Of a stretch of DNA of 64,000 bases, positions 1 through 64,000 are shown piece by piece (within the stretch, counting starts at the first letter, position 1; each line of letters opens with the position of its first letter). The stretch is from Candidatus Thorarchaeota archaeon (lineage in GTDB: Archaea > Asgardarchaeota > Thorarchaeia > Thorarchaeales > Thorarchaeaceae). The position numbers and the translations under genes are program-made. The notes under the pieces were generated by a model, which was not told the origin of the DNA, searched no databases, and worked only from the letters and a program-made list of their open reading frames with translations. The stretch is from positions 1 to 64,000 of the forward strand of contig PRDH01000078.1 in assembly GCA_003345545.1 (NCBI GenBank), written 5' to 3'.

Positions 1-203
1 GAATTCGCTATGTTGATCTTGAGATAGATGTTGTGAGAGCCCCTGTGGACCAAGATCCACGGATAATTGATCAACACCTTCTGAAACGAGCTGTCCAACG
101 AGGATTCATCACAGAAGAGATGGCAGAGCAGTCTCGGGCGGAAGCTGAAGCTGCATATCAGCAACTCGTAGGAGGTATAGGTGTAGGTGGCGATTTGAAG
201 TGA
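1..203 (+). CDS. FAU-1-like DUF402 RNA-binding protein, C-terminal end only
   Basis: The last 66 codons of a gene that begins upstream of the window; the reading frame enters at base 3 and stops with TGA at 201-203. The visible part reads YVDLEIDVV, then an acidic helical tail with ITEEMAEQSRAEAE. That is the pattern of the DUF402 domain that ends archaeal FAU-1, described as an AU-rich RNA-binding protein or ribonuclease. The N-terminal S1-like part expected in FAU-1 cannot be checked, so plain DUF402 is an alternative. It converges on pcc1 with a 3-base gap. Family assignment rests on the short C-terminal match only. Confidence 0.55.
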   Translation, partial: IRYVDLEIDVVRAPVDQDPRIIDQHLLKRAVQRGFITEEMAEQSRAEAEAAYQQLVGGIGVGGDLK

Positions 204-206
204 AAC

Positions 207-467
207 TCACCATTCTTCCATGGCGTCCACTGATTCGGAAGTTCTCATTGAGAGATCTATTGAACTCATAATATCTTCCAGTGTTGCACCTAGACTCTCA
301 ATACGTCTCTCGCAGTGAATCTTGACAGACAAACATGCACCTTTTACTGCACATTCAATAGTCAATCCTGTCGGAAGAGGGGAATTGTCAGGAGATATAG
401 TGTCTAAGACCCTCTCTGCAATTTCAGAAGACTGAAATTCTATCTCGATTGCTGCAATCATGTTCAA
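207..467 (-). CDS. pcc1: KEOPS complex subunit Pcc1
   Basis: An 86-residue protein with the Pcc1/CTAG pattern: a beta strand (AAIEIEFQSSEIAERVL), a central hydrophobic strand (LSVKIHCERRIESL) and a final helix (TLEDIMSSIDLSMRT). Pcc1 is the dimerising subunit of KEOPS, the complex that makes the t6A base at position 37 of ANN-decoding tRNAs; it bridges two Kae1 copies. Its start codon overlaps the stop of the RecJ-like gene by four bases (ATGA), so the two are probably translationally coupled. Kae1 and Bud32, two other KEOPS subunits, lie 2 kb away on the same strand. Length is typical for the family. Cgi121 is not in this window. Confidence 0.8.
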   Translation of the reverse strand: MNMIAAIEIEFQSSEIAERVLDTISPDNSPLPTGLTIECAVKGACLSVKIHCERRIESLGATLEDIMSSIDLSMRTSESVDAMEEW

Positions 468-1792
468 CCGCCTGCCGCAGTTAAGGCCGTGACTATTTGA
501 AGTGACGTTTCTTTCATTTCAGACGGGCCAGCAATGGTGATGGACTGGGGAGATGTGGCGACTGGCAGGATGCCATTTCCTAATAGACTATGAAGAACCT
601 GTTTGATGCTCAATCCAGCGGAGGGCCAGATGATAGTGTAGGACTCTTCATTATCCAGAACGACCGGCCTGTCGGAACCTACGAGCCTATTACTCAGAGC
701 AATTCTACCCACATCAGGCAATATTTCGGTCTTTGAGCCGAGGATTTTTACTATTGTAGCAGAAGGAGTAGACTCACTGACCAGTCCCAAGTCAAGCCTC
801 TGGATTGCTGAAATGACATCCTTATGGTGACTCATATGGCTATCAATTAGACTCCTTAGAGCTCTTCCCCTGTCCCCTAACCATACACTCATCGATGCGC
901 CAAGTTCACGTCGCACCCATGCAGTAGTGGCAGTTATTTCGATTCCAGATGCATATCTTAGAGGACAGGTTTCGCGTTCCTGTGTGAATATGTAGTCCTT
1001 GCCTAGAAGCTGTGGAATTACCTCCGGATCCAGTCGTGTAATAAGCTGTGAGGTCAAACGTTGCGCCTCTGATGAACTCAACGAGCTCAGCGGGGAGCGC
1101 AGTTTGGGAACGGGTATCTCCGATTTATTGAGTAACTCGTCACACGCCTTCTGGTTTCCGCTTAGTGTGTGAAGATAGGGATGAGTGCTGTAGAGAAATG
1201 CTTCATCAAGTGGTAACATACCGATTCCGAACAGTCTGAATCCCTTTCGCTCTTCAATAAGCCCTTCCTTTTCAGCTAGCTTGATGATATCCATACCTGC
1301 TCCTTTCTTGGATTCATTTATGCTGTCTTGAACAAGGGTGCCTGCTGCAGCGAGCTGTAAGTCATACGGATCCAATTCCACATGCGATTTAGCTAGGACA
1401 TATGCCGCTGAAGGCATAGTAGAATCAGTTCCGAGAGTGAAGGAAGCCAATTGCTCTGATTCGGATGTCCCGCCAATCAGGATGGGATAGCTTCTGCCCT
1501 TCTTGACCCGTTTCGAACCAAGAGTGTCAATGCCTATCATGAAGACTGCTGAGGTTTCATACTTAGTCCTCAACTCGTTGAGTGCGTCTATGCTCATGAC
1601 TGGTTGTCCAAAGGTGATTTGGAACCTTCCGCTAGACCTCATGAGTGCCCTTGAGAGTATGGCAGTGGCAAGAGTTGCTGCTGGGTACGGAGAGGTCACT
1701 ATGAGGGTATGAGTCCTATCATCTAGAGTTATACTCTTGCAGTCTTTTTCTAGCGACTTCAATGATGGATCGCTACTCGTCTCTTTGCTCAT
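464..1792 (-). CDS. RecJ/Cdc45-like protein lacking the DHH catalytic motifs
   Basis: A 442-residue protein in the position, between rps15 and pcc1, where many archaea keep a DHH-family RecJ homologue. The fold order fits: an N-terminal alpha/beta part with LIVTSPYPAATLATAILSRAL, where RecJ normally has its first Asp-rich motif after a similar strand, then VFMIGIDTLGS, and a C-terminal DHHA1-like region with ATIVKILGS and GRIALSNRLVGSDRPVV. The metal-binding Asp and His residues of RecJ are not visible: no DHH triplet and no HxDxD. It may therefore be a structural, Cdc45-like partner of GINS and MCM, both encoded in this window. The family call rests on synteny plus fold-like pattern. It probably shares a transcript with rps15, 33 bases upstream. 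Confidence 0.55.
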   Translation of the reverse strand: MSKETSSDPSLKSLEKDCKSITLDDRTHTLIVTSPYPAATLATAILSRALMRSSGRFQITFGQPVMSIDALNELRTKYETSAVFMIGIDTLGSKRVKKGRSYPILIGGTSESEQLASFTLGTDSTMPSAAYVLAKSHVELDPYDLQLAAAGTLVQDSINESKKGAGMDIIKLAEKEGLIEERKGFRLFGIGMLPLDEAFLYSTHPYLHTLSGNQKACDELLNKSEIPVPKLRSPLSSLSSSEAQRLTSQLITRLDPEVIPQLLGKDYIFTQERETCPLRYASGIEITATTAWVRRELGASMSVWLGDRGRALRSLIDSHMSHHKDVISAIQRLDLGLVSESTPSATIVKILGSKTEILPDVGRIALSNRLVGSDRPVVLDNEESYTIIWPSAGLSIKQVLHSLLGNGILPVATSPQSITIAGPSEMKETSLQIVTALTAAGG

Positions 1793-1825
1793 CTCAAGGA
1801 GAGAAAGGCGTCTAGCATGATAAAA

Positions 1826-2287
1826 CTATCTTAGCAGCACAGCAGCCTGATCAGGTGTGTACTTCCAGTCTACAGGTAAGACCTTCTTCTTGCGATAGTA
1901 CTTGGACAACCGATGTATCTTGTTCTCAGCAAGCAATAGACCGCGTTTAGAGGTGTGGTCCTTCTTGTTCTCTTCAAGGTGCTTACGAATGTGTGTTGCC
2001 TTAATTATCATGTTGCGAAGGTCTTCTGGTACTCTTCGTGTAAGGTCGTTCTCCTTGAGAATAGCAATCACACTCTTACCAGTGACAACCTTTACTAGAG
2101 GAACACCGTACTGGTCACGCAATATCATCCCTATCATGGATGGGGTATTGCCTGCCTTAGCAAGCTCGATGACCTTCTCTTCCACCCACCGCGCATTCTT
2201 TTCTTTGTCTAGCCATTCGGGCACGCGCATTGTCGAAGGATGCCTGCTTCCGGCTTGACCTTTGCGTCTTGTGTGCATTCTTGCCAT
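1826..2287 (-). CDS. rps15: Small ribosomal subunit protein S15 (uS15)
   Basis: A 153-residue protein of the archaeal/eukaryotic S13e type, longer at the N terminus than bacterial S15. It opens MARMHTRRKGQAGSRHP, has the expected VEEKVIELAKAGNTPSMIG segment and ends in the conserved LSKYYRKKKVLP...AAVLLR region. S15 binds the central domain of 16S rRNA early in small-subunit assembly. An upstream in-frame ATG at 2317 would add ten residues. I chose 2287 because the family begins there and a GAGGT ribosome site lies about nine bases upstream. A TATA-like CTTTATATC on the minus strand near 2350-2359 would give a short leader. Confidence 0.93.
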   Translation of the reverse strand: MARMHTRRKGQAGSRHPSTMRVPEWLDKEKNARWVEEKVIELAKAGNTPSMIGMILRDQYGVPLVKVVTGKSVIAILKENDLTRRVPEDLRNMIIKATHIRKHLEENKKDHTSKRGLLLAENKIHRLSKYYRKKKVLPVDWKYTPDQAAVLLR

Positions 2288-2402
2288 CGGGACAACCTCT
2301 AGGTCATCAATCCCCAAAAAACTCGGGTCCTGTTTTCTTGCCCTTGCGGTGTAGATATAAAGATTGCCTTGTGGTGACCAGAAATGTAGGTCTGATAGCT
2401 CT

Positions 2403-3035
2403 TCAGTGATATCTGCCGCGTTCTCGAATCTCGTTCATTCTTGACAGAGGGCCCTCAGCACCATCCCCAAGCACAGCAACATATCCTTCTATGGTAGCAT
2501 TCAACATGGACTCTTGTCTATCCCAGTGAGTGGTTTCTAGAGCTCTGCGAATGAGATGAAGATCCACACCCTTCATTTCTACCGTAGCATTCATCTCCGA
2601 TAGTCCGAAGTCAATAAGCCAGAGTCGTTGCTGATTATCAACGATTACATTGCTCGTGGTGGGGTCACCATGCACGACTTCACCCTCATGAAGGTATGCG
2701 ATTGATTCTCCAAATTTGAAACACAGTCTGGTGAGCTGCCTCTCGGGAAGCTTCTCTGCGAGCAGTTTGAATTGTGTTCCTTCTATGAAATCCATCAAGA
2801 TTGTGTAGTTGTTAAGGTCTACTGAATATACTGCGGGTGTGCGAACCCCTAGAGTACGAGCGATTATGAGCGTCCTGCACTCTCTGGCAGTGCGGGTCTT
2901 CCTGAGCAGTGAGTCAATCTCTTCTAGTAGATACGGTTTTGCTTGGCGCGATTTCAACACGAATGCCTGATTCCATCTCTCAAGTTTGAAAATGACAGAT
3001 TCTGCACCGAGAGCAAGAACATCCTCCTTCACCAT
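2403..3035 (-). CDS. bud32: KEOPS kinase/ATPase Bud32
   Basis: A 210-residue minimal protein kinase. The catalytic loop reads VVHGDPTTSNVIV and the metal-binding DFG region reads LIDFGLSE. The N-terminal lobe is short with FVLKSRQAKPYL carrying the ATP lysine, as in Bud32/PRPK. Bud32 acts as an ATPase within KEOPS and stimulates Kae1 in t6A formation. Its ATG overlaps the stop of kae1 by one base, and in many archaea the two are fused in the same order. Here they are separate, so the locus keeps the ancestral split arrangement with tight coupling. Confidence 0.92.
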   Translation of the reverse strand: MVKEDVLALGAESVIFKLERWNQAFVLKSRQAKPYLLEEIDSLLRKTRTARECRTLIIARTLGVRTPAVYSVDLNNYTILMDFIEGTQFKLLAEKLPERQLTRLCFKFGESIAYLHEGEVVHGDPTTSNVIVDNQQRLWLIDFGLSEMNATVEMKGVDLHLIRRALETTHWDRQESMLNATIEGYVAVLGDGAEGPLSRMNEIRERGRYH

Positions 3036-4024
3036 CAGTGCCTCCAGAGTATGTCTTGTTCATCTGTTCTCCACTTTGGAAGAACGTATGAACTCTCGAC
3101 TTCAATCTCATGTCCAGACTCGTATTGTAAAATACCATTCCATGCAATCATCGCACCTTGGTCGCCAGCTAAAGAGGGTGAAACCCGATGGAATCGTGCA
3201 CCATGACGCTCCGAAACACCTGTTAGAATCTCAGTCAAGCGGTCATTGCGTGCTACGCCACCGGTGAGTAGAAGCTCATCCTTCTTGGTGTGTGCTAGGG
3301 CTCGTTCAGCAATCTCTGCCAACATACCAAATGCGGTTTCTTGAACACTGTAACAAATATCCGGAATTGGAACTCCATCAGAAACCAGTTTCTTTGCTGC
3401 AGTGAGCATACCCGAGTAGCTAATATCCATGCCCTTGACAGAATAGGGGAGACTATGGAAATCTCTACCAGCCCTGGCCTCTTTCTCTATTAGAGGGCCT
3501 GCTGGAAACTCCATTCCAAGATAACGACCAAGCACATCTAACATGTTGCCTATAGCAATATCCAGTGTTTCTCCAAAAGTTCTGAAGCGGCCTCCTGCAA
3601 ATGCGATGACCTGAGTGTTTCCTCCTGAAACGTATACGGTAACGGGATCTTCGAATCTGGATTCAAGACTACCAATCTCAATGTGCGCAACACAATGATT
3701 GACATCAATCAAAGGAATGTCGAGTTTCAGTGCCAGTGTTCTTGCCATCGTGGCAGTGGTCCTTAGACAGGGACCCAGACCCGGGCCTCTTGAGAAAGCA
3801 ATCAGGTTGATGTCTTTATAGCCCATGCCTGCAGTTTCCATTGCTCTGCAGATTATTCCTGGACCAAGATCGGAGTGATGTCTACTAGCTTCACGAGGAT
3901 GGATGCCTCCCTGAGACGGTTTCAGCATGTCCCACTCATTTGCGAGCACCTTTCCTTTACTCGTGACTATACCAGCGCCGAATGAGTGTGCAGTTCCTTC
4001 AAGTCCAAGACAAACTAGTGCCAT
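3035..4024 (-). CDS. kae1: tRNA threonylcarbamoyltransferase Kae1 (KEOPS catalytic subunit)
   Basis: A 329-residue ASKHA-fold enzyme that transfers threonylcarbamoyl from the adenylate to A37 of tRNA. The metal-binding HxxxH is visible in VNHCVAHIEIG, the nucleotide-binding glycines in YVSGGNTQVIAF, and the C-terminal motif in LLTGGVARNDRLTE and GDQGAMIAWNG. Length matches archaeal Kae1. A minus-strand TATA element (ACTTATATTG, 4071-4080) sits about 50 bases before the start, and kae1-bud32 form one unit. The lsm gene is divergent, with its own TATA box nearby. Confidence 0.95.
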   Translation of the reverse strand: MALVCLGLEGTAHSFGAGIVTSKGKVLANEWDMLKPSQGGIHPREASRHHSDLGPGIICRAMETAGMGYKDINLIAFSRGPGLGPCLRTTATMARTLALKLDIPLIDVNHCVAHIEIGSLESRFEDPVTVYVSGGNTQVIAFAGGRFRTFGETLDIAIGNMLDVLGRYLGMEFPAGPLIEKEARAGRDFHSLPYSVKGMDISYSGMLTAAKKLVSDGVPIPDICYSVQETAFGMLAEIAERALAHTKKDELLLTGGVARNDRLTEILTGVSERHGARFHRVSPSLAGDQGAMIAWNGILQYESGHEIEVESSYVLPKWRTDEQDILWRH

Positions 4025-4070
4025 TATGATAGCCTTTGGTACGTTTGATTTTCAAGACTTAAGAGTGCGT

Positions 4071-4080
4071 CAATATAAGT
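4071..4080 (-). promoter_or_regulatory. TATA box of the kae1-bud32 unit
   Basis: The minus strand reads ACTTATATTG, an archaeal TATA-like element about 47 bases from the kae1 ATG, leaving room for a short leader. The matching plus-strand element for lsm is CTTTATAATC at 4125-4134. Confidence 0.5.
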
Positions 4081-4124
4081 TGACTCTTCCGCTCCGTCCT
4101 TTTTCAGACGTCTTGTAGCAAAGC

Positions 4125-4134
4125 CTTTATAATC
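4125..4134 (+). promoter_or_regulatory. TATA box of lsm
   Basis: CTTTATAATC lies 34 bases before the TTG start at 4168, placing the transcript start just ahead of the ribosome site GAGAGG at 4154-4159. Confidence 0.5.
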
Positions 4135-4167
4135 CTCACAATTGGCCACTGTCGAGAGGCGTACAGT

Positions 4168-4395
4168 TTGTCAGAAAGATTGCCAATCAAAGCACTTGAA
4201 CAACAGCTTGAAGATGTAGTTTCTGTCAAGCTCAAGGATCAGAGAATCTTCAGAGGTCACTTGACTAGGTGTGACATGTACATGAACCTCACACTTGCCG
4301 AAGCTGAAGAGATCGAGAATGAACAGATATTGGCAAAGTATGGTCAGATACTGATAAGAGGGAATAATATCCTCTGGATACAGGTCCCAGAGTGA
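4168..4395 (+). CDS. lsm: Sm-like RNA-binding protein (SmAP)
   Basis: A 75-residue Lsm protein. Sm1 is VVSVKLKDQRIFRGHLTRCDMYMNLTL and Sm2 is GQILIRGNNILWI, with the RG dipeptide that contacts uridine-rich RNA. Archaeal Sm proteins form hexamer or heptamer rings and act in RNA processing. The start is TTG, supported by GAGAGG nine bases upstream and a TATA box further up. The gene is divergent from kae1, a common archaeal neighbourhood for translation and RNA genes. Confidence 0.92.
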   Translation: MSERLPIKALEQQLEDVVSVKLKDQRIFRGHLTRCDMYMNLTLAEAEEIENEQILAKYGQILIRGNNILWIQVPE

Positions 4396-4422
4396 TTGAT
4401 GACATCTTTTCAGAGAAGGGAC

Positions 4423-6450
4423 TTAGCGTTCTATCTCTCGGCGGTATCTCTCAATCATCTGTACAAGTTGCTCTTCGCCCTTCTGTCTTGCCTGTTCACG
4501 TACATCCTTGATGAATGATTGGAGTATGGCCTCAAACTTCTTGCGACTGATAAACGCAAATTCATCAATTCGTCTAAGCTCTACATCCTTTGCATCAATA
4601 ACCGGTATGAGGGCTCGAACAAGCTCCTCTCTTGGAAGATGCGAGAGTGGAGTACTGGCTACAACTGCTCGAATCTCTCTGTCGATTAGGAGTCCTGCAG
4701 TCTGAGGACCACCACCAGAAGCATCCTCAAACAGAATAATATCGCCGCGTTTGAGGCCGACTCTGTGGTTGTAGTCTTCAATGCTCTCTCGGGTGAAATG
4801 GGGAATCACTTTCACCGCCAACGTATCACCCTTCATCTCGAGGTGTCTGACCCCCTTGAAAAGCTCCAATCGGCTCTTCAGTGTAGCCTCCTGTTTTCTG
4901 AGTTCGATAATCTCCCCTTCAGCTCTCCTCAGTGATCCTTTTGACTTCTCCACTTCTCTATCGCGTTTCACTTTCCAATAGTTCTCTTGAGTGACAATCT
5001 CAAGACTGTCCATGAGCTCACTTTCTCTGAACTTGAGTAGCTCTATGAGCCGTGTAAGATCCTCTACCTTCTCTGTAAGTACTTGGTTATCATTCTCTAT
5101 CTGTTGAAGATGACTCTTGAGCGCCTCAAACCTCTCTTGGGTCAAATTCTCTTCAATCGGTGGACACGGCTTCTCCTCCGGTATGCTTTCGATGATTTCG
5201 GAACCGCCGTGTTCTAGACTCGCCCGAGCTTCATTAATCGCTGTACCTTTGATCACGAGCGCCTTCAGATGGTTCCTATCAATCGAAAGTTGTTCCTCTC
5301 TCACGATTCGATCAATCTGCTGCAATTTGGGCAGAACTGCCCTATAGGCATAGACAGCGGCTGTAAGAGCATCACGCTCATGTGCATTACGAACTCTGAT
5401 ATTCTTGTCATACTCTCGTGCCAACTCCTGTTTCTCAGCAACAGGAATGGCCTTTGCAGGAGTGAATATTGCAGCATTGATGGTACTCGCTATTTTCTCC
5501 ACAAAATGAGGGACCTGTGGAACATCTGAAGCTATAATGACTGGGATACCTGTTTCATATATCTCACGTATCATGTCAGCCCTAGTCAGCCCTTTCTTGC
5601 TCCTTAGAACCTTGACCCTGCCGTCTAGTGACATAAGGCAGTAGGCTGCAGCAGTACCCGGATCGACTCCAAGAATGAAGAATTTCGGCTTGCTCTCTGA
5701 AGGACCAGAAACTGGTTGAAGAGGCAAGAACTCGACCCGTTTACGAACCGGCGATATTAAGATGTTGAAGTCACCGCCCCTCTTTGCCTCGATTTTACTT
5801 CGAATTGCTGGTAGAGGAGCGTTCGCGGTTAGACGAGCACTTGCATACCCAAAATCAGAGGTGCGTACATCAATATCATACTCGATTCCAGCGGTCTTGA
5901 GCTGTGATTCAATAAAACGCGTCATCTGTTGAATCTCAGAATGAATTCTCCGTCTATACCGATTTGTGCTCTGCCCGCCACGGCCTAACTTCCGTGCTCG
6001 AGTTACTTTGATTTCAGTCTGTTCACTGAAACACTCCAAGAAATGGCCGACACCTTTTGCTGCAAGCTGGGCTGCAATTCTTGCAGTTTCCAAAGCGCTC
6101 GGTTTTCCTTGTATGCTGATGCCGTGACGCCTAGCCAAAATCCTAAGTTGAGTCTGATTTGGTGGGACTCCAGTCACTTGGACAATTCTTGTTTCAGTTG
6201 GAATGTGGCTTGCTAGTTGGAATAATGATTTACTATCGGACACTATCTCAAAGATATTGTCTGTGCAGAACCACCTTGGTACGGTCGTTTTGACCAACTT
6301 CAAAAGCGAACCTCTAGATACTTCTGCGTGCTCATTCAAGATGACGCCATCGCGCATTACGACACAGGCAAATTTAGGGGGAATCTTCGATCCAGGGCTA
6401 TGCGATGGTAATATGTCAAAACCAATAATGAATACACTTTCATCGCCCAT
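4423..6450 (-). CDS. DUF460 protein with RuvC-like nuclease domain and coiled coil
   Basis: A 675-residue archaeal DUF460 (COG2433) protein. The N-terminal part begins with an RNase H-like strand, VFIIGFDILP. A second such segment, FFILGVDPGTAAAYCLMSLDGRV, carries the first acidic residue of a RuvC-like fold, and NAHERDALTAAVYAYRA looks like its last acidic motif. A long charged coiled coil follows (roughly residues 430-560), then a C-terminal domain ending in basic helices. The family is predicted to be a Holliday-junction-type or structural nuclease, with no biochemical proof known to me. An in-frame GTG at 6462 would add four residues; I prefer the ATG at 6450. It converges on lsm. Confidence 0.8.
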   Translation of the reverse strand: MGDESVFIIGFDILPSHSPGSKIPPKFACVVMRDGVILNEHAEVSRGSLLKLVKTTVPRWFCTDNIFEIVSDSKSLFQLASHIPTETRIVQVTGVPPNQTQLRILARRHGISIQGKPSALETARIAAQLAAKGVGHFLECFSEQTEIKVTRARKLGRGGQSTNRYRRRIHSEIQQMTRFIESQLKTAGIEYDIDVRTSDFGYASARLTANAPLPAIRSKIEAKRGGDFNILISPVRKRVEFLPLQPVSGPSESKPKFFILGVDPGTAAAYCLMSLDGRVKVLRSKKGLTRADMIREIYETGIPVIIASDVPQVPHFVEKIASTINAAIFTPAKAIPVAEKQELAREYDKNIRVRNAHERDALTAAVYAYRAVLPKLQQIDRIVREEQLSIDRNHLKALVIKGTAINEARASLEHGGSEIIESIPEEKPCPPIEENLTQERFEALKSHLQQIENDNQVLTEKVEDLTRLIELLKFRESELMDSLEIVTQENYWKVKRDREVEKSKGSLRRAEGEIIELRKQEATLKSRLELFKGVRHLEMKGDTLAVKVIPHFTRESIEDYNHRVGLKRGDIILFEDASGGGPQTAGLLIDREIRAVVASTPLSHLPREELVRALIPVIDAKDVELRRIDEFAFISRKKFEAILQSFIKDVREQARQKGEEQLVQMIERYRREIER

Positions 6451-6550
6451 TCGGCTCAGCACTCACTTACAGCACGACAGACTAAATGGCCATGAACCCT
6501 TTTGACCATTGAGTTATGAATCCACTCATGTGGGGCTTTCCAAACAACAA

Positions 6551-6560
6551 GTATAATAAA
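6551..6560 (+). promoter_or_regulatory. TATA-like element before the small HTH gene
   Basis: The sequence around GTATAATAAAG lies about 40 bases before the GTG start at 6596, the right distance for an archaeal promoter. Confidence 0.4.
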
Positions 6561-6595
6561 GACTTACTTGAGCAACAGGCTAACGCTCGCATGAG

Positions 6596-6886
6596 GTGTT
6601 AAAACTGTCCGAAACACTACAGATCGACAATGATGATGCTATACTACGTATTGGACGTGCCTTATCTTCAGCCACGAGACTCAAAGTACTTAGACTTCTT
6701 CTTCAAGGAGAGAAAGATGTAACACGAGTAGCAAGACACCTCGGTGGAACAGAGGCTAATGCTAGCGCCCAAATCAAAATTCTTTACGAAGCGGGTCTAC
6801 TTGATTGTAGATATGAACCAGGTCAGCATGGCTTGAAAAAGATATCAAAGACAAAAGTAAGACGCGTTATACTAGACTTAGAATAG
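6596..6886 (+). CDS. ArsR-like winged-helix regulator
   Basis: A 96-residue single-domain regulator. Residues about 16-85 read as a winged helix: RIGRALSSATRLKVLRLLLQ, DVTRVARHLGGTEANASAQIKILYEAGLL as turn and recognition helix, then a wing with YEPGQHGLKKIS. No Cys or His metal site of true ArsR sensors is visible, so the signal is unknown. The likely start is GTG at 6596. It converges on the unknown gene ending at 6904 and stands alone in its orientation, so it probably has its own promoter. Confidence 0.7.
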   Translation: MLKLSETLQIDNDDAILRIGRALSSATRLKVLRLLLQGEKDVTRVARHLGGTEANASAQIKILYEAGLLDCRYEPGQHGLKKISKTKVRRVILDLE

Positions 6887-6903
6887 GTGAGTTTCTTCTG
6901 AAC

Positions 6904-7542
6904 CTATTCAGCTGGAGAGTCCGAATAGCTCACCAGATGGGCTTTCCAGCGGCGTATTCTTTTTAGAATATTGTCACGCTCTTCAGGTCTGATACTTCTA
7001 TTCCCTCTAGCTCTCAGAAAATTCAGAACAATATCCATGTCCCGAGCTACCTTCTGCTTACGTTCATCGTTGTCAATCAAGTACTCTCTTGCAGACTGAA
7101 GATATTCCATAATTATGTCTGCGGTCGCCTCAGCCGTGCGCAGCTCCTGTGTGATTGGGTCAAGAACCCTGCTTACCTTTGCACTCAGAGCACTCACATC
7201 GACTGAATCAGTGATCGACTCCGAGGAGTCTGTTTCAATTGCTGTCATATCTTCAGATGGAGGCGTCAGGTGAGGACTAGAATGTGATGTCAGTCCTTCA
7301 TCGTTGAGTGCTTTCTGCTCGAGCTGTTCATCAGTATCAAGCTCTCCACCATTCTCAGGCTTAGTAGCTGTTTGCTTGACTTCTGAAAACAATGAAACAA
7401 CGGGGGATGATGTGCCGAGCGGCAATTCTGAGAGAAGGTGAAGATGTTCCCTCAACTCGCGCAGTTGATCAAAGAGTTCTACTAGTCCTGATTGCATTGA
7501 ATCAATCAACTGTCGTACGTGATTCAGTTCATCGTCATTCAA
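6904..7542 (-). CDS. Unknown coiled-coil/acidic protein downstream of herA
   Basis: I do not recognise this 212-residue protein. It has three visible parts. Residues 1-45 form a leucine-rich amphipathic helix. Residues 50-120 are a low-complexity acidic, Ser/Thr-rich linker. Residues 120-212 are helical with a basic end, including LNFLRARGNRSIRPEERDNILKRI. It has no cysteines, signal peptide or membrane segment. It is the last gene of the pyrG-nurA-herA run, 82 bases after herA, so an accessory role in DNA end processing is possible. That is inference from position only. Confidence 0.6.
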   Translation of the reverse strand: MNDDELNHVRQLIDSMQSGLVELFDQLRELREHLHLLSELPLGTSSPVVSLFSEVKQTATKPENGGELDTDEQLEQKALNDEGLTSHSSPHLTPPSEDMTAIETDSSESITDSVDVSALSAKVSRVLDPITQELRTAEATADIIMEYLQSAREYLIDNDERKQKVARDMDIVLNFLRARGNRSIRPEERDNILKRIRRWKAHLVSYSDSPAE

Positions 7543-7624
7543 GGGCCTAAGTCCCCCGGTTCATCACAGCTGATTGAGTCTTTAGTCTTATCTTATCAGG
7601 ATTGCGGGGATATTGTACTACCAT

Positions 7625-9184
7625 TTACTTGTCAGCCCTCTTGACAGCCTCAGTAAGGCTCTGAGACAATCCAGTGGGCTCGAATCGTCTCTGACGTATC
7701 TTCACGAATGTTGGCACTGAAACGGTTTCGCCAATGAATAATGCCTCACCAATTTCGAGTGTTGTGATTGCATCAAGCGATGATCGGTCGATACCCTCAC
7801 TCGATCGACCAATATGGTCAAGATCGTATGGGTTTGTGCACCGAAAAATGGCTTGATTACTGCATTGACTAAGTACTGTAGTTGAGAGCCGGACAGGTCT
7901 TTGAGATATGAGACAGAGAAGTGCATGGAACTTTCGCCCCTCTCGTGCGATTGTTTCAATGCGGCTCTTCGGAAGAGCAACCTCATGGCGGCCCTCGGGG
8001 CAGAATTGATGTGCCTCTTCGAGTACTAGCAAAAAAGGAGGAATGTCGCCTCTTCGCCTAAGTCTAAGGAGCTCATTCGCAAGATAGGAAACGACTATCT
8101 GTTTCTTCTTCAGACTGATAAAATCGCTCAGGTCAATCAGTGTAATCTTGCCCGGTTTTGCAATTGTGCGAATATCAGGAGTAGCGCCCTTTCCGAATAG
8201 GCTTGTTTCATCAAGATTAATGAGCCAGCTAATGAGGGCCTCTCTTGTGTTCTTACTTACAGTTTCATCATCTCGTACGTAGGTTACAATGTCAGCAAGT
8301 GTATAACCGGACTTCATAGTGTCTTGCATCTCGGAGATTATACGTCTGAGGTCACGGACCTGAATCGAACTCATATCTGCAACCAAGGCACCGATTGACT
8401 CAGCAGTAAGTGATTGAACAGGTATCTGGAGATGTGATGCTCTGATGTGTTCGACTCTGAAATCGCCTTCTGTGAGACCTATGTCATCGGGCTTGATGTC
8501 TTTGAGATAGCTATACTCACCATGCACATCGATGACAATGACTGAGAGCCGTCCCTGTTCCTTGGAACGGGCAAGTAATTCCTCCAATAACACTGAAACA
8601 AAGTAGGATTTTCCGGCTCCACTCATGGCCAATATGGCCAGATGCTTTGAAAGTAACCGGTCAATCGATGGGGTGAACTGAAGACTTTGGTATGCAAGGC
8701 TTCCCAAGTGTAGTCCATTCTTGGGGTCAAGGTTTAGGAATGAAACCAGTATGTCCTCATCGGGCCTTCTGACAACTGCTCCTGGCGACACAGAGAAGTA
8801 CGGACGAATAGTCCTGCCCTCAGCCCACAGACCCAGTACTCTTGCTTTCGCTATAGTATATTGCCATCGATCTGTGGGAAATATCGAGCGTAGTGGCTCT
8901 CCTCGCGACTGATATTCTCTCACTGCCTCCGCATGTTGATAGTATCTGTTTGTTCGGACTAGGTCCAGTACTCTCGCAATCACAGTCCCATTCTCAGTTA
9001 CTACTGATACAAACTCGCCACGCCTTGCAACAACCTCTTTTGGACCGCCCTCCACAACAAAAGAGAATTCCATTACATTGGGTCCTGAGTCTGTGGATAC
9101 TATGGTCCCTAATCTGGCTGAAGATGGATACTCTGTTGATATTTCAACTTCCTCCAAATGGATTTCTTGATCGCCTCTTTTCAA
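7625..9184 (-). CDS. herA: DNA end-resection helicase/translocase HerA
   Basis: A 519-residue hexameric FtsK/HerA-type ATPase. The N-terminal HAS barrel is in ARLGTIVSTDSGPNVMEFSFVV. Walker A is MSGAGKSYFV at about residue 190, and VIVIDVHGEYSYL follows. Walker B is FLLVLEEAHQFCP, and the C-terminal motor ends with ALFIGETVSVPTFVKI. HerA pairs with NurA, and with Mre11-Rad50 in other archaea, to resect DNA ends. The ATG lies inside the end of nurA (about 40 bases of overlap), so the pair is translationally coupled. No mre11 or rad50 is present in this window, although they commonly share this operon. Confidence 0.93.
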   Translation of the reverse strand: MKRGDQEIHLEEVEISTEYPSSARLGTIVSTDSGPNVMEFSFVVEGGPKEVVARRGEFVSVVTENGTVIARVLDLVRTNRYYQHAEAVREYQSRGEPLRSIFPTDRWQYTIAKARVLGLWAEGRTIRPYFSVSPGAVVRRPDEDILVSFLNLDPKNGLHLGSLAYQSLQFTPSIDRLLSKHLAILAMSGAGKSYFVSVLLEELLARSKEQGRLSVIVIDVHGEYSYLKDIKPDDIGLTEGDFRVEHIRASHLQIPVQSLTAESIGALVADMSSIQVRDLRRIISEMQDTMKSGYTLADIVTYVRDDETVSKNTREALISWLINLDETSLFGKGATPDIRTIAKPGKITLIDLSDFISLKKKQIVVSYLANELLRLRRRGDIPPFLLVLEEAHQFCPEGRHEVALPKSRIETIAREGRKFHALLCLISQRPVRLSTTVLSQCSNQAIFRCTNPYDLDHIGRSSEGIDRSSLDAITTLEIGEALFIGETVSVPTFVKIRQRRFEPTGLSQSLTEAVKRADK

Positions 9185-10310
9185 GAGTTGTATAGGTGAG
9201 GCCTGATAGTGCCATTAATCGGTCAATCACCATGCTCGTTTCATTAGCTGTTATTCGTGCTCTAGCGTCAGCCTCAAGTATTGGCGTCGGAATTCCATAT
9301 TCTGGATGTTGCCACGAGAGAGGTAGTACTGCAGCTAATGCCTTGTCAACCTTCGATACATTCGCATTGGAGTCATCATCAATAAGGATCTCAATCCGTA
9401 GCGGAAGGTCATTTCGAGCTGTTTTCAGATAGGTCACCCAAATAGAAGAGGCCCAATTTCCCAAGTCGTCAGACTGCAGATTAGAATTGTTCTGAAGTTC
9501 TGACGAGTATCTAAAAACAAAGGATCTTTCGCCCTCTTCTAGGAATGTGTCCAGGATATCGCAGTCTCTGGATATTTTGAGTAGCCATCGGTAGTCGACT
9601 CCTTGCATCATCTCGAATATGGCTGGCTCACGTAGTATGTGGGGAAGGATATCCCCCAGTATGCTGGTAATCCTACTTGACCTACTATCCTTAACAATTC
9701 CTACAAGAGTTGTCCCTTTCTTACGTACCTTGTTGTACAGCTGTTTGTAGAGGGAGAGGACCTCTTGGAATTTCTCATAGACAACTGAACCACTCTGCGG
9801 CCGGTCTCGTGGATGGTAGAATAATGACCCATCGACGAGAATCAAGTCAGTATGAAATTCATCGAGAACTGAGAGGGTCACCCTGAGTTCTGCAGCAACC
9901 CTCTCTAAGGATGCGAGCTGATCTAACTCTGTTGCAGACAGAGTCAGCATCATTGGTCGAATCTGTGGTTCTGGAAATGGATCAGGAAAGAAATCAACAT
10001 CGGGACCCTCTTCTGGTCCAAAACGAAAAACGACTGCGATGCCTCTAATGAGAATCAAATCCATCGACCGGAACCGCCGTCTGACTAATCCACCGTCAAT
10101 ACCAGCAATCTGCAGACCAGAGAGACTGGTCGGTTCTATATTCTTGGTGAACGTTGTTTCAACGGCACAGGACGCAATAGCTGGGAATCTGTCAAGGCTG
10201 ATCATGTCTTTGATCCTGTGCAGGACTTCGCCAAAGCGGTTCTTTGTGACCTCGACTCGCTCTATTTCTTCAACGAGTTGGGATAACGCCTTGTCGAGAT
10301 TCTTATCCAC
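9144..10310 (-). CDS. nurA: Nuclease NurA
   Basis: A 388-residue NurA-domain protein. The first catalytic Asp is in IAGIDGGLVRRR and a second in LILVDGSLFYHPRD, with the RNase H-like core between them. The C-terminal helical part includes YGIPTPILEADARARIT, the region that contacts HerA in known structures. NurA is the 5'-3' nuclease of the HerA-NurA machine. It starts at GTG 10310, whose first base is the last base of the pyrG stop codon. It overlaps herA downstream. The order pyrG-nurA-herA suggests one transcript. Confidence 0.9.
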   Translation of the reverse strand: MDKNLDKALSQLVEEIERVEVTKNRFGEVLHRIKDMISLDRFPAIASCAVETTFTKNIEPTSLSGLQIAGIDGGLVRRRFRSMDLILIRGIAVVFRFGPEEGPDVDFFPDPFPEPQIRPMMLTLSATELDQLASLERVAAELRVTLSVLDEFHTDLILVDGSLFYHPRDRPQSGSVVYEKFQEVLSLYKQLYNKVRKKGTTLVGIVKDSRSSRITSILGDILPHILREPAIFEMMQGVDYRWLLKISRDCDILDTFLEEGERSFVFRYSSELQNNSNLQSDDLGNWASSIWVTYLKTARNDLPLRIEILIDDDSNANVSKVDKALAAVLPLSWQHPEYGIPTPILEADARARITANETSMVIDRLMALSGLTYTTLEKRRSRNPFGGS

Positions 10311-11989
10311 TATGACTTCACTCTCACTCTCTTATGTGCAAGAGCCGCCCTTATTAGTCCCAAGTAAAGTGGATGCGGCTCTCCAGGTCGGGATCTAAAC
10401 TCAGGATGGTATTGGACTCCAATCCAGAACGGGTGGCCAGCAAGTTCTATTGCGTTAATGATACTTTTACTGGAGTCATAGGCTGATACACTAAGACCTC
10501 TTTCGCACATCTTCTTCATGTATCTATCAATAAGATGGAATCGATGTCTGAATCGTTCTCTAACTACGTCAACACCATAGAGTTCGTGCAGTCGCGTGCC
10601 TTTGACGATATGGACAGTATGTCCTCCAAGCCGCATTGTACCACCCTTGTTCTCAGTGGTTTTTTGGTCGTCCATCAGGTCCACAACAGGATAAAGGCTG
10701 TCAGGATCGACCTCTGTGGTATTGGCACCCTTCCAACCCATTACTTTCCTCGCAAACGCAACAGTAGACAATTGTGCTCCATAGCAGATGCCCAAGAGAG
10801 GCATCTTGGACTTGAGGGCTAGTGCTGCAGCGCATATCATGCCCTCAACCCCTCGCGCTCCAAATCCGGGTGTAAGAAGCACTCCATCGATATCAGAGAG
10901 GTCTTCTTGAAGGCACTCTTCTGTGCTTCGTTCTTCTGTTTCAATCCATTTGATTTCAACACGAACGTTGCATGCGGCGGCAGCATGCGCCAATGCCTCA
11001 TTGATGCTCTTGTAGGAGTCAACAAGCATTGTGTATTTGCCTGGCATGGCTATTGTGACCGTTTCAGAGGGGCTCTGGAAGGATTGTACTATTTCGCGCC
11101 ATGCATCTGTATCAGGTCTGCGTGATTCGAGCTTGAAGTGATTGACCAAGATCTCTCCAAGGCCCTCCTCTTCAAATGACAGCGGAAGTTGGTAGATGAC
11201 AGATATGTCAGGATTAGAAAACACCTGCGCCTCCGGAACATTACAGAATAGCGCTATTTTCTTCTTTGATGAATCTGTGAGAGGTTTCTCAGACCTACAT
11301 ATCATTATGTCGGGTTGTATGCCAAGACTCTGAAGAGTCCGAACGCTGTGTTGTGTTGGCTTCGTCTTGAATTCTCCAACGGATTGCATGTAGGGAACTA
11401 GTGTCACATGGACAGCGGCAACTCGCTCTCGCCCAATCTCCCAGATAAGTTGTCTCACTGCCTCAAGGAACGGCATCGCTTCTATATCACCGACGGTTCC
11501 ACCAATCTCTACCAGTAAGACATCAGGCACAGAATCCTTTCCAACAACATCCCAGATTCTCTGTTTGATTCTCTCTGTGACATGAGGAATTATCTGAACA
11601 GTTCTTCCAAGAAATCCACCCTTCCGCTCCTCCATTATCACCGACATGTAAATCTGCCCAGAAGTTATGTTCTGAGATGGATGGGCTTCCATGCCGGTGA
11701 AGCGTTCATAGGTGCCAAAGTCCAAATCGACCTCGGAGATATGAAAGTCAAAGCCCTTCACAGGACTGAAGGTCCAAGTCTGGTCTGTGACAAAGACCTC
11801 GCCGTGCTCGATTGGGTTCAGAGTCCCTGGGTCTATGTTCAGATATGGGTCAATCTTGATTATTCGAACGCTATAGCCGCGAAACTGAAAAATCTTGGCA
11901 ATAGATGCTGTAGTCACACCCTTGCCGATACCTGAAAGAACTCCGCCAGTTATGAAGACGAATTTTGTGACTTTATTGACAGAACTCAA
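10310..11989 (-). CDS. pyrG: CTP synthase
   Basis: A 559-residue enzyme that aminates UTP to CTP using glutamine. The synthetase domain opens [20 protein letters not shown] and contains [12 protein letters not shown]. The glutaminase domain has the nucleophile in [11 protein letters not shown] and the partner His/Glu in GVQYHPEF. A difference from the usual MSPxxHGEVFV segment is [16 protein letters not shown]. The start is TTG at 11989, since no ATG precedes the conserved N terminus. A minus-strand TATA-like element (CCCTTTATACG, 12067-12077) lies upstream. Confidence 0.95.
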
Positions 11990-12066
11990 GACCGTTGACC
12001 CCTATTCAACATACTTTCTGACTCTTTCAATAGATTACTAGAATTATGGCTACAGTCACAGCTGTT

Positions 12067-12077
12067 CGTATAAAGGG
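12067..12077 (-). promoter_or_regulatory. TATA-like element for the pyrG-nurA-herA run
   Basis: The minus strand reads CCCTTTATACG in the 120-base space between the small GTPase stop and the pyrG TTG. No other TATA candidate is as good in that space. Confidence 0.35.
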
Positions 12078-12109
12078 TTCGTTAGGTTCTGCCATATCAG
12101 CGCCATTCA

Positions 12110-12697
12110 TCACGAGATTGGGTTGGCAAGGATGCTGGCTCTCATGGCTGCTTGGAAAATGTACTGGAATGCTTCAAGTATATTATAACCATCTGTGGCA
12201 ATACTGTGGAAAACAGGTACTGATAGTGGCAACCTGAAGAGTACGCGTAGCTGGTCCTCTTGAACAGCCTCTGGTAAGTCTTGTTTATTGAGACAGATAA
12301 CAACTGGAAGCGGCCTCTCTTCTTCCATAATCATGGACATGAGTTCATTCCAACTTGCTAGGTCTTCATCAAGAAGATTGCCTTGGGAATCAGCCATGAA
12401 AACAACCCCGTCAGCTCCTACAAGGACGACTTCTCTTGTGGATCTGTAGAAATCTTGTCCTGTTGCAGACCAAATGTGAGCGTTGATGGTCCAGCTCTCA
12501 CTGAGAGGAAATGGTATCGTTCCAAAGTCACAGAACATGGTTCGGCCAGCAGTATTTTCGATTGATGTGAGCTTGTCAGTGTAGTCAAGCATCGAGAACA
12601 ACCATCGTATTGCAGTCGTCTTTCCGCTCATTGCAGGTCCAAAGAACACAATCTTGAGACCGACTGTCCGATTACCATAATCAATAATCACTTTCAT
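12110..12697 (-). CDS. Small Ras/MglA-type GTPase
   Basis: A 195-residue single-domain GTPase. The P-loop is GPAMSGKT at residues 20-27. The G3 region is IWSATGQDFY, where Ras has DTAGQE and MglA has a variant, and G4 is NKQDLP. The unusual G3 and the WxxTGQ pattern place it nearer MglA and Arf-like GTPases than Rab or Ras. No lipid-attachment cysteine is visible at the C terminus. A longer in-frame start exists at 12949, but it would sit inside the upstream gene; ATG 12697 has AGGGG just before it. It is the third gene of an operon with a double roadblock protein, the kind of protein that regulates MglA in bacteria and small GTPases in eukaryotes. Confidence 0.88.
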   Translation of the reverse strand: MKVIIDYGNRTVGLKIVFFGPAMSGKTTAIRWLFSMLDYTDKLTSIENTAGRTMFCDFGTIPFPLSESWTINAHIWSATGQDFYRSTREVVLVGADGVVFMADSQGNLLDEDLASWNELMSMIMEEERPLPVVICLNKQDLPEAVQEDQLRVLFRLPLSVPVFHSIATDGYNILEAFQYIFQAAMRASILANPIS

Positions 12698-12707
12698 TAC
12701 CCCTGGT

Positions 12708-13628
12708 TCATGTACCCCACATACTGTCAACCCACGCTCCAAGCCCAGAAATTGTTCCAAGTTTGACACAGTCTGAGAAGTCCTCATGCCATTCTGCTCT
12801 GATGAAGCGAATGAGATCGGGCAACTCTCCACCATCCCAACCAATTGCTTCATACAGATTTCTCTCCGTGAGGGTGGTTGATGCGCCAAGTTCTCTAGCA
12901 AGCCGAATTCGGGATAGAAGGGTGACAGCCCTTCTTGCCGCATGAACATAATTGTTCACTTCCTCCTCAAAGACATCTTGAGTCAGTTTCTCAGATTCAT
13001 CGCCAAGCTTCAGTACAGCGCTAATGATATGTTCAGAAACATTCATACCTCTCAGAGACTTGGTAAGAAGACGTCTGATTCTCTCGAGAGACTGTCCTTT
13101 CCGAACTAGGATTTTGCCAACAATGCGCTTTTCCACATTGTGGCTGCTATCTATGGGCCTGATGAGAGAAAAGTACATCGAGGAGGGAGATGCGACACGT
13201 AGTATTCCGCAGTTGCCTGAGTTACAGAGAATATGAGAAACGACATCTTCAAGGGTTTTCTCATTGACTTCGAAACCAAAGACTGTTGAACCAAGAGGGA
13301 TTGCGAGAGTCCAACCAGCATATCGTGTGATTCTATCAAGAGCCAGCCTGAGATTCCCAGAGAGACCACATACAACCGTTCTACTCACTTCGTAATCATG
13401 CTTCTCTTCATCCCAGACTGAGAGAATTTCTGATTCGGATGTGAAGTCTCGCCAAAAGACAAGTTTGTGCCGATGGGGGCTGAGCGCTGTGAGACTCTCA
13501 GCAACATCATCAATAAGTTCGATATCTTCACCTGCTACAATTACAGGTATCCGTTCTAATACTGAGTGCAGGAGTAACGGAAACTGTTCATCCATTAGCT
13601 CAATCATGTGTAGTATTGAGTACGTCAT
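12708..13628 (-). CDS. Unknown protein between roadblock and GTPase genes
   Basis: I cannot place this 306-residue protein in a family. The N-terminal 140 residues look alpha/beta, with short strands such as IPVIVAGEDIEL, KLVFWRDF and VVCGLSGNLRLAL that recall longin or receiver folds. The C-terminal half is helical and charged, with KILVRKGQSLERIRRLLTKSLRGM. No membrane segment or metal site is visible. Its ATG overlaps the roadblock stop by four bases, and the GTPase start follows its own stop by ten bases, so all three are coupled. It may be the adaptor or effector of the GTPase module; that is inference. Confidence 0.7.
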   Translation of the reverse strand: MTYSILHMIELMDEQFPLLLHSVLERIPVIVAGEDIELIDDVAESLTALSPHRHKLVFWRDFTSESEILSVWDEEKHDYEVSRTVVCGLSGNLRLALDRITRYAGWTLAIPLGSTVFGFEVNEKTLEDVVSHILCNSGNCGILRVASPSSMYFSLIRPIDSSHNVEKRIVGKILVRKGQSLERIRRLLTKSLRGMNVSEHIISAVLKLGDESEKLTQDVFEEEVNNYVHAARRAVTLLSRIRLARELGASTTLTERNLYEAIGWDGGELPDLIRFIRAEWHEDFSDCVKLGTISGLGAWVDSMWGT

Positions 13629-14572
13629 TTGGCTCTCCTCGCTAGCATCAATCCACCATCAGAACCCCCCGCAAGAAGAAGCTCCTTCAAGTCCTCTGGA
13701 ACTGCTGGCTTCACCATTGACACGGAGGTTAGGACTCTTCGAATCTCGTCGATATAGTGTTTCAGGAGTAATCTCATTAGACCAAGTTTCTGGCTGTCCT
13801 TGTCTACCCACAGGCTGAACACACCATTGGGCACCGCATAAATGAAGTGTCGAGTGGTGCCAGTTTCGCACAGAACGGTCTGTAGAGAGCTGTTACGTAG
13901 AGTTCTTACGACCCGTTCCGATGCATCATGAAGTGCAAAGGACATAGCGGCAAGCCGATCATTTGTGAATCCTTCAAGTGATACACGAACACCCCCACTC
14001 AGGGACAAGAACACTGAACCTATGTTAGGAATACAGTCATGAACCTGCCGGAGAAGGGCTCTCAGAGTCAGCGCCTGAGATCTATCTAGTGAAATTACTG
14101 AGCGGGATATTCCATGGATTGTACCACGGCCCTCAGCTACTGCAAATCCTTCCAGTACACGCTTTGTTTCATCATTACTATAGGATCGGAGTGGTGGAAG
14201 CCTTCCATCAACATGCTGCCTGAGAAGAAAATCTAGTCGTGAAAGACTGTCTTTCATCTCAATGAAGAGAGCAGCAAGGTTCACGCGTGGGGCTGTTGTG
14301 ACAGTGAGAAAGTAATCAGAATCGTTGGGGAGGGATGCTAAGAATACCTTGGAAGTTTCCGATTCCATCAATAGATACTTGAAATCGCCATGAATCAGCT
14401 TAGCTACTCCAAAAATGGCACATGTTGATGATGCTACAGCAAAGACCTCTTCCTTACTGAACCATACTCCTGCACTCGCTACAGGAAGTCCGTCTTTCTG
14501 GATTAAAACGACATTTTCTACACCTGTGATTGCCTTTATGTTCTGTAGGGTTTCGGTCATTTCGTCGCTCAA
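13625..14572 (-). CDS. Double roadblock/LC7-domain protein (MglB-like)
   Basis: A 315-residue protein with two roadblock-like halves. The first, about residues 5-115, has VENVVLIQKDGLPVASAGV, a long central helix with AVASSTCAIFGVAKLI, the strand pair KYLLMESETSKVFLASL and FLTVTTAPRVNLAALFIEM, and a closing helix. This is a textbook roadblock fold. The second, about 150-290, repeats the order more loosely: SVFLSLSGGVRVSLEGF, AAMSFALHDASERVVRTL, HFIYAVPNGVFSLWVDKD and a final helix. Bacterial MglB is a single roadblock domain that dimerises and acts as a GTPase-activating protein on MglA. A fused pair would give the dimer in one chain. A TATA element lies upstream. Confidence 0.8.
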   Translation of the reverse strand: MSDEMTETLQNIKAITGVENVVLIQKDGLPVASAGVWFSKEEVFAVASSTCAIFGVAKLIHGDFKYLLMESETSKVFLASLPNDSDYFLTVTTAPRVNLAALFIEMKDSLSRLDFLLRQHVDGRLPPLRSYSNDETKRVLEGFAVAEGRGTIHGISRSVISLDRSQALTLRALLRQVHDCIPNIGSVFLSLSGGVRVSLEGFTNDRLAAMSFALHDASERVVRTLRNSSLQTVLCETGTTRHFIYAVPNGVFSLWVDKDSQKLGLMRLLLKHYIDEIRRVLTSVSMVKPAVPEDLKELLLAGGSDGGLMLARRAK

Positions 14573-14623
14573 GTACTCTCAGCCCCAGAAAACGGGTAAG
14601 TTCAAAGTAGAATCCAAACTGCA

Positions 14624-14633
14624 GTATATAATC
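14624..14633 (-). promoter_or_regulatory. TATA box of the roadblock-GTPase operon
   Basis: The minus strand reads GATTATATACTG around this position, about 55 bases before the roadblock ATG. It is the clearest TATA element in the 129-base gap to the HD gene. Confidence 0.5.
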
Positions 14634-14701
14634 TCCACAGAATCACAGAACTAATGCAAAGTAATACTGCATGACGACGAGAGATAGCGCCTCTCACTGT
14701 C

Positions 14702-16006
14702 TTACATGTGGATTAGCGCAGTATCTGGCACATCCTGAAAGACTTCGCGGGCGGCACGACCAACCTTTGCTCTATTCTTGTCAAATGTATAGACACGAAT
14801 TACATCTAGATATCCCTTCATCATCTCTGCAATATTGGAGTAGTCAGAGAGGTTGTGAGACACCTTTTTGCCATCTACTATCTCAAAGATGGCAATTTCC
14901 ATCGGGTTGAGCTGATGGGGATTGTAAGGGACCGAAGGCAGTGTAGGTACATCAACAATAACCTCATGATTTTCGACTCCAGCGATTGATGCAATCTCCT
15001 CTTCTATGCTCTCACGCACTTTTCTCTTTGTGAGGACCTTGGAAACGAATCTGTCTTGAGTATGAAGCACTTTCTCAAATGCAGATTTATACAGAACTCT
15101 TGAGTCCAAGAGACTCATCATTGTTGCCGCTTCTTTTGCGTAGTCTGATTCAGTCGGATCAATACCACGCATCATTGATACCAGAGACATATCATCTAAG
15201 AGCAAGAATTCTTCAGGGGTCTTGAAGCTGGTCAGATGTAGAACATTGTCTGCAGCATTGATGAGCTTGACAAGCATGACTTCGACACTGCGTACGGTTT
15301 TATGGTAATAGACATTCAAGAACATCTCATAGCGTGCCACAAGAAACGCTTCAAGTGCACCTCTGGCAGCAAGACTGAACTCCAACTGATATCTCTTTGA
15401 AACCTCAAGGCTGTCAATCAAGCGATGAATATCGACCAAGCCGTAGTTTACTCCGCAGTAGAATGAGTCCCGGGTCAGATAGTCCATCTTGTCTGCGTCC
15501 ACCTGTCCCGCAACAATGCCGCTCACGATAGCATCTTTCTTGGTGGTTCTACGACCGCGGACTAGATCAGCGATTCTCTTCTTGGAGATTCCCCCCGCTT
15601 CAAGGATTTCTCCAATTTCACTCTCTAAGACAAGCCATTCAGTAACATCTTCGTGGTTCCATCCTCTGTTCTCAATGAGTGATTCTTCAAAGACATGGCT
15701 AAAGGGGCCATGACCTAAGTCGTGAAGAAGGCCCGCTACACGTACGTCCTGTAGAACATCATCGCCCATTCCAGCTTCGTGGAGCAACTTCTTTCCCGTC
15801 CGACCTGCAAGGTGCATGGCACCCATGCAATGAGAGAATCGTGTATGCTCAGCAGTCGGGTACACATAGTGACCACCTGAAAGCTGTTTGATTCTACGGA
15901 GCCTCTGGAAGGTTTCGGAGTTGATTACTTTAGCTTCAATTTCAGTCAATCCAATGAAACCATGAATCGGGTCATTGATTTCCATGACAAAGTCCATTTC
16001 AGTCAC
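14702..16006 (-). CDS. HD-domain phosphohydrolase of the dGTPase/SAMHD1 type
   Basis: A 434-residue HD hydrolase. The metal site is clear: HTRFSHCMGAMHLA gives the first His, LLHDLGHGPFSHVFE the HD pair and following residues, and GQVDADKMDYLTRDS the distal Asp. The N terminus INDPIHGFIGLTEIEAKVI and the order of motifs match the dNTP triphosphohydrolase family (COG1078), so the likely substrate is a nucleotide triphosphate. It follows the HTH regulator gene by 12 bases, in one operon. The exact nucleotide substrate cannot be told from sequence. Confidence 0.85.
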   Translation of the reverse strand: MTEMDFVMEINDPIHGFIGLTEIEAKVINSETFQRLRRIKQLSGGHYVYPTAEHTRFSHCMGAMHLAGRTGKKLLHEAGMGDDVLQDVRVAGLLHDLGHGPFSHVFEESLIENRGWNHEDVTEWLVLESEIGEILEAGGISKKRIADLVRGRRTTKKDAIVSGIVAGQVDADKMDYLTRDSFYCGVNYGLVDIHRLIDSLEVSKRYQLEFSLAARGALEAFLVARYEMFLNVYYHKTVRSVEVMLVKLINAADNVLHLTSFKTPEEFLLLDDMSLVSMMRGIDPTESDYAKEAATMMSLLDSRVLYKSAFEKVLHTQDRFVSKVLTKRKVRESIEEEIASIAGVENHEVIVDVPTLPSVPYNPHQLNPMEIAIFEIVDGKKVSHNLSDYSNIAEMMKGYLDVIRVYTFDKNRAKVGRAAREVFQDVPDTALIHM

Positions 16007-16018
16007 TCCCCTCGGAAT

Positions 16019-16810
16019 TTACATTTCAGGACTAAAGGATCTGATTGTTTGTATTAGCTGGTCGGCTGACTTGATTTCAGAAACGCACAGTGGAAGGTGA
16101 ATGCTATCGGCAATCTTTACAGCAAGAGGATCCAGTTCTTTCACACCGTGAAGGATTACAGCAGCAGGTTTCACTGCCACGGATGTACCAATTTGACTCG
16201 CCTTGATAGCCACCATGGGGGACCTACCCGAAGACACGTTCGTAAGAATAGCAGCACGTTGAGTTGTTCCGCCATAGAGCCGCAGGAGCTGCTGCGGCGT
16301 AAGACTGACTATAGCCTTGATGCTATCAAGAGCTGTATAACCATAGATGTCTCGATCAAGCAAATTGGGGTGAGTGAGCACTTTGCAGTTGAGATGCTCG
16401 ACTAGTAGTCTTGCAGGAATTGGAAATCCAAACTCGCGGCTATCAAGTATAGCATCGGATGCGATTTCAGGAGCAATGAGTTTCTCTAGAGCTACAGCAA
16501 CACGACTTCCTTCTGCGGCATCCATTTCAATGAGTCCTTCAACGAATCGTCTAATGGTTTCAACTCTAGGGGATTTTCTTCTTCCACTCTCGTAATCACT
16601 GATAACTGAGGGAGAGACATCAAGGGATTTGGCAAGGCTCTTCTGTGATATATGAAATCGCTCACGCCACCTTCTCATCACAGAACCTGGGTCAATCTCA
16701 GCAAGACAGATTTCACCTGCCATTGCCTCTGCAAGCCTTCGTAGTGGTTCACTCCAGTCCATATCTTCCCTGCTTTCCCAGAGTATAGATAAGACTTGTG
16801 CAGAATGCAT
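16019..16810 (-). CDS. XRE-type HTH regulator (COG1709-like)
   Basis: A 263-residue regulator. A Cro/C1 helix-turn-helix occupies about residues 45-95: VMRRWRERFHISQKSLAKSL, then DVSPSVISDYESGRRKSPRVETIRRF. The C-terminal 130 residues form an alpha/beta sensor-like domain with YGYTALDSIKAIVSLTPQQLLRLYGGTTQRAAILTNVSSGRSPMVAIKAS. This arrangement is known from archaeal COG1709 proteins, whose ligand is not known to me. It lies 12 bases upstream of the HD gene, and the GPN GTPase gene is divergent 55 bases away. Confidence 0.8.
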   Translation of the reverse strand: MHSAQVLSILWESREDMDWSEPLRRLAEAMAGEICLAEIDPGSVMRRWRERFHISQKSLAKSLDVSPSVISDYESGRRKSPRVETIRRFVEGLIEMDAAEGSRVAVALEKLIAPEIASDAILDSREFGFPIPARLLVEHLNCKVLTHPNLLDRDIYGYTALDSIKAIVSLTPQQLLRLYGGTTQRAAILTNVSSGRSPMVAIKASQIGTSVAVKPAAVILHGVKELDPLAVKIADSIHLPLCVSEIKSADQLIQTIRSFSPEM

Positions 16811-16865
16811 AGAAATCGTGGTGACAAACCTACCGAAGAACTCATAGCAGGGAACTTACTTTTCT

Positions 16866-17645
16866 ATGTGGGTTCTGTCGATGTTCTTCATATTTGTAGT
16901 TGGAACAGCAGGTTCTGGAAAGTCACTCCTTACCGCATCGCTTGAGAAGTGGTTAGTGGAATCCGACTTGAGTGTCGCAGTTGTTAACCTGGATCCGGGT
17001 GTTGAAAGTCCACCATATTCAGCTGATGTAGATATCCGAGAGTATGTCAATTATGGAGAAGTGATGGAGAATTTTGGGCTTGGCCCCAACGGGGCACTTG
17101 TTGCATCCTTGGACATGGGAGTAAGCAGTGTTGATGATTTACGAGAAGAAATCGTTGAAACTGAGAGCAACTATGTGCTTGTGGATTGCCCAGGGCAAAT
17201 GGAGCTCTTCGCCTATCGGAATTCAGGCCCCTTGATGGTATCAGGACTCAGAGGGGATGATCCCTCGTTATCATTATATCTCTTGGATTCAAACATTGCA
17301 AGAACGGCCTCCGGTTATCTCTCTTCGATGTTACTTGGATTATCGATTAATATTCGATTTGGGCTACCACAGCTAAGTATACTCAGCAAATCCGACATTC
17401 TTATGGAGGACGAGATAGAAGAGATTGTACAATGGGGTTCAGAACTGCACCTACTTGAAGAGGCGCTTGAGCAATCCTCAGAAGGCCTAGTCAGAGAGTA
17501 TGCCAAAGCTATCTTGGATATGTTAGGTAGCATTGGAACAATGAGCGATACTATCCCAGTGTCAGCCAAAGATATGACAGGATTCGACATTCTGTATGGT
17601 GAAATGCAGCGCATCTTCTTAGGTGGAGATAATCTTTACGAGTAG
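16866..17645 (+). CDS. GPN-loop GTPase
   Basis: A 259-residue GTPase of the Gpn/XAB1 family. The P-loop is GTAGSGKS, the diagnostic GPN tripeptide sits in GLGPNGALVA, and VLVDCPGQMELFAYR covers the G3 motif. G4 reads LSKSDIL. Eukaryotic relatives help RNA polymerase II assembly and nuclear import; the archaeal role is not settled. ATG at 16884 would give a start closer to the family (MFFIFVVGTAGSG), so the first six residues are uncertain. It runs into the methyltransferase gene downstream, probably as one transcript. Confidence 0.88.
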   Translation: MWVLSMFFIFVVGTAGSGKSLLTASLEKWLVESDLSVAVVNLDPGVESPPYSADVDIREYVNYGEVMENFGLGPNGALVASLDMGVSSVDDLREEIVETESNYVLVDCPGQMELFAYRNSGPLMVSGLRGDDPSLSLYLLDSNIARTASGYLSSMLLGLSINIRFGLPQLSILSKSDILMEDEIEEIVQWGSELHLLEEALEQSSEGLVREYAKAILDMLGSIGTMSDTIPVSAKDMTGFDILYGEMQRIFLGGDNLYE

Positions 17646-17658
17646 TGATGTCTACTTG

Positions 17659-18681
17659 ATGGATTGTTTCGCTCAGGTGTCTGGTGAGAATCTGGATTTA
17701 GCAAAAGCTGAGATAGAAGCCCTAGCCAGACTCTGTCCAACTGATATGGTGATCTCATGGTTTGGACGTATAGCGAAATTGCAGACACCAGTCAGTCCTG
17801 TAGAGTTTCTCTTGGATAGGGCAGCGCTTGTCCAGAGAGCTGGTGTCCTTCTCGGTGAAGTCATTCATGATGAATCCATAACCGAGATGATCTCAGACGA
17901 CATCTGGAGGGCCAATGTATTGCCTGCGGACAAGTTCTCAGTAAGGACAATGTGTATTGGCAGAGGATATGATTCGAGAAAAAGAACCGAGATTGAGAAG
18001 GATTTGGGAGCACACATCCAGAACATTACTGGTGCAGAAGTAGAATTGAGAGCGCCGAAGACACAGATTCTGGTAATCATTGTGCCAAAGCGAATTCTCG
18101 TATGCAAGTCAAGTGAGTCCAGACTCAGGCGCTTGCTACGTACAAGGGAACCAGGAAAGAAACCATTCTTCCATCCAACTATGATGAACAGCACTTTGGC
18201 AAGAGTAATGTGTAACTTGGCTGGAGTCAGACCGGGCAATACTGTACTGGATCCGTTTTGCGGCGGAGGAGGAATTCTATGCGAGGCTTCGCATATTGGA
18301 GCTGTGGTAGTGGGCAGTGATTTAAATTGGAGATTGTTGGCCGGTGCAAAAAGGAATCTGAGTGAAATAAGTGCACAATACTCCGTACTGCAAGCTGATG
18401 CTCGGTATCTTCCTATTCAGACTGTAAATCATATTGTCACAGACCCGCCATATGGTCGTTCTAGCTCAACAAGAGGCACTGAGTCGAAGAAACTGATTGA
18501 CTCTCTTCTGAGGAGAGTTCCCTCTCTTCTTCAACCAGGAGAAGAGAATCTATGTGTTTGTGGCAGCACTGAGATGGGATTGCCTGAAATGATTCTAGAT
18601 GGTGGTTTCACTCTCGGCCGTGACATCAGAGTGAGTGTGCATAGAGGACTTGTCCGAGAGATTGTGACGGCCAATCTCTAG
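17659..18681 (+). CDS. THUMP-domain tRNA guanosine-N2 methyltransferase (Trm-G10 type)
   Basis: A 340-residue COG1041 protein. The N-terminal THUMP/ferredoxin-like part begins CFAQVSGENLDLAKAEIEAL. The Rossmann methyltransferase part has VLDPFCGGGGILCEASHIGAVVVGSDL as the SAM site and IVTDPPYGRSSST as the DPPY catalytic loop, the mark of exocyclic amino methylation. The archaeal family makes m2G or m2,2G at position 10 of tRNA. An earlier GTG at 17623 would overlap the GPN gene; I chose ATG 17659 because the family begins just before the VSGE segment. Its stop overlaps the convergent UPF0201 gene by four bases. Confidence 0.85.
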   Translation: MDCFAQVSGENLDLAKAEIEALARLCPTDMVISWFGRIAKLQTPVSPVEFLLDRAALVQRAGVLLGEVIHDESITEMISDDIWRANVLPADKFSVRTMCIGRGYDSRKRTEIEKDLGAHIQNITGAEVELRAPKTQILVIIVPKRILVCKSSESRLRRLLRTREPGKKPFFHPTMMNSTLARVMCNLAGVRPGNTVLDPFCGGGGILCEASHIGAVVVGSDLNWRLLAGAKRNLSEISAQYSVLQADARYLPIQTVNHIVTDPPYGRSSSTRGTESKKLIDSLLRRVPSLLQPGEENLCVCGSTEMGLPEMILDGGFTLGRDIRVSVHRGLVREIVTANL

Positions 18682-19106
18682 CTAATCACTTTCCCGTCCT
18701 TGGTCCTTGGACAGAACCAATCAAGGAATTCTCGAAAAAGAGGGACGCTTGTGAAGAGAAGGTGAATCTCAATGGAACCTAGGGGAGGGTTCTCATCATC
18801 ATTGTCTATCAATCGAAATTTCCCAACAAATGCTGCTTGTTTGTCAAGATGTATGCTCGTCGTGTACTCAAGATCGTTGAAGTTCTTCAAGAGCCTCGTG
18901 CGGACTGCTGCAAGTATCCGCTTCTCATGGATAGCCTGTTTCACCAATGAAAGACGATCTCGATCAGTGTCTGTGGAGGTCATCTCTAGGATTTGATCGT
19001 GCTTGACTATCCCAAGTGGGATGTCACCCAGATGAGTTTCTACTGCCTTCTTTACTCTCTCAGTATCTTCGGTCGGATGAACTGGACATCGGATGGTAAT
19101 TTCCAT
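18678..19106 (-). CDS. UPF0201-type RNA-binding domain protein (COG1325)
   Basis: A 142-residue protein matching the archaeal UPF0201/COG1325 family: ITIRCPVHPTEDTERVKKAVETHL at the N terminus, then a Q-x-H-like strand region (TTSIHLDKQAAFVGKF) and SIEIHLLF near the end. The family has been suggested to bind RNA, with no firm function. The gene follows the UPF0200 kinase-like gene by one base. In some archaea the two domains are one fused protein, so the partners probably act together. Confidence 0.75.
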   Translation of the reverse strand: MEITIRCPVHPTEDTERVKKAVETHLGDIPLGIVKHDQILEMTSTDTDRDRLSLVKQAIHEKRILAAVRTRLLKNFNDLEYTTSIHLDKQAAFVGKFRLIDNDDENPPLGSIEIHLLFTSVPLFREFLDWFCPRTKDGKVIS

Positions 19107-19107
19107 A

Positions 19108-19656
19108 TCATGTCATCTTCGCTGCTAGTTCCTTCGATAATGTGTGCAAATCCCCGAGTGTGCCCTCATTTATCAACATGACATCACTGAGTGCAATTAC
19201 ACCCCCGAGACCTACTGAAATTTCCCTCATATCACGTTCTCTGAAAATCTCCCATGTTGAAGGGGCATCTGTACGATTCCGGTCACGTAGGCGGGCGTAT
19301 CGTACCTTCGGAGATGAGTGAACACAGACTGTAATCACCTCATCTGCATAATCGTCGAAAACATCGATCTCGGCGACACTTCTGCAACCTTCGATAACAA
19401 TAGTATCTGATTCGAGTGCATGAAGACGACCTAGGCAATGCTGAGCTACCGCACCTGGGCCATCAATCTTCCGTAGCTCGAGCATGACCTTTCGGGTGTT
19501 CGCCGGATTGGCATCCAGTCCCCTCTTTCGAGTTTCCTCCCGCACAACGTCGCCCATGACTATGACAGGAACACCAATGTCATGAAATGCCTGAGCTACT
19601 TCACTCTTACCTGCGCCGGGCATGCCTGTGACGATTATTATTCTCAAAGCATTCAT
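19108..19656 (-). CDS. UPF0200 P-loop kinase-like protein
   Basis: A 182-residue P-loop NTPase with GMPGAGKSEVAQAF at the N terminus, VIVMGDVVREETRKRG as a base- or lid-contacting region, and IVIEGCRSVAEIDVF in place of Walker B. The nearest well-known relatives are dephospho-CoA kinase and Fap7/adenylate kinase types, but the substrate of UPF0200 is unknown to me. One base separates it from the UPF0201 gene, and 21 bases separate it from the AAA ATPase gene upstream, so the three probably share a transcript. Confidence 0.8.
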   Translation of the reverse strand: MNALRIIIVTGMPGAGKSEVAQAFHDIGVPVIVMGDVVREETRKRGLDANPANTRKVMLELRKIDGPGAVAQHCLGRLHALESDTIVIEGCRSVAEIDVFDDYADEVITVCVHSSPKVRYARLRDRNRTDAPSTWEIFRERDMREISVGLGGVIALSDVMLINEGTLGDLHTLSKELAAKMT

Positions 19657-19677
19657 TCACCATTGTTCTTAGATTGA

Positions 19678-20826
19678 TCATATTGTATAGATGGGTCTGT
19701 CCTTAGACTGTAATTTGTCAAGTACCCCATGAATGATTTCAGAGGTTATGGTTGCGGACCCCTCAGTAATTGCAATATGAAGCGACTCTTTTAGTATACG
19801 GTCGCGAAGGTCCCTGCCAGATAGTCCCTCGGTCTTCCTCGCAATTTCATATAAGTCGGCCTCAAGATTAATTGGCAGACGTCCTGCGTACAGCTTAAGG
19901 ATGCTGTGGCGCTCCTCTAGCGTCGGGAGGGAGAATTCGAAGACAGTGTCGAACCTGTTCTTGATTGCAGAATCGATGAGAGGCAGTGCATTAGTTGCGC
20001 CGATTACCACAACTCCGGACTCTTCGGTAGTCGAATCCAGTTCCCCGAGCAGAGCAGTCACAACCTCTGAAACATCGCCTCGAATTGATTGGAATGAACG
20101 AGCCAGACCAATAGCATCAAGCTCGTCAATGAATATGATACTCGGGGAGCTCTTACGTGCATCTTCAAACAATGCACTTATTCTTCTTCCACCGTCTCCT
20201 ACATGGACGCCGATTAAGTCGGAGGCCTTTACCAAGAATATTCTTGCATCAGCCTCATTCGCTAGAGCCTGAGCGGTCATGGTCTTTCCTGTGCCAGGTA
20301 ATCCATGGAATAACACTGCGCGAGGCGCCCATTCGCCGAACTTTGATGGGTGACGGAGATATTCAAGAATTATCTTGCATTTCTGTTTCACTGGTTCATG
20401 GCCTATTACTTCCTCAAAGGTGACAGGACGAGCTTTGACATCCGACGTTGCACCAGATGGTGATAGAAGAAGAATCTCTGTCTTCTTCGAAACAACTGAT
20501 TCTTCAGGCTCCACTTCTAGGACTTGAAATGCGTAGTCTGGCATAATGTATCTATCAAAAAGGTAGGTACCCTGCTGTACATAAGTCCCCATCCATTGTT
20601 CTCTCGCATAGTCTGCGAATAGTTCCAGACTGTCTATCTCTAGACCCATAGGTTTTGGATCACCCTTCGCACGAAAGGGGTATCCTATATCTCGTAGTAC
20701 CAACTTACGTGCACTAGGAACTTCAACTCCCCGCTTTCGTATTGACTTCTGGGCACTCTCTTTGGAGGTAGAGGACACTTCAATGGTGGAGTCTTTTCGT
20801 TTCGTCAATTTGTCGATTGTCTCCAT
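19678..20826 (-). CDS. Single-ring AAA ATPase with unusual N-terminal domain
   Basis: A 382-residue protein with one classical AAA module at about residues 140-375. Walker A is GLPGTGKT, Walker B IIFIDELDAIG, sensor 1 VVIGATNA, the arginine-finger region DSAIKNRFD, and the C-terminal helical part GLSGRDLRDRILKES. The first 140 residues contain YPFRAKGDPKPMGLEIDSLELF and a YVQQGTYLFDRY segment, and match no N domain I recognise; the MIT domain of Vps4 and the OB/coiled coil of PAN are absent. It is likely a protein or RNP remodeller. It heads the run with UPF0200 and UPF0201. Confidence 0.8.
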   Translation of the reverse strand: METIDKLTKRKDSTIEVSSTSKESAQKSIRKRGVEVPSARKLVLRDIGYPFRAKGDPKPMGLEIDSLELFADYAREQWMGTYVQQGTYLFDRYIMPDYAFQVLEVEPEESVVSKKTEILLLSPSGATSDVKARPVTFEEVIGHEPVKQKCKIILEYLRHPSKFGEWAPRAVLFHGLPGTGKTMTAQALANEADARIFLVKASDLIGVHVGDGGRRISALFEDARKSSPSIIFIDELDAIGLARSFQSIRGDVSEVVTALLGELDSTTEESGVVVIGATNALPLIDSAIKNRFDTVFEFSLPTLEERHSILKLYAGRLPINLEADLYEIARKTEGLSGRDLRDRILKESLHIAITEGSATITSEIIHGVLDKLQSKDRPIYTI

Positions 20827-20931
20827 GAGTCCGTTCGATGGTTTTCCTTTAAGAGTTATCTTTAAGCCGTCCCAGCGCTATGGTAATATTGGCAGTACGG
20901 TATGCCGAATCAAGACAAACTGGTGAACTCT

Positions 20932-21492
20932 ATGAGCGCTGTTGTCAGAGCATTTCTCAGTATCGATATCGCAGATCAGGTGTTAGTATCTCGTATTAGT
21001 GAGATTCAGCAGCAGCTGAACCCAGAGGGTGCAAAGATGAAGATAGTCGAGAGCGATAACATACATTTCACTATTCGTTTCTTTGGAGACACACCAATGG
21101 AGAGAATCGAAGAGATGAGAAACTGCTTGGGACAAATCAAGATTGTCCCCTTTGAGATAAAGATACAGGGAGTCGGCGCCTTTCCCAATAAACGAAGGCC
21201 AAGAGTGGTCTGGATAGGCGTGACCGAGAACTCGCAGAAAGTTGTTGATTTGAAGTTGAAGGCCGACGAACTCCTCACAGAAATAGGGTATAAGATGGAG
21301 AGAGAGAAGTTCAAGCCTCATGCGACTATTGCACGGGTTCGAAATGTCAAGAGTCCTGACTTAATGGTTCGAAATCTTGAAGAATTGGCAGACAGATCAA
21401 TAGGTAGTATGATAGTGAAGTCGCTCAGTATGAAAAAGAGTACCTTGACCTCTTCAGGGCCAATCTATGAAACTCTATGGATGGTTGAGTAG
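20932..21492 (+). CDS. thpR: RNA 2',3'-cyclic phosphodiesterase (LigT/2H family)
   Basis: A 186-residue 2H phosphoesterase. Both signature HxTx motifs are visible: HFTIRFFGDTP near residue 45 and HATIARVRN near residue 130. The family opens 2',3'-cyclic phosphate ends or 2'-5' linkages, as after tRNA intron cleavage. That fits a genome with tRNA introns, one of them immediately downstream. ATG 20902 would add ten residues. I prefer 20932, which has GGTGA six bases before it and matches the usual short start before VVRAFLSIDI. Confidence 0.88.
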   Translation: MSAVVRAFLSIDIADQVLVSRISEIQQQLNPEGAKMKIVESDNIHFTIRFFGDTPMERIEEMRNCLGQIKIVPFEIKIQGVGAFPNKRRPRVVWIGVTENSQKVVDLKLKADELLTEIGYKMEREKFKPHATIARVRNVKSPDLMVRNLEELADRSIGSMIVKSLSMKKSTLTSSGPIYETLWMVE

Positions 21493-21510
21493 GCAGATTA
21501 CGGGAAAAAG

Positions 21511-21647
21511 TGGTGGGCCGGGGGAGACTTGTTCCGACAGGGACTTCCCAAGTCGTTTGAACTCCCGGTCTCTTGCATTCTGTGACTTGAGGCGCGAATT
21601 CCTCAGTCGCCCCAAGCAAGAATCATACCAAGCTAGACTACCGACCC
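21511..21647 (-). tRNA. tRNA-Pro(GGG) with two introns
   Basis: On the minus strand the acceptor arms GGGTCGG and CCGGCCC pair fully (one G-T), the discriminator is A and CCA is encoded at 21511-21513. The D stem is GTC/GAT, the anticodon stem CTTGC/GCAAG, and the anticodon GGG is at 21611-21613. The first intron is 21578-21609 (32 bases), at the usual 37/38 site. Bulges GGC and AAT flank a four-position helix that includes one mismatch, then a GACT/AGTC intron stem. The second intron is 21529-21556 (28 bases) inside the T loop. It makes a near-ideal bulge-helix-bulge: GTTC/GAAC helix, three-base bulges AAA and AAG, and CGAC/GTCG intron stem. Removal leaves T loop TTCAAGT and T stem GGGAG/CTCCC. 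A minus TATA (CTTTATTTT) is near 21675-21684. Confidence 0.9.
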
Positions 21648-21706
21648 GTGCTAGCGAAGTCGGTATCTGAATTCAAAATAAAGATTGCCTCAGAGCACAT
21701 ATATTC

Positions 21707-21718
21707 GAACACGTGTTC
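21707..21718. promoter_or_regulatory. Palindromic operator GAACACGTGTTC upstream of the deacetylase gene
   Basis: A perfect 12-base palindrome in the gap between tRNA-Pro and the HDAC-family gene, about 20 bases before a TATA-like ATACTTATC (21740-21748). The same 12-mer occurs twice, and close variants twice, around 55.6-56.3 kb. Confidence 0.6.
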
Positions 21719-21801
21719 CTAATATCCGTTGAATACTTCATACTTATCAGGTAATGGTGAACACTCTGTGAAACTAGGCACAGTACAGGAGAAACATATC
21801 A

Positions 21802-22866
21802 TTGGTCACCGATCTTGTATTTCACGAGGCCTTCACCAAGCATGAGATGTCAATGGGACACCCTGAGAGTCCTGAAAGATTGAGAAGTGCAATGATGTAC
21901 ATCAAGAGGGCAGGTCATCTTAAGGACCCGAATTTGAATATCCTGACGCCAATGCCTGTGGACTTGGAGGAGGTCTATCGGATTCACGGAAAGGCATACA
22001 TAGATGGCATCCGCGAGAGTTCCTCAAGAGGCGGGGGTTTCTATACACCTGATACTGAAGTCAACGCACACACATATGAGGCAGCAGTGCTAGCGGCAGG
22101 AGGCGGCATTGATGCTGTGGACAGGATTATGGCTGGAAAGTCGAAGAATGCATTTGTATTATGTAGGCCACCTGGGCATCATGCCGAATATGAACGAGCA
22201 TTTGGTTTTTGCTTCATCAACAATATTGCAGTGGCTGCGAGTCATCTAGTGAAGGAATGTGGGCTCAATCGTGTCATGATAGTTGATTATGATGCACATC
22301 ATGGAAATGGTACTCAGAGTGCGTTCTACTCTTCGAATCGTGTGTTGTATGTCAGCCTGCATCAAGACGGAAGAACTCTGTTCCCAGGTTCAGGTTTCCC
22401 TGACGAGATGGGAAAAGGGGCAGGTCTTGGCTACACAGTGAATCTACCCATGTATCCAGGAGCTGGAAACATATCCTATGATTTGGCTTTCACAAATGTA
22501 ATCGAACCCCTTGCAGAAGTGTTCAGGCCAGAGTTTGTCCTCGTATCAGTTGGCTTTGATTGTCACTATCAGGACTCCCTGACCTCACTGGGTTTGACAA
22601 CATCAGGCATTGCAAAGATGAATGCGTGTCTAAAAGGGATTGCAGAAACCCATGCTTCTGGTAGACTGGCCTATTTCCTTGAGGGCGGCTACAATCTTGA
22701 TGCAATGGGCATGGGATCATTAAATGTAATTGAGGAATTGATGGGTGTCCCTGTCACAGAATTCAGTGATACATATACAGAGAATGATGCATGCACACGC
22801 TACACGAAAACGCTGATTGATAAGACTCTCAAGACTGCACCATTACTGAGTGAAGTCATCAAGTAG
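21802..22866 (+). CDS. HDAC-family deacetylase (class II / acetoin-utilisation type)
   Basis: A 354-residue zinc deacetylase. The catalytic segments are all present: RPPGHHAEYERAFGFCFINN with the paired active-site His, DYDAHHGNGTQSAFY with zinc ligands Asp and His, and VSVGFDCHYQD with the third Asp ligand. The order and length match histone-deacetylase-like amidohydrolases. Substrates in archaea may be acetyl-lysine or acetyl-polyamine; sequence does not decide. The TTG start at 21802 has AGGAGA ten bases before it. A palindromic operator lies in the promoter region. It converges on hel308 with a 24-base overlap of the 3' ends. Confidence 0.88.
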   Translation: MVTDLVFHEAFTKHEMSMGHPESPERLRSAMMYIKRAGHLKDPNLNILTPMPVDLEEVYRIHGKAYIDGIRESSSRGGGFYTPDTEVNAHTYEAAVLAAGGGIDAVDRIMAGKSKNAFVLCRPPGHHAEYERAFGFCFINNIAVAASHLVKECGLNRVMIVDYDAHHGNGTQSAFYSSNRVLYVSLHQDGRTLFPGSGFPDEMGKGAGLGYTVNLPMYPGAGNISYDLAFTNVIEPLAEVFRPEFVLVSVGFDCHYQDSLTSLGLTTSGIAKMNACLKGIAETHASGRLAYFLEGGYNLDAMGMGSLNVIEELMGVPVTEFSDTYTENDACTRYTKTLIDKTLKTAPLLSEVIK

Positions 22867-25095
22867 TGTCTGCATTGATCCCAAATCCTCATCATCTTCC
22901 GATTCATCTACGGGAGATTGAGATGGTTTCACATCCACGCCAAGCTGTTTCTTGACCGATTCCGCTATCGCTCTGCCAATAGTTGGGATTCTTGCCAGCT
23001 CATCGATAGGTACATGGTATAAATCAGAGAAACTTCTCAGGCCGTGATTATGAAGCATTCTTCCGCGAATTCGTCCAATGCCTCTGAGGTTGACGAGCTC
23101 CAAGATGTCGGAACGTACACCGTACTTGAGACGAGAACGAAGACTATGCAATGATGGAATGTGACTTGACCTGTTTGTGATTCTGGCAATCTCTGCTGCT
23201 GCATGAATCAGCCATTCTGCAGACTGCACGTATCTGTGAACATCACCCATGCCTACTCCGAATTTCTCTGTGATGTCTTTCTCTGTGGATTCTGAAATCC
23301 ATTCTTCTAGCAAACGAGCTGTCTTGACCTCCCCTAGGAAGCCTGTATAGTTTTCATCTTCAATATCAGGAGGTTCAACTAGAAACTCCTTTGAATGGTC
23401 ATCAACAAAGACTTCGTATTCTTCAAGCTCTGACCTTATGACATATGCCACGGATTGGTCTGGGGAGTGGCATATCATATGTAGTATGCCTAGTTGAGTG
23501 TGTTCATCGACCTGTGCTAATATATCTCGAAACATGATAGCAGTCTGAGGGTCAATATAGAGCTGTGATGCCCTTTTTCCAAGCAGAGTAGCTGAATACT
23601 GACCTGTAGGCGAAGTTTCAATCAGTTTGCCATCTTCTAGAAAGGCTATGGCCGAGGCAACATGGTGTGCAATCTTCCTTTGGTCGTTCTGATATGCATA
23701 GAACGTATTTGAGATGAGCCCATCAATCTCTTCGTTCGTACAAGTCAATTCTGCAGCTATTGAAGCAAGAAGATGCGATCTAATCGCGGTGGGTGAAGCA
23801 AGTCTGGAGTAGATTTCTTCGGGTTCTGATAGTGTATAATGCTCAATTAGTGCTTCCTTCTCTGATTCTGTTCTTGCGATGAGAACAGCTTCACCATACT
23901 TGTCATATTTGGGTCTTCCAGCGCGTCCTGCCATCTGTTTGTATTCTAGGACTGGTATTGGATAGTTACCAAGACTTTCTTCAAATCGTCTGTAGTCTCG
24001 AATGATTACACGTCTAGCAGGGAGATTCACACCAGCTGCAAGCGTGGGCGTAGCAACTACAACCTTCAGCAAATTGCCTTTGAATAAGTCCTCCACAAGT
24101 GCACGCTCTTGATTGTCGAGCCCAGCATGGTGGAATGCTATCCCTTCAGCGACTAGCTTTGCAAGAGTTTTTGACTCCTCGGGGGATGTGGGGGCGCTCC
24201 CAATCTTCTTGGCGATACGCAGCAAATCCTTCATCGAATCACTGGACAGATATTTCCTGATTGAGGGGCCAATTCGTTTCGCCACAGTGACTGTGGATTT
24301 CCGACTTGATACGAAGAGGAGTACCTGCCCGTTTTCATCCAATGTATCGCATACCATATCGACAATTTCATCCTTGTACTTACGTGGAACCTGCCTTGTC
24401 GATCTCTTTTCGTACCTGTCACCCTCGAAGAAATCAATCTCGCTATCAAGATAGACTCCCTCGCTAAGCGGTACTGGTCTCCATGTACTCTTGACAAGTT
24501 CTGCACTTAGCCAATTGGCAATCTCATCAGCATTGGAAATTGTAGCACTAAGCGCAATGATTTGGGCTTGTACCATTTGAGTCAGTTTGGCAAGGACCAT
24601 CTCAAGAGTTGGACCTCGTGATGAGTCATTCACAAGATGTATCTCATCAACCACCACAATTCCAATCTCGTCAATCCAATCAGCCTTGTGTCGAACTATA
24701 GAATCAGCTCGCTCTGTTGTCAGTATAATAATATCCGCCTCGCGTAGTCTTGTGCCGGGAGAATCGTAGTCCCCAACCGACATTGCAACAGAGATACCTA
24801 GTTTTTCATACTTCTTGAAGTCATCATACTTCTCCCGCGCGAGGGATTTCAAGGGAACAAGATAGAGGGCCTTGCCGCGACCGTCGAGAATTGCTTTCAA
24901 CATGCACACTTCTGCAACAAGCGTCTTTCCAGAACTGGTGGGGATAGCTAGAACGAGGTTCTTGCCCTTCAAGACTCCTGTTTCAAAGGCACTTGCCTGA
25001 GGAGGAAAGAGATCGACTACACCGAGACTCTGTAGATGACTTATCACCTTCTTGTTGATGTCGAGCTCCTCTAGTCGCACCGTGTCATTCCCCAC
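22843..25095 (-). CDS. hel308: Ski2-family DNA helicase Hel308
   Basis: A 750-residue SF2 helicase. The Q motif is FPPQASAF, motif I AIPTSSGKT, motif II VVDEIHL, motif III ALSATISNADEIA, and motif VI QMAGRAGRPKYDKYG. A winged helix and ratchet follow, and the C terminus holds a helix-hairpin-helix pair (LVNLRGIGRIRGRML, LARIPTIGRAIAESV). Hel308 unwinds forked DNA at stalled replication forks. The last residues contain QTLLDDF (742-748), which fits a PCNA-binding PIP box. It follows mcm by 29 bases, in one run of replication genes. Confidence 0.94.
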   Translation of the reverse strand: MGNDTVRLEELDINKKVISHLQSLGVVDLFPPQASAFETGVLKGKNLVLAIPTSSGKTLVAEVCMLKAILDGRGKALYLVPLKSLAREKYDDFKKYEKLGISVAMSVGDYDSPGTRLREADIIILTTERADSIVRHKADWIDEIGIVVVDEIHLVNDSSRGPTLEMVLAKLTQMVQAQIIALSATISNADEIANWLSAELVKSTWRPVPLSEGVYLDSEIDFFEGDRYEKRSTRQVPRKYKDEIVDMVCDTLDENGQVLLFVSSRKSTVTVAKRIGPSIRKYLSSDSMKDLLRIAKKIGSAPTSPEESKTLAKLVAEGIAFHHAGLDNQERALVEDLFKGNLLKVVVATPTLAAGVNLPARRVIIRDYRRFEESLGNYPIPVLEYKQMAGRAGRPKYDKYGEAVLIARTESEKEALIEHYTLSEPEEIYSRLASPTAIRSHLLASIAAELTCTNEEIDGLISNTFYAYQNDQRKIAHHVASAIAFLEDGKLIETSPTGQYSATLLGKRASQLYIDPQTAIMFRDILAQVDEHTQLGILHMICHSPDQSVAYVIRSELEEYEVFVDDHSKEFLVEPPDIEDENYTGFLGEVKTARLLEEWISESTEKDITEKFGVGMGDVHRYVQSAEWLIHAAAEIARITNRSSHIPSLHSLRSRLKYGVRSDILELVNLRGIGRIRGRMLHNHGLRSFSDLYHVPIDELARIPTIGRAIAESVKKQLGVDVKPSQSPVDESEDDEDLGSMQTLLDDFTQ

Positions 25096-25124
25096 ATTTG
25101 ATGATGCTGAGCATGTCGAATCTT

Positions 25125-27191
25125 CTAGCTCTGGGAGTGTCTGATTTTTCCTTCCTTAGGGCTATAGAGTATGCCCTCAGCCAGAAGCTTCTCAATGACT
25201 TCCTCGGCCTGTTCCTTCGCTAGACCCATAGATACAGCCCTTTGTATCAGTGCATCCTTATTCACAGTTGACGCGCCATCAGACTCCATGTCTCGGATGG
25301 CCTTGATGATTATATCGGATGAACTTCTTTGAGATGCACTCATCTTTGAAACGAGACGATCGATGTCGATTCTGCCAGTGACTCTGTCCAGTGCAACCAT
25401 TCGAAGTGAGTCCTCCATCAATCGAATAGATGCCTGAGCGTCTTCTTTGGTGACTTTGGATCGCAAAGCCATTTTAGCTCGTGCCTCTGATAGGCGAACA
25501 AGGGATTCTAGTTGCCTTGCTGTGATTGGGACTGCAGCACCACCCTCTGCGCTCTTCCGCAGGTCGACATAGAAGTTCTCGATTACCTCTGCTGCTTCAG
25601 CAGAGAGTTGGGGAATCACATTGATATTTGCGTAACCGATGTATTTCTTGAGAAAAGCCGGCGGAACAGGAGGAGTTGCTGATTCACCCTTGGGTTTCTT
25701 CGCTTGATGCATATTAAGAATGAACTGGGCAATTTCGCGGTCCTTTTTGGCATCAATCGTGTCAACCATAATCCAAACCAAGTCAAATCGAGATAGTATC
25801 GTAAATGGTAACTTGATGTTGTCTTGAACAGATAACGATGACTCATAGCGACCTAATGCGGGATTTGCTGCGGCAAGAACTGATGTTCTTGCATTAAGTG
25901 TAGCAACAATGCCAGCCTTAGCTATACTGACTGTATGCTGCTCCATGGCCTCGTGAATTGCCGTCCTGTCATCAGGGTCCATTTTATCGAACTCATCAAT
26001 GCATGCAGTTCCTTGATCGGACAAGACTAGTGCTCCTGCCTCAAGTGTCATGGCACCAGATTCGGGATCGTGCATCACTGCGGCAGTAAGACCTGCAGCT
26101 GTTGTTCCCTTACCTGAGGTATAGAGACCTCGTGCTGCCAATCCTGCAACAAACTTGAGTATCTGGCTCTTTCCTGTACCCGGATCACCTATCATGAGTA
26201 TATTTGACTTACCTCTTATTCGAGTGCCATCAGGCAGTTTCTTTCCTACACCGCCAAAGAGCAATAATGCAATAGACTCCTTGATGGTATCATATCCTTG
26301 GATTGATGGCGCAATTGACGCAACAATCCTCTGATGGACGTAGGGATCTTCTGCTAACTCTCGAATTTTCTTCTCATCCTCTTCGGATATCTCGAGCTGT
26401 TCGTATTCCTTCTCGGACACCTCGACACCATTGGCTTCGATGAATATATTGAAGGTGGCTAGCTTCCCGCCTCTTCGGGAAAAGTCAGGTGTTGTCTGAA
26501 GTACTCCAGTGACCTTCACGAGGTCGCCTGGTCGAGATACATCTACAGTATCGCCCTCCAGAACTATGTCGATGGAGCGAGGCATCTGGCCAGGTGGCAG
26601 CTCATCTGGAGACTCTTGGACACGCACCTTTTGCCAGTCTCTGAATTGCGACTCTTGTGGGAGGAGTTTCATTGGAGTCTTCTTGTCACAGAGTGGGCAC
26701 CTTGCAGGTTCTGTGTACCTGCCCTCTTCTTGAGTCTGGGGAATCTTCTCATCACATATTCGACATTGAAACATAGCCTGTACTAATAATGGCTTTACTT
26801 CACTTGCCCGCATCATGATACCACTCACATGTACAAGCTTTCCAATATGCTTGGACCGAATAGCACGCAGAGGCACATGTTCGGAGTAGTTTGTAATCCT
26901 AGCCTTGATTGTGGTGATGTCCAAGCTGTTGACATAGTCTGGATCCTCTACTCTTAGAACAGAAACAAGTGCTGCATTAATCGTGTCAATGAACCGCTGG
27001 GGATTCTCAGCGGCCAGAGTCACAAAGACATTGTCGAAGCTAATCAGGTCTTGATAGTCAATTGAGAGAGAAACCTCAGCATTGATTGACATTTGTTGGA
27101 GTCGTGCCCAGTATGGGAGAGCACCTTGACTATCCTTGTAGGTTCTGAGAAACTCTTCAAACCGTTCCTGAGATTCGTCATAGCTTGACAT
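25125..27191 (-). CDS. mcm: Replicative helicase MCM
   Basis: A 688-residue MCM. The N-terminal domain carries a zinc finger (CRICDEKI ... CPLCDKK) and OB-fold strands. The AAA core has Walker A MIGDPGTGKSQ, Walker B ACIDEFDKM, sensor 1 SVLAAANPALGRY and arginine finger LSRFDLVW. A winged helix closes the protein. MCM hexamers unwind DNA together with GINS and a RecJ/Cdc45 protein. ATG at 27197 has its ribosome site only two bases away, so the in-frame ATG at 27191, with GAGGT eight bases before, is the better start. A TATA-like GGTTAAATAC lies near 27263-27272 on the minus strand. Confidence 0.96.
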   Translation of the reverse strand: MSSYDESQERFEEFLRTYKDSQGALPYWARLQQMSINAEVSLSIDYQDLISFDNVFVTLAAENPQRFIDTINAALVSVLRVEDPDYVNSLDITTIKARITNYSEHVPLRAIRSKHIGKLVHVSGIMMRASEVKPLLVQAMFQCRICDEKIPQTQEEGRYTEPARCPLCDKKTPMKLLPQESQFRDWQKVRVQESPDELPPGQMPRSIDIVLEGDTVDVSRPGDLVKVTGVLQTTPDFSRRGGKLATFNIFIEANGVEVSEKEYEQLEISEEDEKKIRELAEDPYVHQRIVASIAPSIQGYDTIKESIALLLFGGVGKKLPDGTRIRGKSNILMIGDPGTGKSQILKFVAGLAARGLYTSGKGTTAAGLTAAVMHDPESGAMTLEAGALVLSDQGTACIDEFDKMDPDDRTAIHEAMEQHTVSIAKAGIVATLNARTSVLAAANPALGRYESSLSVQDNIKLPFTILSRFDLVWIMVDTIDAKKDREIAQFILNMHQAKKPKGESATPPVPPAFLKKYIGYANINVIPQLSAEAAEVIENFYVDLRKSAEGGAAVPITARQLESLVRLSEARAKMALRSKVTKEDAQASIRLMEDSLRMVALDRVTGRIDIDRLVSKMSASQRSSSDIIIKAIRDMESDGASTVNKDALIQRAVSMGLAKEQAEEVIEKLLAEGILYSPKEGKIRHSQS

Positions 27192-27289
27192 TATCATCGA
27201 CCTCGATATACAGTGAGGAATACCCTTGTATCTGTGTTCAGACTCCTAGTTCTTCAGGATTTGTATTTAACCGCACTAATACTCAATGC

Positions 27290-27847
27290 CTATTCCATGA
27301 TGTTTTGGCGCCATCCCGATATCAGCCCAGCTAGCTCCTCGCATAACCATCGTTCCTCGTGAGCCATCTGTTGGCGCTTTTCTTGATAAGCACCAGATTT
27401 GGCAACCCGTAGTATCTTCGATAGTCTGGTTTCAACGAGAAAGGGAGTCATCTTGCGGAGCTTCTCAACCTCTTCGTACTTGCGAGGATCCATGGATGTC
27501 TTGTCGCTATCTAGACGCAGTGTTTTCCTAGCTATTGCTGTATAGAGGAACGGCTGGACTGTCTGAAACTTAAGAGGTTGCTTTTCTTCTTCACGATAGA
27601 GATTCTGGAGCCTTCGCAGAGACTCATAGGCATCTTCCGGAGAGATGTCAACATACTCATTCCTGAGAAGTTTCTCAATGACCCAATTGGGCATTTCTGC
27701 ACGATCGCCTTTTTGGAATGGACCAAACTTTTGCCCAGTTACTGTGAATTCAGGCGTTGGTTTTAGAAAGATGCATTCCCGATTCTCATTAAGGAATAAC
27801 ATCTCAAACCTCTTCATTGCCTCTTTGGAATCAACACATATTCTCAT
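27290..27847 (-). CDS. gins23: GINS complex subunit Gins23
   Basis: A 185-residue protein with the small beta (B) domain first and the helical (A) domain second, the order of archaeal Gins23 and eukaryotic Psf2/Psf3. The B-domain is seen in FLKPTPEFTVTGQKFGPFQKGDRAEMPNWVIEKLL, with the conserved P-W-hydrophobic turn. GINS links MCM to the Cdc45/RecJ protein and primase. The longer frame from 28006 begins with a hydrophobic stretch foreign to the family; ATG 27847 has GGTGG before it and starts MRICVDSKE. It sits directly upstream of mcm. Confidence 0.8.
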   Translation of the reverse strand: MRICVDSKEAMKRFEMLFLNENRECIFLKPTPEFTVTGQKFGPFQKGDRAEMPNWVIEKLLRNEYVDISPEDAYESLRRLQNLYREEEKQPLKFQTVQPFLYTAIARKTLRLDSDKTSMDPRKYEEVEKLRKMTPFLVETRLSKILRVAKSGAYQEKRQQMAHEERWLCEELAGLISGWRQNIME

Positions 27848-28049
27848 GGTGGTCCACCCAGTTGTCAAACCTGAATGAAATAAAGACCTTGCTCTACTAT
27901 TTTGAGCTATAGCGATTAAACAATTTAAGGTGATAATAATAGTGATAGAACAACGGAAGTCAAGAGAACCTTTTAAGAGACCAAGAATGAACACATGAAA
28001 CATCAACCATTACTGACTACAACTGTTCATGAAACGGTGGGAACCCTCA

Positions 28050-29015
28050 ATGGATTTGGACCTGTGGACTGAGAAATATCGGCCTCCTACTCTAAGTGGG
28101 ATTATTGGCCAGGAGCATATCATCAAGAGCCTTATGATGTTTGTAGAGAGTAAGGCGGTACCACATTGTCTCTTTACCGGCCCACCAGGTACTAGCAAGA
28201 CTACAGCTGCTATTGCAATGGCAAAGGACTTGTTTGGAGATAGCTACGAACGTAACTTCATGGAGCTCAATGCTAGTGATGAGAGAGGCATTGATGTGGT
28301 CAGGAATCAAATCAAGAATTTCGCTAGAATAATGCCATCAGGAGACGCACGTTTCAAGATACTTGTTCTAGATGAAGCAGATCATCTGACTGCTGATGCT
28401 CAGCATGCTCTTCGAAGAACTATGGAGTCATACTCTCAGTCTTGTAGAATGATCCTGATTTGCAATTACTCAAGTAGAATAATCCCACCAATACAATCAC
28501 GATGTGCAATATTCAGATTCTCACGGCTAGAGGACGATAATATAGCTGCACGGTTGAAGCATATTGCAGCCAAGGAAAAGATCAAACTTCTTTCCAGTGG
28601 AATTGAAGCAATTCTCTATCTTACCGAGGGCGACATGAGAGCAGCAATTAACCTTCTACAGGCGGCTTCATCAACAGGTCAACAAATCACGGATAAGATT
28701 GTGTATGCAATATCTGGAAGAGCAAGCCCTGAAACTGTGAAATCTATGATTAAGAACGCACGTGATGGTAGATATGTTGATGCATTGCAGGAGCTTAAAA
28801 CGCTGATTTACCATGAGGGCGTGTCTCCTTTTGATCTGGTAAAGCAAATGCACAAAGAGATTCAAACACTTGCTCTACCGGCCGATTTGCAAATGGATGT
28901 ACTAGAACAGATTGCAGAGATTGATTTTAGAATCGGAGAGGGTTCTAATGGAGAGATTCAACTCACCGCTCTGCTAGCACACATAGGGTCAGGCAGTGAT
29001 ACCAGTGAACAATGA
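28050..29015 (+). CDS. rfcS: Replication factor C small subunit
   Basis: A 321-residue clamp-loader ATPase. The RFC box is LWTEKYRPPTLSGIIGQEH, Walker A is FTGPPGTSKTTAA, Walker B LVLDEADHL, and sensor 1 with the SRC arginine finger is ICNYSSRIIPPIQSRCAIFRF. The small subunits form the RFC ring that loads PCNA. An earlier ATG at 28029 lacks a ribosome site; the ATG at 28050 follows GGTGG and starts MDLDLWTEKY as in the family. Its 3' end overlaps rfcL by 20 bases. Divergent from gins23, with about 200 bases between them. Confidence 0.95.
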   Translation: MDLDLWTEKYRPPTLSGIIGQEHIIKSLMMFVESKAVPHCLFTGPPGTSKTTAAIAMAKDLFGDSYERNFMELNASDERGIDVVRNQIKNFARIMPSGDARFKILVLDEADHLTADAQHALRRTMESYSQSCRMILICNYSSRIIPPIQSRCAIFRFSRLEDDNIAARLKHIAAKEKIKLLSSGIEAILYLTEGDMRAAINLLQAASSTGQQITDKIVYAISGRASPETVKSMIKNARDGRYVDALQELKTLIYHEGVSPFDLVKQMHKEIQTLALPADLQMDVLEQIAEIDFRIGEGSNGEIQLTALLAHIGSGSDTSEQ

Positions 29016-30222
29016 TAGTCTTCCGTGGCCTGAGAAACATCGTCCGAGAACATTGGACCTCATTGTTGGCAATTCTGATGCTATTGCCTCAATAAAAGCA
29101 TGGGTCTTATCTTGGAGCAAGAGCTTGCCCGAGAGGCGGGCTGTCCTGTTGATTGGACCGCCAGGTATTGGAAAGACTGCAACTGTTGGGGCTCTGGCCA
29201 ATGAATTGAATATGGAGCTTGTTGAGTTTAATTCCAGTGATAACAGGAACAAAGACAGTATTGAAACCCTTGTCTGGAGAGCAGCGTCCCAACAGACTCT
29301 TGATGGCCGGCCCCGAATTATTCTTCTAGATGAAGTGGACGGCCTTTCGGGTACAAGTGATAGAGGCGGTGTTGGAGCGATTGTAAGGGTGATACAAGAT
29401 TCAGTTCATCCAATCATAATGACTGCTAACGATCCCGATAGCCCACGACTGAAGGACCTTTTCAAAGTCTGCCAAGTCTATCCTTTCGAGCAAATCTCGC
29501 ATGACTGTATAACAAGTGTATTGATTCAGATAGCGAAGGAGAATCATGCTGAAGTCACTCAGAGTGTCATAAACCAAATAGCAGACAACTCGGCTGGAGA
29601 CCTCCGAGCTGCTATCTCAGATCTCGAATCGTATGTCAAGAGGAATACAAAGGATTCGTCTGTTGAATCTATAACAAGAGATGCTCGGCGTGGAACGGAG
29701 GAAACTCTTCGTAGGTTGTTCATGACCACAGACCCAGATATTGCAAGGAAAGTACTATCAGAGTCTGATCTTGATCATGATGACCTGGTTCTGTGGTTGG
29801 AAGAAAACCTGCACCTTCATCTATTGACAGAGAGTGAGTTGAACGATGGATTTGATGGACTCTCTTTAGCTGATTTGGCATTAGGCAGAATAATGAGAAA
29901 CCAGGACTGGAAACTCCTGTCATATATGTATGACTTCCTCGCAACTGGTGTTGCTGGAAATAGAACTGTGACCCCATACCGTAAAGTCAGCTACTCTCAA
30001 CCAATGTGGCCACTCTTATTATGGCAGGGAAATAGGTCAAGGGACAAGCGAGGCGACGTTCTCTACGCTTTATCGAAGCTGACAGGGGTTTCAAAGAGAA
30101 GAGTAATGAGAACTCACTTCGACACAATCGTTGAGGTAATAGAACTAAGACCTAGAGTAATCAAGGATTTCGCGAGCTGGTTGAACGTTGAGAGAACATT
30201 ATTGAAGAAGAGAAGTGATTAG
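28996..30222 (+). CDS. rfcL: Replication factor C large subunit
   Basis: A 408-residue large clamp-loader subunit. It has SLPWPEKHRPRTLDLIVGN (RFC box), GPPGIGKTATVGALA (Walker A), IILLDEVDGLSG (Walker B) and a C-terminal helical collar. It starts at GTG 28996 inside the rfcS tail, so the two are coupled. It is shorter than the 450-500 residues common in archaea. I see no PIP box at the C terminus, which ends FASWLNVERTLLKKRSD; most archaeal RfcL proteins carry one. The last 62 bases overlap truA on the other strand. Confidence 0.93.
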   Translation: MIPVNNDSLPWPEKHRPRTLDLIVGNSDAIASIKAWVLSWSKSLPERRAVLLIGPPGIGKTATVGALANELNMELVEFNSSDNRNKDSIETLVWRAASQQTLDGRPRIILLDEVDGLSGTSDRGGVGAIVRVIQDSVHPIIMTANDPDSPRLKDLFKVCQVYPFEQISHDCITSVLIQIAKENHAEVTQSVINQIADNSAGDLRAAISDLESYVKRNTKDSSVESITRDARRGTEETLRRLFMTTDPDIARKVLSESDLDHDDLVLWLEENLHLHLLTESELNDGFDGLSLADLALGRIMRNQDWKLLSYMYDFLATGVAGNRTVTPYRKVSYSQPMWPLLLWQGNRSRDKRGDVLYALSKLTGVSKRRVMRTHFDTIVEVIELRPRVIKDFASWLNVERTLLKKRSD

Positions 30223-31018
30223 TAAGACCGGACAGTGTTAGGTTAGACCGTCTGAGAAAATCATGATGAGTGGTCAAATAATTCTGGATTCTCCGTAATG
30301 CGTACTTACTTGTCGTAAGTCGAAAAGGCACTACAGTTTCCATGAGTACAAGGTTTTCGGGTGGCGCGGGTTCAATTCCCCCACGAATAGTCTTCTTGCC
30401 TCCATCGAGGACTTCAAGGATAGTTTCGGGCTTCATATTCTCCAAACCAATCTCGGTCAATAGTGTCACTACCTTTCGTACGAATTTCCATAGAAAACTC
30501 GTTCCGAAAATATCTAGGAACTTGATATTCGAAATCTCACCGATGGACACATTCAGCACAGTAGTGACTGTGTTCCGTCGTTCATCAGGTTTTGATAGAA
30601 AAAGAAAGTCATTCGACCCCACTACGAGAGTGATTGCCTCTCTAATACGATCTTGATTGATACTATTCCAAGATTCGTCAAGGAAGTACCTATAATGACG
30701 AATCAGAGCCCCAGAGCGTGGTTTGAATCCCTCAGGAGCTCGTGCCCACGCCCAGAGTACAATATCCTCAGGAAGATGCTTATTAATTCCATCAATGGAG
30801 AGCCGTCTGTCAGTGCTAACCATCACAAGTTGCCCAAGGCTGTGAACGCCGCGGTCAGTTCTCCCTGATAATTGAACAGTGTGGGAGGAGTGGGGTTCTC
30901 CGCTCCATTTTGAAATGGCTCTGATAAGTTCGCCCTGGACTGTTTTCAATCCGGGCTGCATTTGAGATCCATGATAATCATCTCCAAGGTAGAACAGACG
31001 TGCCAGATAGTCTGCCAT
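30161..31018 (-). CDS. truA: tRNA pseudouridine synthase A
   Basis: A 285-residue TruA. The catalytic Asp lies in LSGRTDRGVHSLGQ; the N terminus has FYLGDDYHGSQMQPG, and FLWKFVRKVVTLLTEIGL is the conserved core helix. TruA makes pseudouridine at positions 38-40 of tRNA in the anticodon stem. It lies 14 bases after the HTH gene in the orc1-HTH-truA run. Its C-terminal tail overlaps the end of rfcL convergently, and the last 20 or so residues may be poorly conserved. Confidence 0.88.
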   Translation of the reverse strand: MADYLARLFYLGDDYHGSQMQPGLKTVQGELIRAISKWSGEPHSSHTVQLSGRTDRGVHSLGQLVMVSTDRRLSIDGINKHLPEDIVLWAWARAPEGFKPRSGALIRHYRYFLDESWNSINQDRIREAITLVVGSNDFLFLSKPDERRNTVTTVLNVSIGEISNIKFLDIFGTSFLWKFVRKVVTLLTEIGLENMKPETILEVLDGGKKTIRGGIEPAPPENLVLMETVVPFRLTTSKYALRRIQNYLTTHHDFLRRSNLTLSGLTNHFSSSIMFSQRSTSSRNP

Positions 31019-31032
31019 CAGCTGATGCTCCT

Positions 31033-31353
31033 TTACGACTCCCAGAGGTCGAATAAACTTCGTAGAGAACGAGCTCTGAGGTCCTCAATCCTGTATCGAT
31101 ATATCTTGATTCGACCGAATCGACCGTATTTCTTCTCCTCTATAAGCCCAGAGGCCACCAGCACTTTAAGATGGGACTTGGTCGAACTGTGATTGAGATT
31201 TACTCGCCTACAAAGTTCTGAGATGTTCAGTTCTGTAGACTCCGCCAGTTCCTTTAGTATTTTGATTCTTCCACGGGATGAAAGGAGGTCTTCAATCGCA
31301 ATTTTCAAGCTGCTTTCTGCCTTCACCGATATTTCACAGCTCCTTTGAATCAA
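31033..31353 (-). CDS. Winged-helix regulator downstream of orc1
   Basis: A 106-residue winged helix. The fold is clear from SSRGRIKILKELAESTELNISELCRRVNLNHSSTKSHLKVLVASGLIEEKKYGRFGRIKIYRY, with a basic wing. It overlaps the orc1 stop by 20 bases and is followed by truA. Similar short regulators are often found beside archaeal orc1/cdc6 genes, but no ligand site is visible. Target sites are unknown. Confidence 0.75.
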   Translation of the reverse strand: MIQRSCEISVKAESSLKIAIEDLLSSRGRIKILKELAESTELNISELCRRVNLNHSSTKSHLKVLVASGLIEEKKYGRFGRIKIYRYRIEDLRARSLRSLFDLWES

Positions 31354-32539
31354 GAAGACGAGCTATAAAGAGCTCCAACATTTCTGCAGGAACATCAGAG
31401 AGACCAATGAGTGTTGTCTGTCCTCTCTGTCCACTTCCCGACCGCTTTGTATCTATTATTCCATGAGCATTGAGATCTTGAACCCATTCCCAGATTTGGG
31501 TGTGCGCTCTTGGTTCTTTTCCATATTCTTCGCATGCTGCACGATACATCTCCTCAACCTCCCCGATGGTAACGTAAGCGCTACGGGTTTCCTTCAGTTG
31601 GCGAGCAGTTGCTAAGAGAAACAGTTTGTGTTGAGGTGTAAGGGTACTGAATATTTCCTTCCGTAGTTCAGGATGAGTATCAGCCTTTGCTTGGCGAGCG
31701 TAATCTGGAATGACTAGGTTTGCTTGGTTACTGTCAGCTTGTTTTCCGGCTCGCCATAAAAGCTCAATGGCATATCTGGCATCGCCCCGCTCTGATGCAA
31801 TGTCTGAGATGACATGCAGAGTTTCATCCATCACAGCGTTCTTTTCAAATGCCATTTCGACTCGGTCCCTCAGAATATCATACAAAGCATCTCTACTGTA
31901 TTTGGAGAAGTGTATGATATTACGTTGAAGCGTGCTGAGTGTACTTGGATCCAGTGTGTCTTCATCAAAAGGTATTCTGCGTCCTATCGCTATGATAGAA
32001 ACACGCTGTTTTGCATTTAGTCTATCATCAGTGAGTCGTGTTAAATCGTATAGAATGTCAGCGCCTCTTTGCCTGATGAAGTAGTCAAGTTCATCAAGAA
32101 TGAGCAGAAGATACCTATCTTCTTCATCAAGGACTTCAATCAACATCTGCAATAACTCCTCAGGGGAGTGACCTCGACGAGGAAATTCGGGTTTGAATTC
32201 ACGAAGAGCCCTTAGAAACACAAGATAGTCGGTCTTGTTGACGCGGCAATTAATGTGTATATTATGAAGATTGATCTCTCTTCGTTCTGCGGCTTGCACC
32301 AATTGTTCGGCAAATCTCTTGGCTACTGCAGTCTTTCCACTTCCGACAGGCCCTTCAATAATGAATTTATGACTTGTTCTTCCTGGCGAACGGATTAGAG
32401 TTGTAAAGTTCTGAGCAAGTGTTCGAAGCTCGGTTTGGCGATGTGGAAGGCTCTCAGGTACGTAGTCTATTGATAGAAATTGTTCAGACTTGAAAACACT
32501 ACGTCTGCTCAATTCGTCTTCGACATAATCATGAGCCAT
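31334..32539 (-). CDS. cdc6: Replication initiator Orc1/Cdc6
   Basis: A 401-residue initiator. Walker A is EGPVGSGKTAVA, Walker B LLLILDELDYF, and the sensor 1 area SIIAIGRRIPF leads into the lid and a C-terminal winged helix (about residues 315-400) ending LELFIARLLDSKEL. It binds origin repeats and loads MCM. The other genes of this locus encode MCM, GINS and RFC. The start ATG at 32539 opens MAHDYVEDELSRRSVF. An AT-rich gap of about 215 bases before tRNA-Gly may hold an origin, but I see no clear ORB element there. Confidence 0.9.
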   Translation of the reverse strand: MAHDYVEDELSRRSVFKSEQFLSIDYVPESLPHRQTELRTLAQNFTTLIRSPGRTSHKFIIEGPVGSGKTAVAKRFAEQLVQAAERREINLHNIHINCRVNKTDYLVFLRALREFKPEFPRRGHSPEELLQMLIEVLDEEDRYLLLILDELDYFIRQRGADILYDLTRLTDDRLNAKQRVSIIAIGRRIPFDEDTLDPSTLSTLQRNIIHFSKYSRDALYDILRDRVEMAFEKNAVMDETLHVISDIASERGDARYAIELLWRAGKQADSNQANLVIPDYARQAKADTHPELRKEIFSTLTPQHKLFLLATARQLKETRSAYVTIGEVEEMYRAACEEYGKEPRAHTQIWEWVQDLNAHGIIDTKRSGSGQRGQTTLIGLSDVPAEMLELFIARLLDSKEL

Positions 32540-32755
32540 GGCAGTCCAAAGACCATTTTATTGTAGGGTCCTTAAAAGTATTTGCAGACTATACGATTAA
32601 AAGAACATTGCGAGGGGAGATTTCCGAAAGTAATAGCGAGCTCCTAACTCAAGATCCATATCATTGTCATTTCTGACTCATCGGGGTCATGGCAATCATC
32701 ACTCGCCAATTGGATTATGACCAATACGCCGATAAACCTGACGAAATCGAAAGAG
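32540..32755. other. AT-rich gap upstream of orc1
   Basis: A 216-base space between the orc1 start and the end of tRNA-Gly. It contains a minus-strand TATA-like TACTTTTAAGG near 32570-32580, suitable for orc1. Archaeal origins often lie beside orc1, but I find no pair of ORB-like inverted elements by eye, so an origin call is not supported. Confidence 0.3.
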
Positions 32756-32830
32756 TGGTGCGACCGCCGGGATTCGAACCCGGGTCGCAGGCTTGGGAAG
32801 CCTGCATCATAGCCACTAGACAACGGTCGC
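32756..32830 (-). tRNA. tRNA-Gly(CCC), no intron
   Basis: On the minus strand the acceptor GCGACCG pairs with CGGTCGC, the anticodon stem CAGGC with GCCTG, and the loop TTCCCAA gives anticodon CCC. The T arm is CCGGG/CCCGG around TTCGAAT. The discriminator is A and CCA is encoded at 32756-32758. A minus TATA-like CTTTTATCAA is near 32854-32863. Unlike the other two tRNA genes in the window it has no intron. Confidence 0.95.
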
Positions 32831-32947
32831 AGCACAAATCATCGAAGCCAGCGTTGATAAAAGAGTATCGGGAAAAGAATTCCGGGAAGGCCCTAAGAAT
32901 ATGCTTATTTCGGATATATGGGCACAGCAACCTTGAGAGATTCAATC

Positions 32948-34078
32948 ATGGTACCTGACAGTACGAAGATCCATTTCTGGGAGGGAAATCAAGCCTGTGC
33001 TGAAGCTGCGATAGCGGCGGGGTGTAGATTCTTTGCAGGTTATCCGATAACTCCTGCATCTGAGATTGCAGAGATTATGTCTATGAGGCTACCAAAGATC
33101 GATGGAATCTATATTCAGATGGAAGATGAGATCGCGGCCATATCTGCTATCATCGGAGCAGCTTGGGGGGGAAAGATGGCGATGACTGCCACATCGGGTC
33201 CGGGCTTCAGTCTGATGCAAGAGAACATAGGATATGCGATTATGACTGAAACGCCCTGTGTTATTGTAGACGTACAGCGGGCGGGCCCCAGTACCGGACA
33301 GGCAACGAAAGCAGCTCAGGGCGATGTCATGCAAGCTAGATGGGGCACCCATGGAGACCATGAGATGATTGTATTGGCACCAGCTTCTTCTCGAGAAACA
33401 TACGAGCTCACCATTAGAGCCTTCGAACTATCGGAGAAACTCAGACATCCAGTAATACTACTGTCAGATGAGATCGTGGCACACTCGAGAGAGAAGGTGG
33501 TTGTTGACACAAAGAAAAATGTGAAAGTAGAACGAAGGTTCGCAAGACTGAACGAACCACATTTTGGCGGTGTGGACTCTGGTGGATATGCTATAATGCC
33601 AAAGTTTGGTGATGGACATAATCTGCTAGTAACAGGCTCAACACACGATGATGCAGGCTTCAGGAAAACATCAGATCCAGAAATTCATGACAAACTTGTT
33701 CGAAGAATCACAGCGAAGATTCGAGATGCACGAAGTATGCTTGATGATTATGTGATATCTGGACCGGAAACTGCTGAGTGGGGAGTCGTTTCCTTTGGGT
33801 CCACATCAAGAACCGTTGATGAGCTGATGGCTGAAAGTCATGGAACAGGTGTGAAATCGATGCGATTAAGAACAGTCTGGCCTTTTCCAGATGAAGCTGT
33901 AAGTGAATTCAGTAAGTCTGTCGATAGAATACTGGTTCCTGAGTTGAATTTGGGGCAGTTATCGCGAGAAGTTTGGCGCACAGTAAGGAATTCAATCGAT
34001 GTCATTCCACTGAACAAGATAGGCGGAGGGCGAATGATTGAACCTAGTGAGTTGCTTGAAAAAATGCTCCAATCATGA
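32948..34078 (+). CDS. korA: 2-oxoacid:ferredoxin oxidoreductase, alpha subunit
   Basis: A 376-residue alpha subunit. It has GNQACAEAAIAAGCRFFAGYPITPASEIAE, the conserved YPITP signature, and MEDEIAAISAIIGAAWGGKMAMTATSGPGFSLMQE. The C-terminal domain closes with VPELNLGQLSREV. The enzyme decarboxylates a 2-oxoacid such as 2-oxoglutarate to the acyl-CoA with ferredoxin as acceptor. No TPP-binding beta subunit follows, so its partner must be encoded elsewhere. A TATA-like GCTTATTT at 32903-32910 would place the transcript start after the earlier ATG at 32918, hence the choice of 32948. Confidence 0.87.
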   Translation: MVPDSTKIHFWEGNQACAEAAIAAGCRFFAGYPITPASEIAEIMSMRLPKIDGIYIQMEDEIAAISAIIGAAWGGKMAMTATSGPGFSLMQENIGYAIMTETPCVIVDVQRAGPSTGQATKAAQGDVMQARWGTHGDHEMIVLAPASSRETYELTIRAFELSEKLRHPVILLSDEIVAHSREKVVVDTKKNVKVERRFARLNEPHFGGVDSGGYAIMPKFGDGHNLLVTGSTHDDAGFRKTSDPEIHDKLVRRITAKIRDARSMLDDYVISGPETAEWGVVSFGSTSRTVDELMAESHGTGVKSMRLRTVWPFPDEAVSEFSKSVDRILVPELNLGQLSREVWRTVRNSIDVIPLNKIGGGRMIEPSELLEKMLQS

Positions 34079-35772
34079 TTTGTCAGAATACAGCTGGCAT
34101 ATACTGAATGTTTCCAATCTGAACTCGTTTCAACTATGATTGTCATGTTAGTCCTCATCCAGACTGAAGTATTCACTTGCTCAGACACAGATACATGATA
34201 GGGAATCAAGAGCTCCAGACGTAGTAAATGGATACCAGGTGTTATCCAGAGCGGCAGTCCTATTGATACCATTTCGGTTGAGTTGATTTGCCCAGTTGTG
34301 ACAAAGGGACTGGTATCAATGCCATAATAGACTGAAACTGATACTAGCTCTATCGTATTGTTATTGGTATCAAGAACAGAAAGACCTAGGTCAAGAGTTT
34401 CACCGTAGTAAGCGGATAACACAGTTATGTTGACTCTGAACTCTCCAAGGATGATAAGTTGGAATGATGACGTGTCGTTCGGGAAATTATAGTACCCATT
34501 ACTGATGTGTGGATGAACCATATGAACACCAATTGACAGATTAGACCAACAGGTCATTAGGAGCGAATTGACCGAGTCTGGAGTCACGTTCATGGACAGA
34601 GATATCTCATCAAGATCGTCTAGGAAGTCTACGACAATTTCGTTGCCCCAGTCAAATTCCTCCTCGATTGAGAACTGAATGAATAGGGTATCGCCGTGTT
34701 CAACTGACCATGCGCTTTGACATGGATAGAATTGAAGTGTATTCTTGATAGCTTCGATAGGAATTGCTTTGCTGGCTGCTTGGTATTTCTGATTAATAGC
34801 TGTAACGTTGATTACGTACAATCCTGATTGTGTTCGAAATGGAATGAATATAGTATATGTGCCATTACCAACGCTCGTTAATTCGCCACTTCCAAAATTG
34901 CTGCTCCAATAGACCGTGCTATCGTCAATTCCTGTTTGATTCGTTGTTTCATGCCTGACAAGAATTTCTGCATTCTCAAAATGGCTTCCATCAGGAGACT
35001 GGCATTGAATAGACTCGGGCGCCGAAAGAAGGAAGAGAGTTGATTCTGCAGGAATCACGGATATCGGTAAGGATTCTGAAAACCCAAGAAAATCGTCATT
35101 ACCGAAGCCAGTGACCGTCAGATTGTAGACGCCTGGAAGCCTCATTGAACTACTCCAGTTGAAACTGAAAGTACCATCCAGCGTCGTTGAAATGGTATCA
35201 TTCAAAATGGTCACAGAGCTAGAATCCTCAACGCGAATATTGATGGATTCATTGGAGTATCGTATGTTGTCATCGTGAATGGATACGATCCCAAGACATA
35301 GTGTCGTATTCGTGCCTGACTGTATGGTCAATGGGGATTCGGGCAGGACTGTAAGGTGGCCTCTTGTGATGCTCACCTCAATACTATCTCCGGCACCCTG
35401 TGACACTGTATCAAACACTTCGACATTGAATAGCACATGAGCGATTATTCCACTCTCCCCAGGATTAGTATGTTGGGGTAGGATAGTATAGGAGGAGTTC
35501 ACCAGTCGTGTATTGGGCGAGGGAAGAATGAAGTATTCATCTGCATATGCCGGGCCCAAATCTGTGACAACCGCAAACGAAACATAACACCATCCCTCAG
35601 GACTAAAGTCAGCAACTAGCCCAGCAGCCATTTCAATGGTTTCACCAACCTCGTAAACCATTTTGTCAGTTTCGAAGAACTGAAAATCAAAATAGAAAGC
35701 CAACGCTCGTATGGGCAAGCCAGAAACAACTAATAGAGAGAGGATTACTACTGCAAGGGTTCTTCTCCGCAA
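33838..35772 (-). CDS. Secreted Ig-like repeat protein, C terminus antisense to korA
   Basis: A 644-residue exported protein. The N terminus is a signal peptide (basic MRRRT, then VVILSLLVVSGLPI, with ALA before the likely cut). The rest is a chain of beta-sandwich modules of 90-100 residues rich in Asn, Ser and Thr, with many N-x-S/T sequons. They resemble archaeal CARDB/Ig-like surface repeats (for example VYNLTVTGFGNDDF, GLYVINVTAINQKY). It lacks the C-terminal membrane anchor of the similar protein at 39938-41899. Its last 80 residues are read antisense through korA and are probably not ancestral; a shortened or disrupted 3' end is likely. Confidence 0.7.
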   Translation of the reverse strand: MRRRTLAVVILSLLVVSGLPIRALAFYFDFQFFETDKMVYEVGETIEMAAGLVADFSPEGWCYVSFAVVTDLGPAYADEYFILPSPNTRLVNSSYTILPQHTNPGESGIIAHVLFNVEVFDTVSQGAGDSIEVSITRGHLTVLPESPLTIQSGTNTTLCLGIVSIHDDNIRYSNESINIRVEDSSSVTILNDTISTTLDGTFSFNWSSSMRLPGVYNLTVTGFGNDDFLGFSESLPISVIPAESTLFLLSAPESIQCQSPDGSHFENAEILVRHETTNQTGIDDSTVYWSSNFGSGELTSVGNGTYTIFIPFRTQSGLYVINVTAINQKYQAASKAIPIEAIKNTLQFYPCQSAWSVEHGDTLFIQFSIEEEFDWGNEIVVDFLDDLDEISLSMNVTPDSVNSLLMTCWSNLSIGVHMVHPHISNGYYNFPNDTSSFQLIILGEFRVNITVLSAYYGETLDLGLSVLDTNNNTIELVSVSVYYGIDTSPFVTTGQINSTEMVSIGLPLWITPGIHLLRLELLIPYHVSVSEQVNTSVWMRTNMTIIVETSSDWKHSVYASCILTNHDWSIFSSNSLGSIIRPPPILFSGMTSIEFLTVRQTSRDNCPKFNSGTSILSTDLLNSLTASSGKGQTVLNRIDFTPVP

Positions 35773-35894
35773 TTTCTAGCACCAAGAAGCTGTCTTTATG
35801 CCGCCTAAAAAAGAGCACAGGGAAACAACGACAGGTTTAATTCGAAAACGAACCAGCCTTGAATCTAAGCCCCGATGGCTCGGAGATAGTTCTC

Positions 35895-36260
35895 ATGGTA
35901 ATCAAATTCAAGGACACAAGTATTGATTCAATACAAGAAACAGAAACCAGAAGACTGAAGACACTTAAGATATCATCAAAGACCGAGGGGGTCACTCTCA
36001 CACTTGAATTACCTGAGGCACTCTGTGGAGCGTTGGCTGTTGGGGACACGGTCGGTGTTACAATCGACTCAAAGCCCATCTCAGCAGGTGAGTCATCAAA
36101 GCTTTATGTTGAAGGTAATGTGTTCAAGAAGTCTGGGAAAGAGGGTCTGGAAGTCGTTGGATCTATTGGTGGTTTGCGGCTGGTTTTGAATCTAGTGAAG
36201 TCTACGCCCAGCCAAAGTAGCACCTTTGATTCTGAGAAGTTCTATATGACATTAAAATGA
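35895..36260 (+). CDS. rpoG: RNA polymerase subunit RpoG/Rpb8-like
   Basis: A 121-residue protein with the Rpb8 pattern: a first strand MVIKFKDTSI, a central LTLELPEALCGALAVGDTVGVTI, then KLYVEGNVFKKSG and VVGSIGGLRLVLNL, which corresponds to the conserved Y/S-x-GGL-L strand of Rpb8. Rpb8 occurs in eukaryotes, Crenarchaeota, Korarchaeota and Asgard but not in Euryarchaeota. ATG 35895 has GGAGAT seven bases upstream, while an earlier in-frame start at 35859 has none. A TFB gene follows on the same strand. The call rests on pattern and context, so remote homology should be tested. Confidence 0.6.
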   Translation: MVIKFKDTSIDSIQETETRRLKTLKISSKTEGVTLTLELPEALCGALAVGDTVGVTIDSKPISAGESSKLYVEGNVFKKSGKEGLEVVGSIGGLRLVLNLVKSTPSQSSTFDSEKFYMTLK

Positions 36261-36425
36261 CTGGTCTTATTGGTAGTCAGAATACTTTCGGTCATCTCTT
36301 TCTGACTAGGCTCGTTCCGTTCTCGTAATAAATGACTTTGTTCGTTCTACAGTATCTCTAGCTGGTACAAATGTATGAACTATATCTGAAACCCAGTTAG
36401 GAAGGGATGCACACATCTGCTATGG

Positions 36426-37469
36426 GTGTGGTTTTTGACTGATGGAACGTACGAAACTCATTCAATATCATCGTTAACATGTCCTGACTGTGACGGTTTC
36501 TTGATTACTAGTCGAGGACATATAGTATGTGCTGAATGTGGTTTGGTCATCACAAGAGAGTATGTCCTGCCAACATACCAGATGGGTGAAGAACGATATG
36601 GTGACACTCCCGATGCTAGTGTGTATGTATCATTAGGAAATCGGATGCATATTGTGGATGGACTTGGAAGTTACATAGGATTTCATAAGGATAAGTACTT
36701 TCAAGATGCGCACGGCCAAGCCCTATCTGCTCGTGCACAAAGGAAATTCAAACGACTTAAGACAATTTATAGTACCAGAGTCAGAATTGGAAAGAATGAA
36801 GCGAAATATCGAGCTCTTAGAACTCTCAATCATGTGTCCAAATTACTGATGCTAAATGAGCAAGTGCGGGATCGTACGGCATATCTCTACAAGAAAGTAA
36901 CATCAGAAACTGCAGGGTGTGTGGGCAACAATATCCTGCTTATTGCGGTATGTCTTCTCATGGCTGTGAGGGAGTATGGGGATGAAGCCCCTATAACACT
37001 CGACGAGATAGCTGATGTGTTCGAAAAATGTGGGCACCGTGTTAATGTTAGAGCTATGGTACGGGAAGCCCTCAGACTCAAGTCAGTGACAGGGTATGCT
37101 CCGGAAATCCGAAAACCGAGAGACTATGTTCCACGAGTGCTCTCAATGCTGATAAACAACACACGAGTATCGAGCAAGGTTAAGTCCCGAGGATGGGACC
37201 TCAAATCCTATGAAAATGCACTCAGAGAGAAAATTGTGATGATTTTAGACACGATACCATCATCAAAACGCGGAGGACGTAATCCATTCATATTCACAGT
37301 GTCGGTAGCTTATGCAAGCGATCGTTTGATTGCCTATCAGAATGGAAAAAGCCCCGTTCTGACTCAAAAACTGACTTCAACAGCTACAGAAGTGGCAGAG
37401 TACAGCATTAGGGATCACTTTGGAATGATGAAGAAAATCATTGAACTTCCCAACGAAATTGTGGAGTGA
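36426..37469 (+). CDS. tfb: Divergent transcription factor B (TFIIB) paralogue
   Basis: A 347-residue TFB. The zinc ribbon has C19, C22, C35 and C38 (CPDC, CAEC). The B-reader/linker region reads GLGSYIGFHKDKYFQDAHGQ, and two cyclin repeats follow: about 115-215, with RALRTLNHVSKLLML and LLIAVCLLMAVREYG, and 215-345. Many positions differ from the canonical TFB, including the B-reader tip, and the second cyclin repeat is degenerate, so it may be an alternative factor for a gene subset. The start is GTG 36426. It follows rpoG and precedes the secretion ATPase. Confidence 0.8.
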   Translation: MWFLTDGTYETHSISSLTCPDCDGFLITSRGHIVCAECGLVITREYVLPTYQMGEERYGDTPDASVYVSLGNRMHIVDGLGSYIGFHKDKYFQDAHGQALSARAQRKFKRLKTIYSTRVRIGKNEAKYRALRTLNHVSKLLMLNEQVRDRTAYLYKKVTSETAGCVGNNILLIAVCLLMAVREYGDEAPITLDEIADVFEKCGHRVNVRAMVREALRLKSVTGYAPEIRKPRDYVPRVLSMLINNTRVSSKVKSRGWDLKSYENALREKIVMILDTIPSSKRGGRNPFIFTVSVAYASDRLIAYQNGKSPVLTQKLTSTATEVAEYSIRDHFGMMKKIIELPNEIVE

Positions 37470-37529
37470 CGGGTTATCTCCTATCAGCGTACGTGACAAA
37501 GAAAAACCAATCCACGGAGACGTTGCCGC

Positions 37530-39233
37530 ATGAAAGAGAGTATCAAGGTCATTCACTGTTCATCAGACAGATGCAGCAACTGTCCTGATGGAGTTGAATC
37601 AATGTGCCAGAGGCTCTGTAGCATGTCCAAGGAATCAGAGGAGCCCATCATTCTTGCAGAGGCGGACCGCGGCTTGTTGCATCTTCGTTTCACAGGAGGG
37701 CATCTGAGGACTGAACCCCCATGGTATTGTGAGGGATGGGATTCAGTATATATCGGTAACAATGATGAACTGTTTTGTGAATTAGGGAATCTCATCGATT
37801 TCTATTATGTTGGGCCATACCTTTGCTTTTTCATGAGAGAATATAGAAACACTCATGTCAAGTGCGTATATCGACCGATTGTGAGGACGTCTTTGGAGTT
37901 TTCTCTGCTGAATAGGCTCACAGAGGAGTTCAAGAACTCTGCGGGTTCTCTCTTCGGAACCAGAGAACGACTAACGGAACAACAGAAACGAATGATGCAC
38001 GAGATTTCGCAATATATTCAGGATCACATTCCCGAAATCAATGAGAATACACGAACAAGACTTTCACAGATTGTTGCACACCAGACGCACATACTCGGAC
38101 CTCTCATTCCGATTCTGCTGGATGACTTGACTGAAGAAGTGTATCTTGATGGACCTGACACTGCCGCCTATTTTGATCATCAGAAATATGGCAGATGCGC
38201 CACATCAATTACCTTCTGCATGGATGATGTGCCGCGAATTACCACATTCATCAGGGCAGAGAGTAATCTACATCTAGATCGAAGTAACCCTTCTCTAAAG
38301 ATGGAGCTTGACCTTTTGAGTACAATACTTCGCCTGTCAGTGAGTGTGCCTCCTCTCTCCACGAATAGCCTCTACCTTGAAATTCGTCGTGCTCGCAGAG
38401 AACCGTACTCAATTCAGAATCTGATAGAGAACCATACAATTACACATGAGGCAGCAGCTATATTGCTACTAGCTGTTGCTTGCAGGCTCAATATAACCAT
38501 TACAGGAGGCCCAGGCACAGGAAAAACTACTCTCCTGAATGCGCTAGACATGACTACACCCCAGTGGTGGAGGAAGATCTACATAGAAGATGCGATTGAA
38601 AGTAGGCCTTTATCAAATCATCATCAAGTCAGATTACAGGTAGATTCTGTAGATGAACAGCATAAGAAGCTGAACAAGAGTGAAGAAATCGTGAAATGTC
38701 TTCATCGATCACCAGACTATCTGATTCTCGGAGAGATTCAGACAGCTGAACACAGTCAAGCCTTGTTTCAGTCTATTGCAGCAGGTCTCCGGTCCATTCA
38801 GACATGCCATAGTGATTCAGCTTCCAATTTGATTTCCAGATGGATTCATGGACATGGAATCGATAGATCTAACCTTGGAATGATGGACTTGGTTGTTACA
38901 CTGGAAAGACCCAAACCTGGTGAGGCACTGCGCCGCGTCAAAGAAATCGTTGAGATACGCAGAGGAATCCAAGATGGCCTGGTGACCTACGTAGGAACAA
39001 ATGTCTTGTATGACGTCACTAATCCCAATACCATTCATTGGGCACCAGATGGTGCCTTTCAGACTCTTGCCAAAAGCCTTGGAATCAAGGATTCTCAAAA
39101 GTCTATCATAATGCTGATAGACACAGTCCGAAATGGCGGGGACAAGATGGATTTCGGAAAACTGGGCGAAGAAATGTGGTCATATGGGCATCCTTTGCGA
39201 TTCGCTTGTTGCGAATCTAGTAGATTACGCTAG
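37530..39233 (+). CDS. VirB11/FlaI/TadA-type secretion ATPase with Cys-rich N terminus
   Basis: A 567-residue type II/IV secretion ATPase. The N-terminal 40 residues hold five cysteines (CSSDRCSNC ... CQRLC), possibly a metal site. The motor has Walker A GGPGTGKTTLL, an Asp-box IYIEDAIESR, Walker B YLILGEIQ and the His-box region IQTCHSDSASNL, as in FlaI and TadA. Such ATPases drive pilus, archaellum or secretion assembly. The usual neighbour, a TadC/FlaJ polytopic membrane protein, is missing. A structured leader and a prepilin follow. Five residues after the conserved region the frame ends at CCESSRLR, so a shortened C terminus is possible. Confidence 0.82.
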   Translation: MKESIKVIHCSSDRCSNCPDGVESMCQRLCSMSKESEEPIILAEADRGLLHLRFTGGHLRTEPPWYCEGWDSVYIGNNDELFCELGNLIDFYYVGPYLCFFMREYRNTHVKCVYRPIVRTSLEFSLLNRLTEEFKNSAGSLFGTRERLTEQQKRMMHEISQYIQDHIPEINENTRTRLSQIVAHQTHILGPLIPILLDDLTEEVYLDGPDTAAYFDHQKYGRCATSITFCMDDVPRITTFIRAESNLHLDRSNPSLKMELDLLSTILRLSVSVPPLSTNSLYLEIRRARREPYSIQNLIENHTITHEAAAILLLAVACRLNITITGGPGTGKTTLLNALDMTTPQWWRKIYIEDAIESRPLSNHHQVRLQVDSVDEQHKKLNKSEEIVKCLHRSPDYLILGEIQTAEHSQALFQSIAAGLRSIQTCHSDSASNLISRWIHGHGIDRSNLGMMDLVVTLERPKPGEALRRVKEIVEIRRGIQDGLVTYVGTNVLYDVTNPNTIHWAPDGAFQTLAKSLGIKDSQKSIIMLIDTVRNGGDKMDFGKLGEEMWSYGHPLRFACCESSRLR

Positions 39234-39334
39234 CAATACAATGACATCTAGTCAAAATGAACGTAGTTCTTCCTTTAGGACCTCAAAAGGGTTGATAACA
39301 GCTGCAAGAAATCTGGACAGAGTTGGACAGGTGC

Positions 39335-39342
39335 TTATATAG
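39335..39342 (+). promoter_or_regulatory. TATA box of the structured leader and prepilin
   Basis: TTATATAG inside GTGCTTATATAGTTC. A transcript starting 25-28 bases later would begin at about 39362, the base before the first hairpin of the leader. Confidence 0.6.
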
Positions 39343-39361
39343 TTCGGTCCAAAATACTCAT

Positions 39362-39473
39362 GTGAGGATCACCCGGCACGAACTCTGTCCTCAAGGAGTC
39401 AAGCCCAGTGCCGTTTTCTGGGCGGGCAGCACTCTGGTGCCCAAGTCTGTCCAACTGACAATGAGCGGTCAGA
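39362..39473 (+). ncRNA. Predicted structured leader RNA before the prepilin gene
   Basis: A GC-rich stretch between the TATA box and the prepilin with four successive hairpins. TGAGGA (39363-39368) pairs with TCCTCA (39388-39393). GCCCAG (39403-39408) pairs with CTGGGC (39418-39423). GCAC (39429-39432) pairs with GTGC (39437-39440). CTGAC (39455-39459) pairs with GTCAG (39468-39472). GTTGGACAG before the TATA box is also the complement of CTGTCCAAC at 39446-39454. It matches no known riboswitch or housekeeping RNA that I can name. It could be an untranslated leader or an independent small RNA. Confidence 0.45.
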
Positions 39474-39500
39474 GATGATGAAAGGCCAGGGTGGAGCTTA

Positions 39501-39707
39501 ATGAATAATGAAAATCTGATTGACAACGAGCAAGGCGGTCCATTAGTGGAGGAAAGTCTTCTTCTAGGTCTTGCTGTGGTGACTGTATCAATAGTAATCG
39601 CAGTAATCCTCCAAGCTACAGGATGGGCACAGGACGTTGTCACAGGCTTGTTGCAACTCTTACAAGATAGCTGGAACAATCTCACTCAACTATTCAGTAC
39701 ACCTTAA
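39501..39707 (+). CDS. Small type IV prepilin-like protein
   Basis: A 68-residue protein. A type IV prepilin site is visible: EQGG then PLVEE, so cleavage after G13 puts Glu at +4 and +5. A hydrophobic helix follows (LLLGLAVVTVSIVIAVIL), then a short amphipathic tail. This is the layout of Flp/archaeal type IV pilins, which are cleaved by a prepilin peptidase and polymerised by a secretion ATPase like the one just upstream. GGTGGAG lies before the ATG. The small size and lack of Tyr/Phe at the mature end leave some doubt about which pilin class it is. Confidence 0.7.
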   Translation: MNNENLIDNEQGGPLVEESLLLGLAVVTVSIVIAVILQATGWAQDVVTGLLQLLQDSWNNLTQLFSTP

Positions 39708-39814
39708 TTCCTTCTCAAGCGAGTCATTCCAGTATCAAGTCCTTGACAAATGGGGAAAGGCTTATTTGTGGTCTGGATGAGCGTGCTTCTAAGGCTCCGG
39801 GCTGGCATACTCAG

Positions 39815-39925
39815 GCTCCGGTGGGCTGTTGAAGTGTTATACTGAAACAGTACCGAATGTAGTCCGGCCCAGCATGGGGGATTCTCGATCCCTCGACCCG
39901 GGTTCAAATCCCGGCCGGAGCACCA
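39815..39925 (+). tRNA. tRNA-Glu(CTC) with a D-arm intron
   Basis: The acceptor GCTCCGG (39815-39821) pairs with CCGGAGC, discriminator A, and CCA is encoded at 39923-39925. The anticodon loop TTCTCGA gives CTC, with stem GGGGA/TCCCT. The T arm is CCGGG/CCCGG around TTCAAAT. A 33-base intron (39825-39857) interrupts the D arm. The pairing CGGT/ACCG with bulges GGG and AAT, plus a GCTGTT/AACAGT intron stem, forms a bulge-helix-bulge. Cutting after GG and after AA rejoins GCTCCGGTGG to TGTAGTCCGG, the canonical tRNA-Glu 5' half. A second GCTCCGG copy lies at 39794-39800. Confidence 0.9.
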
Positions 39926-39937
39926 ATTGACTCCGAG

Positions 39938-41899
39938 CTAGTTATTGAGACGTTTTTGCTTTATCAGCGGAACGACCACACTAACAAGAGTAATCATCAA
40001 GCTAACTGCAAATCCCACGATACCGACTCCTTGTGAGGCCAATATATCCACCTGAAGAATTGGTATCTCAATTGAACCTGAGGAATATGATAAGCCATCA
40101 TCACCTTCCACTTCGTAATTGAGAGAATAGTAACCGCCTTCAGGAGGAATTGACATATGGAGTGTGAGAACTCCTCCCTCTTGCGATTGTACATGGTAGT
40201 CATGAAGTAGCCAGATGAATTTGACAGTGATCCCCACCGGCAATGATCCATTCAGACATCGAGCCCTCAGAAGCATTGTTACTTCTTGGAGCGGTGGAAG
40301 TACTTCGAAATGACTCATTTCTATTCGGACAGGAATCTGTCGACTGACTATCAATTCATAGTCATATCTGGTTGATAGTTCGTATTGAGAGATATTACCT
40401 TCATAGAGAAATGAAATACTGTATGCTCCTTCAGATTTTGGTGCATTGACTATCAAGGATGTCATTCCATCAGAGTTCGTCGATACAAACATTGCAGGGA
40501 AATCATTGATTAGAATTGTAAGGTTTCTATCGGAGCAGTTCCCAGAAAAGTCTGTCAATCTGACTGCAAAAAGAATCTCTTGGTTTGGAGAGGCATAATG
40601 AAGGATGTTGCATTCCTGCAAGAGGAATACGGGAGCAGACCAGACAGTCAGGGAGTAGTAACAGGTGTTATTAGTGATGAATCGGTTTCCTAGCTCTATC
40701 AGCAGATTATGTTGACCAGGAGGACCAAGTATTGGGAACAGAATTCCGGCGGTAGAAGTGTCATAAAGAAATCGCAGGGTTGTGTTGAGTCCATTCGAAG
40801 CGTCCAAGACAGTGATATAGGTTCCTGCAAATGGTCGACCAAGGCGATCAAGGACTGTCATCTCTATTTCTGCATCGAATCCAATCACAGGAATAGAAGG
40901 TACCAAGATGCTTACTAGAGCAGGACTGACAATACTTAACGCAAAATCATTGACCGAACTTGCGTAACGTGCAGTTCCATTGTAGACGATTTCAAACGTA
41001 CACATACCAGGCACAAATCGCGTATCAAGTGTGAAGAAGAGCGTTCCAGTTCCAAGAGCACCTGTGAATACAGTATCAATGAAAGCACCATCCAGAAAGA
41101 CTCCTAGTTCGGCGGAAATGCCACCTTCGGAGCAGGATAGACTTACTTCAAAATTCAGAGTGCCACCAAGCATGACCTCAGTTGGATGAGTTCCCACATC
41201 AATTGAAGGAGCTATTTGGCGAATATCAATTGTGAAAGACTCTTCAGTGCTGGCATAACAGCCCACCAGATCCAATTCGTGTACAACACATATTACATTC
41301 TCACCCAGAGCGCTCCAAGTGTCATTACAATGCAACGTGAATGAAGCTATACCTGATGAGTTTGTTATGGACATACCGAGCGTCGTGTTTCCATTGAATG
41401 CAATGAGCTTAGCGTCTGTTATGGGTGTGCTTCCATCATCAAGAAGAAGAGCAGAGAAGCTGAATGAATCTCCAGGCGCAAAGGGTCCAGCTTCATGCTG
41501 AATAATCAGAACAGTGGAGGATATGATCTTCAGGGTAATCCACTGGGCAGAAGGCGATAGAAAGAGCAGGTCATTGCCTCGGAAAGTTGCATTGACCAGT
41601 GTAGGACCCAAGGGAAAACTGAGAGGAATACACCATTCAATCGACGCTATGCCATTAGAGGCAGTTGTATCATTGCCTAGAGGGATATTGTGTGTCTGAT
41701 CGAAGAACTCAACCCGCTGCCCTGAAACAGGGTTCCCATAAGTGCCGTTCTGAAGGAGTAGAACTGTAATTGTCACACTTTCGCCGCGTTGAACAACAGT
41801 GTTTCCTTCTGCAATAGCAGTACTGGTTACTGAGGAAAGGGCTAGCAGAACGAAGACTCCTAGCAAGAGTAAGGTACTGCATTCTCTTATGGGCTTCAT
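39938..41899 (-). CDS. Membrane-anchored surface protein with Ig-like repeats
   Basis: A 653-residue exported protein. The signal peptide runs through LLLLGVFVLLALSSVTSTAIA. Five or six beta-sandwich modules follow, each about 95 residues, with recurring VTITVLLLQNG, SFSFSALLLDDGSTPITDA and EIEMTVLDRLGRPFAGTYITV patterns of Big/CARDB-like folds and many N-x-S/T sequons. The C terminus is one membrane helix (GIVGFAVSLMITLVSVVVPLI) with a basic cytoplasmic tail KQKRLNN. It is similar in build to the secreted protein at 33838-35772. It lies 13 bases from the tRNA-Glu gene. Confidence 0.75.
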   Translation of the reverse strand: MKPIRECSTLLLLGVFVLLALSSVTSTAIAEGNTVVQRGESVTITVLLLQNGTYGNPVSGQRVEFFDQTHNIPLGNDTTASNGIASIEWCIPLSFPLGPTLVNATFRGNDLLFLSPSAQWITLKIISSTVLIIQHEAGPFAPGDSFSFSALLLDDGSTPITDAKLIAFNGNTTLGMSITNSSGIASFTLHCNDTWSALGENVICVVHELDLVGCYASTEESFTIDIRQIAPSIDVGTHPTEVMLGGTLNFEVSLSCSEGGISAELGVFLDGAFIDTVFTGALGTGTLFFTLDTRFVPGMCTFEIVYNGTARYASSVNDFALSIVSPALVSILVPSIPVIGFDAEIEMTVLDRLGRPFAGTYITVLDASNGLNTTLRFLYDTSTAGILFPILGPPGQHNLLIELGNRFITNNTCYYSLTVWSAPVFLLQECNILHYASPNQEILFAVRLTDFSGNCSDRNLTILINDFPAMFVSTNSDGMTSLIVNAPKSEGAYSISFLYEGNISQYELSTRYDYELIVSRQIPVRIEMSHFEVLPPLQEVTMLLRARCLNGSLPVGITVKFIWLLHDYHVQSQEGGVLTLHMSIPPEGGYYSLNYEVEGDDGLSYSSGSIEIPILQVDILASQGVGIVGFAVSLMITLVSVVVPLIKQKRLNN

Positions 41900-42205
41900 G
41901 GGATCACTGGCCTAGAATTGGTAAGGGATTCTGAAACGATTGTTCGACTTGAGGCAATTCCAACTGCAGCCGACTGGTGTGGTGTTGCCGTGATTATCAA
42001 TGTCCATTCACCAATACTGATTTGAGTCAACGTGCTTCATGCAAGCCTATCTTGAGTCGGTCTGCATGTTTTTAATCTCCTATTAATTGATGATTGGCAG
42101 GGCTCTATGTTGAGGGGAGTTCTTATGCCAAGAACTGGCACAATGGTTCGATTTTGGTGAAGTGATACTCATCAGAGTAGCCATAGACTGAGGGAATATA
42201 CGTTC
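41900..42205. other. Intergenic region before the large ATPase gene
   Basis: A 306-base gap between the divergent surface protein gene and the large ATPase gene. It has a TATA-like GTTTTTAATC near 42067-42076 and a perfect seven-base inverted repeat, AGTTCTT and AAGAACT with five bases between, near 42119-42137. Nothing else is apparent. Confidence 0.4.
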
Positions 42206-45200
42206 ATGTCATTCAGATTGCCACTCAAGCGGTCAGAAACAGGTATTCTAGAGCAAAGGAACCTCAATTTGCTACCATGGTTGCATAGGGTATGGCTTGC
42301 TGGGACAGCAACTGCAATCCTGTATCTTCTTCTCATCTATATTCTGCCACTCTACAAGGTGTTTAGTCCCCCGGTTATTCCGTATAAGACAGCCATAGAG
42401 TGGCTAATCTGTTTAGTACCTGTGGTGAGCAGAATTACTCTCAGTAAGCATCAGATAGAACACGAAGACTTTGCAGTATCAATAGAGAAAGAAATCATAC
42501 TGTTTAGCACTGAAAAGCAGATTACAGGGATATGTTGTCTAGAGATTGTTTCAGTATCAGGCTCGGTCTTTTCTGATGAGAGTGGACACCCAAAATACAA
42601 TGCATCTATGCTGTTAGCAATGCGCGCTGGGATGACTCAGTCTGTGACCATGGCGTTTGAGGCAGGAGTTTCGAGAAGCGACCCGTTTCTTCGGATTTAC
42701 ATTACAGCAACAGACGATGAAGTTGATGTTGTCAGAGAAACCCTGAGGAGAGAGGCAACAAGAGTCGAGGCTATTCTACTGGCCTCGTTCAATCTGGTGG
42801 AGATCAATTTGCTTGAAGAAGATCAGCTTCAAGATGCAGTTGCTTCGTTTACAGACGGATTCGATTCAGAAAAAAGTGAGATAACAAGAGAAAGCATGAA
42901 AGCAACGTCATTGATGGTATTGAAAGGTAGTCCTCAAGTAAGACCATCACTGGAGTCGTCTCAAATTGGTACTTTCCTATCAACATTACTGAAGCAGAAC
43001 TACTCGGCCAGTGTGACCTGTGTCTTTTCTACCTGCAAACCTGGCAAGGAAAAGCAGAAGCTTGAAGGAAAATGGAAAACAATACAATCAAAGGAGAAAC
43101 GAAAAGAGGAATCATTGAAGGACTACGCAGAGAAAAAGAAACTGATCACGGAGTATGAAGAGATACAAGACAATGTCGGATGGTTTGATTCATCAGTGTA
43201 CTTCCTTATCAAATGTAAGTCGTCAAAAGATACCGCCACCGCCCAAAACGGCCTGAGTGGACTAATATTGTCGATTTGGGGTGGAAACAATTCCATCAGG
43301 CTTTCGCCTCAGCGATTATCGAAAAGAACTGTGGTCAGATTACTCACAAGGAAACATATGAAGAAACAGAAAATGCATGTAAGCAGGCTGGTTTCATTCA
43401 TTAATACCCCAATTAGAAAACTTCCGACTATCAGTCCGAATGTTCTCCCTGTGTTTCAAGTTCCTCCGCGGGAGTCTATGAGCAACGAACTCGAGATTGG
43501 GAATACTGTCTTTGAAGGACGGCCTTTCTCAAAAGCGGGACTAAAAACGGAGTGGCTGAGAGAACACATTGCTATTCTTGGAGCCACAGGTACTGGGAAG
43601 ACAACCCTTGTGAAGCATCTTATTGCTCAAATCAGTGAGAAAACGAATATTCCCTGGTGGATATTTGATATCAAAGGAACGGAGTACTCAGGGCTTGCTG
43701 GGCGGGTAGAAGATGTAGTAATTCTAAAACCGGGTCTTGATACATCGTTTGTGATCAGCTTAATGGATCCGGATATGGGAAGTGATGAAGGCTGTGCCTA
43801 CTCAACGTTCGTCATGCTTAGAGAACTTCTAAAGGAAAAGGGCGAGTCTTCAGAACTCTCTCCTGCCATGGAGAGATTGCTAAGGGAGTCCCTAGATAGA
43901 TTAGCAGAATCATTGGAGGACAACAATTCCATTCAGGGGCTGGTCAGAACAGTATCTGAGCTTGCCACAGAAGATCGTTTGGGACGGATGACAAGTGACG
44001 CTCTCCTCAACAGGCTTCAGATTCTCTGTCAAGAACCTTTGGGCGAGATTCTGAGTGGTGGTTCTAGAACGATAAGAATCACGAGTCTGTTAGGCAAACG
44101 TGTGGTTCTTGATTTAAGTCATATAGCAAGAACAGGAGGCATGGAATCTGCCCGTCTATTGTACAACTTGATTGCCAAGCGCATCTTTGATAGCTCTATG
44201 AGGAGAGGGATTGTTTCAGGTCTACATCATATTGTAGTTCTTGAAGAAGCCAGCAATCTTGTCCCTGAGATCTATTCGAGGAACTCTTCAGCAGATGTAA
44301 CTACAGGTGAATCAATGGTCTTGCTGCAACGTGCGACTGGGCAAGGTGTCATTGTAGTATCAACCAGACCCAATATATCATCAAACATTTTAGCAAACAC
44401 AGCAACGAAAATCGTGTTTAGACTGCCATATGATAGTCAAGTTGGAAGTAAGTTTCTATCATTGAATCAGAATCAGGAGTCATATCTGAGAACCATGAAA
44501 CGCGGACGAGCGTTAGTTGCGATTCCTGATACTGAAACGTTTGAAATTGCTACTGAACCTTTCATTGACAGATACCCGGTGGCGACACATGATGATTCAA
44601 GTGAGCTGCAATCAGAGGAAATAGAGAAAGATCCACAGAAGAAGACTGGTGATACTTCCACTGAACCGGAGGCCTCTGAACCCGAAAGAAGAGTGGCGTT
44701 TCAGCCCCAAGAGTCTGAAGCGCAGACCATTGTCTTTGATAGGGTAGGACGCTTTGGCAGCCATATCATCGGTTATCTTGCTTCTGCAGGTATGGCTACC
44801 GAACAGCAGATTCACGACCTTCTATCAACTCATGATTCAACAGTGATGGAAGACGATATCTTGGAGGTGATCAGAAACCTAGTTACGCTGGGATCCATCG
44901 ACCGAGAGGCCCTGTCACTTGTTTCAGGCGGTTTTGTATACACATTGCCTGGACAAGGATTGGAGGCTATTCGTCGTGTAATAATGGAGTATGTGACTAG
45001 CAGGTTGGGCATAGAGAAGGGCAATTCTGCGATACGCGAATCTCAAACGGACTTTCCAGATTTGGTTATTGAAGACAAAGCAATGGTCATCATACCTGAA
45101 CATCTCAGAGCATCATCCTTGGAAGTGATTTTGGAGAAGATACGACACCACATGGGAATTCTTGGAAATGGAATAAGTGAAATGTACGTTGTAGTAAGGG

Positions 45201-46003
45201 GAAGTGTTGCCGCGGCTAGACTTCGAGAGATTCTTAACAGCTCCGAAGAATTCTATGCAGTGAACATTGTTTCTGCCTTTCCAAGCTCTCTTGATTCGAT
45301 GATAGAGAGTTTCAGCCGAGCAGCGATTCCTGTTGAAGGCTCTGATAAGAACGAGGTTACTGGGGATTCTGGTGAAGAAACTGAATTGATTGAAGCAATA
45401 CATGAGATTGGTCCAGCAACTAGCAGAGCTATTCAGATTCGGTTGTGGTTTGGACTCATTCAGGATTTCGTGGATTTATCAAATGGACAAGTCAGATGGG
45501 AGGTGCTTTTGGATTTCATTGAAACGACGGCTCTTCAGTCTCTCAAGGGAAGATCTGCTCCACTGATTGCCGAGGAGGGAAGAAGAGCGCTTACTGAGCT
45601 ACTTGCGGATGAGGTTCTAACCGCATTGCGTATCAACAATGAAAGCAAGTTTATCGATGTGCGTCAAGGCCTTTGGATTGTGAATTCCTCAATATTGCAG
45701 GAGTTGAAAGAGAAGGCTACCGGTATGATTGAGGCAGAACTAAAGAAGCGCCATTCCGACGTATCGTGTGATCATGGATACTACGATTTATGCGCAGGTA
45801 ATACATCGTATGTTGTTTTTCCGAATCAACAGCAGCTCAGTACTCTACTGAATCTTCATAGTGAAGTCGCGTGTAGAACCTGTAAGTCGACACAAGTTGT
45901 ATGCATTCTGACTGCGTCTGAGTATCTTGAGGATAGTGTGATGACACCTGGAAATTTAATAGTGAGAACGATGGACGATAGTATTTCCACCCTAGTTAGC
46001 TAA
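42206..46003 (+). CDS. Large membrane-tethered HerA/VirB4-like ATPase
   Basis: A 1265-residue protein. Residues about 25-75 hold two hydrophobic helices (LAGTATAILYLLLIYILP and IEWLICLVPVVSRI). Residues 90-440 are a mixed, partly coiled N domain. The motor follows: Walker A GATGTGKTTLVKHL at about 458, FDIKGTEYSGL, Walker B HHIVVLEEASNLVP at about 675, and a sensor-like VIVVSTRPN, the HerA/VirB4 style. From about 840 there is a winged-helix region, a segment PDLVIEDKAMVIIPE that resembles a nuclease core without its lysine, and a C terminus with two Cys pairs (ending ACRTCKSTQVVC). It is probably a translocase for DNA or protein. Its stop overlaps the convergent IPK gene by four bases. Confidence 0.75.
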   Translation: MSFRLPLKRSETGILEQRNLNLLPWLHRVWLAGTATAILYLLLIYILPLYKVFSPPVIPYKTAIEWLICLVPVVSRITLSKHQIEHEDFAVSIEKEIILFSTEKQITGICCLEIVSVSGSVFSDESGHPKYNASMLLAMRAGMTQSVTMAFEAGVSRSDPFLRIYITATDDEVDVVRETLRREATRVEAILLASFNLVEINLLEEDQLQDAVASFTDGFDSEKSEITRESMKATSLMVLKGSPQVRPSLESSQIGTFLSTLLKQNYSASVTCVFSTCKPGKEKQKLEGKWKTIQSKEKRKEESLKDYAEKKKLITEYEEIQDNVGWFDSSVYFLIKCKSSKDTATAQNGLSGLILSIWGGNNSIRLSPQRLSKRTVVRLLTRKHMKKQKMHVSRLVSFINTPIRKLPTISPNVLPVFQVPPRESMSNELEIGNTVFEGRPFSKAGLKTEWLREHIAILGATGTGKTTLVKHLIAQISEKTNIPWWIFDIKGTEYSGLAGRVEDVVILKPGLDTSFVISLMDPDMGSDEGCAYSTFVMLRELLKEKGESSELSPAMERLLRESLDRLAESLEDNNSIQGLVRTVSELATEDRLGRMTSDALLNRLQILCQEPLGEILSGGSRTIRITSLLGKRVVLDLSHIARTGGMESARLLYNLIAKRIFDSSMRRGIVSGLHHIVVLEEASNLVPEIYSRNSSADVTTGESMVLLQRATGQGVIVVSTRPNISSNILANTATKIVFRLPYDSQVGSKFLSLNQNQESYLRTMKRGRALVAIPDTETFEIATEPFIDRYPVATHDDSSELQSEEIEKDPQKKTGDTSTEPEASEPERRVAFQPQESEAQTIVFDRVGRFGSHIIGYLASAGMATEQQIHDLLSTHDSTVMEDDILEVIRNLVTLGSIDREALSLVSGGFVYTLPGQGLEAIRRVIMEYVTSRLGIEKGNSAIRESQTDFPDLVIEDKAMVIIPEHLRASSLEVILEKIRHHMGILGNGISEMYVVVRGSVAAARLREILNSSEEFYAVNIVSAFPSSLDSMIESFSRAAIPVEGSDKNEVTGDSGEETELIEAIHEIGPATSRAIQIRLWFGLIQDFVDLSNGQVRWEVLLDFIETTALQSLKGRSAPLIAEEGRRALTELLADEVLTALRINNESKFIDVRQGLWIVNSSILQELKEKATGMIEAELKKRHSDVSCDHGYYDLCAGNTSYVVFPNQQQLSTLLNLHSEVACRTCKSTQVVCILTASEYLEDSVMTPGNLIVRTMDDSISTLVS

Positions 46004-46797
46004 GATAGCTGTAACCTTGTACAAATAGTTGGATTTCCTGACAACAACGCAGTTAATCGCCCTGGCCTTAAGAGGTTGAAGATTGCTACTTCCACATTTT
46101 GGTCACTCAATTGAAGGAGTTCACTGATCTTTCTTGTCATACCACCTGTGACATCTGTACTAGAAGAGGGGCCTATGTTTGCTAATACCCGATCTTTGTT
46201 CGAACGGTCTATAAGAGGTATACATCGAGCAGCCGGATTCCGAATCGGGTTCTCCTCAAGAACACCATCCACATTTGTGCCAATGAAGACAGCTCTTGCT
46301 GCGAGTTTCTCTGCAAGATATACGGCAATTGTGTCTCCACTTAGAATAGAAGCAGACCTGGTTACATCAAAACAGACATCACCATGTATTATTGCAGAGG
46401 AGCCGACGTTCAATGTTCTTTTGATAATAGCAGTAGGAAAATGTTCTATGTGATTATCTCGTAAGGTGACAAATGTAAATGGGGAGAAGACAACTCCAGG
46501 GACACCTTGTTTGTTCATCTCTTCTTCGACTCTCAATGCTAAGACTGACATATTATGGCGAATATCGGGAATTCCAGCTAGCAGTCGTTGTGAGGGGGTT
46601 TCAGGACTGCCAAATCCATGCTCATGTGCAGCTTGATGACCATGGGCCCCACCGCCTAAAACCACAATAAGAGGACCATGATGATTTGCCAATTCGCGGG
46701 CTATTCGACTGAGATGCTCTTCGTTTACACGTGGGGGCGAGGAATCTTTGTGTGTTATTACAGATCCACCGAGCTTGACAATAATAGGAGGCTCCAA
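46000..46797 (-). CDS. ipk: Isopentenyl phosphate kinase
   Basis: A 265-residue amino-acid-kinase-fold enzyme. VKLGGSVITHKD is the phosphate-binding strand and loop, VVLGGGAHGHQAAHEHG carries the catalytic His, and IHGDVCFDV and ILSGDTIAVYLAEKL form the ATP site. IPK phosphorylates isopentenyl phosphate to IPP in the archaeal mevalonate pathway, feeding lipid synthesis. No other mevalonate gene is nearby. The start is ATG 46797, opening MEPPIIVKLGGS. Confidence 0.93.
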   Translation of the reverse strand: MEPPIIVKLGGSVITHKDSSPPRVNEEHLSRIARELANHHGPLIVVLGGGAHGHQAAHEHGFGSPETPSQRLLAGIPDIRHNMSVLALRVEEEMNKQGVPGVVFSPFTFVTLRDNHIEHFPTAIIKRTLNVGSSAIIHGDVCFDVTRSASILSGDTIAVYLAEKLAARAVFIGTNVDGVLEENPIRNPAARCIPLIDRSNKDRVLANIGPSSSTDVTGGMTRKISELLQLSDQNVEVAIFNLLRPGRLTALLSGNPTICTRLQLS

Positions 46798-46940
46798 TTA
46801 CACCACACGTCCCGAGATGTGATTGTTGCGCTTATGGACATTGTCTTTCTCGTTGACATGTTTCATTCACAAGACAAGCTTTTTATCCGATTCACTTCCC
46901 GTAGCCTCTGACACCTCCAAAAGCTGAGTGTGGTTTCTAC

Positions 46941-47252
46941 ATGACTCAACGAGCGAGAATTCGATTGTCAAGCACGAGCACAGAACACCTAGATGGAGTC
47001 TGTAATCAGATCAGAAGAATTACTCGAAAGACAGGTGTCAGAATGGCTGGTCCAATACCGCTACCAACTCGCAAGATGGTTATTCCAACCCGAAAGACGC
47101 CCTGTGGCCAAGGTTCTGAGTCTTGGGATAAATGGGAGATGAGAGTTCACAAGCGGCTTATCGACATTGATGCAGACGAGAGAGCTATTCGTCAGATTAT
47201 GCGTGTCAGAATTCCTGACTCTGTATATATCGAGATTGAGTTGACAGGATAG
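46941..47252 (+). CDS. rps10: Small ribosomal subunit protein S10 (uS10)
   Basis: A 103-residue S10. [54 protein letters not shown] is close to the archaeal S20e/S10 consensus, ending [12 protein letters not shown]10 acts in the small-subunit head and often follows EF-1A in archaea; here the upstream gene is the divergent ipk, so the usual pairing is broken. A TATA-like CTTTTTATCC lies near 46877-46886. Confidence 0.94.
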
Positions 47253-47335
47253 ATTGGTGCGATTCTATCCTGATACAAACGCTTTTTGCATCATTCTGCT
47301 AGAGCTAAGTATTCTCTGATTGAGGAATCTTGATT

Positions 47336-49162
47336 ATGTGCGGTATTATAGGTGTTGTCCAGAAACATGGCGATGTTGCACCCTTCCTACATCAAGCACT
47401 AAAGCGACTTGAATATCGAGGCTATGATTCTGTTGGAGTAACGACTATAGCAGCAGGAAGACTCTATATCAAGAAAGAGAAGGGAAAGATTGAGGAGGTA
47501 CATAGAAGACTCAATCTTGATGACATGCCGGGATCGATTGGGATTGGACACACACGCTGGGCTACGCATGGGATACCATCCATGCTGAACGCACACCCTC
47601 ACTTCGATTGCAATAATGAGATATCAGTCGTTCATAATGGTGTGATTGACAACTTCCTAGAACTTCGAGCTGAACTGAAAGAGAAAGGGCATGTACTGAA
47701 ATCTGAAACAGATACAGAGGTCATCCCTCATCTTATTGAGGACTACATGAGAGATGGCTTGAACTTGTTTCAAGCAGTCAAAGAAACAACAAAACGGATT
47801 GAGGGAACCTATGCTATTGTAGTGATGAGTACGAGAGAAGAAGTCAGTAGGATTGTCTGCACGCGGGATGGCAATCCATTAGTCATTGGCCGAAAAGAAG
47901 ACGTTTCGTATGTTTCCTCGGATATTCCAGCATTTCTACCCATGACAAATGATATGATTCTTCTACTCGATGGAGAGATTGCGAGTCTCACTGCTGATGG
48001 GGTGAGGATAGAGAAACTAGCTGACAATAGTGAGGTCAAACGAGAAGGTATCAAGATAAGTTGGACCGCAGATCAGGCCCAAAAGAGCGGATATCCACAC
48101 TTCATGCTGAAGGAAATTCATGAGCAGCCTGAAGCAATAAAGAACACTCTTAGACTCAGAGATGATGTGATTAGAGAAGCTGCGAGAATCATCCACTCAT
48201 CTAAGAGAGTGATTATGTTGGCAATGGGAACATCTGGTCATGCGGCTCAGGCCGGACGACATATGTTTGCATCCATTGCAGGAGTGCTTCCAGTCTTTGA
48301 GCTCGCAAGCGATTTCCCAGATACGGTATATAGAACACTTACACGAAATGACTGTGTTATAGCGATAACACAATCTGGGGAAACAACAGATACGATAAGC
48401 GCTGTAAAGTATGCAAAGGAATCAGGAGCGAAAGTCGTTGCAATCACGAATGTTGTCGGTAGCTCGATAACACGATATGCAGATTACACAATCTTGACTC
48501 AAGCTGGACCAGAGATAGGTGTGGCCGCAACGAAGACGTTCATGGTTCAGCTAGCTGCTCTGGCTCTTCTTGCATTGAGTCTCGGAGAATTAACGGGGTT
48601 TGTGGATGCTTCAGTCATCGAAAGAAAACGAAAGTTCCTGCAGAGAGCTCCGGATATTGTATCTGAAACGATTTCAAGAAATGAAGAATTGGCAAGAAGA
48701 CTAGCTGGTCAGATGTACGATAAACCAAGCTTTCTATTCTTGGGCAGAGGAGTTTCAATCGCAACTGCAGAAGAAGGAGCTCTGAAACTCAAGGAAATCG
48801 CCTACAATCATGCGGAGGCGTACTCAGCAGGTGAGTCAAAACATGGTCCAATTGCTCTTGTACAGGAAGACTATCCGGTAGTCTTTGTTGCTCCAAATGA
48901 TGAAACACGTAGCAGAATAATTGGTAACATTATGGAGATGAAGGCAAGGGGTGCGTCTATAGTGTCTGTGATTTCGAAAGATGACAAGGAATTAGCGAGC
49001 CTCTCGAATCACGTCTTCACAATTCCCGAGCAAATTGAGGCGGAGTTTTCCACAATGATCTTTGTAGTACCCCTTCAGTTGTTCAGCTACTATATGGCAT
49101 TGAAGAAAGGATATGACCCAGATAAGCCACGTAACCTTGCTAAGTCCGTAACAGTGCTTTGA
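47336..49162 (+). CDS. glmS: Glutamine--fructose-6-phosphate aminotransferase
   Basis: A 608-residue enzyme making glucosamine 6-phosphate. The start is taken as ATG 47336, because the next codon gives the Cys nucleophile (MCGIIGVVQ); the longer frame would hide it. The glutaminase half has YRGYDSVGV and GHTRWATHG. The isomerase half has two SIS domains with MGTSGHAAQAGRH, ITQSGETTDT and SKHGPIALV. It ends with the conserved DPDKPRNLAKSVTVL. The product feeds N-glycan and other amino-sugar synthesis, which fits the glycosylated surface proteins nearby. Confidence 0.96.
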   Translation: MCGIIGVVQKHGDVAPFLHQALKRLEYRGYDSVGVTTIAAGRLYIKKEKGKIEEVHRRLNLDDMPGSIGIGHTRWATHGIPSMLNAHPHFDCNNEISVVHNGVIDNFLELRAELKEKGHVLKSETDTEVIPHLIEDYMRDGLNLFQAVKETTKRIEGTYAIVVMSTREEVSRIVCTRDGNPLVIGRKEDVSYVSSDIPAFLPMTNDMILLLDGEIASLTADGVRIEKLADNSEVKREGIKISWTADQAQKSGYPHFMLKEIHEQPEAIKNTLRLRDDVIREAARIIHSSKRVIMLAMGTSGHAAQAGRHMFASIAGVLPVFELASDFPDTVYRTLTRNDCVIAITQSGETTDTISAVKYAKESGAKVVAITNVVGSSITRYADYTILTQAGPEIGVAATKTFMVQLAALALLALSLGELTGFVDASVIERKRKFLQRAPDIVSETISRNEELARRLAGQMYDKPSFLFLGRGVSIATAEEGALKLKEIAYNHAEAYSAGESKHGPIALVQEDYPVVFVAPNDETRSRIIGNIMEMKARGASIVSVISKDDKELASLSNHVFTIPEQIEAEFSTMIFVVPLQLFSYYMALKKGYDPDKPRNLAKSVTVL

Positions 49163-49211
49163 GGACCTTAAATCCTCAAAGAGTGGTAGACTACTGTATG
49201 AGGATGCACTA

Positions 49212-49460
49212 ATGTTTCTCTACATTCTAAGCCCCCTTGTAGACTTCGCAAATCTGATTGCAGCCTACTTTGCAGAGATATGGGGCTTTTTGATTTTCAT
49301 CGGGAACATCTCGTCATTCATTGTAGTACTAATAGGTGCGATTCTCTGGTTTACTGATGTGAACACGAAGAGAGGAAAGGCATTGGTTCTGGGCGGCATA
49401 CTCTTGGCGATTACCGTTCAATACTTTGTATTCTTTCCGCCCATTTTCTCTATCGTATGA
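49212..49460 (+). CDS. Small two-helix membrane protein
   Basis: An 82-residue protein with hydrophobic segments at about 15-45 (AAYFAEIWGFLIFIGNISSF and FIVVLIGAILWF) and 58-78 (LVLGGILLAITVQYFVFF), joined by a charged loop TDVNTKRGKA. It has no recognisable family. GAGGATG lies ten bases before the ATG, so translation is likely. It follows glmS by 50 bases and may be on its transcript. Confidence 0.6.
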   Translation: MFLYILSPLVDFANLIAAYFAEIWGFLIFIGNISSFIVVLIGAILWFTDVNTKRGKALVLGGILLAITVQYFVFFPPIFSIV

Positions 49461-49473
49461 AATCATGATAGAA

Positions 49474-50688
49474 TCACAGCAGTTGTTGCGAGATTGTGTC
49501 TAGAGTAGAAACAAGATGATTGATATCAGCGATTGTATTGTACCCATGAAGAGAAACTTGAACAAGACCATCCTGTGTCATCGGTTGTATTAGAGGATGT
49601 GCACAGACAAGGCCACTTCTGACTGCTATGTTTGACTCATCAAGAAATAACGCAACATCATGACATCCAATCTGAGAAACGTCACCAAGATTGAACCCGA
49701 AAATGGTTGTTTCGCTCTTGGGTGCACCATACAGAGTCAAGCCATCAATCTCGTTCAGACGGTTCCTCATATGATTCGAGAGACGAGCAAGATGTTTAAT
49801 CAGGCCGTTTGAACGGAATCTTGAGAGATAGTCGATTGAAGTATCAAGTCCAGCAATTGCAGGAACATTGAGATAGTCTGGTTCATATTTGTCAGGCTGA
49901 AATGCAACATCGTATTCTTTCTTATGAACATTCGAAACAGTCGCCCCTCCAAGAATTCCTGGTATATGGTTCCTATCTGCAGACGGATTGATCCATTGAA
50001 GTGCCAGACCTGGTGGGCCCATTAGCCCGATGTTTGCAGAGAAAACGAGAATGTCACTTCCAAGATGAACTGGAGAGTCTTCTACTAGTCCCATTGACCG
50101 TGTCGAGTCTGTCAGTAGGAGTGCATCATGCGAGTGAACAATTTCTGCAACTTCTGAAATTGAATTCTTTGTGCCGATTCCTGGAACAACATGACAGACA
50201 GCGACAATTCCCGTCCTTCGATCAACCAGGCTGTCAAGCAGACTGAGAGATACAGATCCATCATTCTCTATTGGAGCAATTTCTACATCTATATGTAGTA
50301 CCTCTGCAGCACGTAGCATAGGTACGTAGACAGAATTTTCCTCAGATTGGGCAATGATCATTTTGTTTCTTTTGCTATCCTTCCAATTGTAGCCATAGAC
50401 AAAAGATGCAACGGCAGAGGGTACAGATTTCTGAAATGAGATTGAAGCAGAATCGGTTTCGAGAAATCGCGATAAGCTTTGTCGGGTGGTTTCTACGATA
50501 CTGCTACCCCTGACAGCGAGTCTATGTGCGCCTCGTCGTGCAGAAGCTACCACAGAGTTAAGGAAGGCTGCAGTTGTATTCACTGATGACTTGGGGACTA
50601 ATGTTGTGCTTGCTGAGTCAAAGTATGCGAAACTGGGAGTTTCATCATAGATACCAAAGTCCGATTTGACATCCATTTTGGTTGCCAT
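49474..50688 (-). CDS. Class V aminotransferase homologue lacking the PLP lysine
   Basis: A 404-residue protein with the SufS/CsdA layout: FDSASTTLVPKSSV at the N terminus, LLLTDSTRSMG with the Asp that contacts the PLP nitrogen (D194), and RSGLVCAHPLIQP with the cysteine loop. In place of the lysine that forms the internal aldimine (usually SAHK-x-xGP) it has SANIGLMGPP, so position 220 is Ile. The His that stacks on PLP (EEHHxN) is also changed, to SEENS. A cysteine desulfurase role is therefore doubtful. It may be a non-catalytic partner or bind another ligand. It is not frameshifted. Confidence 0.82.
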   Translation of the reverse strand: MATKMDVKSDFGIYDETPSFAYFDSASTTLVPKSSVNTTAAFLNSVVASARRGAHRLAVRGSSIVETTRQSLSRFLETDSASISFQKSVPSAVASFVYGYNWKDSKRNKMIIAQSEENSVYVPMLRAAEVLHIDVEIAPIENDGSVSLSLLDSLVDRRTGIVAVCHVVPGIGTKNSISEVAEIVHSHDALLLTDSTRSMGLVEDSPVHLGSDILVFSANIGLMGPPGLALQWINPSADRNHIPGILGGATVSNVHKKEYDVAFQPDKYEPDYLNVPAIAGLDTSIDYLSRFRSNGLIKHLARLSNHMRNRLNEIDGLTLYGAPKSETTIFGFNLGDVSQIGCHDVALFLDESNIAVRSGLVCAHPLIQPMTQDGLVQVSLHGYNTIADINHLVSTLDTISQQLL

Positions 50689-50749
50689 GAAGAGTGATTA
50701 TTGAGTGAACTGCTTTAATACCATACTATACTTTCAGAAATCGATAGAC

Positions 50750-51763
50750 ATGTCGTTTGGGAATCCTGTTGAGGGATATTTTCTCATCACTTCCGATAAT
50801 CTGATTTTTGAGGTGAAGGGAATAGTACATCCACAGGACCGCATCATAGCATATTTGAGATATGTGTCAGAAGATAGCGCAAGCAAATCGAATCTACATT
50901 ATCGCAAGCTGTATGATCTCAATGAAAGATATGACTACTTGAACTCCCGATTCCCGGAGTATCTATGGTTAAGCAAGGTTCATGGAAGAGTCATTCAATC
51001 GGTGCCGAAACAGAAGATAGCTTCAGTCCTCGCACCAGTCGAAGGTCTGGCTCAGATGAAGAGCAATTGTGGTACTCTGAGTAGACTAGAGAAAGCAACG
51101 GTCTTGCTCGTTGAAAGACTAGTACAAATGACTGGAATAGCATGGTCGGACATTGGTATTACAGGGTCGCAACTGTTGGGAATATCAACAGATAGATCGG
51201 ATATCGATCTCGTAGTCTATGGGAGTGCAGCGTCTCGGAAATTCTATGAATTGCTGTCTGAGAACTATGGGAGAATTGCAGGTATCAAGCCGTATTCTGG
51301 AAACCTTCTGAATGCACATGTAAGATTCAGATGGAGTGACTTGACTCAGCAGGAGGACATACTTAACAAAATCGAGAGCAAGAAAGTCCTACAGGGGCTC
51401 TTCGATAAATACGAATTCTTCGTTAGACTGGTTAAGCACCCCGAGGAAACTGATGAGTTCTATGGAAAAATGGTGTATGAGATGATGGGTGCCTGTGATG
51501 TTCGATGCAGAGTGGAAGATGATCATGACTCCATATTCACACCATGTATCTATATTGTCGAGTCACATGACTGCCCTGATCTAAGAAGACTCATTAGTTT
51601 TCGAGGCCGGTTCACTGAGCAGGTTTCCGTAGGAATGTCTGTGAGAGCAAGAGGGCGTTTGGAAAGAGTGACAGACATAACAACTGGAGATACCTTTCAG
51701 CAACTTGTCTTGGGAGAGAATTCAACTGATTATTTGCTGCCCGATATAGCTTTCACAGACTAA
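50750..51763 (+). CDS. Archaeal predicted nucleotidyltransferase
   Basis: A 337-residue protein with a Pol beta-type nucleotidyltransferase motif, TGSQLLGISTDRSDIDLVVYG, where GS and D-x-D are the catalytic signature. The N-terminal 120 residues include FEVKGIVHPQDRIIAYLRYV and are family-specific. The C terminus adds a small beta domain (QVSVGMSVRARGRLERVTD). It looks like an archaeal COG1665-type protein whose substrate I do not know. ATG 50750 is preferred over 50705, since a TATA-like CTTTAATAC lies near 50713-50721. Confidence 0.7.
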   Translation: MSFGNPVEGYFLITSDNLIFEVKGIVHPQDRIIAYLRYVSEDSASKSNLHYRKLYDLNERYDYLNSRFPEYLWLSKVHGRVIQSVPKQKIASVLAPVEGLAQMKSNCGTLSRLEKATVLLVERLVQMTGIAWSDIGITGSQLLGISTDRSDIDLVVYGSAASRKFYELLSENYGRIAGIKPYSGNLLNAHVRFRWSDLTQQEDILNKIESKKVLQGLFDKYEFFVRLVKHPEETDEFYGKMVYEMMGACDVRCRVEDDHDSIFTPCIYIVESHDCPDLRRLISFRGRFTEQVSVGMSVRARGRLERVTDITTGDTFQQLVLGENSTDYLLPDIAFTD

Positions 51764-52223
51764 CCCCATTGACACTAATTCACAATGGATTTCTGTGAAT
51801 GGCGCCAATATTGTGAATCCATTATGGAAATCAGTGTTTTGCATGCTTTTCGTACTCAACTAAGCAGTAATAGCTCTTCTTATCCTTGTGAATAGACACA
51901 CCCCTCCGTTTCCTATGGAACCAAGTAATCGCACATATGAAATCCTTATGACTTCATTCACAAGCCATATAATTCTGTGAATGATGAAAAGGTTGGACAA
52001 TTTCCTTATTTTAGCCTATAAAGCGTTCATAACGCTTTATTACCACTTCAAAGACGAAGAAGGACGTGACCACACAAGAAACGAGATGGACGGGTCCTGA
52101 AAGTGAGCAGGCGCGGTATGTATCTCTTATCTCCATATATACAATTCACATACTCACACTTATTTGGACGCACACTCTAGTATTCTGTGAATGGATTGAT
52201 GAAGTAGATAGTATCTTCAAGCG
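51764..52223. promoter_or_regulatory. Repeat-rich regulatory region with eight ATTCACA/TGTGAAT half-sites
   Basis: Half-sites lie at 51778-51784, 51794-51800, 51812-51818, 51887-51893, 51956-51962, 51976-51982, 52144-52150 and 52186-52192, with another inside the next gene at 52268-52274. They mix both orientations, and two pairs are inverted with short spacers. A TATA-like CATATATAC at 52134-52142 sits just before one site. A perfect inverted repeat of ten bases (arms 52018-52027 and 52031-52040) overlaps a second TATA-like CTATAAAG. The region holds no other gene that I can support. Confidence 0.65.
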
Positions 52224-52862
52224 GTGATAGAATTGAGTGATGGAGACCGAACGAACTATGTCTATGAATTCACATATTATTCTGCCCCAGGTCTCCGTGA
52301 AATCTTCCAGTGCAAGTATGTTAATCCAAATGAGGCACTCAACAGATTCAGCAAGATCCTCTCGCTGACAGAAGCACCCTTTGATTTCAAGATAGTGGTA
52401 TCCGATGAAACTATGGGCGAGGAGTCGAGCTTTCAAGTCAAGGGCGGCAGTGTAGAAGAAATGTTTGCTAAGTTCAAAGTATTCTTAGAAACCAGCACTG
52501 GCTGCAGCTTTGAGGAGGTCATTGGGGAAGTGCCAGATGCGGGGTACGATGCAAGTACTTTTGACTCTATGAGCAGCTATGACAAGATGCAGCTCATCAT
52601 CTATGCCTCTTTCAAACATGGCAAGTTCTCATCGTTGGATGTTGCTGAAATCTATGAGGATTCATTCAGTGAGGATCTGCCCAAGAGTACCGCATCAACA
52701 TATCTTGCCCGAATGTGGAATAATGGTAAGGGTCACCTAGAACGATATGGGAACCGTTCTGGATATACATACAGGCTGAAGACGGAACTAAAAGAGGTTC
52801 AGAAGGAAACTGAGAGAGCAGAAGAGATTCTGACAGCCATCCAGATGCGAGTTCGGGACTAG
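52224..52862 (+). CDS. Unknown protein with C-terminal winged helix
   Basis: A 212-residue protein. The N-terminal half (to about 115) is mixed alpha/beta with YVYEFTYYSAPGLREIFQCKYV and no known motif. Residues 120-185 look like a winged helix: KMQLIIYASFKHGKFSSLDVAEIYEDSF, LPKSTASTYLARMWNNGKGHLERYG, then a wing YTYRLKTEL. A helix rich in Glu and Lys closes it. The start may be GTG 52224 or TTG 52233; GGTGA at 52223-52227 favours the TTG. The half-site array upstream, with one site inside the gene, suggests that it binds its own promoter. Confidence 0.6.
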   Translation: MIELSDGDRTNYVYEFTYYSAPGLREIFQCKYVNPNEALNRFSKILSLTEAPFDFKIVVSDETMGEESSFQVKGGSVEEMFAKFKVFLETSTGCSFEEVIGEVPDAGYDASTFDSMSSYDKMQLIIYASFKHGKFSSLDVAEIYEDSFSEDLPKSTASTYLARMWNNGKGHLERYGNRSGYTYRLKTELKEVQKETERAEEILTAIQMRVRD

Positions 52863-52900
52863 TGGTGTATCAGCTCTTCTGCAGTCTAAAGTCTAATGTA

Positions 52901-54217
52901 TTATAGATCAGATACGTGCTCTTCGAGGGAGATACCTAGGCCTGCAAGCTCTTGAAGAATGGGGTCGTAGAGAGAGGGAATGACTGGGCGATGAACTCCT
53001 GTGAGTTTGATTTTTCCTTCAAGTATCATTCTGCTGGCAATAGCAACTGGTAGTGCTACTGTTCTTGACATAGAACTGTCACCATTAGGAATTCCATAGT
53101 CAATGAGTGTTGATGTGATCTTCTGCTTCTTGTCTTTGTACTCAACCATGAACTCATGGTGCATCACTAGCATATCACGTTCTCCGGGCGCATATTGCAG
53201 CTTCTGTTCAAAGAGATGGCAGAGTGCATCAAGCCTCGTGGTGATACCTGAGGGTATGATGACTTCATCGAGCAGTCCGAGCCATTCAAGGCGCTTCAAG
53301 ATTGGATGATTCTCTGCAATCCCGCAGAACTTGGCGACTGCGGTTCTTATGTCACCTGTTCGTGCTGATGTGAGGTTTCTCATCATGGCTGCGTATGTCA
53401 TGTTGGTCAGAGACCTCTCTTCCACATCCAGTAGACCTAGGCTTGCTATCTTATCGAGTGTTTCACACCAACCTATGTTGCGAAGGGTGCCACGGAGCAT
53501 CGTTTCTGTTTCGGGTATGTTGTAAATCTCGATGTAGGACATACTATCGCGATTAGGATACGCCTCGAAAGTGCCTAATCCTGACATTTCCATCAGCTCA
53601 TAGTTATGGAACAAGTCTCCTCCGCGAATCAGGACCTCCTTGCCATCCCGTAGAAAGTGAGCGTCATTTCTTCCAGCAAGAAGAACTCCGCGAGGAGTCC
53701 ATGATACCTTGTAGCCATATGGATTGTTATTATCATCAGGAGCTGGAAGTCCGCCAGTGACTGATGTGAAGCTCTTGACCTTACCTCCCTTGCTGTGAAC
53801 TTGATCTATTATTCGCATGGCGCTCATATGGTCGATGCCAGGGTCAACACCACACTCATTGAGAAGCAGGACTCCAGCCTTTTTGGCATCTCCCTCTAGA
53901 GCCTTCATCTCCGCAGAGATGTAGGATGTTGTACAAAAGTGCTTCTTGTGTTTTATTGCGGCCTTTGCTGCTTTGACATGATGAACATATGGGAGTAATG
54001 AACAGACAAGATCCGTTTTGGCTGTCAGCTCATCAAGAAGAGCGTCATCTGTGACTATGTTGAAAACAATAACCTCTGCATTCTCGCAACCGTCTATCAG
54101 GTGTTCAGCTTTGCTCTTTGTTCTGCTGGCAACAAAGACATGAAAGCCATTGTCACTAAGATACTGGATGTAGGGGCGAGCAACAAGTCCGGCACCCAGA
54201 CAGAGCACTTTCTTCAT
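52901..54217 (-). CDS. Saccharopine dehydrogenase (Lys9-type)
   Basis: A 438-residue enzyme with an N-terminal Rossmann fold (VLCLGAGLVARPYIQYLSDNG) and the saccharopine-reductase C domain (NECGVDPGIDHMSAMRIID, TSVTGGLPAPDDNNNPYGYKVSW). It converts saccharopine to aminoadipate semialdehyde and glutamate, or the reverse. The gene follows the lysine-ketoglutarate reductase gene by 14 bases, with AGGAGG before its ATG. In animals and plants the two activities are fused in AASS, LKR first. Here the same order is kept as two genes. Confidence 0.88.
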   Translation of the reverse strand: MKKVLCLGAGLVARPYIQYLSDNGFHVFVASRTKSKAEHLIDGCENAEVIVFNIVTDDALLDELTAKTDLVCSLLPYVHHVKAAKAAIKHKKHFCTTSYISAEMKALEGDAKKAGVLLLNECGVDPGIDHMSAMRIIDQVHSKGGKVKSFTSVTGGLPAPDDNNNPYGYKVSWTPRGVLLAGRNDAHFLRDGKEVLIRGGDLFHNYELMEMSGLGTFEAYPNRDSMSYIEIYNIPETETMLRGTLRNIGWCETLDKIASLGLLDVEERSLTNMTYAAMMRNLTSARTGDIRTAVAKFCGIAENHPILKRLEWLGLLDEVIIPSGITTRLDALCHLFEQKLQYAPGERDMLVMHHEFMVEYKDKKQKITSTLIDYGIPNGDSSMSRTVALPVAIASRMILEGKIKLTGVHRPVIPSLYDPILQELAGLGISLEEHVSDL

Positions 54218-54231
54218 TTAGCGTTGTCCTC

Positions 54232-55533
54232 CTATAGGTATTCCTTAAGATATTCATAATTCTTCGTTAGTTTCCCTCGGTACGCGATGACTGCGTCCTT
54301 GATTTCTTTCGGCAGTTCAAGCTTCTCAAATGAGGATACGGTGAAATCAGCCATTGCAAATGCAGGAATGAATTGAGTCAGTGTTCCACTGAATGACATC
54401 GATGATTCTCGTGGAAGCTCACACGGCAAGTTATCGACTGCCATGACAACTGGACCATTCCCTTTCACACCAAGTTCTGCACGGTCCTCATTGATGATGT
54501 AGGTGAATGCTGGATCACCAGGTGTTGTGCTTCTTGTTGTGAACTCAATTGCACCATCAATATCACAGGAGATGTCACCAATGACACGCAACTTTCGATT
54601 AGGCTCGCTCCAGTGTTTGCGAATAAAGTCCTTCGTCACCAATCTCGGATATTTGTCAGTCCAATAGATACAATTCATTAATACAGAGAGATAGGGAACG
54701 TACTTGTGGAACACTCCAATGTAGTCGGCTTTTCCCGCGTTGTAGTAGTCTTGAAGATTGAACTTTATTGATGGACTCCTAGGCTCAACCATGTGTTCTT
54801 CCTTGAAGATGCATTTGTACAAGACATTCTCTTTTGGTTCGAGGGTTGAGAGCTTATTTGGTTGTGTTACTTCATGAGGCAGGGTATCGAAGATCTCTTG
54901 GGCTCCTCGAGAAACATTACCGTAACCGGCAAATCCAACAACGAACGGCGTGAGCTCCTTGGGAAGTCCTTGGTCATTGATTCGTTTACCCAAGAGCCTG
55001 AATTCTTCAGTAACCGCTGCTAGGCTCTTCAGTTTCAATGTTGATCTCATCCCAGCAAATGGATTAGGATTAACACCCTCTACTTTTAGTCGCTCTCCAA
55101 GAACATGGAAAGTATCTCCAATACCGGCCATCCCTGCCCAATTGCCAAAAAAGATGAGACGTTTTCCTTTCTGGTCCACAACGCGTTCGTAGTCAACAAG
55201 GGTTGCACCTGCTTGGAGTATGTTTCGAAGCATGGGCATGTTGTGCTCCTGCCCCTTGATTGTGTGGCTGAAGAAAACATAGACGACATCTTTCTCGAAG
55301 AAGCCAATTGGCATCTCCTTGATTCCGAAGACTACTTGCGCACCGCTACCTTTCAGAGGAGTGATGGTTGCGCCGACTTTCTTGTATTCATTTTCGGAGA
55401 AAGCGCGTTGTTTGTTAGGTTCTATAATGAAGTCGATTTTGTGTTGATCTCGTAAAGACTTGACATGATCAGGTATCAGTGGAACTCTGGATTCAAAAGC
55501 CTTCTCTTCTTTACGCAGACCAATGCGATTCAT
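54232..55533 (-). CDS. Lysine-ketoglutarate reductase (LKR half of AASS)
   Basis: A 433-residue protein of the alanine dehydrogenase/LKR superfamily. RKEEKAFESRVPLIPDHVKSL is the N-terminal lysine-pathway signature, KEMPIGFFEKDVVYVFFSHTIKGQEHNM follows, and FVVGFAGYGNVSRGAQEIFDTL is the NAD(P)-binding loop. It closely resembles the first half of eukaryotic AASS rather than fungal LYS1. The pair with the next gene suggests lysine degradation through saccharopine. AGAGGA precedes the ATG. A hairpin-forming repeat lies in the leader. Confidence 0.85.
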   Translation of the reverse strand: MNRIGLRKEEKAFESRVPLIPDHVKSLRDQHKIDFIIEPNKQRAFSENEYKKVGATITPLKGSGAQVVFGIKEMPIGFFEKDVVYVFFSHTIKGQEHNMPMLRNILQAGATLVDYERVVDQKGKRLIFFGNWAGMAGIGDTFHVLGERLKVEGVNPNPFAGMRSTLKLKSLAAVTEEFRLLGKRINDQGLPKELTPFVVGFAGYGNVSRGAQEIFDTLPHEVTQPNKLSTLEPKENVLYKCIFKEEHMVEPRSPSIKFNLQDYYNAGKADYIGVFHKYVPYLSVLMNCIYWTDKYPRLVTKDFIRKHWSEPNRKLRVIGDISCDIDGAIEFTTRSTTPGDPAFTYIINEDRAELGVKGNGPVVMAVDNLPCELPRESSMSFSGTLTQFIPAFAMADFTVSSFEKLELPKEIKDAVIAYRGKLTKNYEYLKEYL

Positions 55534-55558
55534 GCAGCATTCCTCTGAATCAAGCTAT

Positions 55559-55578
55559 GCCCGAAGCCTTGTTCGGGC
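55559..55578 (-). promoter_or_regulatory. Hairpin in the leader of the lysine operon
   Basis: GCCCGAA (55559-55565) and TTCGGGC (55572-55578) are perfect seven-base complements with a six-base loop, 26 bases before the LKR start. On the transcript this would form a stable stem between the promoter and the ribosome site. A regulatory role is possible but untested. Confidence 0.4.
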
Positions 55579-55631
55579 CGAAGAGCCAAGCTATTCACGC
55601 TTAACCTTTTCCCTCGATACTATGAACTACA

Positions 55632-55640
55632 TGTATTACA
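55632..55640. promoter_or_regulatory. TGTATTACA site
   Basis: One of three nine-base TGTATTACA/TGTAATACA sites in upstream regions (also 61870-61878 and 62998-63006). It lies between the divergent lysine operon and the small gene at 55688. Confidence 0.35.
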
Positions 55641-55654
55641 CAGGTTGAAAATCG

Positions 55655-55666
55655 GAACATGTGTTC
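55655..55666. promoter_or_regulatory. Operator variant GAACATGTGTTC
   Basis: Arms GAACA and TGTTC match the palindrome family seen upstream of the deacetylase gene and iorA. It lies 21 bases before the GTG at 55688. Confidence 0.5.
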
Positions 55667-55687
55667 TGTGATACTGGTCTGAGTGAA

Positions 55688-55975
55688 GTGGTTTCGTATC
55701 TCTATCTTTACGACTGTAGGCATGCGAGGCAGAGTAATGCGCGTCGAGTAGCATTTACGAAGGAGTTGTACGGATATACGTACACATGGCGAACTAAGTC
55801 TGAAATAAGAGAAAAACGCAAACAAGGTCTGTTGGACGAATGTTCAGGAGCTGAAGCAGTAGCAGACTCAGCGATCATTGTTCCTGATGAGCATCGAAGT
55901 ATATTTGACAGTCTGTTTTCAATGTACCAGGATATTCTCAAATTCAGAGTCTATCAGATTGTAAAGGAAGTGTGA
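55688..55975 (+). CDS. Small conserved-looking protein of unknown function
   Basis: A 95-residue protein if it begins at GTG 55688; an earlier GTG at 55661 lies inside a palindromic operator and is less likely. It has SYLYLYDCRHARQSNARRVAFTKELYGYTYTWR, then KQGLLDECSGAEAVADSAIIVPDEH and a final hydrophobic strand. The many Tyr and Arg residues and the LLDE...VADSAI segment suggest a globular nucleic-acid-related domain, but I cannot name a family. It stands alone between two divergent operons and is flanked by operator palindromes on both sides. Confidence 0.5.
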   Translation: MVSYLYLYDCRHARQSNARRVAFTKELYGYTYTWRTKSEIREKRKQGLLDECSGAEAVADSAIIVPDEHRSIFDSLFSMYQDILKFRVYQIVKEV

Positions 55976-56372
55976 AGCGGGTGGTAGCTCGAGTCTTGGA
56001 ACACGTGTTCGAGTGACTCTTACGTACATACACTTCTGCATGAGGTCAAAAGACTATTGGAGTAACACCCCTTCATTTCCACTGCAGGTGATAAAAATAG
56101 AGTGTTGATCAGCGACTAATGGTATGATGATAAAAATGGAGATAAGAACCAGCTCTCGAAACAGCTATTTATACTTACCGGTATCTAAATGTATAATAAC
56201 TTCTTTGACCATTTCGAGTGGAAATGGTAGGGTCATATAGGACCTGGAACACGTGTTCTATCTATCTTCCTACACAAACTTGGAACACATGTTCTGTGTA
56301 TTTTCCATTACCACAAGACTGATACATTACTCTTAGTCAAGCTGCAATCAGGCTCAATTTGGAGGATCTTTA
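55976..56372. promoter_or_regulatory. iorA leader region with three GAACACGTGTTC-type operators
   Basis: Palindromes lie at 55999-56010 (GAACACGTGTTC), 56247-56258 (the same) and 56283-56294 (GAACACATGTTC). A TATA-like CTATTTATAC sits at 56164-56173. Two operators fall downstream of it, where a bound repressor would block transcription. A direct repeat TGATAAAAAT lies near 56090 and 56128. No gene is visible in these 397 bases. Confidence 0.6.
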
Positions 56373-58265
56373 TTGTCCGAATTCCATGAACTACTTGAAA
56401 ACAAACCAGGGAAGAAAGTACTACTCCTAGCGAATGAGGCAATTGCACGAGGTGTCTTGGAAGCCGGAGTGCGCGTTGTTGCTCTCTATCCAGGAACACC
56501 CAGTAGCGAAATCGGCGACAATCTCACTCTCATGGCACCACATATTCCTAACTTCTATTTTGAATTCAGCACAAATGAGAAGGTCGCATTGGAAGTGGCT
56601 GGAGCCGCCGCAGTAGCTGGAGTCCGATCCATGATGGTGTGCAAGGGTCCTGGCTTGAATGTTGCTGCAGATCCCTTTTTGACGCTCGCATACGTCGGAG
56701 TTCGGGCTGGGATGGTCATAGTTGTTGCAGATGATCCCAGTATGTGGAGCTCACAAAACGAGAATGACAGTAGATACTATGCACTGATGGGGAATATGCC
56801 TATGATGGAACCCTCTGATCCCATCGAGGCAAAATCGATGCTTCTTGATGCATTCAAATTCTCAGAGATGTTTGAGCTCCCTGTACTCTTTAGAACAACC
56901 ACACGAGTGAACCATACGCGAGCACCTATTGAGTTCGAGGAGATACCTGTTCTGCCACACAAGGTGCAATTTCAAAAAGATCCGCTCCGATTTGTGCCAA
57001 TACCGTCTGTCGCAAGAACTCGTCATCCATGGCTTCTTAGTCAAATCGAAAAAGCTCGGGAATTCTCCGAAACCAGCACATTGAACTCTACGGAGGGACA
57101 GGGAGAACTGGGAATCATCACATCAGGTGTATCCTATAACTATGTCAAAGAGTCCCTTGCTCAGATGGGCATTCATGCGGAAGTCTTGAAACTTGGGATC
57201 ACTCATCCAATCCCAGAAAACAAGGTCACAGATTTTCTACGTCGCCATAGAAGAGTCATCACTGTCGAAGAGCTAGAACCATTCATCGAAACTCACGCTC
57301 GACGATTGGCTCAGCTCAACTCCATCAAAGTCGAGATTCTTGGCAAAGAACAAGGATACTTTTCGAAGGTAGGAGAATATAGTCCTCGTATCGTTATGGA
57401 GGCATTATGTAGACTCCAAAATTGTAATACACCTATTAACTGGCAAGACATTGACAAGAGATTTCATGGAATCTCCGACATTCCTCCGAGACCACCCCTT
57501 CTCTGTGCAGGCTGTCCTCATCGAGCCACCTACTACGCAATCCGAACAGCAACACGAGGAAAAGCTATCTATCCTTCAGATATCGGATGCTATACACTGA
57601 GCATTGCGCCGCCTCTGGAAACTGCAGACATCTTGTTCGATATGGGTTCATCGATAACTACAGCATGTGGACTCTCTGAGGTCACCGATCAGGATGTCGT
57701 TGCCACAATAGGTGACAGTACATTCTTCGCGTCAGGATTACCCGGGATAATCGATGCAGTATACAATCAACATCGAATGTGTCTGGTGGTACTAGACAAT
57801 CGAACGACTGCGATGACCGGTCAGCAGCCGCATCCAGGCACAGGAATTACAGGCATGCAGAAAGAGGTTCCAGCGATAGACATTGAAAAAGTCTGTAAAG
57901 GCCTTGGTGTCAACTACGTTAAGACGATTCATCCCTTCGAGTCGATAGCCGGTCTTGTTGGTAAAATAAGAGAGATGGTCAAATGGGCTAGGGACAATCA
58001 CAGCCCAGCAGTACTCATCTCAAGAGAACCATGTGCACTTTTGACAGCAGCCGATCGTCGCCGCCAAGGAATTCCATTACCCAAGTACTATGTTGAATCC
58101 GAAACCTGTACTGCGTGTAAACGTTGTCTCAATCGCTTATCCTGTCCAGCGATGTACGTGGATCCCGAAACAGAAAAAGCTGTCATTGATGACAATCTGT
58201 GTAATCTCTGCGGCACCTGTGTTGCAGTATGTCCCCAGGGTGCAATCAAGAGGGAGGAGAAATAG
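56373..58265 (+). CDS. iorA: Indolepyruvate ferredoxin oxidoreductase, alpha subunit
   Basis: A 630-residue enzyme subunit. The pyrimidine domain opens VVALYPGTPSSEIGDNLTLMAPHI. The TPP domain has the GDSTFFASGLPGIIDAVYNQH signature. The C terminus carries two [4Fe-4S] motifs: CTACKRCLNRLSC and CNLCGTCVAVCP. The enzyme converts indolepyruvate and other aryl pyruvates to acyl-CoA with reduced ferredoxin, in aromatic amino acid breakdown. The start is TTG 56373 with GGAGG eight bases before. iorB follows directly. Several palindromic operators lie upstream. Confidence 0.95.
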   Translation: MSEFHELLENKPGKKVLLLANEAIARGVLEAGVRVVALYPGTPSSEIGDNLTLMAPHIPNFYFEFSTNEKVALEVAGAAAVAGVRSMMVCKGPGLNVAADPFLTLAYVGVRAGMVIVVADDPSMWSSQNENDSRYYALMGNMPMMEPSDPIEAKSMLLDAFKFSEMFELPVLFRTTTRVNHTRAPIEFEEIPVLPHKVQFQKDPLRFVPIPSVARTRHPWLLSQIEKAREFSETSTLNSTEGQGELGIITSGVSYNYVKESLAQMGIHAEVLKLGITHPIPENKVTDFLRRHRRVITVEELEPFIETHARRLAQLNSIKVEILGKEQGYFSKVGEYSPRIVMEALCRLQNCNTPINWQDIDKRFHGISDIPPRPPLLCAGCPHRATYYAIRTATRGKAIYPSDIGCYTLSIAPPLETADILFDMGSSITTACGLSEVTDQDVVATIGDSTFFASGLPGIIDAVYNQHRMCLVVLDNRTTAMTGQQPHPGTGITGMQKEVPAIDIEKVCKGLGVNYVKTIHPFESIAGLVGKIREMVKWARDNHSPAVLISREPCALLTAADRRRQGIPLPKYYVESETCTACKRCLNRLSCPAMYVDPETEKAVIDDNLCNLCGTCVAVCPQGAIKREEK

Positions 58266-58880
58266 ATGAATGCCAATAATCATAACACGATAAACATCGC
58301 AATCACTGGCGTAGGAGGCCAAGGTGTTCTAACCCTTGCAGAGATACTCGCAAAGGCCGCGCTAGCTGAGCAGCTCAATGTGAGAGTCGGAGAAATCCAT
58401 GGGATGGCTCAACGCGGTGGTCATGTTGTTTGCACAGTGAGGATAGGTACAGATGCTATGGGTCCAATCATTGACTCAGGCACTGCAGACCTACTTGTAG
58501 GTTTTGAACCAGTAGAAACCTTGAGAGAGATTCATCTGATAAAGAAGAACGGGTGTGTGCTGATGAGCTCACATGTTCAATACCCCGTTGCTGTTTCTAT
58601 GGGAACAACAGAGTATCCCACACACGAATCGATCCTCCAATCAATCAGGGGATTTACAAAGCGCATCATTGATTTTGATGCAATGGATCTTGCTCAGAAT
58701 TCTGGAAGCTCCTATGCTCTCAACATGGTGATGTTTGGAGCAATCATCGGCACCGGTATTGTTCCCATCAGCAAGGAATCTGCCTTGCGTGCTATCCGAG
58801 AATCATTTCCTAAGAAATTTGAGAAAATCAACATACAAGCCGCTGAGGCTGGTTTCGATAGAGTCAAATCATGCGTGTGA
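58266..58880 (+). CDS. iorB: Indolepyruvate ferredoxin oxidoreductase, beta subunit
   Basis: A 204-residue gamma/beta-type subunit: NIAITGVGGQGVLTLAEILAKAAL, then VRVGEIHGMAQRGGHVVCTVRIG, the usual POR gamma-domain pattern that binds CoA. It completes the IorAB heterodimer. The ATG follows the iorA stop with GGGAGGAG inside the iorA tail, so the two are co-translated. It converges on hypF with 17 bases between the stops. Confidence 0.95.
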   Translation: MNANNHNTINIAITGVGGQGVLTLAEILAKAALAEQLNVRVGEIHGMAQRGGHVVCTVRIGTDAMGPIIDSGTADLLVGFEPVETLREIHLIKKNGCVLMSSHVQYPVAVSMGTTEYPTHESILQSIRGFTKRIIDFDAMDLAQNSGSSYALNMVMFGAIIGTGIVPISKESALRAIRESFPKKFEKINIQAAEAGFDRVKSCV

Positions 58881-58897
58881 TACTCGTATTACTAGTA

Positions 58898-61276
58898 TCA
58901 GCTATCCTGATTGGCGAGTCTGGCTGCTGCTGCTGCTACTTGACCTACTGATACTCCTCCGTCACCTGGCGGCACCAGAGAGTGAAAGAGGGGAACCAAT
59001 CTGTATTGGCGAACCTGATTCTCAATCGAAGCAGTCACTATCCGGTTGAGTGCGACGCCGCCAGAGAATCCGACATGCAGTAATTCCTGATCAATTGCTA
59101 CATCACATGCAATCTTTGCTAGACTCTCACCTAGATGCCACTGGGCAGCATAGGCCAACTCTGCTCTATTCACACCTCTCTCTCTCATATCAAGTATCTC
59201 TAGCAATGAATGGGTCGTATCCAACACTGGACCATGATCCGAGTTGACGATATCAGAATCAATTCGGAGATTGGTGTGCCGAGCAGCAGCCTCTAATTTC
59301 ATCGGGCATTCTCCGTCGTATGAATTCTCAGAAGAGATTCCAAGTGCAAGCGCTACCGCATCAAGAAACCTACCAGCGCTTGTACTTGTTACTGTGTTTA
59401 GTTTCTTATTCTCGGCCTCAAGCAAAGTGTCTACAACACTTTCAGAAACTTGAGTGTTCGGACCTACAAACGATGGACCCAAGACTTCAAGGAGTCTATC
59501 TCTTTCTAAATTCTCACCTACTATTCCAATCAGCGATCTAGCCGCATATGTAGCTGATAGGTCTCCGCCGGTATACTCTTGCGCTTTCAGCCCACCTCGT
59601 CGTACTGATTTACTGTAATCACCGACAAGAATCTCACCACCCCACGCATTTCCATCCAGTCCAAGACCGAATCCATCTGCTGTAATACAAACAATACGAC
59701 TATCACATGGCATCAATCCATCAACCATTATGGAAGCAAGATGTGCGTGGTGATGGTTCACACGAAAAAGTGGGGTTTCATACTCAGCAGCCATCCGTTC
59801 TGCCAAATCTGTACTCAGGAATTCCGGATGTAGATCACATGAAACGGCATCTGGTCTGTTGACATCCAACAGACGCAGCACATGGTTAATTGCCTCTGAT
59901 AGAAAATCGATGTTCTCAACCTGATTCGTGTCACCAATATGCTGTGTCATGTAAATCCGGCACGATCTTAAAATGGAACCAGTCGCCTTCTCTTCTGGGC
60001 CTACACCAATTACTCTGAGTGTTTTCCATGGGCCATCAAAAAGAATTGGTTCTGGTACATATCCTCTTGCACGTCTGATGAAGACCGGGTTTCTGTTGTC
60101 GATTAGTTTGACTACGGAGTCATCTGAGCGCTGCTGTATTCTTCTGTTGTGCACCAGGAAATAATCAGCAATCTCCCGAAGATCCCTCATGATGATATTG
60201 GGTTCGATGTACATAGGCAATCCTGTGGGATTGGCACTGGTCATGACCAAAGCTGGTTCATCAATACACCTGAAGAGAAGATGGTGCATTGGGCTATACG
60301 GCAGCATGACTCCAACAGTGTCCAGTCCAGGTGAAATGAAGTCCAATGACTCACTAGGTATTACTTGTAATACTCCTCTATACTTCGGTGAATCCTTGGA
60401 TACTTTCGAAACCAGTACGATAGGTTTCCTCCAGGATGTGAGAATCTTCTCCTCAAGCTTACTGATGGGAGCTAGATGCTTGAGCATAGTGAGATCTCTA
60501 AACATAATCGCAAAAGGACGTTGAGATCTTTTCTTCCTTAGTCTTAGAGTTTCTATTGGCCTATAGTCACTTGTCTTTGTGGCAATATGAGTTCCTGATA
60601 TTCCTTGAATAGCAATGACGGCCCCATTAGCAAGCAACCGCGCGGCAGTTTTGATGGAGTCTGTGTCAGCAATCTGATTCCCTCTATTATCCATTAATCG
60701 ATAGTTGGGGCCACAAGTTGCACAGGCCGTAGTCTGAGCATGATACCGACGGTCAAGTGGCTCAGTATAACTGGTATTACAAGTATTACACAATGGAAAG
60801 TCTACCATCGTGGTGTTGGGCCTGTCATATGGCAGGTCGGTGATAGTTGAGAACCTAGGTCCACAGGCAGCGCATGATGTGAATGGATAGAGGTACCAGC
60901 GAGAGTTAGGATCAGAAAGATCATTTACACAGTCATCACATATTGCAATATCCGGCGGCAGTATTGGAATTGCATCTTCATTTCTAGTGACTAAAGATTC
61001 GTGAATTTGGAAATCCCTGAACGAACCCTGCGGAGCAGTCCACTCTACCTCCAATGTATCAATACGTGATATTGAGGGTGAGTCGCTTCTGATGCTCCTG
61101 ATTAGTTTCTTGATACGCTTGTCATCGCCCTCAACTATAATCTGAACGCCTGCATCACCAAGGTTCAACACATACCCCAGAAGTGACAAGGATTTTGCCA
61201 TGCGATAGACAAAAGGTCTGAATCCTACTCCTTGAACGATTCCTGTCACGTGAATAGTTGCTCTGGTATTCACCAT
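58898..61276 (-). CDS. hypF: Hydrogenase maturation carbamoyltransferase HypF
   Basis: A 792-residue HypF in the standard order. Acylphosphatase domain: HVTGIVQGVGFRPFVYRMAKSLSLLGYVLN. Two zinc-finger pairs: CDDCVNDL with CAACGP, and CNTCNT with CATCGP. YrdC-like domain: from TAARLLANGAVIAIQG through the KxR region. A Kae1-like C-terminal half with FRVNHHHAHLASIM. It supplies the carbamoyl group that becomes the CN ligand of [NiFe] hydrogenases. ATG 61276 is chosen because AAGGAG lies before it and a TATA-like TTAATATTC near 61307-61316 would fall inside a longer frame. No hydrogenase gene is in the window. Confidence 0.95.
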   Translation of the reverse strand: MVNTRATIHVTGIVQGVGFRPFVYRMAKSLSLLGYVLNLGDAGVQIIVEGDDKRIKKLIRSIRSDSPSISRIDTLEVEWTAPQGSFRDFQIHESLVTRNEDAIPILPPDIAICDDCVNDLSDPNSRWYLYPFTSCAACGPRFSTITDLPYDRPNTTMVDFPLCNTCNTSYTEPLDRRYHAQTTACATCGPNYRLMDNRGNQIADTDSIKTAARLLANGAVIAIQGISGTHIATKTSDYRPIETLRLRKKRSQRPFAIMFRDLTMLKHLAPISKLEEKILTSWRKPIVLVSKVSKDSPKYRGVLQVIPSESLDFISPGLDTVGVMLPYSPMHHLLFRCIDEPALVMTSANPTGLPMYIEPNIIMRDLREIADYFLVHNRRIQQRSDDSVVKLIDNRNPVFIRRARGYVPEPILFDGPWKTLRVIGVGPEEKATGSILRSCRIYMTQHIGDTNQVENIDFLSEAINHVLRLLDVNRPDAVSCDLHPEFLSTDLAERMAAEYETPLFRVNHHHAHLASIMVDGLMPCDSRIVCITADGFGLGLDGNAWGGEILVGDYSKSVRRGGLKAQEYTGGDLSATYAARSLIGIVGENLERDRLLEVLGPSFVGPNTQVSESVVDTLLEAENKKLNTVTSTSAGRFLDAVALALGISSENSYDGECPMKLEAAARHTNLRIDSDIVNSDHGPVLDTTHSLLEILDMRERGVNRAELAYAAQWHLGESLAKIACDVAIDQELLHVGFSGGVALNRIVTASIENQVRQYRLVPLFHSLVPPGDGGVSVGQVAAAAARLANQDS

Positions 61277-61444
61277 CATTACTCCTTTCGGATGTGGACT
61301 GTACATTGAATATTAATCCAGTGAATCGACAATATCCTGAGATGAACGCTCTGGGCATACCGATTCGCTATATCTGCTACAATCTCTGAAGCATTTTCCT
61401 ATATGTCCTCTTAAGATGGGACAGGCATTAATACATGATAGGCC

Positions 61445-61855
61445 TTGACCACTAGTACCCATATTACAGCAGCGATACGTGATCCAGAGGCAACCGTATC
61501 CGTCTTGGCAGCAATTCCAGACTGCCTGAAGAGCACCCTGCTAGATACGAACAGCGAAATGAAATCAAGGAAATCAACTCTCATCTCAAGCAACAATCTC
61601 ACGAACCGGTTCATATTGTCTAGATGGGGCATTCGACCATCACAGCGGAGGAGGTACAAGAATCTATTCGTTTCAATTCGAAAACACTGCCGTATTCTTT
61701 TTCAGCACTATTTACTTCAGGGCAGAATAGAATGGATTGATAGCTCAGGTCGACACATCTTTGGTATATACAAGTTTGATGAAGTCCGTGGTAATCTCAT
61801 TCTTGGGTTCGTTGAGATGAATTCAAAGTCAGAATGGACTCTATCTCATCGATAG
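61445..61855 (+). CDS. Possible small protein of unknown function
   Basis: An open frame of 136 codons from a TTG. The C-terminal half has a plausible domain (IRKHCRILFQHYLLQGRIEWIDSSG, RHIFGIYKFDEVRGNLILGFVEM). The N-terminal half is less protein-like, and a TATA-like element near 61424 lies too close to the start for a normal promoter. A shorter gene starting further in is possible. I would treat the frame as tentative. Confidence 0.35.
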   Translation: MTTSTHITAAIRDPEATVSVLAAIPDCLKSTLLDTNSEMKSRKSTLISSNNLTNRFILSRWGIRPSQRRRYKNLFVSIRKHCRILFQHYLLQGRIEWIDSSGRHIFGIYKFDEVRGNLILGFVEMNSKSEWTLSHR

Positions 61856-62051
61856 TATCTTGTATTGCATGTATTACAAGTATGAGCAAATGAGCAGAAT
61901 GATATTTAAGAGCCCGAGCTTCTGTATACGATTTTGTATCCGCACAGCAGAACTAATCTCCGCTGTGAGAGAACACCTCAAAGCCAGTCTGAGAGGTCAT
62001 TCCAGACGCCTTGACATAATCGATGCATCAACATGATGGGGAATTCATGCG
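61856..62051. promoter_or_regulatory. Promoter region of the 62052 gene with inverted CTTGTA/TACAAG site
   Basis: CTTGTA (61859-61864) and TACAAG (61875-61880) form an inverted pair ten bases apart, containing TGTATTACA at 61870-61878 preceded directly by the variant TGTATTGCA. A TATA-like GATATTTAAG follows at 61901-61910, 20 bases on. The space to the gene start (about 115 bases) would be an untranslated leader. Confidence 0.45.
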
Positions 62052-62600
62052 ATGGACAAAGAAACTGACCTGCGATCCAATAGGAAAAGTATCAGAGAAC
62101 TGACATCAGGAGCAAGGCAAGTACTCCAAGAACCGATTTTCAGGATACTCCAAGCAGGGTCTGTTCTTAGTGAAACCCAGCTTGAAACGCTCCTAATCGA
62201 CCTAGTGGTGGAGGATGGCTATGGAACACACATCACATATGAAGACAAAGCATCAATCCGCTCTGGGACTGGAACAAGGACGAAAGGCGTATCGAGGGGT
62301 GCCTTCAATAGAACACTGAAGCAAGCCCGGAGAAACATAACCAGCTGTTTCTATACAATGTTACTTCTTACATACCTTGGACTATTTGAGCTCACAATAT
62401 TTCGCCCCTTTGAAGAGGTTGCAACGCGCATAGGTGACTATAGAAGAATACGCGAGATTCTTGCTGGGAAGTCGGAGCTAACTAAAGAAGACTTAGAGAG
62501 TATCAAAGTGACCGAACGTGCAATCACATCCATCCTGGAAGAGCTCTCATCATCACTTGCTTTGAAGACTGATATCTCAAGAAAAAGATCGAGTGAGTAG
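62052..62600 (+). CDS. Unknown helical protein
   Basis: A 182-residue protein with no family I recognise. It is mostly alpha-helical: SIRELTSGARQVLQEPIFRILQAGSVLSETQLETLLIDLVVEDGY, a Gly/Thr-rich turn SIRSGTGTRTKGVSRG, a basic helix TLKQARRNITSCF, then a hydrophobic stretch MLLLTYLGLFELTIF that is too short and too polar at its edges to be a sure membrane helix. The C terminus is charged. The TGTATTACA-type site upstream is shared with the next gene. Confidence 0.55.
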   Translation: MDKETDLRSNRKSIRELTSGARQVLQEPIFRILQAGSVLSETQLETLLIDLVVEDGYGTHITYEDKASIRSGTGTRTKGVSRGAFNRTLKQARRNITSCFYTMLLLTYLGLFELTIFRPFEEVATRIGDYRRIREILAGKSELTKEDLESIKVTERAITSILEELSSSLALKTDISRKRSSE

Positions 62601-63106
62601 TCTATTGGACTGGATTCTGTATCAGACACATTGAACACCTATCACACTAAGATACACTCTTCATGGATAGAGCACGAAAAAGAAATGGCTCGAGCGTGTC
62701 GCACACAGAAGCACGACCGATGTGTAAGATCACAGTCTAACACTAGTACATTCAAGCTACAATTGAGTCATCCTGGAAGTTCTTGAGGAGATAGAGATGA
62801 CACTGAAAGTGCCTGAGATGTCAGAGAGATTGTGATCCAATGACACCAGCCTTTCTTCCATTGTCACGACACACTCATACTACGCCTGTCACAATTACTA
62901 CATAGTTCTAATCATAGAACGGGAGTATTCGAATGAAATTGATTCACACGAGGCATCATAGGTTCCGTATATCAGTACTTACTGGCATGCTAATACTTGT
63001 AATACAAGAAATACAAAGCTTAATGCAGAACAACACACCTAAACTTATAGCAGGAAGGGAACCATTCACTCGCATATATCCTCTATAGAGTCCATGAGGT
63101 TCCTCT
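62601..63106. other. Intergenic region of 506 bases
   Basis: The region holds CTTGTAATACAAG (62996-63008), which includes TGTAATACA, then a TATA-like AAACTTATAG at 63041-63050. Both serve the gene beginning at 63107. The first 350 bases hold no gene, clear hairpin or RNA that I can support. Confidence 0.4.
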
Positions 63107-64000
63107 TTGCCAGAAGATGATAACCGTGCGGCGATTTTGAAGGCCGCCAAAGAACGTGCTAAGCAGTCGGAAGAACATCACATTATACAATTGCTAGCTG
63201 ATGCTGTCGGTGAGCGAAGAGACCGCGACCTGCTTGATCTGCTCTCTCACATTGAGCGAGAAAGGGGATGGCCGGACACTTTGGGATTTCTCATGAGGGC
63301 TCAAGAATTCAGCTACTCCCTCCCTGTAGGTGAAGGAGTGGATAAGACCAAGGTCGAAGACCTAAAGTACAGAGAGATGTTATTCTCTCTACTGGGATGC
63401 CGAGGACTTGAACCCATCCACACGAGTACTGAAGAACTTCTTATTCGGATGAAGAACGAACACTCGCTAACAGAAGCCTCTCTCTCATTACGTGAATACA
63501 TCGAGTCGGTCGCTAGAAAGCAAATAGAAACAGGTGATACTCTCTTCTTCAGTTCAAATGACCTTGATGTTCAAATCTCAGAAGATCTTTCTCAACTGCT
63601 TGAGCGTTTGAATCGGGAAGCGGCCCAAGGATTGACCTTGGAGAGGAAGGATAGTGAAGTCAACATTGTCCCCCTTTGGTACTGCGAAACAGTCCGCCAG
63701 ATTTTATCCGAGTATGGAATCAAGGGATACACCATTGACTCAAAGAAGTTGGAAGAGCTATTAACTGTAATACGATATCCAATTATTATCAGCGACATTG
63801 ATCAATATACAGTAGTACCGAAACAAGTGCTTCATTCCTCCAATCTGGCATATCGTGATTTGCACGACTGCATCATTCGACACGATGGTGATGGATTATG
63901 CGGTCTCTCAAGCAGGCATTCATTTGCTACATTGAGGTTCATGCTTCAGGACGTACTCGACATCTATACCAAGGACCCATCAAGCGAAAATTATAGACGC
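63107..64000 (+). CDS. Unknown protein, cut by the window end
   Basis: An open frame of 298 codons from TTG 63107 to the last base, with GAGG seven bases before the start and a TATA box about 60 bases upstream. The sequence is helical and charged: an N-terminal KAAKERAKQSEEHHIIQLLADAVGERRDRDLLDLLSHI, later ERGWPDTLGFLMRAQEFSY, and a beta-containing part with VNIVPLWYCETVRQILSEYGI and YPIIISDIDQYTVV. I do not recognise a family. The site CTTGTAATACAAG upstream suggests shared control with the 62052 gene. Confidence 0.6.
   Translation, partial: MPEDDNRAAILKAAKERAKQSEEHHIIQLLADAVGERRDRDLLDLLSHIERERGWPDTLGFLMRAQEFSYSLPVGEGVDKTKVEDLKYREMLFSLLGCRGLEPIHTSTEELLIRMKNEHSLTEASLSLREYIESVARKQIETGDTLFFSSNDLDVQISEDLSQLLERLNREAAQGLTLERKDSEVNIVPLWYCETVRQILSEYGIKGYTIDSKKLEELLTVIRYPIIISDIDQYTVVPKQVLHSSNLAYRDLHDCIIRHDGDGLCGLSSRHSFATLRFMLQDVLDIYTKDPSSENYRR

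Follow-up and report, generated by a model that had tools for sequence, protein, structure and literature searches.

Archaeal tRNA genes with several introns, introns in the T loop, intron-rich tRNAs in Asgard archaea and variation in intron number at a single locus have all been published previously. The closest described counterpart of the gene reported here is the tRNA-Pro(UGG) gene of Pyrobaculum islandicum, for which the pertinent passages of PMC4090602, drawing on Sugahara et al. (2007), list introns at positions 25/26, 37/38 and 56/57. According to these passages, it combines a canonical and a T-loop intron with bulge-helix-bulge (BHB)-type sites in one tRNA-Pro, as does our gene, so that an arrangement which the initial annotation had called unusual was already on record. 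P. islandicum, however, belongs to the Thermoproteales, and its gene uses a different T-loop site and carries the third intron at 25/26, whereas the gene described below comes from a Thorarchaeon, an Asgard archaeon outside the Thermoproteales, with its T-loop intron placed at 58/59.

Other systems share further aspects of this locus. In the Thermoproteales, related introns occur across tRNA identities and are rapidly gained and lost, as described for transposed introns (Fujishima et al. 2010, as covered in parts of PMC4090602 and PMC4033280); introns of different tRNAs are strongly similar there, whereas the similarity in Thorarchaeota is moderate and hints at transposition. The tRNA-Thr(GGU) gene of Caldiarchaeum varies in intron number at one locus between close relatives, as is the case here, although its sites are 24/25 and 45/46 and have been linked to a proposed mobile element (PMC3293823). 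Among Asgard archaea, tRNA introns of Atabeyarchaeia and Freyarchaeia are often non-canonical in position, with 92-95% of tRNA genes bearing at least one intron and over half bearing several; these passages of PMC11291895 concern the two named groups, and not Thorarchaeota introns, T-loop sites or presence and absence between close relatives.

A literature search of incomplete coverage, which did not extend to supplementary tables, found no paper describing T-loop introns in Thorarchaeota. For an intron-rich archaeon such a gene is ordinary, and its value lies in comparison: the synteny of this locus across more than 30 Thorarchaeota, some with the T-loop intron, some without it and some with neither intron, makes gain and loss of tRNA introns directly testable in the archaeal group considered the likely source of eukaryotes.

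Anatomy of a two-intron proline tRNA gene

The window, the whole 64,000-nucleotide stretch that was analysed, is part of a 71.6-kb contig from a MAG of 2.69 Mb (82 contigs, 92.9% complete, 5.4% contaminated). On the minus strand, the gene reads GGGTCGG TA GTCT AGCTTGGTA TGAT T CTTGC TTGGGG (32-nt intron) T GCAAG AGACC GGGAG TTCAA (28-nt intron) GT CTCCC CCGGCCC A CCA, and its parts are collected in Table 1. Read directly, the sequence yields a seven-pair acceptor stem (GGGTCGG/CCGGCCC), an anticodon stem CTTGC/GCAAG whose loop TTGGGGT presents the anticodon GGG, a T stem GGGAG/CTCCC, A at N73 and an encoded CCA. The intron boundaries given in the initial annotation are exact to the base.

Table 1. 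Coordinates of the tRNA-Pro(GGG) gene, its introns and its neighbours in the window.
Feature	Position	Strand	Evidence
tRNA-Pro(GGG) gene, two-intron precursor with encoded CCA	21511..21647	-	cloverleaf read directly; named Pro(ggg) by ARAGORN in the doubly spliced form only; single copy in the genome
Exon 1, tRNA positions 1-37, last base G37	21610..21647	-	38/38 identity in most family members
Canonical intron, 37/38, 32 nt	21578..21609	-	clean empty site in G022 and G032, reading TTGGGGTGCAAG
Exon 2, positions 38-58, TTCAA at end	21557..21577	-	relatives aligned
GTTC (positions 53-56), 5' strand of BHB central helix	21559..21562	-	sequence; helix paired in 81.6% of cells, 19 relatives
T-loop intron, 58/59, 28 nt, ACGACTTGGGAAGTCCCTGTCGGAACAA	21529..21556	-	empty sites in relatives; covarying hairpin
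GAAC, intron strand of BHB central helix	21531..21534	-	sequence; G at intron -6 in 67/71 family introns
Intron hairpin, CGAC/GTCG stem with GGG/CCC tip	21535..21555	-	two-sided changes at all four stem pairs across relatives
Exon 3, positions 59-73 and CCA	21511..21528	-	relatives aligned
TATA-like box CTTTATTTTG, 27-36 nt upstream of the tRNA	21674..21683	-	CTTTATYTTG-like sequence 5' of most orthologous tRNA genes
Five-T run 3' of CCA, possible terminator	21505..21509	-	sequence
ThpR/LigT-like 2'-5' RNA ligase gene, tail-to-tail with the tRNA; locus marker outside the mechanism	20902..21492	+	Pfam LigT_PEase 1.3e-24; adjoins the tRNA in 28/30 fetched loci
Histone-deacetylase-like (HDAC-like) gene, upstream neighbour; locus marker	21802..22866	+	beside the tRNA in 27/30 fetched loci

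The upstream neighbour is a gene that we take, from its sequence, to be HDAC-like. In agreement with the direct reading, ARAGORN runs on the four splice forms, with introns allowed, reported nothing for the precursor or for the form from which the canonical intron alone had been removed, miscalled a tRNA-Ser when only the T-loop intron was taken out, and named tRNA-Pro(ggg) once both were gone. Removal of both segments restores a full tRNA cloverleaf, as the initial annotation proposed, and the program recognizes a proline tRNA in the doubly spliced form alone. The unspliced gene is missed by ARAGORN and Rfam alike, and this is of practical consequence, as tRNAs of this kind are missed or misplaced by both: Rfam at its gathering score recovers just 23 tRNA genes from the ~93% complete genome, where about 45 would be expected.

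The same locus in other Thorarchaeota

The exact 38-base pattern of exon 1 matches 34 DNA stretches, nearly all of them from Candidatus Thorarchaeota, and the order of the ThpR/LigT-like gene, tRNA-Pro(GGG) and the HDAC-like gene is kept across the family. At this orthologous locus, the T-loop insert is present in 19 of the 34 named relatives and absent from 15. All 15 insert-free loci have a plain 7-nt T loop at the same point, mostly TTCAAGT, and two of them also do without the canonical intron. The T-loop site is cleanly empty (TTCAAGT) in G005, G007, G012, G013, G014, G016, G019, G028, G030 and G034; in close relatives such as G007, the canonical intron is near-identical and exactly the T-loop insert is missing. 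A tree of ThpR and HDAC sequences from 29 loci requires eight or more changes, by gain or by loss, of the T-loop state and one of the canonical state; when only branches with support of at least 90/80 are kept and the rest resolved most favourably, the minimum for the T-loop state is four changes.

Each matched genome holds one match to tRNA-Pro(GGG), with the exception of G061. A second intact tRNA-Pro(GGG) gene, which the initial annotation had named as part of a case against its reading, was searched for in the window's genome (a MAG ~93% complete) and not found. In the G061 MAG, there are two such genes (L064 and L075, on G061:C203 and G061:C249), only one of which has the T-loop intron, and this genome is possibly a mixed bin. 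G019 and G030 gave additional matches; these, and the match in G021, were set aside as not Pro(GGG), since they read TTCGG and are Pro(CGG). Three further tRNA-Pro(GGG) genes (L104 in G026, L105 in G035 and L108 in G025) carry a D-arm intron in place of the canonical and T-loop introns.

Fold, splice point and probable processing of the T-loop intron

The BHB motif claimed for the T-loop segment is present, with the helix GTTC/GAAC, the bulges AAA and AAG and the intron stem CGAC/GTCG; both the sequence and the helix counts in relatives place the two 3-nt bulges at the exon-intron borders, on either side of the 4-bp helix. Across 19 T-arm introns, a set that takes in three introns from other tRNA genes, the named BHB structure is paired in 85.3% of cells, and its covariation score is 0.343, compared with 0.170 in shuffled alignments (none of 500 shuffles reaches 0.343) and with 0.131 or less for slid partners. 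In the intron stem, each of the four pairs shows changes on both sides, that is, base pairing is kept by compensatory change. A given pair of the central helix is broken in up to five of the 19 introns, and these would therefore be relaxed motifs.

Folding energies by themselves are no proof of the BHB. For the isolated arm, the 5-bp T stem with the intron hairpin is predicted at -16.6 kcal/mol and the BHB form at -14.8, and the central helix makes up ~7% of the predicted ensemble (probability near 0.07) because the 5-bp T stem competes with it. The fold energy of the T arm has a z of about -1.7 alone and about -0.1 with flanks, and a strict outer helix requires either a shifted register or a 5-nt 3' bulge. 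In folding terms, the motif may thus act as a relaxed one, and the enzyme would have to capture a minor BHB form or be helped by the precursor context.

The genome encodes components suited to this task. Of its two EndA-like genes, which lie at G000:C12:16964-17212 and C16:41472-41729, the one for the alpha subunit has the catalytic Tyr, His and Lys all in place (FAVY, DHAPFLVH, SVRKRF), and its product can be aligned with the alpha subunit of A. pernix (3p1z, 1.7e-41) across the region of the substrate-broadening loop, including its Lys, while the second, beta, lacks the catalytic His (AANAKELVYVL). From their sequences, the two would be expected to form an (alpha-beta)2 tetramer. Enzymes of this architecture with an A. 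pernix-type loop cleave relaxed BHB motifs outside 37/38 (PMC6379350), and by analogy the host endonuclease, with its A. pernix-like loop, is probably able to cut there too. RtcB is also encoded (1.8e-176). In the scheme that we propose, the transcript would bear two BHB-type introns, the (alpha-beta)2 splicing endonuclease would cleave each at its bulges, and RtcB would ligate the exons into a mature tRNA with a normal TTCAAGT T loop; we infer cleavage, ligation and the order of splicing. We are highly confident that this is the organism's tRNA-Pro(GGG) and that its two BHB introns are removed and its exons joined in this way, and judged from sequence the splicing of both introns is very likely. 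The initial reading of a tRNA-Pro(GGG) with a canonical and a second, BHB-type T-loop intron is backed by the empty orthologues, the covariation, the single copy (one MAG excepted) and the matching splicing endonuclease.

Where the T-loop intron is cut can be read less directly from the window, whose sequence alone permits a two-base slippage: with the repeated AA, three cut positions give an identical mature sequence, and T-loop positions 56/57 and 59/60 are both known from publication (PMC4090602). A real intron with its splice point at 56/57 or 57/58 is nevertheless very unlikely, because the introns of relatives end in GGAATAC|GT or GGAACTC|AT and, set against the empty TTCAAGT alleles, restore a normal T loop from 58/59 only. 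Cutting after the second bulge base likewise predicts 58/59. We have thus rejected 56/57 on the intron ends of relatives and, by this comparison, place the splice point at 58/59 (TTCAA|GT). Even more improbable is that the insert is never removed, leaving a pseudogene or a tRNA that works with an extended T arm. Such an arm does fold stably on its own, but neither the window's genome nor most of the relatives yielded another tRNA-Pro(GGG). The exons hardly vary, whereas the insert changes within the limits set by base pairing, the plain loop recurs at the same point in the insert-free relatives, and inserts of this type, if they stayed in place, would put about 25 different tRNAs of the lineage out of action. 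The fragmented and slightly contaminated state of the source MAG could also raise the suspicion of an assembly or MAG artefact; orthologous inserts at the same point in many independent assemblies, including the single-contig genome G036, refute this in practice and reduce its probability to a negligible level. We therefore retain the reading of a spliced intron at 58/59.

Distribution and origin of introns at 58/59

We then searched with R1, a covariance model of this T arm that is blind to the acceptor and CCA. At E <= 0.5, it matched in 38 of the 59 genomes of the first set; at E <= 0.001, matches were found in 36 of 47 family genomes and in 18 others, the latter in five further Asgard families. 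Removal of the insert gave a tRNA cloverleaf for 67 of the 70 matches parsed, nearly all of which are followed by an encoded CCA. Together with Pro(UGG) genes and others, these amount to 75 T-loop introns in about 25 isoacceptors, an approximate count, since the single-intron parser is unreliable on where the introns of multi-intron tRNAs lie and gets some of their anticodons wrong, and several isotypes were reassigned on inspection (L123 to Ile, L128 and L159 to Val). Lengths range from 28 to 31 nt, with 71 of the 75 introns at 29-30 nt. The window's genome has four introns at 58/59, in Pro(GGG), Leu(CAG), Thr(GGT) and Ile(GAT), and approximately 19 of its ~28 located tRNA genes bear introns. 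The T-loop intron that the initial annotation had thought unusual is therefore of a type common in this family.

The bases G53, T54, T55 and C56 and the following R57 and A58 are nearly universal in archaeal tRNAs. The T-loop intron would borrow the first four from the tRNA, with R57 and A58 sitting in the 5' bulge, and would itself contribute the complementary GGAAC (or GGAAT) and its own closing hairpin. As the T-arm bases are so widely shared, one intron design could be spliced from almost any tRNA at 58/59, and this would account for the fixed site, the near-fixed length, the ease of gain and loss and the recurrence in ~25 isoacceptors.

How the introns came to be so widely distributed is open to two accounts. 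They may have arisen independently in each tRNA, their likeness reflecting the demands of the BHB and the enzyme alone, a possibility that we rate at only just below even. Consistent with it, introns of different tRNAs have a mean identity of 0.58-0.62, compared with 0.51 when shuffled (within a genome, 0.618 and 0.510), and even these values come from a search model that favours look-alikes. It sits less well with the almost fixed lengths, or with the hairpin tip GGGAYTTCCC, which recurs across tRNAs whose introns reach identities of up to 0.87 and is not required by the BHB. Tip recurrence and cross-tRNA identity suggest common descent or transposition instead, and we keep this at the level of a suggestion, given the modest average similarity and a search that is biased towards look-alikes. 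More specifically, Thorarchaeia might harbour one mobile family of ~30-nt T-loop introns that has spread to ~25 isoacceptors at 58/59 only, a proposal that we hold tentatively, as somewhat less than evenly probable. If it were correct, the invariant GTTCRA would be a ready-made half of a BHB, new insertions would be spliceable at once and close to neutral, and the spread of a mobile family would have left its mark as repeated gain and loss at orthologous loci.

Additional introns at other sites were seen in the same genome. The tRNA-Thr(CGT) gene L011 (G000:C27) has a 30-nt T-arm intron near 53/54, a site distinct from 58/59, and L090 (G000:C7:13500-13900) is a tRNA-Pro(CGG) with a ~30-nt D-arm intron and no T-loop intron. 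Within the window itself, positions 39815-39925 on the plus strand encode a tRNA-Glu(CTC) with a 33-nt non-canonical D-stem intron (39825-39857, near 10/11); ARAGORN's call at 39850-39925 has a false 5' end, and the spliced form, 39815-39824 joined to 39858-39925, is recognized as tRNA-Glu(ctc).

Follow-up and report, generated by a model that had tools for sequence, protein, structure and literature searches.

We found that the palindromes clustered at positions 55655-56294 of the window (the whole stretch of DNA analysed here, 64,000 nucleotides from a Candidatus Thorarchaeota archaeon) probably belong to a chromosomal replication origin of this archaeon, which they flank as an Asgard-specific element, and we put the probability of this reading at roughly 78%. 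Archaeal origins are defined by an origin recognition box (ORB), an AT-rich core and a further ORB near replication genes (PMC4010727; PMC12141716), and at the level of sequence the locus has the ORB pair, the AT-rich core, a fixed geometry, conservation in multiple Asgard groups and near-uniqueness of its ORBs. An origin is the most likely identity of the cluster because other Asgard groups keep the small gene f8, the palindromes and the ORBs together without iorA. An earlier note had taken these palindromes for a regulon of iorAB, a deacetylase and a small gene, a tempting metabolic reading that was mostly wrong and that the origin finding corrects. We infer that replication starts at the f8-iorA locus (Table 1).

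Table 1. Features of the predicted origin region and other elements in the window.
Feature	Position	Strand	Remarks
Dispersed palindrome	21707..21718		exact; 84 bp upstream of HDAC-family gene
HDAC-family deacetylase	21802..22866	+	
Orc1/Cdc6 initiator gene	31334..32539	-	about 23 kb from origin core
Third ORB-like box	51899..51919	-	ahead of f3; position kept at about 4 kb from f8
f3	52233..52862	+	C-terminal part winged-helix-like (weak Pfam hit in a relative); found together with f8 in Asgard groups
Saccharopine-dehydrogenase-like gene	52901..54217	-	
Lysine-ketoglutarate-reductase-like gene	54232..55533	-	AlaDh_PNT domains
Palindrome P1	55655..55666		GAACATGTGTTC; 21 bp ahead of f8 GTG start
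f8, 95-aa protein gene	55688..55975	+	Asgard-specific family; palindromes on both sides
Palindrome P2	55999..56010		exact; 24 bp past f8 stop, 56 bp outside left ORB
Left ORB	56066..56086	-	TGCAGTGGAAATGAAGGGGT on minus strand
AT-rich core	56087..56212		between ORBs; AT 0.67 (window 0.55); candidate duplex unwinding element
Right ORB	56213..56233	+	TTCGAGTGGAAATGGTAGGGT; degenerate in window, better conserved in relatives
Palindrome P3	56247..56258		exact; 13 bp outside right ORB
Palindrome P4	56283..56294		GAACACATGTTC
Conserved ACCACAAGACTGATACA	56310..56326	+	upstream of iorA; strongly kept in most Thorarchaeia
iorA	56373..58265	+	indolepyruvate oxidoreductase alpha-like; TPP enzyme and POR domains
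iorB-like	58266..58880	+	from translation

The palindrome was confirmed at all five positions previously reported, three copies being the exact 12-mer GAACACGTGTTC and two differing from it by one mismatch. A genome scan, as the earlier note had proposed, gave an excess over the reversed-pattern control at both scales: five exact copies against none in the source genome (2.69 Mb), and 268 against five in the Thorarchaeota family, where each of the 37 sampled genomes held 2-13 exact copies. In other families of the phylum the exact palindrome was nearly absent. Since family-wide counts far exceed the control and the motif nearly disappears outside the family, we regard it as real and lineage-specific. 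The remaining two copies in the source genome were found on contig C68 (position 800), where an Elp3-like gene and a second gene converge at their 3' ends, and on contig C81 (position 50874), within a PolX-like gene.

The full site was an 18-bp palindrome, TTRGAACAYRTGTTCYAA, with the extended consensus TTRGAACACGTGTTCYAA (98 copies from about a dozen genera) and natural variants in which the centre was altered to TG, CA or TA. Purine/pyrimidine choices at the outer two positions were independent of each other (21/28/15/18, p = 0.996), which argues for a dimer site on double-stranded DNA and is unlike a hairpin; this lack of covariation led us to reject an RNA hairpin or terminator. The palindrome is thus probably bound as double-stranded DNA by a protein with two-fold symmetry. 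Rather than being spread evenly inside coding regions, 84 of the 98 sampled copies were intergenic and 14 were inside genes, with about 85% of the sequence coding. The earlier statement that all copies lie in upstream regions needs correction: P2 follows the f8 stop codon, and across the family seven of the 98 copies fell between convergent genes, besides the 14 within genes.

The published common ORB motif is TCCA[CG]T[TG]GAAA[TC][GA]AAGGGGT (PMC4164010). It was detected as an inverted pair in the f8-iorA spacer of 25 of 27 Thorarchaeia loci at the stricter score; with relaxed scores and the window counted in, every one of 28 loci had the pair. Spacing between the two ORBs was 139-151 bp over these 28 loci (median 144), and the AT content of the core between them ranged from 0.61 to 0.81. 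Genome-wide ORB matches with at most two mismatches numbered 1-5 per genome in 12 genomes (control, 0), and in Thorarchaeia holding the f8 locus they were confined to this locus (the f3 upstream box counted as part of it) or to the leader of the gene f9. The source genome gave a single such match, at 56067-56086, which is the left ORB, and in the one-contig relative G036 (800 kb sampled) the strongest three of five matches were all at the f8 locus. GC skew in the same relative (31% sampled) had no two-arm pattern (p = 0.48). The gap upstream of Orc1 (30223-31333) was rejected as a candidate origin, an ORB match being absent there.

The palindromes flanked the Thorarchaeia ORB pair from outside, and 19 of 28 loci had one exactly 13 bp from an ORB, the side (left or right) depending on the lineage. 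Nearly all Thorarchaeia loci had a palindrome 8-27 bp ahead of the f8 start, most had a second one 0-46 bp past its stop, and the cluster usually comprised 2-4 copies. Helical phasing of the palindrome-ORB gaps was rejected, as the R of 0.63 over all loci was lost with unique gaps (p = 0.28). We also observed that a further pair of motifs, GTAATAC-like and GTATTAC separated by a short spacer, recurs near palindromes in origin spacers (for example L150-L156, upstream of iorA) and upstream of f8. The region upstream of f3 (51764-52232) contains many TTCTGTGAATGG/TTGTGAAT-like repeats plus an ORB-like box, and at 52901-55533 lysine-ketoglutarate reductase and saccharopine dehydrogenase are encoded as a split pair that recalls AASS, the lysine-degradation enzyme of eukaryotes; this pair adjoins the predicted origin in Thorarchaeia.

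Comparison with other Asgard groups separated the palindrome from iorA. Among named genomes, the nearest relatives of the window were Candidatus Thorarchaeota. Nearly all members of the Thorarchaeota family carried f8, as did certain other Asgard families. The 36 f8 loci that we retrieved from named genomes were without exception Asgard, and each had at least one palindrome, in one case with a single base of the 12-mer changed. Beyond the family, the strict 18-mer occurred in 11 of 13 genomes with f8 versus 2 of 39 without it (Fisher p = 9e-8, a value overstated because the genomes are related), and nine of these 11 carried it at the f8 locus, the other two (G072 and G079) having a 17-of-18 match there. 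In Jordarchaeia, Borrarchaeum/Sifarchaeum and a fourth group, f8, palindromes and ORBs were found together, mostly beside Orc1/Cdc6, with most origin-proximal palindromes some 10-60 bp from an ORB. The neighbours of f8 outside the family were mostly f3, Orc1/Cdc6 and the DNA polymerase D small subunit; Orc1/Cdc6 lay within a few kb of the f8 locus in Jordarchaeia, Borrarchaeum and others. At the f8/palindrome loci of the other Asgard groups examined, iorA was absent.

These distributions did not support the supposed link between aryl-pyruvate oxidation and deacetylation, as the palindromes stay with f8, ORBs and mostly Orc1/Cdc6 where iorA is absent, and within Thorarchaeia what they flank is the predicted origin, with its AT-rich core between inverted ORBs. 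There the site does lie upstream of the HDAC gene and iorA, as had been claimed, but outside the family it does not follow iorA. Two genomes of one group (G038 and G047) had f8 beside an ORB pair and no palindrome, so the palindrome is not a constant companion of f8. G034, which has palindromes and no f8, was rejected as a counter-example and is uninformative because its assembly is 86% complete and lacks f3 and the iorA orthologue as well as f8.

Under the origin reading, Orc1/Cdc6 would bind the two inverted ORBs around the AT-rich stretch, as expected by homology, while 18-bp palindromes would flank this core and bracket the origin-linked f8. By analogy with UBP at Sulfolobus oriC1, the palindrome-bound protein would help or control initiation next to Orc1. 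f8 would be autoregulated through P1, just ahead of its start codon, and the dispersed copies (HDAC, f9 and others) would serve as secondary sites where the same protein affects transcription or is titrated.

The best candidate for this protein is f8, a tentative choice to which we give somewhat less than even odds. It is favoured because it is bracketed by sites, follows them across groups and has a basic N-terminal half (net +6 to +12; the C-terminal half is acidic). The winged-helix protein f3 was rejected as the main binder, being present in many Asgard genomes without the palindrome; because f3 is far more widespread, the palindrome follows f8 better than f3. f8 had no family match in Pfam or NCBIfam, no recognised DNA-binding fold and no viral relatives among our searches, and its profile found no related protein, UBP included, among the sequences of solved structures. 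Its structure model (pLDDT 93) had a ferredoxin-like fold with a long beta-hairpin; the fold search yielded nothing decisive, with many ferredoxin-like chains tied and UBP not among the matches listed. Distant homologues in one Asgard family are 190 aa long and carry a winged helix at the C-terminus (Pfam HTH_45, E 1e-4); in the model of such a homologue, the final 70 residues aligned with MarR-type regulators (Z 11.8, rmsd 1.4). At L138 (3852-3873), a different 22-bp palindrome, ATTTCATTGAATTCAATGAAAT, adjoins an f8-like gene fused to a winged helix. It is conceivable, although we think it rather unlikely, that f8 represents a new Asgard-specific origin-binding family that sits as a dimer on the ORB-side palindromes, regulates its own gene as well as Orc1/MCM action at the origin, and through dispersed sites links replication to other genes, a histone-deacetylase homologue among them.

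The palindrome is not an origin-only element, because the dispersed copies, except perhaps those at f9, are not origins. The most conserved dispersed copy, seen in 13 genomes, separates f9 from the rubrerythrin-like gene f0 and is followed some 60-75 bp downstream by a TATA-like box, TTTATAT; copies upstream of an HDAC-family gene recur in six genomes from three genera; this recurrence makes some regulatory role plausible. Other dispersed copies were at gene ends (Elp3, asparaginase-like) or upstream of F420 ligase/topoisomerase VI. These copies may be regulatory sites of the same protein, and the UBP of Sulfolobus likewise has regulatory sites (PMC12141716), so a part of the regulon idea survives: the sequence-specific, mostly intergenic and strongly conserved palindrome stood, while the purpose assigned to the cluster, joining aryl-pyruvate oxidation with deacetylation, was not supported.

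Most f9 leaders contained an ORB-like box, seen as TCCATTGGAAACGAAGGGGT for example in L090 (4013-4180), L078 (reverse) and L104 and often placed within a GGAACCCC...GGGGTTCC inverted repeat, and many also carried a GGCCGGGAGGCC element. The leader had no match in Rfam; it may fold as a structured RNA or serve as a site for Orc1. A search with a single f9 relative as query did not find the gene in the source genome. Near the HDAC gene of the window, the minus strand at 21519-21650 has a tRNA-like stretch with a probable intron and no ARAGORN call. In G073, where f8 was not found, L181 has two TTAGAACATATGTTCTAA sites (4932 and 6945), one of them directly after an HDAC-like gene.

The regulatory pattern of the dispersed copies raises the possibility that the palindrome is a conventional operator, on which a dimeric regulator (f8 or another protein) acts upstream of iorAB, f8, the lysine-degradation genes, HDAC, f9 and others, and that its closeness to the ORBs merely reflects where f8 is located. 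Palindrome density was indeed 1.37 per kb in tandem and 1.10 in divergent spacers but 0.49 in convergent ones, most sites in tandem spacers were 75-200 bp ahead of the start codon, and the f9 and HDAC targets are repeated, the former with the TATA-like box downstream of the site. However, the palindrome remains with ORBs and f8 where iorA is absent, the 13-bp gap to the ORB is fixed in most loci, the seven sites between convergent genes are hard to place in such a scheme, and the targets beyond f9, HDAC and the origin mostly differ between genomes. We therefore hold the operator possible but doubtful.

The bacterial parS/ParB system offers another model, in which the palindrome is a centromere-like partition site and f8 or a ParB/SegB-like protein loads at the origin-near copies. 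The palindromic form is shared, as are several copies near the origin with some more on the same contig, and the palindrome centre, CACGTG, is also found in bacterial parS. Asgard genomes encode ParA and ParB homologues (PMC7617429). Yet the arms differ from parS, copies are dispersed (scattered over the chromosome in the one-contig genome G034) and number only 1-3 outside Thorarchaeia, and neither a ParA-type gene nor a ParB/ParA operon was recognised among the neighbours examined; a partition site is accordingly improbable. Less credible still, indeed very improbable, is a small mobile or REP-like element that f8 would spread, as RAYT proteins do with REP palindromes in bacteria. f8 is bracketed by the palindrome and copies are scattered in intergenic DNA, as this would predict, but positions are kept across genera (f8, f9, HDAC), hairpin covariation is lacking at the outer positions, inspection of f8 revealed no HUH motif and the copy number is steady at about 2-15.

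The predicted origin is a concrete, testable unit: its layout is defined, it spans a few hundred bp, and a candidate factor goes with it. Asgard archaea are the archaeal group closest to eukaryotes, and the palindrome points to a new replication helper element among them; within the limits of our search, the open literature contained no description of a Thorarchaeota replication origin or of a similar Asgard motif. The f8 fold recalls Cas2, whose chains gave its model the best Foldseek probability (0.99, with E-values about 0.05), and the CRISPR-associated chain 5h1o_A headed the VIA list (Z 7.5, rmsd 2.5, 71 residues). This likeness is one of fold only, with Z in the common-fold range and tied with many unrelated chains, and no CRISPR genes were recognised near f8.

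With the ORB-DUE-ORB origins of Sulfolobus (oriC1), Pyrococcus and haloarchaea, the predicted Thorarchaeia origin shares inverted ORBs, an AT-rich core and an intergenic position, those origins lying near replication genes (PMC4010727, PMC4164010). It differs from them in adding the 18-bp palindrome, which is not among the motifs given in those papers, and in its surroundings, Orc1/Cdc6 being about 23 kb away and the neighbours being iorAB and lysine-degradation genes. A parallel in role can be drawn with the ucm motif of Sulfolobus oriC1 and its binding protein UBP, and it bears on the question left by that work, namely whether analogous origin proteins exist in divergent archaeal lineages (PMC12141716). 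Both ucm and the palindrome are non-ORB origin motifs that are also dispersed and mostly intergenic, and both may be served by small basic proteins, UBP having 111 aa and a pI of 9.3 (PMC12141716) and f8 having 95 aa and a pI mostly of 8.5-9.5. In contrast, ucm is 11 bp long and located between the ORBs, whereas the Asgard palindrome is 18 bp long and lies outside them, and UBP acts as a monomer on ucm at more than 300 sites (PMC12141716), whereas the palindrome has far fewer copies and f8 as its candidate binder.
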